Source: a virus
IMG/VR virus record: IMGVR_UViG_3300046542_000178
Coordinates: 1-38,266 of that record
Direction: 5' to 3' (one strand)
Length of the DNA stretch: 38,266 nucleotides
Shown here: in pieces, positions 1-38,266 of the stretch
Layout of the letters: each line of letters starts with the position of its first letter
Position numbering within the stretch: position 1 is the first letter of the stretch
The notes under the pieces: generated by a model
What the model saw: only the letters and a program-made list of their open reading frames with translations
The model's database searches: none
Told to the model about the DNA's origin: nothing
Program-made: the position numbers and the translations under genes

Positions 1-1146
1 AGTATCTTCATCATCACGTACAACGACGTTCACTTTGTATTGGGCGTTGGCTTGTTCCTGTGGTGAAGGCTGGGTGTCGCCCATGTTCATCCAGGTCTTC
101 ATGTAGTGGAGCGGCAGTTTCTCTACCTGCGGGTAGTCCATGTCGAGACGACACGAACGAGCGATGTAAGTCGCGTGGAACAATACCGAGTCTTTGAGCT
201 GCTTCAGGGAACAATGACGCAGGTCTTCAACGATCTCACCGGTTTCATCGTCGGTGTAAGCGAAGTCACACCAGTTCAGCTCGGTGTCGATCACTTCGTT
301 CAACACACGGTTCATACGAGGGCGGAGCTGTTCGTAAGCAATCTGCCCACGTTCAGTTGTCATCTCGTGTTGGATCACCAAGAAGTCCAGCTCGCAGTGA
401 GTCTCGTATTCGTCCTGTGCGATCTTCTGGATCATTTTGCAGATCGGGATGAACAGGTCTTCTGCCGCTAGGGCAAAGGTTACACCAAACGATGCCATGA
501 ACTGGAGACGTTCCAACACAAACATCATGAATGCAAACATGAAGGCTGCGTTGTAGGTTTCCTGGTCGTTAGGGACGTCACCTAACTGGAAGCGCAAACC
601 ACGTTCACGAATCCACTTCATCTCCGTCGCTACTGTTTCCAGTCGCTGCATCGCTTCGGTGATACCCAGGATCTTCTCGAGGACTTCACGTGGGTTGTCG
701 AAGCTAGCCCGAACGATTTCGGAGTAGGTCGCCGCGTGAATGATTTCTTGGTCAGAGATACGTTGCCATGCTGCCCACAGCTCAGGAGCTGGGTTGAACA
801 GGCTGACGATGTGACTGATGCTGCGTGAAGCGAAGGAGTCTGCCTCCCACTGCCAAGCCAGAGACTTGATCATCTTCTGCGACTTGGTGCGCAGCGCTGG
901 GTTCTTGAACTCCGCATTGCACGAAGACATCGGAATCTCGTTTTCATCCCAGTCCAGGGACTTAACGGTTTTGTAGATTTTCCAGACTTGTGGAAACTGC
1001 TTGTTGACGGTATCAAACAAGCCACCTGGTTGACCCAACAACAGGCTGGTGTTTTGATAGTCAGTTTTGTTAGTGTTGAAGATGGCCGGATCAATTACCG
1101 GAGGGGTTTTCGAGAACCCTGTTTGAATCATTACTGGTACTGTCAC
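1..1146 (-). CDS. nrdB: Ribonucleotide reductase class Ia small subunit, C-terminus cut by window edge
   Basis: Beta subunit that houses the di-iron/tyrosyl radical cofactor and feeds the radical to NrdA so that NDPs are reduced to dNDPs. The minus strand is open for 382 codons and runs past position 1, so the C-terminus is missing. Expected ligand motifs appear in order: the Asp in WEADSFASRS, the E-x-x-H with radical Tyr in QEIIHAATY, the Glu in FVLERLQF, and a last Glu/His set in QDEYETH. A GTG at 1146 is chosen because GAGAG lies about 8 bases upstream; the in-frame ATG at 1131 has no ribosome site. It follows nrdA by 59 bases, so the pair is probably one transcript. In QDEYETH the Glu and His are one residue further apart than the usual E-x-x-H. 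The family is clear; the ligand mapping of the last motif is uncertain. Confidence 0.9.
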   Translation of the reverse strand, partial: MTVPVMIQTGFSKTPPVIDPAIFNTNKTDYQNTSLLLGQPGGLFDTVNKQFPQVWKIYKTVKSLDWDENEIPMSSCNAEFKNPALRTKSQKMIKSLAWQWEADSFASRSISHIVSLFNPAPELWAAWQRISDQEIIHAATYSEIVRASFDNPREVLEKILGITEAMQRLETVATEMKWIRERGLRFQLGDVPNDQETYNAAFMFAFMMFVLERLQFMASFGVTFALAAEDLFIPICKMIQKIAQDEYETHCELDFLVIQHEMTTERGQIAYEQLRPRMNRVLNEVIDTELNWCDFAYTDDETGEIVEDLRHCSLKQLKDSVLFHATYIARSCRLDMDYPQVEKLPLHYMKTWMNMGDTQPSPQEQANAQYKVNVVVRDDEDT

Positions 1147-1169
1147 GAGAACACTCTCAAGAGACTATT

Positions 1170-1197
1170 AAAGGAAAGGGCGCTCCCCAGAACGCCC
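1170..1197 (-). terminator. Hairpin between nrdA and nrdB
   Basis: Read on the minus strand, GGGCGTTC and GAGCGCCC pair over 8 bp (one G-U) around a TGGG loop, followed by TTTCCTTT. It lies between the nrdA stop and the nrdB start. It may be a leaky terminator or an mRNA-processing or stabilising hairpin that sets the ratio of the two subunits. Confidence 0.5.
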
Positions 1198-1205
1198 AAC
1201 CAGTA

Positions 1206-3713
1206 TTACATTTTGCAGCCACCAACCCCACAATCAGCTTCTGGGAGCTTGTCGGTGTTACGCACTTCAACCATCACGATCTCACCGTTACTCATTTCTT
1301 TGGCTTCGGTGGTCAGGGTGTTGTAGTAGTAACGAGACTTGAACCCGTACTTGGTCATGCGGAAGAAACCAGTCAGCAGTTCAGTCGAACCCACGGTTTC
1401 GCCTTGTGGTAAACGACGCCACAGGTCAGCCGACATCCCTTGATCGCACCAGTACTGACCCACTGCGTAGCTGTCGATCTGATCGTCTGCTGGAACGTCC
1501 CATGCGATCTCGTAACGATCACCCCACAGGTCGCCTTCAGGTGCAGCCCAACGCGATACGATACCGTTGTCGGTCTTGGTCATCACCAAGTCACGTACAG
1601 GGTAACGACCGTTTGGTTGACCAGCAGCTTTGGAGCTGGACTCACCCGGCATGTGGGAGTTGACGCAGGAGAAGCGCATGCCTTCGTTGTCGATCAAGTC
1701 TTGACGCACTGGAGCCCAATCACGAGCAGGACCCACAGTGACCAAGCCGAGGACGTTCTGGTTAGCGCTGTCTTGCGGCAGGTAACCTTCTGGCCAAGCG
1801 GTACGGTGCATCCATTCAGCATTGCCACGCTCTTTGCCCAACTTGATCGACTGAGTGATCAGGTGGTACATGTGCGTTTCGTCGAGGTGGAACAGAGCGT
1901 TCTTGCCTTCTTGACTGCTGTACTTGTAATTGTTCTTGGCCATCCAGGTAGCAACACCCATCAGACCCACACCAGCGTTCATACGAGACTTCGAGGTAAA
2001 CCCGATGTGTGGCAGTTCGTATTCGGCCTTGTGAATGCAGATGTCGATCATCAGCAAAGTGTAGTAAGCAACTTCTGCCCACTGCTCGTCGCTTTCGATG
2101 TTCGCTGGAACCACACCACCGATGTTACACATAGCCACTTCTGGCTCGTGCTTGATCTCGTCGATACTGGCGACATGGTAAGTCAGACCGTCTTTAACCG
2201 TACGGAACGCTTCACCCGGTTGCAGTTCGATCGCAGCGATGGCCTTACGACCCTGACGCCCGAGGATCAGTGGATTCTGCGGTACACGTTCTACCCAGAC
2301 CTTCTGCGGTGCATCCAGTTGGATACGGTCACCGGTAGCAGTGGTCAGTTTGATGTAACCCACAGCCGACGTGGAGTACAGATCCATCATGTGGCGATAA
2401 CCACGCTGAGGCAGCATGATCTCTTGACACAGGTTGGAAGCGAAGATCGAATCGTAGAACGGGGTGTGACGATTCATCTCGTCAGCCCAGGTCAGGTAGT
2501 AACGACCGGTTTCCAGAGCTTCAGTCAGAGCGACCAACACCAGCTCACGAGCGTTGAAGTAATCCTTGACGAACAGAGGATCAGCTTCGTACTTAGCGTA
2601 CAGCTCTTCGAACTTGGTGAAGTCTGCCGAGTAGAAGGCTTCGTAGAGGTCAGGAGCCGTGAAGCAGTTGAACTTGAACAGCTTACCCTTAGCACCAGCG
2701 AAGCGAGCGATGAACTTGCTCACAGTGACTGAGTAGTCGATACCACGGATCTGCTTCTCTTCCACCGACATCGGGTTCTGGAGTTGCAGGAGGGTTTCGT
2801 TTTCAGGATCGAACATGCTGTAGGTCAGCGTGTCAGCACCACCACGACCGTTTTGCAGGTTGGCCTCAACCATCGCCTTGGTAGCGCGGACGTATGGGAG
2901 TTTGCCTTGGTGCTTGATCATGCCACCACGAACAGCGTCACCCAGCGAGCGAGTGTTCAGGTGAGTACCACAACCTGCCGACATGTAGGTCATGGTGTAA
3001 GCAATGTGTAGGCCGATGCCGATCGAGGCAGCGGTGTCTTCGTTGCTGTAAATGCAGCAAGAAGCGAAACCACGCAACGGAGTACCGAGGTTGACGTAGT
3101 TTGGAGTCGGGGCATTGATGCGAGCGTCCGACAAGTGCTCGTAGAACTTGGCAACGTCATTCATACGACGTTCACGCGGCTGCTCTTCAGAGAGAGCCAT
3201 GGCCATACGCATGTACACGAACTGTGGAGTCTCGTAGACCTTGCGTTCTGCACCGATACGATTTTGCAGAGCGTACTTCTTGTAGATGTACTCGCTGCGG
3301 AAATGCGGGTAAGTCTGATCTTTCTTGTGCTGGATCAGCTTCTCTACCTCGGCGTATTCAGCCTCGGAGTAGTCCAGCTTGTACATATAGCCTTTCTCGG
3401 CCAGTTGTAGGTGAAGCTCACGTACCGTCGGTACAGACTGACCGAAGGTCTTTTTCGCAATGAGCGGGGCATACAGTTTACCTGCCATCAGGTAGTGTGC
3501 CCACGACTCGCCACGCAGGGTGACGTCAATCAGCTTCTCTTGGAAGTCTTGAGTACTCAGTACCGGAGGACATTCATTAACTGCATCGAGGAGGATACTG
3601 GCCCAGTCCACGCGATTACCGAGTTTGCGACCTGCCCACTGACCCCACTTCTTGGCCTTCTCGGCAATGAAGGGTTCGCTTGTTCCGTCAAACTTGATCA
3701 TCTCTTTAATCAT
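1206..3713 (-). CDS. nrdA: Ribonucleotide reductase class Ia large subunit
   Basis: Catalytic alpha subunit reducing ribonucleoside diphosphates; 835 residues, in the range of full-length class I alpha chains. An N-terminal ATP-cone-like region (about residues 1-90) suggests allosteric control of activity. The catalytic residues are visible: first redox Cys in FASCCIYS (C219), the N-x-C-x-E motif SNLCQEIMLP (N427, C429, E431), the second redox Cys in VAMCNIGG, the Tyr pair in KSRYYYNT for radical transfer, and the C-terminal swinging cysteines in CGVGGCKM (C828, C833). The ATG at 3713 has AAGG about 9 bases upstream. nrdB follows on the same strand. Gene and family are clear; no inactivating change is seen. 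Confidence 0.96.
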   Translation of the reverse strand: MIKEMIKFDGTSEPFIAEKAKKWGQWAGRKLGNRVDWASILLDAVNECPPVLSTQDFQEKLIDVTLRGESWAHYLMAGKLYAPLIAKKTFGQSVPTVRELHLQLAEKGYMYKLDYSEAEYAEVEKLIQHKKDQTYPHFRSEYIYKKYALQNRIGAERKVYETPQFVYMRMAMALSEEQPRERRMNDVAKFYEHLSDARINAPTPNYVNLGTPLRGFASCCIYSNEDTAASIGIGLHIAYTMTYMSAGCGTHLNTRSLGDAVRGGMIKHQGKLPYVRATKAMVEANLQNGRGGADTLTYSMFDPENETLLQLQNPMSVEEKQIRGIDYSVTVSKFIARFAGAKGKLFKFNCFTAPDLYEAFYSADFTKFEELYAKYEADPLFVKDYFNARELVLVALTEALETGRYYLTWADEMNRHTPFYDSIFASNLCQEIMLPQRGYRHMMDLYSTSAVGYIKLTTATGDRIQLDAPQKVWVERVPQNPLILGRQGRKAIAAIELQPGEAFRTVKDGLTYHVASIDEIKHEPEVAMCNIGGVVPANIESDEQWAEVAYYTLLMIDICIHKAEYELPHIGFTSKSRMNAGVGLMGVATWMAKNNYKYSSQEGKNALFHLDETHMYHLITQSIKLGKERGNAEWMHRTAWPEGYLPQDSANQNVLGLVTVGPARDWAPVRQDLIDNEGMRFSCVNSHMPGESSSKAAGQPNGRYPVRDLVMTKTDNGIVSRWAAPEGDLWGDRYEIAWDVPADDQIDSYAVGQYWCDQGMSADLWRRLPQGETVGSTELLTGFFRMTKYGFKSRYYYNTLTTEAKEMSNGEIVMVEVRNTDKLPEADCGVGGCKM

Positions 3714-3869
3714 GACTCAAACCTTAAAATTGGCTACTAACAGGGGACAGTAATTAGTCCGTGACTATAACATTAGGTTCCAAAATTGTCTGTGTAAAAC
3801 AATCCCCAAAACCAACATAGGGTACTCTGCGTATGTAAGTAAACACTCCCTCGAACCAACTAGATTTCA

Positions 3870-3890
3870 AGTATATATTACCTAAGGGCA
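3870..3890 (+). promoter_or_regulatory. phiKZ-type early promoter box TATATTAC
   Basis: TATATTAC at 3874-3881, followed by CTAAGG, 39 bases before the next start codon and in the spacer between divergent genes. TATATTAC is the early promoter consensus reported for phiKZ, read by the virion RNA polymerase. A second copy with the same downstream CTA lies at 14267. Assignment is by motif only. Confidence 0.7.
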
Positions 3891-3919
3891 ATACTAACCT
3901 AAACGATCTGAGGAGATCC

Positions 3920-4657
3920 ATGATGAAGAATCCAAAGAAACGCCACCTTAAGAAAGCTCTTAAAGAATTGACGAAGCGGACTGCCGCAACTGTGCAGCTT
4001 CTCCCCACGAACCACTTTAAGACTGCGAGTCGTCTGGGGATGTTACCTACCCTGACCAGTACGACACCGCTAACCAGTCAAGAAGCTTACGATGTCCTGT
4101 ACGCTGGGTATGACGCAGAGTTTAACTCGACCATGGGTAAGACTCTACCGTTGGGTGAAGGTCACTTCGGGGTGAATCCACCTTCCACTCCTGAAGAGCG
4201 TGCTGAACGGTTCCGTCGTTCGATGCCTGAAGGTTACAACAAACAAGAAGATGCTCGTGGACATGAGGCGGCACTGCGTCGCCCTAACCCTATTGAAGGT
4301 GAAACTCAAGTACTTCCTGAAGGAGCTGTCTTGACCACCGAATACGGTACTCGACCAAACCCTCTGCGTGAACACTGGGAGAAGTATGGGGATCAATCGG
4401 ACCTTCGTCCTGTACCCGATGTCAATGTTGATGCTCTTTTGGATAAAAGCGCTAATCCTGAGCTGATGCAGCGTATCGTAGAACGCATGTCCCAAGACAT
4501 TCTGCCTCTTGGTTTGAGTGATCCTGGTCGGGCTAAGGATCGGGACTTCACCAAGTTGGCCGTCAAAGCTACCCCTGAACAGGTGGCTGAGATGGGTAAG
4601 GACATGAAGCTCATCTTCAAGGACGGCAAGGTGGTTGATCCTGAGGAGGACAAGTAA
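3920..4657 (+). CDS. Hypothetical early protein, 245 aa
   Basis: Not recognised. The first 25 residues are very basic (Lys/Arg-rich) and the rest is hydrophilic with many Pro, Glu and Arg, without membrane segments or a signal peptide. The ATG at 3920 has GAGGAG 5-6 bases upstream; a second ATG follows directly. It is the first gene behind an early promoter box, so it is probably made soon after infection. Its stop overlaps the next start (TAATG), suggesting translational coupling. The basic N-terminus might bind nucleic acid, but that is only a guess. Confidence 0.8.
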   Translation: MMKNPKKRHLKKALKELTKRTAATVQLLPTNHFKTASRLGMLPTLTSTTPLTSQEAYDVLYAGYDAEFNSTMGKTLPLGEGHFGVNPPSTPEERAERFRRSMPEGYNKQEDARGHEAALRRPNPIEGETQVLPEGAVLTTEYGTRPNPLREHWEKYGDQSDLRPVPDVNVDALLDKSANPELMQRIVERMSQDILPLGLSDPGRAKDRDFTKLAVKATPEQVAEMGKDMKLIFKDGKVVDPEEDK

Positions 4658-5571
4658 TGCGCACGGTTACCGTCACTGTATCTAAACCCGAACACTTAAG
4701 ACTTCTAGGTATTGACGACCTAGATTTCTTCGGAGAGAGCTATGGGGTGCGCTTACAGATACCTGATCTCACCGATCCGTTTAACTGGACTGGGTTGCCA
4801 GATCACATCCAACAGCGTGTGATACACGATTACTGGGCAAAGCAAGAAAAGGACTTTGTCCTCAGTTGGGTCAATGAGGCTACACCTGAAGAACCGCGCC
4901 TAGGTTTGATCGCTTGGGCTGACGGTTATAAACTATTTAGCCCTATGGAGGGAGAGTCTGTGCCACACAACCCAATGCTAACAATACGGGAAAACATGCA
5001 ACTGGATCAGATCCGTGATCGCAAAGCCAGTGACCCGGTGATTTCTGAGATCGGGTTGATCTCTGGGGCATTACACGCGATGGCCTTGGGTAATGGGAAG
5101 ATCTACGCTAAAGGTTCCATGGATCGCCTGAAACACCATACGCTGTGTCCCGAGGTGGAAGTGAGCAACGCTTACCTATTCCAACATGCTGGCCACATCT
5201 GGAAGCACACTCACTCTAACTTCCACAGCATTGGGATTACTGGGATGGTTGAGTTGTATGTTCCTGTGGAGAACGCCGAGCTGGAGTATCTGGTTCAGGG
5301 CAAAACCCACCAGTACGAAGTCGCTCCACCGGGACGCGGCTCACGCATCGCTGAGTTCGTGGACCTTACTAAGGAAACTTCCCAAGGTGTTGGTCGGAAC
5401 GAGTCCTTAGCTGTGATGATCGGTAACATGGACATCGCAGACAGCTACCCACAACGACCATTGACTCCTGAAGAGCTGGCTGATCGTGAAGCAGCGATCA
5501 AGGAAGCACAAGAAGGCAAACTCGACTATCTGCTGGAAGGTACCCAATGGGACCCGAGGAATCGCAAATGA
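4657..5571 (+). CDS. Hypothetical protein, 304 aa
   Basis: Not recognised. A mixed, apparently soluble globular protein with a His-rich stretch in the middle (HAGHIWKHTHSNFHS, about residues 183-197) that might bind a metal, and an acidic, helical C-terminal end rich in Glu and Ala. There is no signal peptide or membrane helix. It starts one base inside the stop of the previous gene and ends with an ATGA overlap to the next, so the three genes form a tightly coupled unit behind the early promoter at 3874. Confidence 0.8.
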   Translation: MRTVTVTVSKPEHLRLLGIDDLDFFGESYGVRLQIPDLTDPFNWTGLPDHIQQRVIHDYWAKQEKDFVLSWVNEATPEEPRLGLIAWADGYKLFSPMEGESVPHNPMLTIRENMQLDQIRDRKASDPVISEIGLISGALHAMALGNGKIYAKGSMDRLKHHTLCPEVEVSNAYLFQHAGHIWKHTHSNFHSIGITGMVELYVPVENAELEYLVQGKTHQYEVAPPGRGSRIAEFVDLTKETSQGVGRNESLAVMIGNMDIADSYPQRPLTPEELADREAAIKEAQEGKLDYLLEGTQWDPRNRK

Positions 5572-6005
5572 ATTTGGAAGGTCTCGATAAGTTCATTCAG
5601 ATGTTCAGCGACGCCGATACTCCCACAGCGCTGGGTAACACACTAGCGATCTGTAGTCTGCGCCATAGTGGACACGGCAGTTACGCGGCGTTCATCTACA
5701 GCCAAGACAACACCGTGCACTACAACGCCACCTTCCCCTCGATGGTGGAAGATGATGACTTCTGGCAAGGTCACATCAAGGCGTGTCCGTGGTTTCCCCT
5801 GCGGTTCGGTAATTCCCCACAGGAGGCACTGGATCAACTGGTGAAGTTCCTGACCGTGGAAACTCCGCTGGAACACCGAGAACTCCTTAAGTGGAACTCG
5901 ATGTGTGCCTCGTTAGCCTTCACTTTGGTGGAATGTCCAGAGCCCAATCGTCCTGATCTGAACATCGACCGTTACAAGGCTGCAAGCTTCACCCGTAATT
6001 CTTAA
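5568..6005 (+). CDS. Hypothetical protein, 145 aa
   Basis: Not recognised. The ATG at 5568 overlaps the previous stop (ATGA) and has GAGGAA 7 bases upstream, so it is preferred to an in-frame ATG at 5547 that would overlap the upstream gene further. The product is soluble and mildly acidic, with Cys at several positions and no evident motif. It is the third gene of the coupled early unit; a hairpin follows 46 bases after the stop. Confidence 0.75.
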   Translation: MNLEGLDKFIQMFSDADTPTALGNTLAICSLRHSGHGSYAAFIYSQDNTVHYNATFPSMVEDDDFWQGHIKACPWFPLRFGNSPQEALDQLVKFLTVETPLEHRELLKWNSMCASLAFTLVECPEPNRPDLNIDRYKAASFTRNS

Positions 6006-6051
6006 CAGCTCCGGCTGATATAATGACCAAACAAACCTGTTCTTAAAAAGA

Positions 6052-6085
6052 ATAGTGATAGGGGTTCTTTATTCCCTATCACTAT
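6052..6085 (+). other. 12-bp hairpin upstream of the 6110 gene
   Basis: ATAGTGATAGGG and CCCTATCACTAT pair perfectly around a 10-base loop. No T-tract follows on the plus strand; the Shine-Dalgarno of the next gene begins 12 bases later. It could be a processing site, a 5' leader structure, or a symmetric operator. Confidence 0.6.
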
Positions 6086-6109
6086 CCGACTGCTCTAAGG
6101 AGAGCATAC

Positions 6110-6361
6110 GTGATTGTAAAGATTGACGAAGCAGAACTGCAACAAGCCATCAACTTCCTGAGCACCATTCGCCCACGCGTACGGTTTACCCAGAAGAGTG
6201 GTCGTCATTATATCGAGTTCCCACCCGGCATGTCGAAAGACGGCTCCGAAGCACTGAATCTGGTTGGTCGTGCTGACCAGATGGTACACCAAGAATACCT
6301 GCCCATGGAAGTCAAACTCCGTGTAGAGCAAGTCCGTAACCAATACCTACACCAATCGTAA
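6110..6361 (+). CDS. Small hypothetical protein, 83 aa
   Basis: Not recognised. The start is GTG with AAGGAG 6 bases upstream. The protein is soluble and charged, with no membrane segment. It sits between a strong hairpin and the next gene, 22 bases before the start at 6384, and is probably part of the same early transcript. Confidence 0.7.
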   Translation: MIVKIDEAELQQAINFLSTIRPRVRFTQKSGRHYIEFPPGMSKDGSEALNLVGRADQMVHQEYLPMEVKLRVEQVRNQYLHQS

Positions 6362-6383
6362 GTCCTAAAGAAAGGAAAGTATC

Positions 6384-7244
6384 ATGCCACGCGGAATCCC
6401 AAATGCTAAGTCTGGCACCAAAACCAGTACGAAGCCTGCTACTAAAGCTGTTGCCGTGAAGCCAGCAGCTAGCAAACCCGTCCCTGAAGCACCGTCCGCT
6501 AATCATTCGGCCATGGCTGGCCTAGTCGTATCCACCATTGAAAAAGGTAACGCTGTAATGAAACCTGTAGTCGCTGCTGTATCCCCTGTCGTCGCCGAAG
6601 CCGTTGTCAAGATCGAAGTGGCTATCAAAGATAGTGGCTTCCGACATAGCTTCGGCGACAGCGCTTATCTGTCGGTGGTCGGTAACAAGAAAGGTCTGCG
6701 CCAGACCGCCCTCCTAATACTCAACGGTGAAGTCCTGGCCTCCACCCAAGATTTCCTGGTCCCGGACGAATACTACGCAGCTTTCCTCATCGACGGTAAG
6801 CAGCACCGTCTACCGTTCCGAGTCGAAACTGAAGTCTTCGATGACATCTCCAGCTACAGCGGCGTGTTGTTGTCGCCTGTTGATCGCGAAGAAGTCAGCA
6901 AGATCCTGAAGAACATCAACGATAAGGCGCTGGCGTTGGCTGAAGATACCATGAGTCTGCTGTTGCAGCAGGAACGCCCTACGTTCACCCGTGGCGACGT
7001 CGTAGTACACATGATCGACAAAGACAAGCGCTTCCTGGTGGTCGATGTTGCAAAACCGGCTGACCCGCGCACCGGTGGTTATCGTCCACAACTCTTCAGT
7101 GGTCGTGACGCATCCGAGGTTGAACTGGATCTGATCATCATGGCGATCGACGTGACCTACCATCATGAGCGCGACGTTGCGGAGCCTCGCGTTACAACCG
7201 AACCGAAGAAAGTTTATTCGGGCCTGTACCTGTTGGCCGAATAA
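6384..7244 (+). CDS. Hypothetical protein with Ala/Lys/Pro-rich N-terminal tail, 286 aa
   Basis: Not recognised. The first 45 residues are low complexity (Lys, Ala, Pro, Thr, Ser), like a disordered basic tail that might contact DNA or RNA. From about residue 75 the protein is a mixed alpha/beta domain without a recognised motif. AAAGGAAAG precedes the ATG. A good intrinsic terminator follows, so this gene closes the first early unit. Confidence 0.78.
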   Translation: MPRGIPNAKSGTKTSTKPATKAVAVKPAASKPVPEAPSANHSAMAGLVVSTIEKGNAVMKPVVAAVSPVVAEAVVKIEVAIKDSGFRHSFGDSAYLSVVGNKKGLRQTALLILNGEVLASTQDFLVPDEYYAAFLIDGKQHRLPFRVETEVFDDISSYSGVLLSPVDREEVSKILKNINDKALALAEDTMSLLLQQERPTFTRGDVVVHMIDKDKRFLVVDVAKPADPRTGGYRPQLFSGRDASEVELDLIIMAIDVTYHHERDVAEPRVTTEPKKVYSGLYLLAE

Positions 7245-7253
7245 CCCTGCGGT

Positions 7254-7289
7254 AAGAGTGAGGAGGGCCAACCCCTCACTCTTTTTTTA
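7254..7289 (+). terminator. Intrinsic terminator after the 6384 gene
   Basis: AGAGTGAGG pairs with CCTCACTCT, closely followed by seven T. This is a classical factor-independent terminator, without the TATGCCG string seen at most other ends in this window. Confidence 0.85.
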
Positions 7290-7316
7290 TCTAATCTATT
7301 CAGGAGCTTAGAAGCC

Positions 7317-9335
7317 GTGGATATTTCTAAAAGAATCCTAGAACTTCGTGAGCATATCGACAAATGGAACGAAGAGTATCACGATGAGGATGCTCCGACC
7401 ATTGCTGACACGGACTACGACCAGTACTACCGTGAACTCGTGTCGTTGGAATTACAGCGCCCTGATCTGGTTACCCCGGATTCTCCCACCCAGCGTGTTG
7501 GGATCGCCCCCAAAGAACGCGGCTTCAAGAAAGTAGTCCATACGGTCCCGATGTTGAGTCTGGGTAACGTGTTCAACTTCGATGAGCTGATGGCGTGGTT
7601 TAAAACCACAGGGCTACAGGAGACTGAGGGTAGCCGTGCGGTAGAACCTAAGGTCACTGGTGAAGTGAAGCTCGATGGCTTAGCCGTAGGGTTGCGCTAC
7701 ATTGATGGTGTGTTTGCTCTGGGCGTTACTCGGGGTGATGGTGAAACTGGGGAAGACGTAACGGACAACCTCAGACACGTCAAAGGCATCCCACTGGAAC
7801 TGAAGGGTACCAACTGGCCTTCGGTGCTGGAGGTCCGTGGTGAGGTCGTGATGCACCGTGCTCAGTTCATGGCGTTGAACCAACGTCTGGAAGCACAGGG
7901 TAAACCTCCTAAGGCTAACCCACGTAATGCTGCGGCAGGTACGTTGCGTCAGTCTGATCCTGGGGTTGTGGCTGATCGTGGCTTGAACTTCTATCTCTAC
8001 GGCGTAATCCAAGAGATGGTGTCCACCCATGACCGTCAACTGGAACTGGCTGGGACTTGGGGCTTTAATGTCAACCCAACCTTCCCTGTCGACAGTGCCA
8101 AAGACTTTGAGTGGATGTTGGCGTTGGTAGAACAACAGCGTCCGATGTTTGCTTACGAGATCGACGGTATCGTGTTCAAGGTTAACGAACTGGCTATCCA
8201 GCGTAAGTTGGGTTTCCGTGCTCGTGAACCGCGTTGGGCTACGGCTTTCAAGTTCGTGGCTCAAGAAGCAACGTCAGTGCTCGAGAAAGTGGTGAACCAA
8301 GTCGGACGTACCGGTCAGGTCACACCAGTGGCTAAGATCATGCCTGTACAGTTGGGCGGTGTTACCGTTTCCTCGGTTACTCTACACAACTACGACGAGA
8401 TTGCTCGTTTAGGCTTGGGCCTGCTCGATGAGATCCTGGTGTGTCGCTCTGGTGACGTGATCCCGAAGATCCTGCGGGTAGTGTTGCGTAATACCCCACA
8501 CGCTCAGGTAGAGCCTCCTACCAACTGTCCTGTGTGTGACTCGGTGCTGAAGAAAGTCGGTGCTGACTTGATGTGCATGGGTGAGTGGGAATGTTCGGCA
8601 CAGCGGCTGCGTCGGTTTGAACACTTCGTCAGTCGTAAGGCGTTGAACATCGACGGGATCGGTACGTCTTCGCTAGATCTGCTGATTGAAGCAGGGAAGA
8701 TTGCTTACCCGAACGACCTGTACAAGCTAACCGTAGCGGACTTCTTGGAGTTACCTGGCTATGCTGGGGCTTCTGCTCGTTACGACTACGCGGCTATTCA
8801 GGAGAGTCGTACACAGCGACTACACAACTTCCTGTTTGGTCTGGGTATCCCTGAAGTAGGGGAAGGGACGTCTAAGCGTCTGGCACGTTCGTTCGAGTCT
8901 TTGGATGAGCTGATGCGTGCTGACTATGCTCGATTCCTGAGCATTGCTGACATCGGTCCTGAAACGGCTGAGAGTCTGGTGAAGTGGTTTGCTGATGACG
9001 TGAATCAATTGCTGATTCGTGAACTCACCCACTACATTACCTTGACTAACCCTCTGTTCAATAAAACTGGACAGGTCTTAGCGGGTCAGAACTGGGCGAT
9101 CACGGGCACCATTGGTAAACACCACCGTGATGACCTGAAAGAGCTGCTAGCAGGCTTTGGGGCGACCGTAGGGGATGTTAGCAAGAAGACCACGGTGTTG
9201 GTAGCGGGTGAAGGGGGTGGTGGCAAGCTGGCTAAAGCTAAGAAGCTGGGTATCCGCGTTATGAACCCTGTGGACTTTGAAGAGTTCGTGGCAGAGATCC
9301 AAACGAAAGCAAACGAGGAGTCAGGTAGTGAGTAA
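7317..9335 (+). CDS. ligA: NAD-dependent DNA ligase
   Basis: Seals nicks in duplex DNA with NAD+ as adenylate donor. At 672 residues it matches full-length bacterial LigA (E. coli about 671). Domains in order: N-terminal Ia region; adenylation domain with the active-site Lys in EVKLDG (K118) and the EVRGEV motif; OB fold (VGRTGQVTPVAKI); a four-Cys zinc finger (CPVC, then CMGEWEC, about residues 404-428); helix-hairpin-helix repeats (NIDGIGTSS, LPGYAG, IADIGPETA); and a C-terminal BRCT domain (about 590-662). The start is GTG at 7317 with AGGAG upstream. It overlaps the next gene by 8 bases. Keeping every domain, including BRCT, is notable because many phage NAD ligases are shortened. Confidence 0.97.
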   Translation: MDISKRILELREHIDKWNEEYHDEDAPTIADTDYDQYYRELVSLELQRPDLVTPDSPTQRVGIAPKERGFKKVVHTVPMLSLGNVFNFDELMAWFKTTGLQETEGSRAVEPKVTGEVKLDGLAVGLRYIDGVFALGVTRGDGETGEDVTDNLRHVKGIPLELKGTNWPSVLEVRGEVVMHRAQFMALNQRLEAQGKPPKANPRNAAAGTLRQSDPGVVADRGLNFYLYGVIQEMVSTHDRQLELAGTWGFNVNPTFPVDSAKDFEWMLALVEQQRPMFAYEIDGIVFKVNELAIQRKLGFRAREPRWATAFKFVAQEATSVLEKVVNQVGRTGQVTPVAKIMPVQLGGVTVSSVTLHNYDEIARLGLGLLDEILVCRSGDVIPKILRVVLRNTPHAQVEPPTNCPVCDSVLKKVGADLMCMGEWECSAQRLRRFEHFVSRKALNIDGIGTSSLDLLIEAGKIAYPNDLYKLTVADFLELPGYAGASARYDYAAIQESRTQRLHNFLFGLGIPEVGEGTSKRLARSFESLDELMRADYARFLSIADIGPETAESLVKWFADDVNQLLIRELTHYITLTNPLFNKTGQVLAGQNWAITGTIGKHHRDDLKELLAGFGATVGDVSKKTTVLVAGEGGGGKLAKAKKLGIRVMNPVDFEEFVAEIQTKANEESGSE

Positions 9336-9717
9336 TGCTGAAGTTAGCAACAAGTACACCGAGAGCGTTATCTCGATGGTCACTCACCTCTTGGACAACA
9401 TGGTAATCCCACATACCCTCGGCTTCTTCGATCTTGATACGGATCGAGCTGCCTATGTTGGCTCAGTTGAAGTGGAGGGTAAGTTGTACGCCCTCTCCTT
9501 CACGCAAAAGAGTAGAACTGAGGTAGAGGTTACCGTCACTCGTAATGCGAACGTGATCAAGTGGACCTACCACAAAGACATGTTTGTGAAAACCTTGACT
9601 GTAGGACACCACCCAGCCCCTGGTGCCTGCGGTCATGCGGCTTACTTGAACGATCCGTGGTTGTTGATGCGGATCTACACTACGTACATCGATCTGGTCA
9701 TACAGCGTGGCTACTAA
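9328..9717 (+). CDS. Hypothetical protein, 129 aa
   Basis: Not recognised. The GTG at 9328 is chosen because GAGGAG lies 7 bases upstream; an in-frame ATG at 9277 would overlap the ligase by 59 bases. The protein is soluble, with a beta-rich middle (alternating Val, Thr and charged residues) and a His/Gly patch. It overlaps the end of ligA by 8 bases, so the two are probably co-translated, which hints at, but does not show, a link to DNA metabolism. Confidence 0.72.
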   Translation: MSNAEVSNKYTESVISMVTHLLDNMVIPHTLGFFDLDTDRAAYVGSVEVEGKLYALSFTQKSRTEVEVTVTRNANVIKWTYHKDMFVKTLTVGHHPAPGACGHAAYLNDPWLLMRIYTTYIDLVIQRGY

Positions 9718-9726
9718 GGAGTAGTG

Positions 9727-10173
9727 ATGAGAAAGCGTAAACAATACTTCGGTGCTCGTCGCCGGTGGCCTGACAGTCCACGTCAACAGAAGCTCCAAGT
9801 CACGTGGGACATTGAAGCCTACTCCGGCGTAGGTAACGCAGATTACTACATAATCCAGCATCTCCAGAGTTTGGAGGGTGACCTGATGAAAGGGATGGCC
9901 TCGCTGTCCTTCAACTCGGAACATCTGAAAGGCGGTATCCCTCGTGGTCACTTCTTCACTACGGCGGGCTACAACCCCAATCCACAGATGATGTTTGCCC
10001 ATCGGCTCCAGCGGGCGATCGATAACGGATTACAGGATAAGATTATGATCTGTCTAGAAGACTCATATTCCACTCCTCACTTCGTGCCTTACCATGACTT
10101 TGATAAACTCACTGTGGAGTCACCCGATGATCCGTTACGTACGGCAAACTGGCGAGCCGCATGCAACCCGTGA
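9727..10173 (+). CDS. Hypothetical protein, 148 aa
   Basis: Not recognised. The ATG at 9727 has AAGGAG 4-5 bases upstream; a GTG at 9724 is too close to that site. The N-terminus is strongly basic (RKRKQYFGARRR), the rest soluble. Its last 47 bases overlap the next gene in another frame. Confidence 0.7.
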   Translation: MRKRKQYFGARRRWPDSPRQQKLQVTWDIEAYSGVGNADYYIIQHLQSLEGDLMKGMASLSFNSEHLKGGIPRGHFFTTAGYNPNPQMMFAHRLQRAIDNGLQDKIMICLEDSYSTPHFVPYHDFDKLTVESPDDPLRTANWRAACNP

Positions 10174-10588
10174 AGAAGCTCTGGACACTTTGGCTGGAGC
10201 TCTTGCAATCGAGAACATTCATTTCGGCTTTGTGGATAGTCTACACCGTGCTGTATTGTTCGCCGACTGCGGTGGCTATACTCAAGGACTTTCTAAAGAC
10301 CAAATGTTGGTTGATGGAGCCTTGGGTAAGTACTTCGATCGTAGTCGTACTAGTGAACCGGTGGTGATGGTTGCAATCGAGAACCGTGCTCCGATGCGAA
10401 GGGCTTCAACACTGGAGTTGATGATCGAACGTTCTGACTGGCTGTTGTTTGCTCACCAACATCCTAACGACCCCACGTTGTGTGTCTTGTACCTCCCGGC
10501 TGAACACCAGATTGGTGGTATCACCCAGGAACCTAGGGACTTTGACTTCCAACGGGTCTGTCGTGAACCTAGCAAGAAAGTAAGCTGA
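10127..10588 (+). CDS. Hypothetical protein, 153 aa
   Basis: Not recognised. The ATG at 10127 is preferred because GGAG lies about 8 bases upstream; an in-frame ATG at 10094 has no ribosome site and would lengthen the overlap with the preceding gene. The product is a soluble alpha/beta protein without a recognised motif. A TGGGG/CCCCA hairpin without a T-tract follows the stop. Confidence 0.7.
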   Translation: MIRYVRQTGEPHATREEALDTLAGALAIENIHFGFVDSLHRAVLFADCGGYTQGLSKDQMLVDGALGKYFDRSRTSEPVVMVAIENRAPMRRASTLELMIERSDWLLFAHQHPNDPTLCVLYLPAEHQIGGITQEPRDFDFQRVCREPSKKVS

Positions 10589-10633
10589 AACAACTGGGGT
10601 TCTTGTGAGCCCCATCACTAAATTGATAGTACT

Positions 10634-10653
10634 CTGAGAAGAGCTGAGAAGAG
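10634..10653 (+). repeat. Tandem 10-bp duplication in a leader
   Basis: CTGAGAAGAG occurs twice back to back, directly followed by AGTTTAAAA and the start codon at 10663. The second copy supplies the purine-rich stretch acting as ribosome site, so the duplication doubles a weak Shine-Dalgarno. Confidence 0.8.
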
Positions 10654-10662
10654 AGTTTAAAA

Positions 10663-11286
10663 ATGGACGAGAATCAAGTTACTGCTGAACCTGAGTTGTA
10701 CCATGACCTGGACGTACTTCTGCTTTTGGCTTTAGTGCGTGAGAACCACGGTCGCTCGAACAAGCGTGCTGTGAAGGAAATGGTCAAGGGTCTGTGGTCG
10801 CGGTGTCAACCGGTTGTACAGCAAGGCGTCCTGAAAGGGATGATGTACATGAAGACTGATGAACTGGACCGTACGCTGAACTGGTTCATCTCTGACTACC
10901 TGTACTACTCGGTACCCGCTACTCAATTGGGTGCCCAAGGTTTCGATGGTTATGCCATCCACGAGAAGGTGGTGTATCCAGTTACTGTTTACTACGAAAC
11001 AGAAGAAGACTATCGCTGGGCCCTCAAGAATGAAGAGGAGATCCGTACTGGCGTGTGTCGTGATCTGTTGTTTGAATTCCGGGACACTCCCCGCAAAGAA
11101 GGCGAACCACGTTGTGCTAAGGCCGATGTTCTGATGTTCCAGAACCGTGGTTACAAGGGTGTTCCAAAACACTGGGGCGTACAGATGAACGACGATCTTC
11201 CTTTCTACCTGAACGGTTTGGTAGCTGAAGATCGCAGTGCGCCTGTTCATCGTTTCCGTCCAACTACTAATGGGGGTCAGCAATGA
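10663..11286 (+). CDS. Hypothetical protein, 207 aa
   Basis: Not recognised. The protein is soluble, with an N-terminal helical part (about 1-85) and many aromatic residues in the centre. Its stop overlaps the start of the dihydrofolate reductase gene (ATGA), which argues for coupled expression and perhaps a role near nucleotide metabolism, though nothing in the sequence shows one. Confidence 0.78.
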   Translation: MDENQVTAEPELYHDLDVLLLLALVRENHGRSNKRAVKEMVKGLWSRCQPVVQQGVLKGMMYMKTDELDRTLNWFISDYLYYSVPATQLGAQGFDGYAIHEKVVYPVTVYYETEEDYRWALKNEEEIRTGVCRDLLFEFRDTPRKEGEPRCAKADVLMFQNRGYKGVPKHWGVQMNDDLPFYLNGLVAEDRSAPVHRFRPTTNGGQQ

Positions 11287-11873
11287 CTGCTGAAGATAAG
11301 AAAGTTTCTCTGATTGTGGCCATGGAAGCAAACGGGGGAATTGGTTTTCAAGGGGGTATGCCTTGGAAGAACGTTACTGAGCTGCGCCACTTCCGTAAGG
11401 CTACGCAGGACAGTGTACTGATCATCGGGAGCCGCACTGCGGAATCCTTGATCGCACTCCACCCAGCACTGAAAGGCCAAGTCTTTACCCCGCAGGAACA
11501 GCAGGTCTTGAAGGGACGCCAGATTATCGTGGTGTCTAGCAAGGAGCATGTTCGCGATTACGTCCGACTGGGATTGTATGTCGAGCGTAGTCTGGAAGAA
11601 GCCATTGCCAAAGCTCACGAGCTACGAGGTGACGCCCCTGGGCAGATCTACCTCGCTGGCGGTGGTCAGTTGTATAAAGAAGCGCTGGAGAAGGACTTGA
11701 TTGACGCCATGTTGATCTCGTTCCTGGTCGATGACTATCCATGCGACACGTTCTTCCCTGAGTTTACTCGTTCAGAGTGGGACGTTAGCCTGATGCGCAC
11801 CGATCGAACCTTTACCGTTGAACTGTATACCAAAAGGACAGACCTAAATGAACCTGCTCTCTATTCGTCGTGA
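11283..11873 (+). CDS. folA: Dihydrofolate reductase
   Basis: Reduces dihydrofolate to tetrahydrofolate with NADPH, supporting thymidylate synthesis. At 196 residues it is slightly longer than the E. coli enzyme (159). The N-terminal strand SLIVAMEANGGIGFQGGMPW holds the Met20-loop region and the conserved W28; the acidic active-site residue is Glu (E33 in TELRHF), as in many non-enteric enzymes, instead of E. coli Asp27. The NADPH-binding GGG lies in IYLAGGGQLY. It overlaps the preceding gene by 4 bases and the next by 26. With nrdAB on the other strand it forms the dNTP-supply set of this phage. Confidence 0.93.
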   Translation: MTAEDKKVSLIVAMEANGGIGFQGGMPWKNVTELRHFRKATQDSVLIIGSRTAESLIALHPALKGQVFTPQEQQVLKGRQIIVVSSKEHVRDYVRLGLYVERSLEEAIAKAHELRGDAPGQIYLAGGGQLYKEALEKDLIDAMLISFLVDDYPCDTFFPEFTRSEWDVSLMRTDRTFTVELYTKRTDLNEPALYSS

Positions 11874-12246
11874 AGTAGCAATCCCGGTGGGTATTGACAC
11901 CGAGGCGTTTGATCCGTCAGCACCCCACGTAGCCGTGAAGAAAGCTTCGGGTGGTTTTGTTTACTTCAACATCCTGTTCAAGACCCTCGGTCTGCTGGAT
12001 CAGGTGTTCACCCCGCGTGAAGTCAAGGCCCGTAAGAAGGTCTCGCTGGACGTGTTGACCGACCCTACGCTGTTGCAAGCTTTGCAGCCGTACGGTAATC
12101 CAATGGCGATTCACAGCAAGCGCCAAGACCTGCTGAAGGAACCCAAGGCAGGAAACATCATCCCATGGAAGAAGCTTTACCTGCAAGAGTACCACTTAGG
12201 TGACCAGGTGTTCTACGCACCTACCAAAGTCGCTACGGTGCACTAA
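11848..12246 (+). CDS. Hypothetical protein, 132 aa
   Basis: Not recognised. It starts 26 bases inside the dihydrofolate reductase gene in another frame, with AAAGGA about 8 bases upstream of the ATG. The protein is soluble and basic, without a clear motif. An intrinsic terminator follows the stop, making this the last gene of the unit that begins around ligA. Confidence 0.75.
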   Translation: MNLLSIRREVAIPVGIDTEAFDPSAPHVAVKKASGGFVYFNILFKTLGLLDQVFTPREVKARKKVSLDVLTDPTLLQALQPYGNPMAIHSKRQDLLKEPKAGNIIPWKKLYLQEYHLGDQVFYAPTKVATVH

Positions 12247-12263
12247 GGGGAGAGGAAAAGTTT

Positions 12264-12291
12264 GGGGGCTTCGGTCCCCTTCTTTTTTTTT
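12264..12291 (+). terminator. Intrinsic terminator with UUCG loop
   Basis: GGGGGC-TTCG-GTCCCC followed by TTC and a run of nine T, then GCC. A strong stem with an extra-stable tetraloop directly after the gene ending at 12246. Confidence 0.88.
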
Positions 12292-12333
12292 GCCCTACTC
12301 TATGAATTTGTGCCACCACAACTAGAGTAGGGC
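12292..12333. promoter_or_regulatory. 10-bp inverted repeat before the 12341 gene
   Basis: GCCCTACTCT and AGAGTAGGGC are exact inverted copies separated by 22 bases and end 7 bases before the ATG at 12341. There is no T-tract and no Shine-Dalgarno. It may be a leader hairpin that hides or sets translation of the small membrane protein, or an operator. Confidence 0.5.
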
Positions 12334-12340
12334 TCTCCCG

Positions 12341-12568
12341 ATGATCATCGCAGTTATTGCTTTTATGTATAGCATGCTCCTGTACGTGCTTCTGGGAGGC
12401 TTTCTGTTGACAGTCTGTACAGACTGTCCAGAACAGCTGCGAGAGTACCGTAAGGACCTCATGAGACCCAACAGACGCAGCCATACCACTGTGGTCTTAA
12501 TGTTGTTGCTGGAATACTGTCGTCGGGTGGTTATCTGGCCTAAATACGTTCGTCATTACCGCCTTTAA
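12341..12568 (+). CDS. Small membrane protein, 75 aa
   Basis: Not recognised. A hydrophobic segment spans about residues 2-25, a basic cytoplasmic-like middle (REYRKDLMRPNRR) follows, then a shorter hydrophobic stretch (VVLMLLLEY) and a basic C-terminus. One or two membrane passes are likely. The ribosome site is poor, but the gene lies between two terminators and forms its own unit. A 20-bp perfect palindrome lies inside it. Small membrane proteins of this kind in phages can alter the host envelope or block superinfection; that is inference. Confidence 0.6.
   Translation: MIIAVIAFMYSMLLYVLLGGFLLTVCTDCPEQLREYRKDLMRPNRRSHTTVVLMLLLEYCRRVVIWPKYVRHYRL
12409..12428. repeat. Perfect 20-bp palindrome inside a small gene
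   Basis: GACAGTCTGT is followed at once by its reverse complement. It lies inside the coding sequence of the small membrane protein. Its outer half-site TGACAG...CTGTC recurs at 13152-13167, which suggests a protein-binding site more than chance. Confidence 0.6.
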
Positions 12569-12575
12569 AGCAGAG

Positions 12576-12604
12576 AGGGAACTTCGGTTCCCTTTTATGC
12601 CGTC
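12576..12604 (+). terminator. UUCG hairpin followed by TTTATGCCGTC
   Basis: AGGGAAC-TTCG-GTTCCCT, followed by TTTATGCCGTC at 12594-12604. The T-tract is short and the TATGCCGTC string recurs after other hairpins in this window. Confidence 0.8.
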
Positions 12605-12643
12605 ACGATATGAGGGGTGTCCCTTTCAACAAGGAGTTCCGTG

Positions 12644-13138
12644 ATGGCGGATACAGTGAGCTTCAGGAAGTTTGACGCTGAATTGATGATGGTATACGAT
12701 GCCAAAGCCAGTAAGCGGTTGGGGAAAGACTACTGGCGTGTCCAGCAGCCCTTTCGTTATTACCTAGGGACCAAGGGGTCAAATCAGTGGGTAGCAATCC
12801 CAGCGGGGTATCTAACCGACGGGGCGTCTGTACCGCAGATCTTCTGGTCTGTGATTCCACGGTGGGGTCTGTACGGACAAGCAGCAGTGGTTCATGACTT
12901 CTTGTGTGAATATCTGTCTATCACCGAAGACGGTGTACCTAAGAGCATTACTCGTGCGCAAGCCGATGACATCCTCTTAGAGGCGATGCAAGTTCTAGAG
13001 GTACCTGAGTTCACCGCAGCGACGATCGAGGCCGCAGTGGACTTCTATCGCGTTGTAAGCCGTACTGACAAGCCTAGCAGCGAACCAGTCAAACGTCAGC
13101 TCGAAGCCGAGTGGGCACAAGCACAATTAACGGGTTAG
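12644..13138 (+). CDS. DUF1353-family protein, 164 aa
   Basis: The central block, IPAGYLTDGASVPQIFWS followed by YGQAAVVHDFLC (about residues 54-88), is the signature of DUF1353, a family common in phages and prophages whose function is not firmly known; the conserved Asp, Ser and His-Asp pair may be functional. The ATG at 12644 has AAGGAG 8 bases upstream; an in-frame GTG at 12617 lies before that site and is rejected. The C-terminal 35 residues are helical and charged. A hairpin with TATGCCGTC lies just upstream, so the gene begins a new transcript. Confidence 0.85.
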   Translation: MADTVSFRKFDAELMMVYDAKASKRLGKDYWRVQQPFRYYLGTKGSNQWVAIPAGYLTDGASVPQIFWSVIPRWGLYGQAAVVHDFLCEYLSITEDGVPKSITRAQADDILLEAMQVLEVPEFTAATIEAAVDFYRVVSRTDKPSSEPVKRQLEAEWAQAQLTG

Positions 13139-13151
13139 TCAGCGTATTAGA

Positions 13152-13167
13152 TGACAGGGAACTGTCA
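13152..13167. repeat. Inverted repeat TGACAG-GGAA-CTGTCA
   Basis: A 6-bp perfect inverted repeat with a 4-base spacer in the leader between 13138 and 13269. It shares the TGACAG/CTGTC half-sites with the palindrome at 12409. It may be an operator; the 6-bp stem is too short to act as a terminator. Confidence 0.4.
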
Positions 13168-13268
13168 GGCCAGACCTTAAATCATAATTCGGTCAGCCGT
13201 TGCACAACACTGATACACAGCAACACTCTCCCCAAGTTTTTTGTCATCACTTATATGGAGTACTTTCG

Positions 13269-13655
13269 ATGGCAACAATTAAAGCTGCGGTGGAGCGTAG
13301 GGAAGCTTTGAATTTCTTACCGGACACCGAGATACGCCTGATCACAGATGTGACGGACAATTTGCCTGCTTCCCAAGTAGGGTACTTTACCTATGCAACG
13401 AAGGCTGGGTTCACCACCCACAGGCAACGCTTCTATATGGAAGTAGACGGGGCTTTACATACCTCGTGTCAACACAAAGAAATAGACTTTATCGCTTCGT
13501 TCGGTGCATGGCTTGAGCGCAAGTTCAAGGAATGTGGTGTGCAGGTGTTTGAAGTTAATCTTCCCAAGTCTCATGGCTATAGTGGAAACACTTACGGGTA
13601 CTTCACCACCCTTCGACTCTTCCCTCACGCGGGGATTAAAAAGCAACCGGCATAG
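13269..13655 (+). CDS. Hypothetical protein, 128 aa
   Basis: Not recognised. The ATG at 13269 has GGAG 8-9 bases upstream (TATGGAGTACTTTCG); an in-frame ATG at 13200 lacks a ribosome site. The protein is soluble and basic with many aromatic residues; Cys-His (SCQHKE) and His-Ser (KSHGYSG) patches could bind metal, but no known motif is present. A 13-bp hairpin follows. Confidence 0.7.
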   Translation: MATIKAAVERREALNFLPDTEIRLITDVTDNLPASQVGYFTYATKAGFTTHRQRFYMEVDGALHTSCQHKEIDFIASFGAWLERKFKECGVQVFEVNLPKSHGYSGNTYGYFTTLRLFPHAGIKKQPA

Positions 13656-13665
13656 ATGCTGTGAC

Positions 13666-13716
13666 TGCTCTAGTAGCCCTCCGAAGAAGGCTACTAGAGC
13701 ATTAGGGCTTTATGCC
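13666..13716 (+). terminator. 13-bp hairpin followed by TTTATGCCCC
   Basis: TGCTCTAGTAGCC pairs with GGCTACTAGAGCA around a 10-base loop; 8 bases later comes TTTATGCCCC, a variant of the string found after other hairpins. It ends the unit with the 13269 gene. Confidence 0.7.
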
Positions 13717-13755
13717 CCTTGGCCACAGGAACAGCGGTTGTGGAGATCAACGTGA

Positions 13756-14172
13756 TTATCTCACATAATAGGGTTTCAGGTATGGGAGTGAATTTGCAGG
13801 CTTGGCAACAGACGACTCGGACCCAAAAAGAAATGCCTGAAGTGTTAGTTTGTGAAGGTCTACGACTCTATCTACAACACTGAACAACTTAGGGGTTAGC
13901 TCACAACACCACTGTCGCACTAACTGAATGTTCAAAGGTGTACTAAACCGATGCAAGGCTATCGCGTTTGTAACCGATGGAACTTCTTGTGAGGGACAAA
14001 CAGGTACACCCGGTCGGGTGAGTAGGTGGATTGATTGAGTGTAACGCCTAGTACCATCACGAGAGACCACACCATCGCCCAGTTCCCTGGATCTTGGCAC
14101 GTTGGTTCTCGTCAGACGACTTTCCATGGGTACTATTCCATTGTTAAGATTATTATTGCGTTGTAACAGCAA
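13756..14172 (-). CDS. Doubtful minus-strand ORF, 138 aa
   Basis: Not recognised. The frame is open from a TTG at 14172 (an ATG lies at about 14127) to TAA at 13756. No good ribosome site precedes either start, and the codons include AGA, AGG and ATA, which neighbouring genes avoid. The predicted protein is basic with three Cys (two adjacent) and has no membrane segment. It is the only minus-strand candidate between 3713 and 15393. It may be a recently acquired gene, a decayed one, or chance on the antisense strand of a non-coding region. Confidence 0.3.
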   Translation of the reverse strand: MLLQRNNNLNNGIVPMESRLTRTNVPRSRELGDGVVSRDGTRRYTQSIHLLTRPGVPVCPSQEVPSVTNAIALHRFSTPLNIQLVRQWCCELTPKLFSVVDRVVDLHKLTLQAFLFGSESSVAKPANSLPYLKPYYVR

Positions 14173-14254
14173 GCCTCATTGCTCGCTCATTACTTAAGCG
14201 AAGTATGTACGGTTTTACTTTTAAAGAGACATACCCACAAATGTAGAATTAAAC

Positions 14255-14280
14255 ATATTACAGATCTATATTACCTAGGT
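14255..14280 (+). promoter_or_regulatory. phiKZ-type early promoter, tandem box
   Basis: TATATTAC at 14267-14274 followed by CTAGG, and a one-mismatch copy CATATTAC at 14255-14262, 12 bases upstream. The perfect box is 53 bases before the ATG at 14327. It matches the box at 3874, including the CTA after it. Confidence 0.7.
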
Positions 14281-14326
14281 GAATAGGATAACCTGTTTAA
14301 TCAATCCACTGTTCTTAGGAGAACAC

Positions 14327-14629
14327 ATGTCTGACAAAGACGAAAGTTTTCCCCGTAACGAATGGGTAAAAGCAACTGCTAAGTCCTCACCTGATGGCTA
14401 CACTATCAATGAGACTTTCTACATGCTACTACCCGTGGGAGCGATGATGCGTACCACTACGCGGGTCATCGAAATAATAGACCCAGCGACCCAGGCTGCG
14501 AGACAATTCGTTCCTCGTAGAGCACGTACCGTTATGGTCAGCGAGGCACTGTGCTTCATTCCGGGTAACTATACCCTGAAAGTAAAAGGTAACAACCGCG
14601 ACATCGTAGTACTCGAACCCAAGAAGTAA
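14327..14629 (+). CDS. Hypothetical early protein, 100 aa
   Basis: Not recognised. The ATG at 14327 has AGGAG 6-7 bases upstream; an in-frame start at 14279 is rejected because it lies before the ribosome site. The protein is small, soluble and basic, with a probable beta-rich second half. It is the first gene after an early promoter, a position where phiKZ-like phages often keep small host-takeover proteins, but no such role is shown. Confidence 0.75.
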   Translation: MSDKDESFPRNEWVKATAKSSPDGYTINETFYMLLPVGAMMRTTTRVIEIIDPATQAARQFVPRRARTVMVSEALCFIPGNYTLKVKGNNRDIVVLEPKK

Positions 14630-14661
14630 TCAATCTTAATCCTAAGTAAGGAACTGTAATA

Positions 14662-15003
14662 ATGGTAACCACTAAAACTCTGGCTCAACACATCAGCAAA
14701 CAAATCACCGACCGTTTCGAACTGAACCTTCGCATCGGCTTCACCAAAGACATCACCGTGGAGTTCACCCGTACGGAACTGCGCGAGCTGTGGACCAAGA
14801 CTGGCCGCATCGAAAACACCAGCATCCGCAAGATGTTGAACGAACTCGCCGAACTGGGCTACTCGGTCCGTGGTACTGAGAAGGACGAGAATTTCCGTGT
14901 AACCTTCCTGGTGGAAGAGTACCTGTGCAAAGCTCACTCGCTCAAAGAGATGATCGATGCCAACGACTACTTGGAAGACATCCTCACCCCTGAAGCGAGC
15001 TAA
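14662..15003 (+). CDS. Hypothetical protein, possibly winged-helix, 113 aa
   Basis: Not firmly recognised. Residues about 32-80 read like a helix-turn-helix followed by a beta wing: TELRELWTKTGRIENTSIRK, then MLNELAELGYSVRG and two short strands. That would suit a small DNA-binding regulator, but the match is by eye only. TAAGGA precedes the ATG. It is the second gene in the unit behind the promoter at 14267. Confidence 0.7.
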   Translation: MVTTKTLAQHISKQITDRFELNLRIGFTKDITVEFTRTELRELWTKTGRIENTSIRKMLNELAELGYSVRGTEKDENFRVTFLVEEYLCKAHSLKEMIDANDYLEDILTPEAS

Positions 15004-15008
15004 GGCTA

Positions 15009-15320
15009 ATGTCAGACATCCCTGAAGACGAACTCACCAGCGACGTGATGTTGACCGAGATCCAGCGTATGGCTCGAGGTAGCATCACGATCACGATCAA
15101 CGAGTACCGCGACATCGGTCAGACGATCGATCAGGCGGTTGCTACGATGTTGAACGATGACACCATTGACACTGATCAGGCTGACAACTATATCGACTCC
15201 GGTACAGTAGTCCAGATCACGGTTAATGGTGAAGTAGATGATGAGACCATTGACATCCTCGGGCCAACCCTCGAAGACGCCATCGGTAACATGTACTTCT
15301 ATCTGAAGGCAGAAGAATAG
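15009..15320 (+). CDS. Acidic hypothetical protein, 103 aa
   Basis: Not recognised. Strongly acidic: Asp and Glu make up about a quarter of the residues and there are very few basic ones. Such small acidic phage proteins can mimic DNA or bind host enzymes, but no motif supports that here. It starts 6 bases after the previous stop, where CTAAGG overlaps the gap. Convergent terminators follow. Confidence 0.7.
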   Translation: MSDIPEDELTSDVMLTEIQRMARGSITITINEYRDIGQTIDQAVATMLNDDTIDTDQADNYIDSGTVVQITVNGEVDDETIDILGPTLEDAIGNMYFYLKAEE

Positions 15321-15357
15321 CGGCATAAAAGAGAGCTACCCGTTTTGGGTAGCTCTC
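15321..15357 (-). terminator. Terminator of the helicase gene, hairpin then TTTTATGCCGC
   Basis: On the minus strand, GAGAGCTACCC pairs with GGGTAGCTCTC (11 bp, AAAAC loop) and is followed by TTTTATGCCGC at 15330-15320. On the plus strand the same hairpin is followed by ACAAG, so it works mainly for the minus strand. Confidence 0.82.
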
Positions 15358-15359
15358 AC

Positions 15360-15389
15360 AAGTCCGGGCTAGGGACTCTTTTTTTTTGG
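15360..15389 (+). terminator. Weak stem with long T-tract after the 15009 gene
   Basis: AGTCC and GGACT pair over 5 bp, followed by C and a run of ten T. A short stem with a good T-tract; together with the hairpin at 15331 it would end the plus-strand transcript. Confidence 0.65.
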
Positions 15390-15392
15390 CTA

Positions 15393-16946
15393 TTAAGCGG
15401 CTTGTTTGGACTCGGAGGTTTCCCACCACACGTTTGCACTGCCACCCTCAGTCTCAGGGCGACCACCAACCTTACGCATCGAACGATCTGGACCGTTGAC
15501 GTCGTCAGGGATGCTACCAATCTTCTCGAACTTCAGAACGGTATACAGGTCCTTCTCTGGAGTGATGGAGATCTTACGATGCTTACCCCGCTGACAGGTC
15601 AGGTAGCTCTCACCATTCATCTTCTCGATGTGGATAGAGATCTCCATGTCAACTTCTTGGTCTACAGTACGGCAGGAGTCGTAGTAGCCTTTGTTGGCAA
15701 TCTCTTGGACGAAGTTCTCGATCTGGGAACGAACCAGTTCTTTAGCTTGCGTCGAGAGCTGATGCGGAGTAATGAAGCAAATACCACGAGGCGCTGTGAA
15801 GTTACGTACACGGCGGAACAGGTCACGAGTCTCAAAGCCGTGTGGTCCTTGTTGGCAACCACGCTTAGACAGCATGTTGAGGTAGTCGAGGATGATGCCG
15901 TGAATCTCGTAGCCTTCGGACTCCCACTTCTGAACCAGGTCGAACAGGTCACGATACCCGAACAGTGAGGGGTCAACCCGCAACATGCGGATGCTGTAGC
16001 CAGTTTCTTGTAGACGACGTTTAACGTACGCAGACGCTTCCGCTAGATCTACCCCACGGATAGATACAGCTTCACCCGTTTCGTTCTCCTTAAGCGACAC
16101 GTAGATCTGCATAACGTTGTCGATCAGGTTGTTCTCTGCTGAGATATGAACCATCAAAGGTTTCTTCGTTGGGTCTCTCAGGTACGGGGTGTTATAGATG
16201 CACATGTGTTTAAACAGGTTCAGGGTAAAGCCTGTTTTAAAGTTGTGTTGCAGTGCACCGAGCAGAACAAACTCCCCACGACGGAAGCCACCCTGATCAC
16301 CACACATTCTATTAATAGCCTGCCAGCCCGTACGAAGCACGCCATCAGCCGACAACTCGTCCTGCGCCTGTTGCATCAAGGCCATGACTGCTTCGTCGTC
16401 ATTGATGTCTACAGAGCCTACAATGGCAGGGTTGGACTCAATGGTCTGGACAGTTGCCAAAGGTTCGAGTTCACCGATGACATCTTTAACGAAGTTCTTC
16501 CAGTCGATCGTGTGCGGATTGAACAAAGCTTTCTGAGACGCTTGTTTAAAGATCTCAGTAATTTCGTTCTGGTTAAGGTACGCTTTGAGTTCAGCACGGT
16601 ACTCCAGAACCATCCGTTTGATCAAGTTTGGATCATCAACGTCTTCGGTAGCACCTTCAAACGCTTGGTACAGTGCGTCCTCGTCTGCTACGTTTACACG
16701 TATTCTTTGAAGTAGGATAGTCCTATCGTAATCTTGGCTAGGCGGATTGCCTGCCATCATCATCGCGGTAGAGCGCAGTGCCACCAATGTTTCACGACCA
16801 CGGTCGGTTTCCATTGAGGTTTCTGGAATACGGATACTGGCCACGATCTGGCTAACTAACTCACTCGAGTTGGAAGTCCGGTTGTCCAGTTGACTTTCCC
16901 GGTACAGGAGAGTAATCACCTGAACCAATAGTAGTTTATAATCCAT
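15393..16946 (-). CDS. DnaB-like replicative helicase (SF4) with degenerate Walker A
   Basis: Probable hexameric helicase that unwinds the phage replication fork. Of 517 residues, the C-terminal RecA-like core begins near 200. Seen: Walker A region GALQHNFKTG (G230, K237, T238), where the Gly normally before Lys is Phe; the H1a-like Glu in VHISAENN (E271); Walker B IILDYLNML (D354), matching DnaB IDYLQL; and the motif 4 Gln in FITPHQLS (Q396). The N-terminal 200 residues are helical and unlike the typical DnaB N-domain. It is a single minus-strand gene with its own terminator and a divergent neighbour 28 bases upstream. The ATPase fold is well supported; the specific role is inferred from family resemblance. 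Confidence 0.85.
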   Translation of the reverse strand: MDYKLLLVQVITLLYRESQLDNRTSNSSELVSQIVASIRIPETSMETDRGRETLVALRSTAMMMAGNPPSQDYDRTILLQRIRVNVADEDALYQAFEGATEDVDDPNLIKRMVLEYRAELKAYLNQNEITEIFKQASQKALFNPHTIDWKNFVKDVIGELEPLATVQTIESNPAIVGSVDINDDEAVMALMQQAQDELSADGVLRTGWQAINRMCGDQGGFRRGEFVLLGALQHNFKTGFTLNLFKHMCIYNTPYLRDPTKKPLMVHISAENNLIDNVMQIYVSLKENETGEAVSIRGVDLAEASAYVKRRLQETGYSIRMLRVDPSLFGYRDLFDLVQKWESEGYEIHGIILDYLNMLSKRGCQQGPHGFETRDLFRRVRNFTAPRGICFITPHQLSTQAKELVRSQIENFVQEIANKGYYDSCRTVDQEVDMEISIHIEKMNGESYLTCQRGKHRKISITPEKDLYTVLKFEKIGSIPDDVNGPDRSMRKVGGRPETEGGSANVWWETSESKQAA

Positions 16947-16974
16947 TTCTCTGATACCCAGCCCGGAGTTTTAA

Positions 16975-17508
16975 ATGAAAGTAATCTTGGTACCCCAGTG
17001 GCTGAAGCGTGCCCTGGAATACGCTAATCTGAATTTGTCAACGGTTGCGGATCTCAAAACCTTGACGACTATACTATCGACTGAGGATGTAGCGAAATAT
17101 CTTCACCTCAATGAAGAGCGCTCTACCTACGTGTCTCAGGGTATCGCCAATTCGTTCGGCGGTATCCATTTGTCTGATCTCGTTATCGCTGACGTTGCAT
17201 CAGATAAGCATGACAAAATCTCCAATCAGATGCACTACCTGAGAATCAAGGAGAAGCCCTCTTTGGAACAGGCGTGGTTGGGTCGAGACGTCGCAGAAGC
17301 CACGGGCTACAGCCTCTCAGCACAACTGCTGGGTAGCGATACGTTAATTATTACACCTATCTTAGGACAAGCTGCCGCAGACGCTAAGGACGATGCTCTC
17401 CGCTTTATGGATCAGCTGATTGGCCTTTGGGTTTCCGTGGCGTCGCTTGAGCAGGTCGCACCCTCTCAGATTTTCAAAGAGTATTTGAGCCTCACTAAGA
17501 GTGTTTAA
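16975..17508 (+). CDS. Hypothetical protein upstream of the capsid gene, 177 aa
   Basis: Not recognised. Soluble, mixed helix and strand, with a hydrophobic but not membrane-like middle. The ATG at 16975 has GGAG 7-8 bases upstream. It is divergent from the helicase and separated from the capsid gene by 150 bases containing a possible late promoter. Its place next to the capsid gene suggests, without proof, a head-related role. Confidence 0.72.
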   Translation: MKVILVPQWLKRALEYANLNLSTVADLKTLTTILSTEDVAKYLHLNEERSTYVSQGIANSFGGIHLSDLVIADVASDKHDKISNQMHYLRIKEKPSLEQAWLGRDVAEATGYSLSAQLLGSDTLIITPILGQAAADAKDDALRFMDQLIGLWVSVASLEQVAPSQIFKEYLSLTKSV

Positions 17509-17520
17509 ATATATCCTATG
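17503..17520 (+). promoter_or_regulatory. Candidate late promoter with TATG
   Basis: An AT-rich run (TTTAAATATATCC) followed by TATG at 17517-17520, 141 bases before the capsid start. phiKZ late promoters used by the non-virion RNA polymerase are described with a TATG core. Four bases are common by chance, so support comes mostly from position. Confidence 0.35.
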
Positions 17521-17589
17521 TTTCAATGACCGTTTTCGTTAGTTTTGTGAAATCTGTTTAATTATATAGCAGCTATAACAAAATACGTT

Positions 17590-17625
17590 GTGGTCGCATT
17601 GGTAAAGGCAGAAAGCCGATTCCAC
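17590..17625 (+). other. Nested hairpin in the capsid leader
   Basis: An outer GTGG/CCAC stem encloses GGC-AGAAA-GCC, in the 5' leader of the capsid mRNA. The sequence ATTGGTAAAGGCA resembles a tRNA D-arm, but there is no anticodon arm and the total is only about 36 bases. It could stabilise the mRNA. Confidence 0.3.
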
Positions 17626-17660
17626 CCCACTTATACTTTCCGTAAGTAAAGGACTCAAAC

Positions 17661-19844
17661 ATGTCACTTCTGAAATACAAAGGCTCCGCTGGCAGCGCTC
17701 TGGCTAACGTGGTTTCCGCCCTTCGCCAAACCGTCGCCACTCAAGGTAGCGAATTCGCTTCCAAGAACCACACCAGCAACCTGATCTCGATGGAAAGCCT
17801 GGACGAAGCCGGCCACGCTGAGCTGTCCCGCGTTGCTATCGACCTGTCCCACGAAATCAAAACCGCATTCCAAGCTCTGCGTCCTTCGATGGAAGACGGC
17901 GAAGACGGTGCTGACGCCCTGACCGACGTACAACTGGAAGCTGGTGCTATCGCTGCCATGGCCGCAGGCGACCCTGCTGGTTACGCCGACGTAGCTCTGC
18001 GTTCCCAAGCCACCGGCGACAACGTTGTTGACATCGGTTCGAGCGGCGCTGCTGGTTCGGTTGACACTCGCGAAACTCCTTCCCTGGAATCCTTCGACGA
18101 ACGTGAACTGGCCAAGTTCCTGCCTTACTCCATCGCGTTCAACGTGAAGGCGTCGGTTCAGGACAGCTTCAGCGAAATGTTCTACCCTACTACCGTTGTT
18201 CCGCCAGAACAAGGCGGCCTGGACATCACCGTTCGTCGCACCCTGGTGCACAACGCCATCCAGCACAGCAACACCGGTAAGGCCACCAACTGGAATCGTA
18301 AGAACCTGGTTGACGCGGCAATGGACCACACCATCCTGGCTGACGAGAGCACTGCTCTGGTTCCAGTGGTTCTGGCCAACGGCGACAACGCTTCGATGTT
18401 CATCCCAGAAGCTCTGCTGGCCCGTGAAGTTCGCCTGATCTCCGGCGTTTCCGTGACCACCGCTCCTCTGGCGATCAACCAGGAACTGAACCTCCTGGGT
18501 CTGTCCCAGCACCCTGGCCTGATCGGCGCTGGTGTGATCGATCACACTGACGCAATCGACAACAGCATCGGCCTGGACAAGATCTACATCCAGATCGACG
18601 CCGCTGGTCCTGATACCGACCTGGTTGACGTGGTTGCTTTCACCACTCGTCGCCTGGCTCGTTCGAACTTCGTCAAATCGGTTGAAGGTGCTAACCGTGA
18701 GATGAACCTGAACTTCAAAACCGCTGACCTGGTTTTGGATGCCAACACCAAGAACGTTGCTGGCGCTACCCCTGACGTCCTGAGCGGCGTTGTTTCGGGT
18801 GAACTGACCGTTCGTCTGGCTGTTAACGTTAACGGCGAGTTCGACACTCAGCTGGGTAACGGTCGCGTTTACAGCTCGCCTGTAACCGTAGACAGCATCG
18901 TCAACAAAGACGGCGTTGAAATCTCCCTGACCGCTGGTGCCGGTGCTGCTATCGTTACCGCTCTGGGCGGTTCGAAAGTAATCGCTTACGAGCTGAAAGC
19001 TGCTCGTACCAACAGTAACCGTCGTACTCGCGGCCTGCTGCTGGACACCAACGATCGCACCTTCCGTTTCCACATCCCACTGGGCGCTCCGATCTCGGCT
19101 CCTTCGCCAGCCGGTAGCAACCGTGATGCACGTGACCTGGAAGCACTGATCAGCGCTGCTCGCGTTCGTAACACCAACAACGCCGTAACCCGCCTGCTGA
19201 ACTACGCAGAAACCCTGCGTGCTTACGCTGGTTCGGTTAAGCGTAACGACACCATTCCAGAAGTGGAAGGCGTCGGTCGTTTCCTGGTCAAGCCTTTCTT
19301 CGAAGAGAAAGAAATCGACCTGGAAACTCAGGTATCGTCGATCCGTGACATGGACCGTGCAGAAGACATCAACGCCATCCTGGTTAACGCCATCCGTGAC
19401 GTGTCGTACCGCATGTACCGTGACTCGGGCTACCAGCCAGCTCTGAACGCCGCCGTTGGTGGTTCTCAGCAGCCGAAACTGCTGATCGGTACCGACGTAG
19501 TTCTTCAGCGTCACCTGATGGTCGTTGGCGACAGCCGCACCTTCGGTATCGCGTTCCCTGAGTACCAAATCGAATCTTCGTTCGACGCCCGTATGAAGGA
19601 CACCATCGTCATCGCCCTGACCCGTACCGGTCAAGTCGAAGGCATCGACCCGCTCACCTTCGGCGTTCACGCCTGGATTCCTGAGCTGGCTTCGAGCATG
19701 ATGGTTCAGCGCGACGGCGGCACCTACCCAGAAGCAATGGTGCAACCACGTAACCTCCAGATCAACCACCTGCCGATGATGGCTATCATCAAGGTCAAAG
19801 GCCTGGAAAAAGTACTGACCCATCAGGTTCCAAACACCCTGTAA
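17661..19844 (+). CDS. Major capsid protein (phiKZ gp120-like)
   Basis: Forms the icosahedral head lattice. At 727 residues it is close to the phiKZ capsid protein (about 747). Codons are strongly restricted (CTG, CGT/CGC, AAC, GGC), as in very highly expressed genes. Residues 1-143 are Ala/Glu/Asp-rich and look like a propeptide; S-L-E143 followed by SFDE fits the S/A/G-x-E sites of the phiKZ prohead protease, and a near copy, S-M-E45 then SLDE, lies earlier. After 143 comes a block, KFLPYSIAFNVKASVQDSF, with an IAFN-type segment typical of this capsid group. AAAGGA precedes the ATG. The coding bias leaves an equally long open frame on the opposite strand. Identity rests on length, bias, cleavage sites and gene order. 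Confidence 0.85.
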   Translation: MSLLKYKGSAGSALANVVSALRQTVATQGSEFASKNHTSNLISMESLDEAGHAELSRVAIDLSHEIKTAFQALRPSMEDGEDGADALTDVQLEAGAIAAMAAGDPAGYADVALRSQATGDNVVDIGSSGAAGSVDTRETPSLESFDERELAKFLPYSIAFNVKASVQDSFSEMFYPTTVVPPEQGGLDITVRRTLVHNAIQHSNTGKATNWNRKNLVDAAMDHTILADESTALVPVVLANGDNASMFIPEALLAREVRLISGVSVTTAPLAINQELNLLGLSQHPGLIGAGVIDHTDAIDNSIGLDKIYIQIDAAGPDTDLVDVVAFTTRRLARSNFVKSVEGANREMNLNFKTADLVLDANTKNVAGATPDVLSGVVSGELTVRLAVNVNGEFDTQLGNGRVYSSPVTVDSIVNKDGVEISLTAGAGAAIVTALGGSKVIAYELKAARTNSNRRTRGLLLDTNDRTFRFHIPLGAPISAPSPAGSNRDARDLEALISAARVRNTNNAVTRLLNYAETLRAYAGSVKRNDTIPEVEGVGRFLVKPFFEEKEIDLETQVSSIRDMDRAEDINAILVNAIRDVSYRMYRDSGYQPALNAAVGGSQQPKLLIGTDVVLQRHLMVVGDSRTFGIAFPEYQIESSFDARMKDTIVIALTRTGQVEGIDPLTFGVHAWIPELASSMMVQRDGGTYPEAMVQPRNLQINHLPMMAIIKVKGLEKVLTHQVPNTL

Positions 19845-19860
19845 GGTTAGTCCGGCGTTA

Positions 19861-19958
19861 CACTCCAAGGCTTAGCGGCCTTGGGGTGAGTCCTTTAAGT
19901 GGGGACACTGGAATCTACCGTGGCCGGTTGGGCTTCGGTAGATTCCTTTTATGCCGTC
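19861..19958 (+). terminator. Two hairpins after the capsid gene, the second followed by TTTTATGCCGTC
   Basis: First, CACTCCAAGGC pairs with GCCTTGGGGTG (19861-19888, 11 bp), followed by AGTCCTTT. Then GGAATCTACCG pairs with CGGTAGATTCC (19910-19946, 11 bp), followed at once by TTTTATGCCGTC. The double arrangement suits a strong stop after a very highly transcribed gene. Confidence 0.82.
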
Positions 19959-19990
19959 TGTGATTGAAAGCTATTTGAAACCTATGTCAG

Positions 19991-21163
19991 ATGAGTCAGT
20001 ACCTCCACAACAACCAACTCATTAACCGTGAAGCGCCGCTAGTTGAAGTGCCAAGCGTATTGGCCCTTGGACCCGGTTCCCAGCTTTCCATAGAGAAGGA
20101 GTTTTTCAACGGCTTTCGCAAGGCCGTTACTTTGGTTGATCGTACGGGTATGCCCTTAGTCATTCAGCCTATGAATGTCCGAGGTCTGAACAAGTTCGTG
20201 GTACGTTACACGATCAAGTATCGAGCCGGTGTAAATATTGACGTAGACCGACTATCCAATGCAACGTCTGAAGGAATGCGAGCACTGAGGGATGCAGTCC
20301 TTAGTGGGAGTGTTCAGCAGCGTATGGGCCAGTGCTTTGCCCAAGTGGATTATGGAGTAGATGAGGACGATGTACAACGTAATGGAGGCTCCCTTTACTT
20401 AGTCAACCTAGACCTCGTGGTTTCCACGATGGTTGGGGGTTATGTCCCGCATCATCCATTTAGTCAGGACGGCGTCCGTAATCGCCTAGTGGCCGATAAT
20501 GAAACCATTAACACAGCCGGAGTGGTGGGCTACAGTCTACAAATCGTTGACAACGAAGATATATTTGGTCCCCGATACATTAACATCAACAAGGAGATCT
20601 ACTTAGTCCAACCTGCCAAAGATCCCTCAAGACTCAGTGGCGTCTATCGCGCTTCGACTTGTCCGGTGAATGAGAGTGGTGGTGTTGGAAAACCTCGGGC
20701 TGACTACTTTGCCTTTCCTGAAGCTGAAGCTTTCCTTGGTATGTTTAAGTCATACGAAGAAGCACAGGTTATGGGTGACGTCGCTGCTGAGAAGAAACGA
20801 GAACTCGACACTCTGTCCCATGAGTTAAAAGCTCAGGAGCATCGCATGAAGAGCGAAAGGATGGAGAGAGAGCAGGAGTTTGAGGAATGGAGAAGAGATC
20901 TCGAGCAGAGACGCATAGCGGAGGAAAGTGAACGCAAGTCACAAGAGCACTGGTGGAAACTTGAGGAAGCCCGGATCAATGAAGCGACGGCCAGACTCAA
21001 GGAGGAACAAACTCGAGTGGAGCACCTGCGTGGTATCGCAGCACTTGAGCGAAAAGACCATTATGAAGAGCGAAGCTACGTACGGAAGGATGCTTCTGAG
21101 TTTCTTAAATGGGTTCCAGCCATTGCAACTGGTATTGCGGCTCTCTTTCTAGCATTTAAGTAG
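19991..21163 (+). CDS. Coiled-coil protein with C-terminal membrane anchor, 390 aa
   Basis: Family not recognised. Residues 1-240 form a globular, beta-rich domain. Residues about 255-365 are a long, heavily charged coiled coil (many Glu, Arg, Lys and Gln). The last 20 residues, FLKWVPAIATGIAALFLAFK, are one membrane helix, so the protein is tail-anchored with its bulk probably in the cytoplasm. The ATG at 19991 has no clear ribosome site, and another ATG at 19984 opens a 13-codon frame. It lies between the capsid protein and an RNA polymerase subunit. It could tether phage structures to the inner membrane, for example during head assembly; that is inference. Confidence 0.8.
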   Translation: MSQYLHNNQLINREAPLVEVPSVLALGPGSQLSIEKEFFNGFRKAVTLVDRTGMPLVIQPMNVRGLNKFVVRYTIKYRAGVNIDVDRLSNATSEGMRALRDAVLSGSVQQRMGQCFAQVDYGVDEDDVQRNGGSLYLVNLDLVVSTMVGGYVPHHPFSQDGVRNRLVADNETINTAGVVGYSLQIVDNEDIFGPRYININKEIYLVQPAKDPSRLSGVYRASTCPVNESGGVGKPRADYFAFPEAEAFLGMFKSYEEAQVMGDVAAEKKRELDTLSHELKAQEHRMKSERMEREQEFEEWRRDLEQRRIAEESERKSQEHWWKLEEARINEATARLKEEQTRVEHLRGIAALERKDHYEERSYVRKDASEFLKWVPAIATGIAALFLAFK

Positions 21164-21188
21164 TCGTTAGTATGGGTGCGGACTAAAG

Positions 21189-22862
21189 ATGGATAATGAC
21201 TTCTTCAACCTGGTAGACCAACGCGCAATCCCTCGTTTCAATGACAAGATCATGTCCGGTCTTGCGGTTGAACAGATGCGCGGCGTAGAACGCTACGTTG
21301 ATGGTTTGTTCAGGAGTATCGCTAAAAGCTTCCCAGAGGGCTTGCGGTACGAAAACTGTAGACGCTGTACTCCACAGGAGGAGTTCAGTGAGATCACACC
21401 TAAACGTACCGGTAAGCCAGTGTTTGACATTGCGCGATCCGATCTGTTTCTGGTGGAATACAACTTCAGCTACACTGATCCCAAGACCGGGGTCAAGGAA
21501 CCTTTGCTGAAGCGCTACATGTATTTGCCCTTCGTCCGTCAAGCGGGGCTGATCACGATTCGCGGCAGTACATTCAGTATCAGTCCAGTTTTGGCTGATC
21601 GGGCTATTAGCTATGGGGTTAACACGATCTTCATTCCGTTGCAGGTGACCAAACTCACCTTCGAACGGTTGGACCATACGTTCAGTATCTACGACATTGC
21701 AGAAAATGGCGCGGAAACTTCGTGGAATGAAAATGCGAACGTGGCGTGGGCCACTGTTTACAATCGTAGCCCTGAGAAGGGAGCTAACTCGAAGAACCGC
21801 ATTACGGCCAAACACACCATGGCCCATTACTTGTTTAGCAAGTACGGTGTGACGCAAACGTTTAAAATGGTGTCGAACTCTGAAGTTCACGTGGGGTATC
21901 CTGACGAGATCAACTACGACATCTACCCGAAAGAGGAATGGGTGATCTGCGGTTCCAAGCAGATGTGTCCACGCACACTACGGGGCATTCGGCGGATTGG
22001 CTACACGGCTAGCAACTTACGGTTGGCTATCCGTCGTACCGCCTGGACTACCAAGAACGTGGGTTTGATTGCTGGCCTGTTCTACATTGTGGATCATTTC
22101 CCACAGCGTATCGAGCCAGAGTTTATCGATAGCACGCGTCTTTGGCGTATTCTGCTGGGTCACTTGATCTTTGGTTCGAACCAGAGTGAAGGTAAGTTGG
22201 CAGAAGAGGTCGAGAACCACATCGAATCCTTGGATGAGTCCTTGGATGAAAGATCGCGGTTGGACCTACGAAGTGAGAACATCCTGGTAAACGACGTGTA
22301 CGAGCTGTTTGCGTTTATCATTGGTGCTCTGTCTGAGATGGTGATTCAGTCTGACAACGTGGAGTCCACGATGTACGACAAAGAGTTGATGGTATTGCGT
22401 TACGCATTGTTCGACATCAACAAAGCCATTTCCCACTTCAAGTTTGCATTGCAGAAAGCAGCACGTAAGCCAAAGATCAAAGAGGAAATCAATCTGGCTC
22501 TCCGCCGGAACCTCACTTTGGATGCCATTACCAAGATCAACCGTCAACACGGTGAAGTGGCAGGTATCTCCAGTCCTGGTGATAACATGTACTTCAAGAT
22601 CACGTCTAACCTGGTTCCACAAACCAGCGCGACAGGTACTGGTCGTAACAGTGGCAAGTCGGCTGCGACCGATGCGTCTAAATTGCTTCACTCCTCCATC
22701 GTGGAAGTCGGTTCGTATAACAACCTGCCGAAAGCCAGCCCTGATGGTCGGACACGCATCGGTACCTGCGTGCAGTACGATTCGAACTATCGGGTTGTAC
22801 GAAGTGAGAAGTTCAGAGCGTTGATCGACGATGTTCAACGTAGAATCCAATACACCAAGTGA
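21189..22862 (+). CDS. RNA polymerase beta-like subunit, N-terminal half (phiKZ gp123-like)
   Basis: Probably part of the phage-encoded non-virion RNA polymerase that transcribes late genes. The block YLPFVRQAGLITIRGSTFSI and the residues after it (about 112-138) match the beta-subunit pattern PLMTxxGTFIINGxERV. Near the end, SYNNLPKASPDGRTRIGTCV (about 504-523) resembles the beta segment GRICPIETPEGPNIG. At 557 residues it covers only the N-terminal part of beta, as expected where beta is split into separate proteins in phiKZ-like phages; the C-terminal half is not in this window. Position two genes after the capsid gene agrees with phiKZ gp123. No catalytic Asp triad is expected here, since that sits in beta-prime. 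Confidence 0.72.
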   Translation: MDNDFFNLVDQRAIPRFNDKIMSGLAVEQMRGVERYVDGLFRSIAKSFPEGLRYENCRRCTPQEEFSEITPKRTGKPVFDIARSDLFLVEYNFSYTDPKTGVKEPLLKRYMYLPFVRQAGLITIRGSTFSISPVLADRAISYGVNTIFIPLQVTKLTFERLDHTFSIYDIAENGAETSWNENANVAWATVYNRSPEKGANSKNRITAKHTMAHYLFSKYGVTQTFKMVSNSEVHVGYPDEINYDIYPKEEWVICGSKQMCPRTLRGIRRIGYTASNLRLAIRRTAWTTKNVGLIAGLFYIVDHFPQRIEPEFIDSTRLWRILLGHLIFGSNQSEGKLAEEVENHIESLDESLDERSRLDLRSENILVNDVYELFAFIIGALSEMVIQSDNVESTMYDKELMVLRYALFDINKAISHFKFALQKAARKPKIKEEINLALRRNLTLDAITKINRQHGEVAGISSPGDNMYFKITSNLVPQTSATGTGRNSGKSAATDASKLLHSSIVEVGSYNNLPKASPDGRTRIGTCVQYDSNYRVVRSEKFRALIDDVQRRIQYTK

Positions 22863-22873
22863 GGGGTACGACC

Positions 22874-22936
22874 ATGAGTCTCGTACTTAAGAAAGTAGAG
22901 AGAGCTACACTGCGAAGCCCAAATCAGCAGTTGTAG
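22874..22936 (+). CDS. Possible 20-residue micro-ORF
   Basis: ATG at 22874 to TAG at 22936, preceded by GAGGGG with 7-8 bases spacing, starting 11 bases after the RNA polymerase subunit. The product would be a basic peptide, MSLVLKKVERATLRSPNQQL. There is no homology to judge it by; it could be a real short gene or only a good ribosome site by chance. Confidence 0.25.
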   Translation: MSLVLKKVERATLRSPNQQL

Positions 22937-22992
22937 GAAATGGTCGTATGGATTTCCCCTGTGGTCAGACTAGTATTTAACGGAGCAACACC

Positions 22993-25236
22993 ATGTTCAA
23001 CACCAACTTCGGCAACCAGCCCAACGTAAACAACCTGCCGGTCTCGGCGCAAGAGGTGAACCAGCAGTTCCACTGCCCCGGTGCTCCGTACCAGCTTCCC
23101 TTCAAGAACGCTTTCCCCGACATCGTTAACGGTTACGTGGTAAAGATGTTGCAAGACGGTGCGTTCAAGAACGCGCTGCGTGTGTTCCTGTTCAACATGG
23201 CTAGCCAGAACGGCTACCAGAATGAGCTGTACAACATGCTGGTGTCCTCGGCTACTCAGTTGGCCGAAGCTTTCGCAGCTACGACTCAGGGTAACTCGCA
23301 AGAGCAACTGGTTCTTAATGCTGCTAAAGAAGTCACCGACTGCGCTACGGCGATGATGGCTACTCAGTACCCAGTCCTTCAGCAAATGATGGGTCCAGGT
23401 ATTGAAGTGGAGCTGAACCGTTTGTTGGCTCGTCACCAAGACATCGGTCGTTTGGTGGCTTCGGTACAACAGCGTCAGCAACCACAACAAGCCTTCGGTG
23501 GGTTCCCTCAGCAACAGCAGCAGGGTTTCCCTCAGAGCAACTTCCCGCAACAAGGTAGCTTCGCCCAAGCGCAGTTCGGTGGTCGTGTAGCTCCACAGCC
23601 AGCAGCCAACCCTAACATCAACTGGGGTCGTTACGCTGGTACTGCTTCTTCGATCCAAGCCCAAAACACTTTCAACCCAGTTGAAGGTGGCTTCAAAGGT
23701 CGTGGTGGCTTGAGTGCCACGCCTGCTCTACCTGCTCCTGTCCAAGAACCAGTACAACAACCCGCAGCCTCTACAAATACCTTCGGTACCCAATGGGGTG
23801 GACGTAGCAGCACCGACTGGCCAAAGCGCGCTACTGCGCCTGGTAATCCAGCTGGTGTGGTTGAAGAAATGTTTCAAGATATGGGGAACCCCACCATGCC
23901 AATCGAAAATGCCCAACAACGTGCGTTCGCTGAAAGTCTGGCTCGGCAGCAACAGCAGCAACCAGCCAAGCCTACTCCGGAACCGTACATCGAACCGGAA
24001 CCAGTGGCTACGCAAAGCCCTAACGGCGTTGCCAACCATGACACCATCGACGAATCCCGTCCGTATGATGTTGTGAAGCTGGACAATGGCGTTGAAATCC
24101 GTCCTGCTCACCTGAGCGGCTGGACTCGTACCTGGTCGATCGAAAGCCCATGGCCTATGGCATTCGATCCTAACACTCACATGAAGTTCCACGTTCGTAC
24201 CCCACAGGCCGACGGCACCTTCACTGTGAAGGAAGTTGTCAAGGCAATCAGCCCGCAGGAAATGGAACAAATGGAATACCTGAAGCACGAAATCAAGAAC
24301 CGCGTTCCGTATGTACTGGACCCGACCAAAGTAGTCATGCCAGTAGACTGGGAAGAAGTGGCTACGTTGGACGCACCGCAAGTAACCCTGGTTGACGATG
24401 GGGATTCGATCCCTGTGGAGAACCCAGAAGTGAAGATCATTCCGGACGAGCTGGTTGCACACTCGTTCGAAGAAGCTGAGATCAAATACCTCAACGAAGT
24501 GATCGAGGTCGGATCTGAGAACTTCGACGGCAAGGTGCGTGAGTACTACTACCGTAACGTGAAGCCAGTCAACGTTGATGGCAACATGATCGGTGTCATG
24601 ATCGAACTGTCCAAGAAACAAACCCTCAGCGCTGTGGCCAAGTTCCTGCGTGAACACCACGAGAATGAGGAAATCACTCCTCGTCTGTACAACCTCCTGG
24701 TTAAGGACCTGACTGCACGCGTAAACGAAGCCCTGAGCGTCAACCTGGGTTACGGTAAGCGTTGCCTGATCGATGACTTCGTGCTGGACATCGACGATCT
24801 GGGTAACGAGCTGCACAAAGACGCCATGGGTCTGCTGTGGTCGTTGCTGAACACCGAACGTGCGTCGGACATCCTCAACTCTGTAACCAACATCCTCAAA
24901 GGTGAGGAGTACTGGGAGTACCTGAACAAGCTGGGTCACAACCTGAACAAGGAGCACAAAGGCGAAGTCATGCAAGTGCTGGCTCGTTATGAGCTGAACT
25001 CTGTGACTCACCTACCGTGGACGCTGGAGCTGTACGCTACTGACGAAGTGCAAACTCTGAAGGCTAGCGAAAACCCTGCGGTCCACAAAGCGATGATCGC
25101 CCTGTTGGCACGTACTGGCAAGAAAGCTACCAAGTTCTCTCGCCACTACATTGTTGACGTGAACCACCGTGTACTGGAAATCATGCCTGGTTACCTGGGT
25201 TCGAATTCCGTACTGATCCGCGCTGCACAGCTGTAA
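22993..25236 (+). CDS. Q-rich three-part protein, 747 aa, probably virion or assembly
   Basis: Not recognised. Three parts are visible: a helical N-terminal domain (about 1-157), a long disordered linker (158-345) rich in Gln, Pro, Ala and Gly with repeated FPQQ/FPQ steps near 170-187, and a C-terminal acidic alpha/beta domain (about 355-747). Codon bias is strong, though less so than in the capsid gene, implying abundant product. GGAGC lies 7 bases before the ATG. The place between capsid, RNA polymerase and portal genes suggests a head or assembly protein. A scaffold or inner-head protein is possible but unproven. Confidence 0.82.
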   Translation: MFNTNFGNQPNVNNLPVSAQEVNQQFHCPGAPYQLPFKNAFPDIVNGYVVKMLQDGAFKNALRVFLFNMASQNGYQNELYNMLVSSATQLAEAFAATTQGNSQEQLVLNAAKEVTDCATAMMATQYPVLQQMMGPGIEVELNRLLARHQDIGRLVASVQQRQQPQQAFGGFPQQQQQGFPQSNFPQQGSFAQAQFGGRVAPQPAANPNINWGRYAGTASSIQAQNTFNPVEGGFKGRGGLSATPALPAPVQEPVQQPAASTNTFGTQWGGRSSTDWPKRATAPGNPAGVVEEMFQDMGNPTMPIENAQQRAFAESLARQQQQQPAKPTPEPYIEPEPVATQSPNGVANHDTIDESRPYDVVKLDNGVEIRPAHLSGWTRTWSIESPWPMAFDPNTHMKFHVRTPQADGTFTVKEVVKAISPQEMEQMEYLKHEIKNRVPYVLDPTKVVMPVDWEEVATLDAPQVTLVDDGDSIPVENPEVKIIPDELVAHSFEEAEIKYLNEVIEVGSENFDGKVREYYYRNVKPVNVDGNMIGVMIELSKKQTLSAVAKFLREHHENEEITPRLYNLLVKDLTARVNEALSVNLGYGKRCLIDDFVLDIDDLGNELHKDAMGLLWSLLNTERASDILNSVTNILKGEEYWEYLNKLGHNLNKEHKGEVMQVLARYELNSVTHLPWTLELYATDEVQTLKASENPAVHKAMIALLARTGKKATKFSRHYIVDVNHRVLEIMPGYLGSNSVLIRAAQL

Positions 25237-25244
25237 ATAAAACT

Positions 25245-25274
25245 AGCAGGGGGCTTCGGCTCCCTGCTATGTCC
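25245..25274 (+). terminator. UUCG hairpin followed by ATGTCC
   Basis: AGCAGGGGGC-TTCG-GCTCCCTGCT (10 bp, one G-U) with no T-tract, followed by ATGTCC; with the last stem base this reads TATGTCC, a variant of the TATGCCG string. Confidence 0.7.
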
Positions 25275-25293
25275 ACTCTAACTAGGGAAACCT

Positions 25294-25581
25294 ATGGACC
25301 GCTATCGGCGTCATGACTACGTCAAAGTCATGAAATGTAAAAGCATGTTGCTGGGTCATCCCGTGTTGAGCAACAGTACTAGATTCATCACCGTGGCCTT
25401 TGACTTCTACCCGCGAGCACAAGACTACGAGCGTTTTGAAGCTGAAGGGTGGGTAGTGCACGGACACCTAGGACACAACGACTTGTGTCTGAACATCAAC
25501 AACCGTAAGTTCTTTGAAGTAACCTTTCGCCGTTTAGTGTCCCAGGTCAAAGGCGCTGTTCCTGTACCAATCGAATACTAA
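25294..25581 (+). CDS. Small hypothetical protein, 95 aa
   Basis: Not recognised. Basic, soluble and aromatic-rich, with HGHLGHND in the second half that might bind metal. AGGGA lies 5-6 bases before the ATG. It starts a run of three small genes between the Q-rich protein and the portal. Confidence 0.68.
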   Translation: MDRYRRHDYVKVMKCKSMLLGHPVLSNSTRFITVAFDFYPRAQDYERFEAEGWVVHGHLGHNDLCLNINNRKFFEVTFRRLVSQVKGAVPVPIEY

Positions 25582-25618
25582 ACCCGTACTAATAACCCTA
25601 GCCTAAGAAGGTTGCTCT

Positions 25619-26026
25619 ATGTCTATCACCATCCTGCTTTATAAAGACACCCCGATTGAAGACGTTACCGCTGACCAGATCAACGAGTACCTGTCGCTGG
25701 TTACTTTCTGCCACGACAAGCACCTCACCGGCAATATGAAACACACCACTTTCCAAGTCGAAGGGATTGAGCCCTTCGGTTACATCCTCGACCTCGACGA
25801 TGAAGTAAACCACACCGATGACCTGTGGGTGGTTTATCTGGATGCTAAGGATGCCGCCAACCACAAGTTCCATGTGTTGGCTAACAATGTGGGCACTATG
25901 ATTGGCACCGACATGCGTGATGCCTACATGGTCGACGGACACGTAGTGGTTCAGTATATCGGAGGGGCTAAGTTCATCCGTGACCTACACGCTCGTCATC
26001 GTCGGGCAGATCTGACCGCTGTCTAA
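25619..26026 (+). CDS. Small paralogous protein A, 135 aa
   Basis: Not recognised, but clearly related to the next gene. Shared features in order: MS(I/V)T at the start; an FC-(H/R)-(D/G)-K segment; a core reading EVNHTDDLWVVY here and DVEHHSDDLYVLF there; a GD/GH-VVVQ-type strand; an II/FIR step; and a C-terminal H-RR/RK-x-L-x-A-V. AAGAAGG precedes the ATG by 7 bases. Soluble and acidic, with no catalytic motif seen. Confidence 0.75.
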   Translation: MSITILLYKDTPIEDVTADQINEYLSLVTFCHDKHLTGNMKHTTFQVEGIEPFGYILDLDDEVNHTDDLWVVYLDAKDAANHKFHVLANNVGTMIGTDMRDAYMVDGHVVVQYIGGAKFIRDLHARHRRADLTAV

Positions 26027-26052
26027 TCGAATCCTTAACCTGAGTAGGTACT

Positions 26053-26493
26053 ATGTCTGTTACTGTGATGTACTTCACCCCTGAACCACTAATAAAGATG
26101 GACGAGTCGTTCGGTATGGACGTACTCCACCACATTCCTTTCTGTCGAGGTAAGACCTTTTCAGGAGATTCTCGCTACACCTTCGTTCTCGGTTTCCCGA
26201 CGGCGTGTATGGCGGTGTTCATCAACGACGTAGAACACCACTCCGATGACCTGTATGTCCTGTTTTCCTTACCCGGCGGTAGTTTCTTTTTCCAGAATGA
26301 ATTTGGTCGTTGCTACAAACACGAGATAACCCAATGTGTTCAGTTGTTGGAAGGTGCATTCGAGACTGAGTTCTCAGATGTGACTTACTGCTCTAACGGT
26401 GATGTGGCGGTTGTCTTCAAAGGTGCAGGACCGATTATTCGTCAGCGTGTCTTGAGCGACCATCGTAAATACCTGATGAGTGCTGTTGGTTAA
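26053..26493 (+). CDS. Small paralogous protein B, 146 aa
   Basis: Second copy of the tandem pair with the gene at 25619. It keeps the DVEHHSDDLYVL core and the C-terminal DHRKYLMSAVG, and has an extra segment around residues 15-25 and 95-105. GAGTAGG lies 5-6 bases before the ATG. Function unknown. It ends at the bidirectional terminator facing the portal gene. Confidence 0.75.
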   Translation: MSVTVMYFTPEPLIKMDESFGMDVLHHIPFCRGKTFSGDSRYTFVLGFPTACMAVFINDVEHHSDDLYVLFSLPGGSFFFQNEFGRCYKHEITQCVQLLEGAFETEFSDVTYCSNGDVAVVFKGAGPIIRQRVLSDHRKYLMSAVG

Positions 26494-26496
26494 GTG

Positions 26497-26552
26497 GCGG
26501 CATAAAAAAGAGAGGCTTTTACCCCTCTCTTTTTTTTGGCTTTTATGCCGTC
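26497..26552. terminator. Bidirectional terminator flanked on both sides by TTTTATGCCG
   Basis: AAGAGAGG and CCTCTCTT pair around an 8-base loop. On the plus strand eight T, then GGC and TTTTATGCCGTC follow; on the minus strand TTTTTTATGCCGCC follows. The hairpin serves the two convergent genes ending at 26493 and 26553. The string pointing outward on each side is the clearest example of the element. Confidence 0.88.
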
Positions 26553-29456
26553 TTAAACGTGGTTGTCTTTACGAGCCCGTTTGCTACGTTCCAAGAATTC
26601 AGCCAGTGCTCCACCGCCGGTTGCATCACCGTTAGCTTCTTCACTCACCTCCTCCTCTTCTACAGGTTCTTCCTCTTCAGCCTCAGCGTCGTCTGCTGGA
26701 GCTTCTTCATCAGTACCCTCACCCTCACCTTCGGCATCGCCTTCAGCGTCTAGGTCGTCACCACCGAGATCGTCACCCCCCATGTCATCGTCACCGAAGT
26801 CATCTCCGCCCATGTCATCATCGCCACCCATACCGTCGTCTCCACCAGAATCATCGGTAGAGCCTTCCACTACGCTACCACCGATGTCGATGTCTTTGTC
26901 AGTCTCTACAGCTTCAGTCAATTCATTGCGAGCCTTGATGGTCTCGGCAACTTTGATCATGTAGCCTTGGATACTGGCGCCGATGGCATTAACGTGTTCA
27001 GTGTGGGTATTGAGCAAGTCGATCATTGGGTGTTCGTCTTCTGTGAACGTTACCAACTCAGCCAGCTCAGGCATGACGTTGTTGTCACGCATCCACTTAC
27101 GCTTGAAGTGTGCCAGAATTGCAGCTTTAACCACTTCAACCGATTCAGACTGATCGCCCAGTGAAGTACCTTCAAGGAAGTCAGCGTTGAAGTAAGCCTC
27201 CAGACACTTCTCCAGCCCTTCAATGTACTTGTCGTAAGCTTCCATCTGACGTTCCAGCGTAATGCTGTCTGGACGTGGGAGAGAAACACCCAACGAGTTG
27301 ATGAACTCAGCTACGATGGCGTCAACGTCTACGGCTTCGTTACTATCACTTTCAGCTTCAGTAGGTTTCTGTCCACCTTCTGCCAATTGTGCTTTCTGCT
27401 TAGTACCGTCAACGTCTTGGAGCATGTTCTTGTTGGCTTCCACGGTCTTGCGGAGCTTGTCCATCAAGTTACCGGAGTTCAGCACATACTTACGGATGAA
27501 TTCACCCAACAGCGCGGTGAACAGATCTTGGTACAGCATCACTCGTTTGGTCAGCAACAAGTTACTGGTGACAATAGAAGTAGCGAACTCGACGTTGTAG
27601 CCACTGTCTACGGTCTCAGGTGACAGACCCAGCGACATCAAGTATTGCTTCTTCAGGTTGTCTTCCAGATCAGTGTTCGGTGCAACCACTGAGCGTTGAC
27701 GGTCTTCCACTTCCATCCGAGTTTCTGGATACGCAGGAGAACCCTGGACGTTCAAGTCAACACCTGCGTTTTGCAGGAAGTTCACAATGTCCACCGGAGA
27801 CGATGCACCTAGAGGGTACGACGCTTGTCGGGTTTGGGTGTAGTTGTGTACCAGCTTCTCCACAGTCCCTGACGGATCAGGATCGTTTGGATCGAGTGTA
27901 ATGTTCAGACCCGTGTGAGGGGTAGAGTTCTTGATGGCCGACATGGTGTTCGACAGCATCATCATTACACGCAGCGAAGCGAGGATCTTGTTGTCTTCGA
28001 GCAGTGACTTACCCACACCGTAGCGGTTGTAGTCGAAAGCGAAGTACGTCACCAGTTCTGCTGGAACGAACAACAACTGAGTCGACATGTTCGCAAAGGT
28101 ACGGGCCAACATGATGCGGTACACTTCCAACGGACGAGAGATCTCGATGTTGTCGGCGTAGATACCGTTTCGCAGACGAGCGATCAGGTCTTCCTCTACG
28201 AGCTGAGCGTAGATCCGGGTGGCTTCCTCGGTGTCGATGTCCGAACGTTGCTGGTAACCTTCAACCGTACGCTGACCTTGGGAGATCAGTTGACTGGCCA
28301 TGTCCTTGTTGATCGACATGTTCATGTTCAGGTCGTTGTAGTACTCAGACCGGTTGGCCTTCACTACTGGGTTGCCCATCGGGTCCAAGATCACAAAGTA
28401 GCCGATGTGCTCGTTAGGCGAGCCAGGAACGTGTACAGGGATGATCGACTCAGAAGGCAGACGCATCACCAGAGGGTGGCCCACTGTCGCGCGTTTGACC
28501 TGACCCGCTGTCTTAAGACCAACTACTGGACGGGCCGCTTGCATACGTGGACGGTAGAACGACATTTCGATGTCATCGCGAGACACCTCGTTCTGAGACT
28601 CCATACCAAAGCCTTGACGTTTAAACGCGGCAGCCAATTGGTGTTGACGTTGCAAGGAGTGAACGAATGGTGCTTTCAACAGATCCGGGTTATCGGAAAC
28701 CGAGATCTTGGTGTCAAACCCTTTCTTAGCCAATCGTGGACGCAACATGCGATACGAAGGCGTCGAGTACAGGTTCAGACTTTCCATCGAAACTTTTAAA
28801 CGGGTCTTCGGCAACAGCTTACCGTCTTCGAAGGTGGAGTCACCCAGAACACCGATGGAATGCGTGAACAAACCCTTGGTATCACTACGCGATTCCATAC
28901 CCACAGCACCACGTTCACCGTTGATGATTTCATCCACAGACGACTCTGGAATGATCATAACGGGGTAAGAGCCCTTCTTGAAAAGGACGTCCGACAAAAT
29001 GGTGGGTAACTGGGGATCTATTTTATAGACTTTGGTGAAAAAATCTTCGACGACACTGAGGAGCACACCGGTTATCTCCCCCTTCAAAGAAGACTCGTTA
29101 CAAACGTAGTTCAACTCCGTTGTAACCATGTCTTTCGGCGAGAGGATACTGCTGACCAGAATCTGTTCTGCCAGTTCGGTATCTGGGAGCATCTGGTAAA
29201 GGTTTTCGGCATCGGTCACGTTACCAGCGGTAATGTCCGAGACCTTGTTCAGATAGCCAGTTGTGGGGATGTCGACGCCTCTGCTGGGGTTGACGTTGTT
29301 ACTGTTGCCCAAGTGTTCGTTGTTTCTAACGAGCTTACTGACAACAGCTGTGGCCAGCGGTTTCTTTTTGAGCAGCCCGAGCTTCTCGAAGCGTCGCTTC
29401 TGGCTATCTAATCCCAGCATCTGAAGCTGGTTATTGTCGTAATCTGCACCAGACAT
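26553..29456 (-). CDS. Probable portal protein (phiKZ gp129-like)
   Basis: Likely forms the dodecameric ring at the head vertex through which DNA is packaged. Support: 967 residues, large alpha/beta body, place near the capsid gene, and the arrangement known from phiKZ-like phages; no short diagnostic motif exists, so this is a probable call. Residues 864-944 are almost only Asp, Glu, Gly and Ala, with repeated MGGDD/LGGDD units, followed by a basic end (LERSKRARKDNHV). Three [G/S]-M-E-S sequences at 186-189, 223-226 and 284-287 look like prohead-protease sites. The ATG at 29456 has GGGAG 5-6 bases upstream. It is transcribed against its neighbours. Confidence 0.65.
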   Translation of the reverse strand: MSGADYDNNQLQMLGLDSQKRRFEKLGLLKKKPLATAVVSKLVRNNEHLGNSNNVNPSRGVDIPTTGYLNKVSDITAGNVTDAENLYQMLPDTELAEQILVSSILSPKDMVTTELNYVCNESSLKGEITGVLLSVVEDFFTKVYKIDPQLPTILSDVLFKKGSYPVMIIPESSVDEIINGERGAVGMESRSDTKGLFTHSIGVLGDSTFEDGKLLPKTRLKVSMESLNLYSTPSYRMLRPRLAKKGFDTKISVSDNPDLLKAPFVHSLQRQHQLAAAFKRQGFGMESQNEVSRDDIEMSFYRPRMQAARPVVGLKTAGQVKRATVGHPLVMRLPSESIIPVHVPGSPNEHIGYFVILDPMGNPVVKANRSEYYNDLNMNMSINKDMASQLISQGQRTVEGYQQRSDIDTEEATRIYAQLVEEDLIARLRNGIYADNIEISRPLEVYRIMLARTFANMSTQLLFVPAELVTYFAFDYNRYGVGKSLLEDNKILASLRVMMMLSNTMSAIKNSTPHTGLNITLDPNDPDPSGTVEKLVHNYTQTRQASYPLGASSPVDIVNFLQNAGVDLNVQGSPAYPETRMEVEDRQRSVVAPNTDLEDNLKKQYLMSLGLSPETVDSGYNVEFATSIVTSNLLLTKRVMLYQDLFTALLGEFIRKYVLNSGNLMDKLRKTVEANKNMLQDVDGTKQKAQLAEGGQKPTEAESDSNEAVDVDAIVAEFINSLGVSLPRPDSITLERQMEAYDKYIEGLEKCLEAYFNADFLEGTSLGDQSESVEVVKAAILAHFKRKWMRDNNVMPELAELVTFTEDEHPMIDLLNTHTEHVNAIGASIQGYMIKVAETIKARNELTEAVETDKDIDIGGSVVEGSTDDSGGDDGMGGDDDMGGDDFGDDDMGGDDLGGDDLDAEGDAEGEGEGTDEEAPADDAEAEEEEPVEEEEVSEEANGDATGGGALAEFLERSKRARKDNHV

Positions 29457-29502
29457 TTATTACTCCCAGTGACGCTTTAAAAGTTGATTGGAGGACCTAG
29501 AC

Positions 29503-31929
29503 GTGTCCAACGCTTACTACAGACTCTACGTTGACTCCATGATTCTCATGGCGAAAACGATTGTCATCAAAAGTGAAGCGACTGCTAGCGCGATAAATAT
29601 TGGGTTGAACGAACGGGGACTGGACGTCAATGAAGACGACCCAACCACCTGGAAGTACTACCTGAACTTATCTGGGCGCTATCACTCGACTGACACACCG
29701 ATGACAGTGACGTCGTTGGATACTCGTGAAGAGATCTCCTTCGATGTCCAAACGCTTTCAGTACATCGCAGAACTTTGCGGGACTACGCTTTTGGTACAC
29801 GTTTCTATGACCAATTGGTTAATCGATACCCGGCTCAGAGAGATCTGATTCACGGTATCCTAAATCCGGTTGACATTAACACAGCGATTGCTGCACCTGA
29901 CGGTAAGATTCTCTACATCGACTCTACGTTGATTGAAGAGAACGAGACCTCGCTGCTAAGCCAGATTCAAGATCGTATCGACGCTTTTATGCTTCGGTAT
30001 AACGTGGCTGAGTTCGCGTTAGTTGACGACCTCTACCCAGCGGCACACCTTGCGTTACTGTTCTTAAACCTACCGTTGTTCATTGAGGACGCTCGACTTA
30101 CAAACTGTCACACGGAACAAGTTCATAGTTTCCACATCCGTCAGTATCTAGCCAGTCACGGGAGACTGGACGCGTATATCTCCCACCTCGATAAAGAGCA
30201 GATGCTCTTCCTTTATAGGAACATTCTGTACATCCAGCGCAACGCTGGTAAGCAGGATACCTTCGAGTGGTTGATCGACAAAATCATGTCACACCGCATG
30301 TTACCGGTGGCTGAGTTCAATTTACATCATAACGTAAGTGCTCAACCGGACAACTTGTATCCGACCGTAGAAGTTAAGCGGACGGACCTGACACGGTTTG
30401 CCAGTGGTAACCCGATTGACACCTTCACTGTCGAAGAGATCGTCACTCGAGCCTCCAAAGCTGCGCCGGGTAATCTAGCACAACTGGAGTCTACGGTCGC
30501 CACGGTTACTGACAAAGTGACCAACAGCACCAGCAACCGACTGAAGACCAAGATGTTGGAATCTTCGGTGGTGGATCGCAGTAACGATTACGCTTTGACG
30601 TTCTCTGACGTGTTGTTGAATCACTGGTTGTACTTTGCTCAGGAAGGTTGGTACAAAACGATCATCTCGTTTGACAACCCACTGACAGGCGACCAGTTGT
30701 GGTTCAACGCTAAAGACACGTTCATTCTGTGGATCTACGCTCTCAACCGTACGCTCGGGGTTGAACTGGAATTCATTCCTAATCCTGACGCGGTGTACGT
30801 ACGCAAACAAACTCTCCCCACTCGGGCAGAGCTGCGTCAGATCACGGATGCTAAATACGTTCCTGATCAGTTGTTGGATGCGTTGATTACAGACCAGCCG
30901 ACCATTGGTCCTGTGGTGTCGGTGGAAGCGTTCTACGACAAGTGTACAGACATCCACAACGCTTGGAAAGAACACAACTGGGTCTACACCACTCAGGAAC
31001 ACTTCCAAGCTCGGGGTCAAGCTGAAGCGGCGGCACTGCACCTCTACCAGAACAAGTCCTGTCAATTGGCGGAAGAAGGCACGACTTATAGTCAGTGGTT
31101 AAGCGAACATCAGTTAGACGTCTCTGGGTTCAGTCAGAACGAGTTTGAGCTACTTGCGGCTAATCTCTTGGCGTTGTCCACGGGTGCTAGTCTTCACGTC
31201 ACAGTGAGCTTAGAAGAGCTACAGATAGCGATGATTCGCTTACTGTCTCAACTGAGCAGTTACTCCATTCAGTTCTTACGGGAACTGCGTGGTACGAACA
31301 TGTTGGGCCTCAATTGGTCAGCGGTTCGCACAGGTGACCAGACGGGCGACGGCAGTGGCTCGATGAAGCTGCATCAGAACAACGTGTACATTCAGGGAAC
31401 GAATGGTTCGGGTCAACACCTTCAAGTGGAAACGCTTGAGAACGCTACGTTCGACATGACCAACAGCGTTAGTGAACACGGCGACAGTGGAGCCTTTGAC
31501 CATACCGTTAATTACGCATCTGACGGTTACTCGAAGTTCCACATGCGGCTGACTATCCCCACGATCTACATGTCGGTACCTGAGGTTAAAGTGCTGGAGT
31601 TGGATGACATCATCAACTCGACACCGATCCCTGAGTATCTGTATCCAGCTCTACCGCCACACGACTTGGGTGAATACGTCCGCATCGATAAGATTCTGAC
31701 GAAGACCGAGTTGGAAGGCTTCGAGTACAATCCACACGGCAACAACCTCGTCCTGAATTCAGAGATGGATGGTTTCGATTACGATCATCGTTTGAGTACG
31801 TTGATTCGCATTAAGAGACTACCAGGCTTGTACCTGAATCAATTGGACCGGGAACGTCGCTTGGGTGTCATGATCGCCAAGAAACGTCTACCTGGGTTAG
31901 AGCTGAAACGGTTGGATCAACCGGACTAA
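29503..31929 (+). CDS. Large virion-type protein, 808 aa
   Basis: Not recognised. The GTG at 29503 has GGAGG 8 bases upstream; an earlier TTG overlaps that site. The protein is long and soluble with alternating helical and beta segments. A beta-rich insert rich in Gly, Asn, Ser and Thr lies around residues 610-690. The C-terminal 70 residues repeat an LPGL-x-L-x-x-LD-R/Q unit twice (RLPGLYLNQLDRE and RLPGLELKRLDQP). A structural role, perhaps baseplate, is inferred from size and position between portal and fibre-like genes. Confidence 0.75.
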   Translation: MSNAYYRLYVDSMILMAKTIVIKSEATASAINIGLNERGLDVNEDDPTTWKYYLNLSGRYHSTDTPMTVTSLDTREEISFDVQTLSVHRRTLRDYAFGTRFYDQLVNRYPAQRDLIHGILNPVDINTAIAAPDGKILYIDSTLIEENETSLLSQIQDRIDAFMLRYNVAEFALVDDLYPAAHLALLFLNLPLFIEDARLTNCHTEQVHSFHIRQYLASHGRLDAYISHLDKEQMLFLYRNILYIQRNAGKQDTFEWLIDKIMSHRMLPVAEFNLHHNVSAQPDNLYPTVEVKRTDLTRFASGNPIDTFTVEEIVTRASKAAPGNLAQLESTVATVTDKVTNSTSNRLKTKMLESSVVDRSNDYALTFSDVLLNHWLYFAQEGWYKTIISFDNPLTGDQLWFNAKDTFILWIYALNRTLGVELEFIPNPDAVYVRKQTLPTRAELRQITDAKYVPDQLLDALITDQPTIGPVVSVEAFYDKCTDIHNAWKEHNWVYTTQEHFQARGQAEAAALHLYQNKSCQLAEEGTTYSQWLSEHQLDVSGFSQNEFELLAANLLALSTGASLHVTVSLEELQIAMIRLLSQLSSYSIQFLRELRGTNMLGLNWSAVRTGDQTGDGSGSMKLHQNNVYIQGTNGSGQHLQVETLENATFDMTNSVSEHGDSGAFDHTVNYASDGYSKFHMRLTIPTIYMSVPEVKVLELDDIINSTPIPEYLYPALPPHDLGEYVRIDKILTKTELEGFEYNPHGNNLVLNSEMDGFDYDHRLSTLIRIKRLPGLYLNQLDRERRLGVMIAKKRLPGLELKRLDQPD

Positions 31930-31937
31930 CCTACCGA

Positions 31938-31986
31938 AAGGTTTCCATACATCCTTCACGGGGTGTGTGGAGCCTTTTATTTTTTG
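31938..31986 (+). terminator. Hairpin with T-rich tail after the 29503 gene
   Basis: AGG-TTTCCATACATCC pairs with GGGTGTGTGGAGCCT (about 15 bp with several G-U pairs and one bulge), followed by TTTTATTTTTTG. A moderate intrinsic terminator or attenuator inside a structural gene cluster. Confidence 0.65.
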
Positions 31987-32004
31987 TGTAAAGGAGTGAG
32001 GATA

Positions 32005-33255
32005 GTGCTTGACACGATTGGACTACTCAACTTATCTCCTCGAGCGGCATTGCTGGAACTGATTAATTCACGGAACAACATCGAACTGCAAGATGACTAC
32101 ATCAGTATCTCGCCCCCGACAGTTGTTTCAGGTCGTCAAACCCAAGTAACGCTCAAGGTGCGTAAAAGCTTTGACCCGTTTGCCCCTGTACCATTTCAGG
32201 GGGAAGCACCGTTTGTGTATAACCGTCTCGACCTCGGTACGTTCTTTGCCGGGGTGAAGGTGGATCTGAACATGGATCTACCCACCACAACCAGTGTGTT
32301 CATGGACATCATGACGGCTGAGTACGGCTACCAGTTTGACTCGGACGACTTCTATGAAGACATCATTACTGTGGCCAATGCTCATGGTTACGTGTTGCGT
32401 GCTACTCCTCGTTCTTTGCGGTGGGTAGGTGAGTTTCAGGTAAACCTGTTGCGTCGTGAAGACTTGGCTGTTCTAGCCCAGCAGACTGACCTAGGTTCCT
32501 TGGCTGTCGTCCAGAACCAAGGGCGCCCATTTGTTACGCACGCTAAACCGTTTACCGACGGTCTCTACTACGGTAGTTACCTGCAACACCTCGTTAAAGG
32601 CGACGTGGCTAACGGTCCGTATCTGGCGAGCATCCTGAACGTACTCTACGCTAACTTGAATGTCGGGGTGGGTCATACATGGGTCAGTTCACCTGTACCG
32701 GGACCAAAGAACCTGTACGCTGCTAAGGTAGTGTTCAACGGTTCTGTGGGTGACATCGGTGCACGTCCGTATAACACAGCGGCGACTAAGGTGTTGATCA
32801 TTCAACTGTCACCGGCGCACTGTACAGACGTCTCAGGTCAACTGACGATTTACTACAGCTCACGTATTCCGACGATTCTGCCGGAGTTCCCGATAGTGTT
32901 AAAAGAGCCAGCGGAGTTGTTGGGCCTGGGTCAAGTACACGGTCTCAACTTCCCAACGCAGATCGTTGCTCACCCAACGGACTACGAGTTCCTCACCCCG
33001 AACTGGGACGTGGACTTCTTGAACTCGATCTACCGTCAAGAAGATGCCGTAGGAGAAGACCGATTCAAGTGCGTGGACAGACCTTCGAAGAACAACCTCT
33101 TTGGGGCTAAGGTGGAGTTCAACGGCTTCAACCGCAACTACCCACCAGCGTACAATCTCTTCTTCGGCTACATCTGGGTGGTGACTCTCAACGAAGACTA
33201 CTGTACTAACCTACGGGGTCAACTGCTGATTCACTATAACTTGAGCAAACTTTAA
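32005..33255 (+). CDS. Virion protein with internal repeat, 416 aa, tail or baseplate type
   Basis: Family not recognised. The GTG at 32005 has AAGGAG 8 bases upstream; an in-frame GTG at 31963 sits in the terminator and is rejected. The C-terminal half carries two copies of a module of about 50 residues: NLYAAKVVFNG ... CTDVSGQLTIYYS and NLFGAKVEFNG ... CTNLRGQLLIHYN. The middle has a segment LPTTTSVFMDIMTAEYGYQF that resembles FPSTFPFTFATLKAALIAQYG in the next gene. The protein is beta-rich, as in tail-fibre or baseplate parts. Confidence 0.75.
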   Translation: MLDTIGLLNLSPRAALLELINSRNNIELQDDYISISPPTVVSGRQTQVTLKVRKSFDPFAPVPFQGEAPFVYNRLDLGTFFAGVKVDLNMDLPTTTSVFMDIMTAEYGYQFDSDDFYEDIITVANAHGYVLRATPRSLRWVGEFQVNLLRREDLAVLAQQTDLGSLAVVQNQGRPFVTHAKPFTDGLYYGSYLQHLVKGDVANGPYLASILNVLYANLNVGVGHTWVSSPVPGPKNLYAAKVVFNGSVGDIGARPYNTAATKVLIIQLSPAHCTDVSGQLTIYYSSRIPTILPEFPIVLKEPAELLGLGQVHGLNFPTQIVAHPTDYEFLTPNWDVDFLNSIYRQEDAVGEDRFKCVDRPSKNNLFGAKVEFNGFNRNYPPAYNLFFGYIWVVTLNEDYCTNLRGQLLIHYNLSKL

Positions 33256-33267
33256 GGGGCACAGACC

Positions 33268-33840
33268 GTGTTGGAATTAGCCACAGTTTTAAAGAGCACG
33301 GGGAGTGAGGTCGTAGTGGCCTTGTTCCAAGACTCGAACGACGTCTACCTAGACGCCGGCCACCTGAACTTCACCTACGTCAATAGTGGGGCGGACATCC
33401 TCTGTACTCTCACTGCTCGAGCTACAGCGATTGATGGTTCAGTAGGTAAGTACAAAGGTGCACCGGTTGTTAAGTACCTGCGAGGTAACGTCACTACCTT
33501 GATGGGTGGGGTTGTACAACTACCTTTCCCGTCGACTTTCCCTTTCACTTTCGCCACGTTGAAAGCGGCGTTAATCGCTCAGTACGGGCTGGTCATCGAG
33601 GCACAAGATGTCTTGATTCCAGGCGGTACAACTGTGATGACTGACTCCACTCAAATCATCAGTGCGATGGCAGTAATGGGTGTGGTGGAGTTGAAGATCG
33701 CGGACCGTTCACCACGATTCGTCCCTAACTCCCTTTCGGGCGGTAGCTTCTACATCAAAGTTGTCGATCCAAATGGTGGTGAGTTGGATTACTTGGCGGG
33801 TACTACCACGCTCGGTTCAGTTACCACACTCGACGCTTAA
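33268..33840 (+). CDS. Virion-type protein, 190 aa, partly related to its upstream neighbour
   Basis: Not recognised. Start GTG at 33268 with AAGGGG about 10 bases upstream. Beta-rich, Gly/Thr/Val-rich and soluble. A segment near residues 83-105 resembles the neighbour at 32005 in pattern: hydrophobic strand, then Pro-x-Thr/Phe, then helix and A-x-YG. It probably shares a structural domain with that protein. A UUCG hairpin with TATGCCGC follows. Confidence 0.75.
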   Translation: MLELATVLKSTGSEVVVALFQDSNDVYLDAGHLNFTYVNSGADILCTLTARATAIDGSVGKYKGAPVVKYLRGNVTTLMGGVVQLPFPSTFPFTFATLKAALIAQYGLVIEAQDVLIPGGTTVMTDSTQIISAMAVMGVVELKIADRSPRFVPNSLSGGSFYIKVVDPNGGELDYLAGTTTLGSVTTLDA

Positions 33841-33847
33841 AGACAGT

Positions 33848-33877
33848 GAGAGGGACTTCGGTCCCTCTCTATGCCGC
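33848..33877 (+). terminator. UUCG hairpin followed by TATGCCGC without a T-tract
   Basis: GAGAGGGAC-TTCG-GTCCCTCTC (9 bp), directly followed by TATGCCGC at 33870-33877. The absence of a T-run shows the string is not just the end of a U-tract. Confidence 0.8.
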
Positions 33878-33959
33878 TATGTACAGTTATACTGTGAACC
33901 AGATTAATTCAGTTGGCCCTGTGTCGACTCTGTCACTCCTTGTTGATAAAGGTTTTTAA

Positions 33960-34826
33960 ATGAAAACGATTACTCGCAGTGTCTGGGGTTCTGCCCTTCA
34001 GACTTCATTGCTTTTGGGTCAACGCCCTACCATTCTGGAACACACGACCCTCAACGAAAAGTTCGGGGTATTCGCCGAAGAAGAACTCGGCACCACTGAA
34101 CGCCCAGCTATGCAGTACTACTGTATCGGTAACGGCGGCCACAAGAACATGGTCGGTGCTGACGGCGTTCCTTACACCAGCCCACTGCCTCACCGGGCGT
34201 CTGATGCAGCGCTGTATCGTCACCTACCGTTCGTTCTGCGTCGTACTGACAACGACCTGACTGTAGTTGAGCGTGCTCGTTACGGTCTGCGGGTTCTGCT
34301 GAGCATCGGTGGTGTGAACTACTGGGCTTACTACCTCAAACGTATCTCGCTGAGCAACTCGGCTCCAGCCATCAACCACACAGTCGTCGACGGTGCGAAC
34401 AAACACACCGAACCGTACGTACCGAACCTGGGTAACCTCAACCCAACACCACCTGCGATGTCGAACACCGGCGTGATCTCGTCGTCTGGTGACTACCTGT
34501 CGACCTCTTCGATCTTGACGCTGATCTTCAGTGAACAAGACGTGATCGAACTGATCGACGCTTGCCGCATCCTCTACGACAACGAAGCTTACGCCGTGAT
34601 CTCCGAGATCGGTCTGTGCTCCGGCGTTGACCGTGTGTTGTCGGTACAAGGTCCAGGTAACACGCAATTCAACATGAAAGAAGTGATCGCTACTCAGATC
34701 AACTCCTTCATCACTACCCACCACTCCGTAGCCTTCACCAACAAAGGCTTCACTCAGGACATCGAACTGGGTGCTACCGAGCCGTTGCTGTCTGACGCCG
34801 ATTACGTGAGTGCCAACAACGGTTGA
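33960..34826 (+). CDS. Virion-type protein, 288 aa
   Basis: Not recognised. Soluble with mixed secondary structure; the codons are strongly biased (CTG, CGT, AAC), as in abundant virion proteins. AAAGG lies about 5 bases before the ATG. It lies in its own transcript after a terminator, with two TATG sequences in the leader (33870, 33879) that could be late promoter cores. A baseplate or neck component is possible. Its end overlaps a TTG start option of the next gene. Confidence 0.75.
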   Translation: MKTITRSVWGSALQTSLLLGQRPTILEHTTLNEKFGVFAEEELGTTERPAMQYYCIGNGGHKNMVGADGVPYTSPLPHRASDAALYRHLPFVLRRTDNDLTVVERARYGLRVLLSIGGVNYWAYYLKRISLSNSAPAINHTVVDGANKHTEPYVPNLGNLNPTPPAMSNTGVISSSGDYLSTSSILTLIFSEQDVIELIDACRILYDNEAYAVISEIGLCSGVDRVLSVQGPGNTQFNMKEVIATQINSFITTHHSVAFTNKGFTQDIELGATEPLLSDADYVSANNG

Positions 34827-34831
34827 CGCTT

Positions 34832-35422
34832 ATGTTGTTTATCCCTGAGACAAGTCGTTACTTCCGTGTCGGTTCAATTGACCCCGGTACAGACACACTC
34901 GGCACTGCGGTGTTGGATGTTGATCTGTTCACTGGCGAGGTTATATTGCGCGACGTTAACACTCTACACGGGAGCCGTAACATGCGTCGGTATCCCGGCG
35001 TAGAAGAAGTACACGGTGGTCGATGGGCTAAACTCCATTCTCATGGTGTCGAACTGCTGCACTGGATGCAGCACTTCGGCATCAACTCCCTGATCTGTGA
35101 ATCCCCGTTCCTAGGTCGCTTCCCTCAAGCGTTTGAAGCGCTGGTGGAATGTAAAACAGCCATACGTCGTGCGTTGTACCAGTACGACATGTGCATGCCT
35201 CTCGAGACAGTCGATCCACCCTCTGCTAAGATGGGTGTTGGTGTGTCAGGAAAGAGCAAGAATAAAGATGACGTCAAGTGGGCTATTCTGAAGTTACCAA
35301 ACTTTCGAAACGAGTCAGGTAAACGCATCGAAGACCTCGACGAGCACTCCACTGACGCCATCGCAGTTGGCTACTACAAATGCTTAGCGTTAATTAATTT
35401 CGTTAAGGGTGCAAGTATATGA
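34832..35422 (+). CDS. RuvC-like Holliday junction resolvase/nuclease
   Basis: RNase H-fold nuclease expected to cut branched DNA, helping to clear junctions before packaging. Acidic residues fit RuvC: the first Asp in GSIDPGTDTLG, a Glu in LICESPFLG, and a C-terminal Asp in DEHSTDAIAVG. About 196 residues, close to RuvC (173). The ATG at 34832 is chosen; a TTG at 34823 overlapping the previous stop is an alternative, and neither has a good ribosome site. It overlaps the i-spanin gene by 4 bases (ATGA). The four-acidic pattern is good; which junction it cuts is not shown. Confidence 0.85.
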   Translation: MLFIPETSRYFRVGSIDPGTDTLGTAVLDVDLFTGEVILRDVNTLHGSRNMRRYPGVEEVHGGRWAKLHSHGVELLHWMQHFGINSLICESPFLGRFPQAFEALVECKTAIRRALYQYDMCMPLETVDPPSAKMGVGVSGKSKNKDDVKWAILKLPNFRNESGKRIEDLDEHSTDAIAVGYYKCLALINFVKGASI

Positions 35423-35868
35423 CAGTATTGTTCGCTGGGCTTTATACAGTCCTCAAGAAGAACATACTCCAGCTGTTAGTTGTGGTTGGTGTATCGTACG
35501 GACTGTACGCCTACATCGTAAATACAAAAGCTGAGTTAGTGGTTGCAGAACAGCAAGCCGTTGACTTGGAAGGCGATAACAAACAGCTGGAGAATGTGGT
35601 CAAGGATCTGAAGGAACAGTCCCCGATCGACATCAGTGCCGTCGAAACCCACCTAACTGAGCAGGGAGCTTTGGAGGTGGAACAGGCGGTCGCAATAGAG
35701 AAGGTGCAACATGAAGTCATTGAAGCACTTCGGATCGTCCCTGTCGGTGTCCAGGATTCTATACGGATTGGTGATGCTGTGTCTGGTACTGTGCTTAACG
35801 GCATGTGGGACAGCTATAACTCCGCCAAGGGTGGTGGAAAAGGAAACGCTGGTCGTACCACCAAGTAA
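35419..35868 (+). CDS. Inner-membrane spanin (i-spanin, Rz-like)
   Basis: Spans the inner membrane and reaches through the periplasm to the outer-membrane partner; together they fuse the membranes at the end of lysis. Seen: one N-terminal membrane helix (about residues 14-33, NILQLLVVVGVSYGLYAYIV), then a periplasmic coiled coil rich in Glu, Gln, Val and Lys (36-105). At 149 residues it fits Rz size. The o-spanin gene begins inside this gene in another frame, the classic overlapping Rz/Rz1 layout. A cytoplasmic gene (RuvC-like) lies just upstream with a 4-base overlap. Confidence 0.85.
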   Translation: MTVLFAGLYTVLKKNILQLLVVVGVSYGLYAYIVNTKAELVVAEQQAVDLEGDNKQLENVVKDLKEQSPIDISAVETHLTEQGALEVEQAVAIEKVQHEVIEALRIVPVGVQDSIRIGDAVSGTVLNGMWDSYNSAKGGGKGNAGRTTK

Positions 35869-36073
35869 GTTTTTGGTGTTAAGTCCCGTGGAGCCTCCTC
35901 CTGACAAAGCCGCTTTCATGAAGTTGTCCATGGAAGAACGGTTGGCGTTACTGGGTGTTTTGTACATGAAACAAACCGGTAACGTAAGTAGCTGTAACTT
36001 GAGGACTACGGACCTCAAGCAGTGGTATGTAGAGACGGAAGGACGCATTGCGAAAAAGGGGAAAGCACGATGA
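35711..36073 (+). CDS. Outer-membrane lipoprotein spanin (o-spanin, Rz1-like)
   Basis: Lipoprotein partner of the i-spanin. The signal peptide has a basic start, a hydrophobic core (residues 16-29) and a lipobox LTAC with the lipidated Cys at 32. The mature part is Pro-rich (TPP, VVPP, EPPPD), as in Rz1. At 120 residues it is longer than lambda Rz1. The ATG at 35711 has AAGG 6 bases upstream. It starts within the i-spanin gene and runs 205 bases past its end, so the two are overlapping but not embedded. Confidence 0.88.
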   Translation: MKSLKHFGSSLSVSRILYGLVMLCLVLCLTACGTAITPPRVVEKETLVVPPSKFLVLSPVEPPPDKAAFMKLSMEERLALLGVLYMKQTGNVSSCNLRTTDLKQWYVETEGRIAKKGKAR

Positions 36074-36486
36074 ACATAGGTGGAGCGCTGGGCACCATTG
36101 GTACTGCCACTATTGGTGCTTATCCATGGGGTGCGATGGTTGTGAAGATCTGCAACTTTCACCTCCCTGAAGACAAGTTGATTACACTTGAGGATACAGG
36201 CGAACTGGTGCTCGGTAAGATCGTTGCGATGGAAGACAAAGTCCAAGTTGCAATCCTGACCATGGACATCGGTAGCGTGGAAGGCTTCGAATCAAGTGGG
36301 GCCCGTGGGGTGAGCATGATGAAGACCGCTGCGGTTTGCATTGCGCTGGCCATGGTAGCTATTGGAACATTGTCTACCTTTATGTACTCGAGTGAAGAAG
36401 GCGGTATGGACGTAGAAGTCCTGAACACAATCTTTGATACCGGCATGGAGCTGGTGAAGTTACTGCTCGGCGTACCAGGGGCATAA
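36070..36486 (+). CDS. Membrane protein in the lysis cassette, holin candidate, 138 aa
   Basis: Not recognised by family. It has one clear membrane helix (about 84-106, KTAAVCIALAMVAIGTLSTFMY), a Gly/Ala-rich N-terminal hydrophobic patch (1-25) and an amphipathic, hydrophobic C-terminal helix (116-134). The ATG at 36070 overlaps the o-spanin stop (ATGA). An in-frame GTG upstream at 36022 would overlap more and is rejected. Lying between spanins and endolysin it is the best holin candidate here, but the sequence alone does not show pore formation. Confidence 0.6.
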   Translation: MNIGGALGTIGTATIGAYPWGAMVVKICNFHLPEDKLITLEDTGELVLGKIVAMEDKVQVAILTMDIGSVEGFESSGARGVSMMKTAAVCIALAMVAIGTLSTFMYSSEEGGMDVEVLNTIFDTGMELVKLLLGVPGA

Positions 36487-36521
36487 ACGAGGGAGGCCTT
36501 CGGGCCTCCCTCTATGCCGTC
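36478..36521. terminator. Bidirectional UUCG hairpin with TATGCCGTC and no T-tract
   Basis: GAGGGAGGCC-TTCG-GGCCTCCCTC (10 bp), directly followed on the plus strand by TATGCCGTC (36513-36521), which touches the end of the convergent endolysin gene. On the minus strand the stem is followed by GTTTATGCCCC. Confidence 0.82.
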
Positions 36522-37158
36522 AGGCTGCGAACTTCAGACCGCGTACGTACTTCTCTTGTACCTTAGCTGCGCACTCAGCTTTGGTGATCTTACCGTCGCG
36601 GTCGATGTCCAGACCTTTGTTCTGCACGTAAGCAGTAGGACGAACTTTATTGTCGAAGATCACGTAGTCTTCTGGTTTACCGACAGCCACCGGCCAGATG
36701 ATTCTGGAGTACACGTCGCTGAGGGTCTTGAGCTTGCCGGTGTACGGTTTGAAGAACTTGTACACGTAGTCGAGCTGCTCTTCAGCAGTCATCTTCAACA
36801 GTGCTTCCACAGTAGTCCCGCAATCTGTAGCCGCAGCTTTACCAAACTGGATCAAGCCGTAGTAAGGCGCGCCAGCACCGTTCTTGATCGTCGGTGAGAA
36901 GGTTTCGCCCGTCTCGAAGGCCATACACGCCATCAGCCAGTTAGCACCCTCAGTCGGCATCTGGAGCTTCTTAGCGATGTCCTGAACTTTGAGCACGAAC
37001 TCTTTGGAGACCTTCGCCGACCAGATCAACTGAGTACCGCTGGTGTGTTTGGTCCACGCAGCTTCACTCAGAGGTCCCCAGAGTCCGTCGACCTTACCCG
37101 TGTACAAGCCGAGGTCTTTAAGGAGCTGTTGGCGCTTCTTGATCTCAACTACATCCAT
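36520..37158 (-). CDS. Endolysin: peptidoglycan-binding plus lytic transglycosylase-like domain, EF-hand
   Basis: Cuts the peptidoglycan at lysis. Numbering from the ATG at 37158 (212 residues; a GTG three codons upstream is too close to AAGG): an N-terminal binding domain (about 5-37, LLKDLGLYTGKVDGLWGP), then a catalytic domain with Glu82 in MAFETGETFSP and the downstream GLIQFG, as in transglycosylase or muramidase-like phage enzymes; the order matches phiKZ gp144. Near the C-terminus DIDRDGKITKAE (184-195) is a textbook EF-hand loop (D-x-D-x-D-G-x-I-x-x-x-E). It is encoded opposite to the spanin/holin genes. The Ca2+ role is inferred from the loop. Confidence 0.88.
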   Translation of the reverse strand: MDVVEIKKRQQLLKDLGLYTGKVDGLWGPLSEAAWTKHTSGTQLIWSAKVSKEFVLKVQDIAKKLQMPTEGANWLMACMAFETGETFSPTIKNGAGAPYYGLIQFGKAAATDCGTTVEALLKMTAEEQLDYVYKFFKPYTGKLKTLSDVYSRIIWPVAVGKPEDYVIFDNKVRPTAYVQNKGLDIDRDGKITKAECAAKVQEKYVRGLKFAA

Positions 37159-37200
37159 ATTCGTCACCCTTAGGTTGGTTACTAAAATCTTACATAGGAT

Positions 37201-37228
37201 GACGGCATAAAAGAGGACCGAAGTCCTC
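37201..37228 (-). terminator. UUCG hairpin followed by TTTTATGCCGTC
   Basis: On the minus strand GAGGAC-TTCG-GTCCTC followed by TTTTATGCCGTC at 37212-37201. It separates the endolysin from the gene ending at 37236, which is on the same strand. Confidence 0.8.
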
Positions 37229-37235
37229 CTCTAGC

Positions 37236-37676
37236 TTAGCCGTTAAGGCGTTCCATCACTTCTTGAATACCCGCAGCTGTACACTCAAGGCGGAAGTACT
37301 CAGCCGTCTTCGGTGCCCAACCCAGAGTGATCCAATTGTGGGTGTAGTTCAGTTCTTTGAGGATTGCTTCATAGGAAGCCACGTCTTCGTGGTAAGGTAC
37401 GAAGTATTCATCCTGCCCCAAGAACAGATCCTTATCCGACAAGCTATCCCGGATAGGAATTCCGTACTCTTTAAACAGCAAGTACGCGTAGATCACAGCC
37501 ACAGCGTAAGACTTCGCTGGATAGATCAATGGGAAGTTCTGTCCCTTGAAATAGTACAGAGCGTTCTGCACGATCTCTGGAGCCACGACGTATTCCATTT
37601 TAGAGAAGTCGTCAGTGTGTTCAGTAACCAGTTGCTGGTACAGCTGTTGGTATTGCTTGTGTTCAGGAATAGCCAT
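37236..37676 (-). CDS. Hypothetical protein, 146 aa
   Basis: Not recognised. Soluble and rich in Tyr and Phe, with a helical N-terminus (KQYQQLYQQL) and an aromatic, hydrophobic middle (YAVAVIYAYLLF) that is probably buried instead of spanning a membrane. GGTGAG lies 5 bases before the ATG. Its start overlaps the end of the upstream oxygenase-like gene by 14 bases, so the two are probably made together. Confidence 0.75.
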   Translation of the reverse strand: MAIPEHKQYQQLYQQLVTEHTDDFSKMEYVVAPEIVQNALYYFKGQNFPLIYPAKSYAVAVIYAYLLFKEYGIPIRDSLSDKDLFLGQDEYFVPYHEDVASYEAILKELNYTHNWITLGWAPKTAEYFRLECTAAGIQEVMERLNG

Positions 37677-38085
37677 AGTTACTCACCAAAGACAGCCGCA
37701 TCTCTTTTGAAGGAGAACGTGTGACTGCATGAAAGATGTGGGACTGAAGGATCACGAGTCTACCACCGACGGGTTTGATCCGCTCTGGGGAATCGGTGGG
37801 AGAGACCACTAACTGACCTTCAGCATCCACTAGGTAGAAGATCGACGTCAAGGCATGCGGTAAGTGATTGTGTGGAGTCAACCCAGCGTCACCAATGTGA
37901 ACGTGGTTACTGGTGACTTTCAGATCCAACCCCATACCGGGAAACTGTTTTGCATGTGGGAGTAGGAAGTCGTCTACAAAGTCGTGAATGCGATCTTCAC
38001 GAATCTGCGCTTTACTCTCCTCACACAAGCACCACGTCACTAACTCATCAGGTACTGCTAGGTCGTCAACAATTACATACCGCAT
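37663..38085 (-). CDS. 2OG-Fe(II) oxygenase-like protein, 140 aa
   Basis: Probable non-haem iron dioxygenase. Residues from about 60 show NHVHIGDAGLTPHNHLPHAL, then a strand FYLVDAEGQLVVSP, then IKPVGGRLVILQSHIFHAV and RLSLVSNYG. This order (H-x-H before a YL strand, G-x-L-x-x-x-P, then a late His and an Arg near a Ser) is that of 2OG-Fe(II) oxygenases resembling TIGR02466. The late His would be the third iron ligand and the Arg would hold 2-oxoglutarate. The ATG at 38085 has AGGAAGG 5 bases upstream; the in-frame ATG at 38109 lies before that site and is rejected. Substrate unknown. Confidence 0.72.
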   Translation of the reverse strand: MRYVIVDDLAVPDELVTWCLCEESKAQIREDRIHDFVDDFLLPHAKQFPGMGLDLKVTSNHVHIGDAGLTPHNHLPHALTSIFYLVDAEGQLVVSPTDSPERIKPVGGRLVILQSHIFHAVTRSPSKEMRLSLVSNYGYS

Positions 38086-38095
38086 CGGGTCCTTC

Positions 38096-38266
38096 CTATC
38101 GTAAATCATCTTCTATCAACATTAAGTCCACACGGTTTTTGGTTCCGGTTAAGCAGTCGTCCCGTCCCACTAGTCGCATGATCCGATGAACGTCCCCTCG
38201 AGCACAGTGATCCAAGAAACAGCAATCACCACACGTTGGATGTTGTGCGAAGTCCACGAGGTTGTC
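38096..38266 (-). CDS. C-terminal fragment of a Cys-rich protein, cut by the window edge
   Basis: The minus strand is open for 56 codons from the right edge to TAG at 38096. The visible part has a Cys cluster, CGDCCFLDHC, and another Cys in DDCLTG, suggesting a small metal-binding site (zinc or iron-sulphur). It ends 10 bases before the oxygenase-like gene, on the same strand. Function unknown; the start lies outside the window. Confidence 0.6.
   Translation of the reverse strand, partial: DNLVDFAQHPTCGDCCFLDHCARGDVHRIMRLVGRDDCLTGTKNRVDLMLIEDDLR

What the first reader, a model, noticed from the sequence alone, without database searches (positions are those of the whole stretch)
19991..21163. 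Tail-anchored coiled-coil protein between capsid and RNA polymerase genes
A globular domain, a charged coiled coil of about 110 residues and one C-terminal membrane helix form a tether-like design. phiKZ-like heads assemble at the inner membrane before docking at the phage nucleus; a membrane-anchored late protein next to the capsid gene could provide the attachment. No family is recognised.
Basis: inference. Interest (0 to 1): 0.6.

Follow-up and report, generated by a model that had tools for sequence, protein, structure and literature searches.

The report
Early tail-anchored jumbo-phage core protein
Next to the capsid gene of a nucleus-forming giant phage lies a gene for a protein with a folded head, a long charged helix and a membrane tail; it is the local version of an uncharacterised core gene of this phage family (phiKZ gene 122) that carries early rather than late expression signals, so it is more likely a membrane platform for the first minutes of infection than a capsid anchor.

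Summary
The 390-codon ORF at 19991-21163 is real and has the described layout: beta-rich head (about residues 25-262), long charged helix, C-terminal hydrophobic helix. "No family" is wrong: it matches phrog_7727/7286 and the phiKZ gp122 family, listed in the literature as an uncharacterised Chimalliviridae core gene. The order DnaB-like / gp119-like / capsid / this gene / nvRNAP gp123 / gp124 is conserved. A C-terminal hydrophobic helix occurs in nearly all homologues, though charged residues break it in phiKZ, 201phi2-1 and PhiPA3. The coiled coil is not demonstrated; the charged spacer varies from 38 to 171 residues. The "late" premise fails: an intrinsic terminator follows the capsid gene, and 54 of 63 homologue loci carry the virion-RNAP early-promoter motif (TATATTAY-N6-G) before this gene. 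It shares a unit with nvRNAP subunit gp123 (early in phiKZ) and gp124/JADA, which is early and localises to the early phage infection (EPI) vesicle. The profile is found in six chimallin phages tested and not convincingly in three msRNAP phages without chimallin. Best reading: an early tail-anchored platform on the inner membrane or EPI vesicle. A membrane initiator of prohead assembly remains a live rival. Unexpectedly, the window copy lacks the conserved early promoter and leader.

The parts
17661..19844 (+). Major capsid protein, phiKZ gp120 type (context)
   Evidence: PF25620 E 8.1e-213; phrog_3231
19910..19950 (+). Intrinsic terminator after the capsid gene: hairpin 19910-19946 with an outer 11-bp stem, then TTTT
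   Evidence: MFE -31.3 kcal/mol, z -4.7 against shuffles; terminator-like hairpin at the same place in 54 of 62 loci
19948..19955 (+). TTTATGCC motif in the terminator tail; contains TATG, the phiKZ nvRNAP late-promoter core
   Evidence: TTTATGY in 39 of 62 capsid-to-gene intervals, 3.5 expected; TATG from PMC4666361
19970..19990 (+). Place where close relatives carry TATATTAT-N6-G and about 60 further leader bases that the window lacks
   Evidence: alignment with seven relatives; motif score -0.3 here against 20-21 in the nearest relatives
19991..21163 (+). The gene: 390-aa gp122-family protein (phrog_7727/7286/15024)
20063..20776 (+). Beta-rich head domain, residues 25-262
   Evidence: AlphaFold2 mean pLDDT 88.4 when predicted alone; no confident match among solved structures
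20777..21106 (+). Charged helical spacer, residues 263-372
   Evidence: family length 38-171 residues
21107..21160 (+). Invariant K373, 16 uncharged residues, K390: predicted C-terminal membrane helix
   Evidence: K373 invariant among 57; uncharged run of 16 or 17 in 45 of 57 homologues
21189..22862 (+). nvRNAP beta-type subunit, phiKZ gp123 type, 25 bases downstream
   Evidence: phrog_2943 E 9.1e-160
22993..25236 (+). JADA / phiKZ gp124 homologue, same unit
   Evidence: PDB 9rp3 (Gp316/JADA) E 1.4e-14; phrog_15010
26504..26535 (+). Terminator-like hairpin at the probable end of the unit
   Evidence: 12 pairs; TTTATGCC on both sides

Best explanation
The gene encodes a chimallivirus core protein (phiKZ gp122 family) made in the first transcription wave. 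SHOWN BY SEQUENCE: conserved three-part layout ending in a short hydrophobic helix; a terminator after the capsid gene; an early-promoter motif before the gene in most homologues; a shared unit with nvRNAP subunit gp123 and, in most loci, gp124/JADA. INFERRED: vRNAP in the EPI vesicle transcribes the unit; the protein is inserted by its C-terminal helix into the inner membrane or the EPI-vesicle membrane derived from it; the helix acts as a stalk of adjustable length holding the head in the cytoplasm, where it docks early machinery. The first candidate cargo is JADA, reported diffuse without infection and at EPI vesicles after infection, then nvRNAP subunits or the nascent ChmA shell. In the phiKZ group, where the tail helix is interrupted by charges, attachment would be peripheral or lost.
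For: C-terminal hydrophobic helix in 63 of 65 non-redundant loci by score, and both exceptions are minor (L044 scores 1.20; for L068 the wrong ORF was picked); uncharged run of 16-17 residues after K373 in 45 of 57, low hydrophobic moment, rough insertion energy below 0 in 48 of 50. Early-promoter motif in 54 of 63 loci; 41 of 63 by a fixed pattern against 1.3 expected; early vRNAP promoters have an AT-rich element with the start 6 nt downstream (PMC5312081). Terminator after the capsid gene in 54 of 62. nvRNAP subunits are early products (PMC4666361, PMC10612078). JADA: early, essential, EPI-associated, directly downstream of nvRNAP (PMC12931631); window homologue; JADA-like ORF in 70 of 76 loci. 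Family found in Goslar, PhiPA3, phiKZ, SPN3US, 201phi2-1 and PCH45; none in AR9 or phiR1-37 and only a weak spacer-only match in PALS_2. PHIKZ122 is listed as core; its knockdown strongly alters phage transcription at 30 min with weak plaque and ChmA effects (PMC12571901).
Against: No localisation, fractionation or interaction data. The window itself lacks the early promoter. phiKZ, 201phi2-1 and PhiPA3 lack a clean membrane helix. The PHIKZ122 knockdown effect could be polar on gp123/gp124, which lie in the same unit. PhiPA3 gp138 is not in the top-25 proximity-labelling lists for ChmA or RecA at 45 min. The head domain has no confident structural relative that points to a ligand. The motif model was built from these same intervals, so it is not fully independent of them, although scoring was leave-one-out and the motif agrees with published early promoters.
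Confidence: 0.42

Rival explanations
1. Membrane initiator of head assembly: it works like T4 gp40, holding the portal or first shell on the inner membrane so that proheads assemble there, and is left behind on release. This is the defensible core of the first reader's idea.
For: Next to the capsid gene in nearly all loci. SPN3US proheads assemble on and stay anchored to the inner membrane without the prohead protease (PMC7411985), and SPN3US gp76 has a clean C-terminal helix. Homologue gp202 of 201phi2-1 is not annotated as a virion protein. T4 gene 40 is annotated as a membrane-associated initiator and lies between uvsX and gene 41, so grouping with DNA-metabolism genes is no bar.
Against: Terminator and early promoter cut it off from the capsid gene. 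No sequence relation to T4 gp40 (probability 0.3%). Weak plaque effect on PHIKZ122 knockdown while capsid knockdown is very effective.
Confidence: 0.22
2. Host-facing early membrane protein: superinfection exclusion, protection of the envelope, or remodelling of an inner-membrane complex.
For: Early expression signal and membrane tail.
Against: Conserved synteny and core status across phages of many hosts are unusual for exclusion genes; the head faces the cytoplasm if the N-terminus is inside.
Confidence: 0.13
3. Accessory of the nvRNAP: an assembly factor or retention anchor for gp123 until import into the phage nucleus.
For: Tight coupling with gp123 across loci; PHIKZ122 knockdown alters phage transcription at 30 min.
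Against: AR9 has an nvRNAP beta-N subunit without this neighbour; the knockdown effect may be polar. I know of no report of gp122 in purified nvRNAP (own knowledge).
Confidence: 0.13

Closest known systems
phiKZ gp122 family (PHIKZ122, 201phi2-1 gp202, PhiPA3 gp138, SPN3US gp76, Deimos-Minion gp1; phrog_7727, phrog_7286, phrog_15024)
   Same: Head-domain homology (phrog_7727 E 3.5e-49; phiKZ gp122 by profile comparison 96%, E 3.6e-9) and same gene order
   Different: phiKZ, 201phi2-1 and PhiPA3 have a tail helix interrupted by charges (phiKZ also a short spacer); the window has a long spacer and a clean helix, and lacks the early leader
T4 gp40, membrane-associated initiator of head vertex assembly
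   Same: Phage protein linked to the membrane and encoded outside the late cluster; proheads of both phage groups assemble on the inner membrane (PMC9958956, PMC7411985)
   Different: No sequence relation; 114 aa, no head-stalk-tail layout, no C-terminal hydrophobic helix
JADA (Pa36 gp316, phiKZ gp124; PDB 9RP3)
   Same: Encoded in the same early unit, two genes downstream
   Different: Different protein, purified as a soluble dimer; reported at EPI vesicles and as the trigger of Avs5 defence (PMC12931631)

Membership tests
phiKZ gp122 family | Head-domain sequence homology | tested here: met
phiKZ gp122 family | Position between the capsid gene and nvRNAP gp123 | tested here: met
phiKZ gp122 family | Early-promoter motif upstream (typical of relatives, not strictly defining) | tested here: inconclusive
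   absent from the window copy, present in 54 of 63 loci; the window's shorter leader may be a real deletion or an assembly error
Tail-anchored membrane proteins | Single hydrophobic segment close to the C-terminus and none of comparable strength earlier | tested here: met
   window: 1.76 at the C-terminus against 1.32 elsewhere; one residue after the 16-residue segment
Tail-anchored membrane proteins | Membrane insertion with the N-terminus in the cytoplasm | not testable with these tools
   both flanks are positively charged on average, so topology is not decided by sequence
Coiled-coil proteins | Heptad pattern | tested here: inconclusive
   no clear 3.5-residue periodicity; one confident long helix
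T4 gp40-type head initiators | Sequence homology to T4 gp40 | tested here: not met
   hhalign probability 0.3%
T4 gp40-type head initiators | Needed for prohead initiation on the membrane | not testable with these tools
   needs a mutant or knockdown with microscopy
EPI-vesicle-associated early proteins | Early (vRNAP) expression | tested here: inconclusive
   early motif in 54 of 63 loci, not in the window; no expression data found for the gene
EPI-vesicle-associated early proteins | Location at the EPI vesicle | not testable with these tools
   no localisation data found

The most novel reading that the evidence does not exclude
The gp122 family is a phage-encoded integral component of the EPI-vesicle membrane that recruits JADA, early nvRNAP or the first ChmA subunits, so it helps hand the genome from the vesicle to the phage nucleus.
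Probability: 0.25. Interest if true: 0.82.

Novelty: new member of a known kind. Interest (0 to 1): 0.52.

Why it matters
[quoted passage not shown] A core, early, membrane-tailed protein encoded with nvRNAP and JADA is a specific candidate for the first and an alternative candidate for the second, and the two are separable by timing and localisation in laboratory phages.

Tried and rejected
Pfam: no match above cut-off. PDB by sequence profile: nothing below E 0.7. Foldseek of the whole model and of the head alone: no E below 0.001; the best was RdgC at probability 0.14 or less, rejected. VIA-align rows to SPFH, vault and other long helices come from the stalk, and those for the head alone stay at Z 3.8 or below; rejected. 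Heptad-spaced indels: suggestive at loose clustering, gone after collapsing clades. Megablast to phages: none. An alignment-seeded scan with the family itself failed for lack of conserved stretches, so homologues were gathered through gp123. T4 gp40 homology rejected. The PALS_2 profile match (E 0.02) covers the spacer only and lies far from its RNAP gene; rejected. Whether gp122 is among the 21 chimallin-only genes of PMC10299810 could not be read (supplement not available here). gp122 in PMC11849849 is PhiPA3 gp122, an unrelated protein.

Full report
WHAT IS THERE. The ORF 19991-21163 is open, starts with ATG, encodes 390 residues and lies between a phiKZ-type major capsid gene and an nvRNAP beta-type gene. 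AlphaFold2 with 57 homologues gives a confident beta-rich head and one helix from 264 to 389, with low confidence around 361-367, before the tail helix. The C-terminal segment reads K-WVPAIATGIAALFLAF-K.

FAMILY AND SYNTENY. The protein matches phrog_7727, phrog_7286 and phrog_15024; the last contains phiKZ gp122, and profile comparison with gp122 gives 96% probability over the head. The order DnaB-like, gp119-like, capsid, this gene, gp123 recurs in FLC9, LucasX, PCH45, Eowyn, DT01, phiKZ, 201phi2-1, PhiPA3 and SPN3US, sometimes with extra small genes, and the capsid / this gene / gp123 core recurs in most of 80 IMG/VR loci gathered through gp123.

THE TAIL HELIX. 63 of 65 non-redundant loci score as having a hydrophobic C-terminal segment; one of the two exceptions is only slightly below the threshold and the other was a GIY-YIG ORF picked in error, the true gene lying upstream. 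In 45 of 57 aligned homologues exactly 16 or 17 uncharged residues follow the invariant K373. But in phiKZ, 201phi2-1 and PhiPA3 charges interrupt the segment, so data from phiKZ may not transfer.

THE SPACER. It is helical and about half charged or Q, from 38 to 171 residues. I found no heptad signal that survives controls; a coiled coil is possible, not shown.

EARLY, NOT LATE. A strong hairpin with a T tail ends the capsid unit in the window (z -4.7), and a similar one is found in 54 of 62 loci. Between it and the gene, 41 of 63 loci hold TA[TC]AT[TC]A[TC]-N6-G against 1.3 expected, and 54 of 63 score above 10 with a leave-one-out matrix. This agrees with published vRNAP promoters: an AT-rich element with the start 6 nt downstream (PMC5312081). 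nvRNAP subunits are early products (PMC4666361, PMC10612078). The third gene of the unit is a homologue of JADA (PDB 9rp3, E 1.4e-14), reported as early, essential and at EPI vesicles (PMC12931631). A JADA-like ORF follows gp123 in 70 of 76 loci with enough sequence.

AN ANOMALY. The window itself lacks this promoter: its leader is about 60 bases shorter than in seven close relatives. The junction was found in no IMG/VR contig, though the source record may be excluded from that search. It may be a real deletion or an assembly error. Early expression of this particular copy is therefore inferred from relatives only.

DISTRIBUTION. The profile finds the gene in six chimallin phages and not in AR9 or phiR1-37, with only a spurious spacer match in PALS_2, although gp123 is detectable in AR9 and PALS_2. 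Faster divergence could also explain this.

FUNCTION. PHIKZ122 is listed among core genes; knockdown had weak plaque and ChmA effects but a strong effect on phage transcription at 30 min, as did PHIKZ124 (PMC12571901). Polarity on gp123 cannot be excluded. The homologue in 201phi2-1 is not annotated as a virion protein while head neighbours are. I therefore favour an early membrane platform at the inner membrane or EPI vesicle (0.42). The gp40-like head initiator remains the main rival (0.22), because proheads of SPN3US sit on the inner membrane (PMC7411985) and T4 gene 40 also lies among DNA-metabolism genes, but there is no sequence relation.

VERDICT. The anatomy is right, the family is known but uncharacterised, the late capsid-tether story is not supported, and an early membrane role is the better-founded, directly testable alternative.

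Noticed in passing
window 19970-19990: The window lacks the early-promoter motif and about 60 leader bases present in seven close relatives; deletion or assembly error.
   Followed up: partly
window 12594, 13709, 15322(-), 19948, 26499(-), 26542, 36480(-), 37204(-): TTTATGCC directly follows predicted hairpins at eight of nine TTTATGCY sites (nine found, 1.3 expected); it contains TATG, the phiKZ late-promoter core, so terminator tail and late start may coincide.
   Followed up: partly
window 3874 and 14267: Two strong early-promoter-like sites TATATTAC-N6-G, before the ORFs at 3920 and 14279.
   Followed up: no
window 22993-25236: Homologue of JADA, the reported trigger of Avs5 anti-jumbo-phage defence.
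   Followed up: partly
L068:4110-4937: GIY-YIG homing-endonuclease-like ORF between the gp122-like gene (2828-4003) and gp123.
   Followed up: partly
L009:8709-9161, L099:4503-5021, L122:4734-5267: phiKZ, 201phi2-1 and PhiPA3 carry an extra small ORF (gp121/gp201/gp137) overlapping the start of gp122.
   Followed up: no
window 25147: Weaker early-promoter-like site (score 12.8) inside the end of the JADA-like gene, before the ORF at 25294.
   Followed up: no
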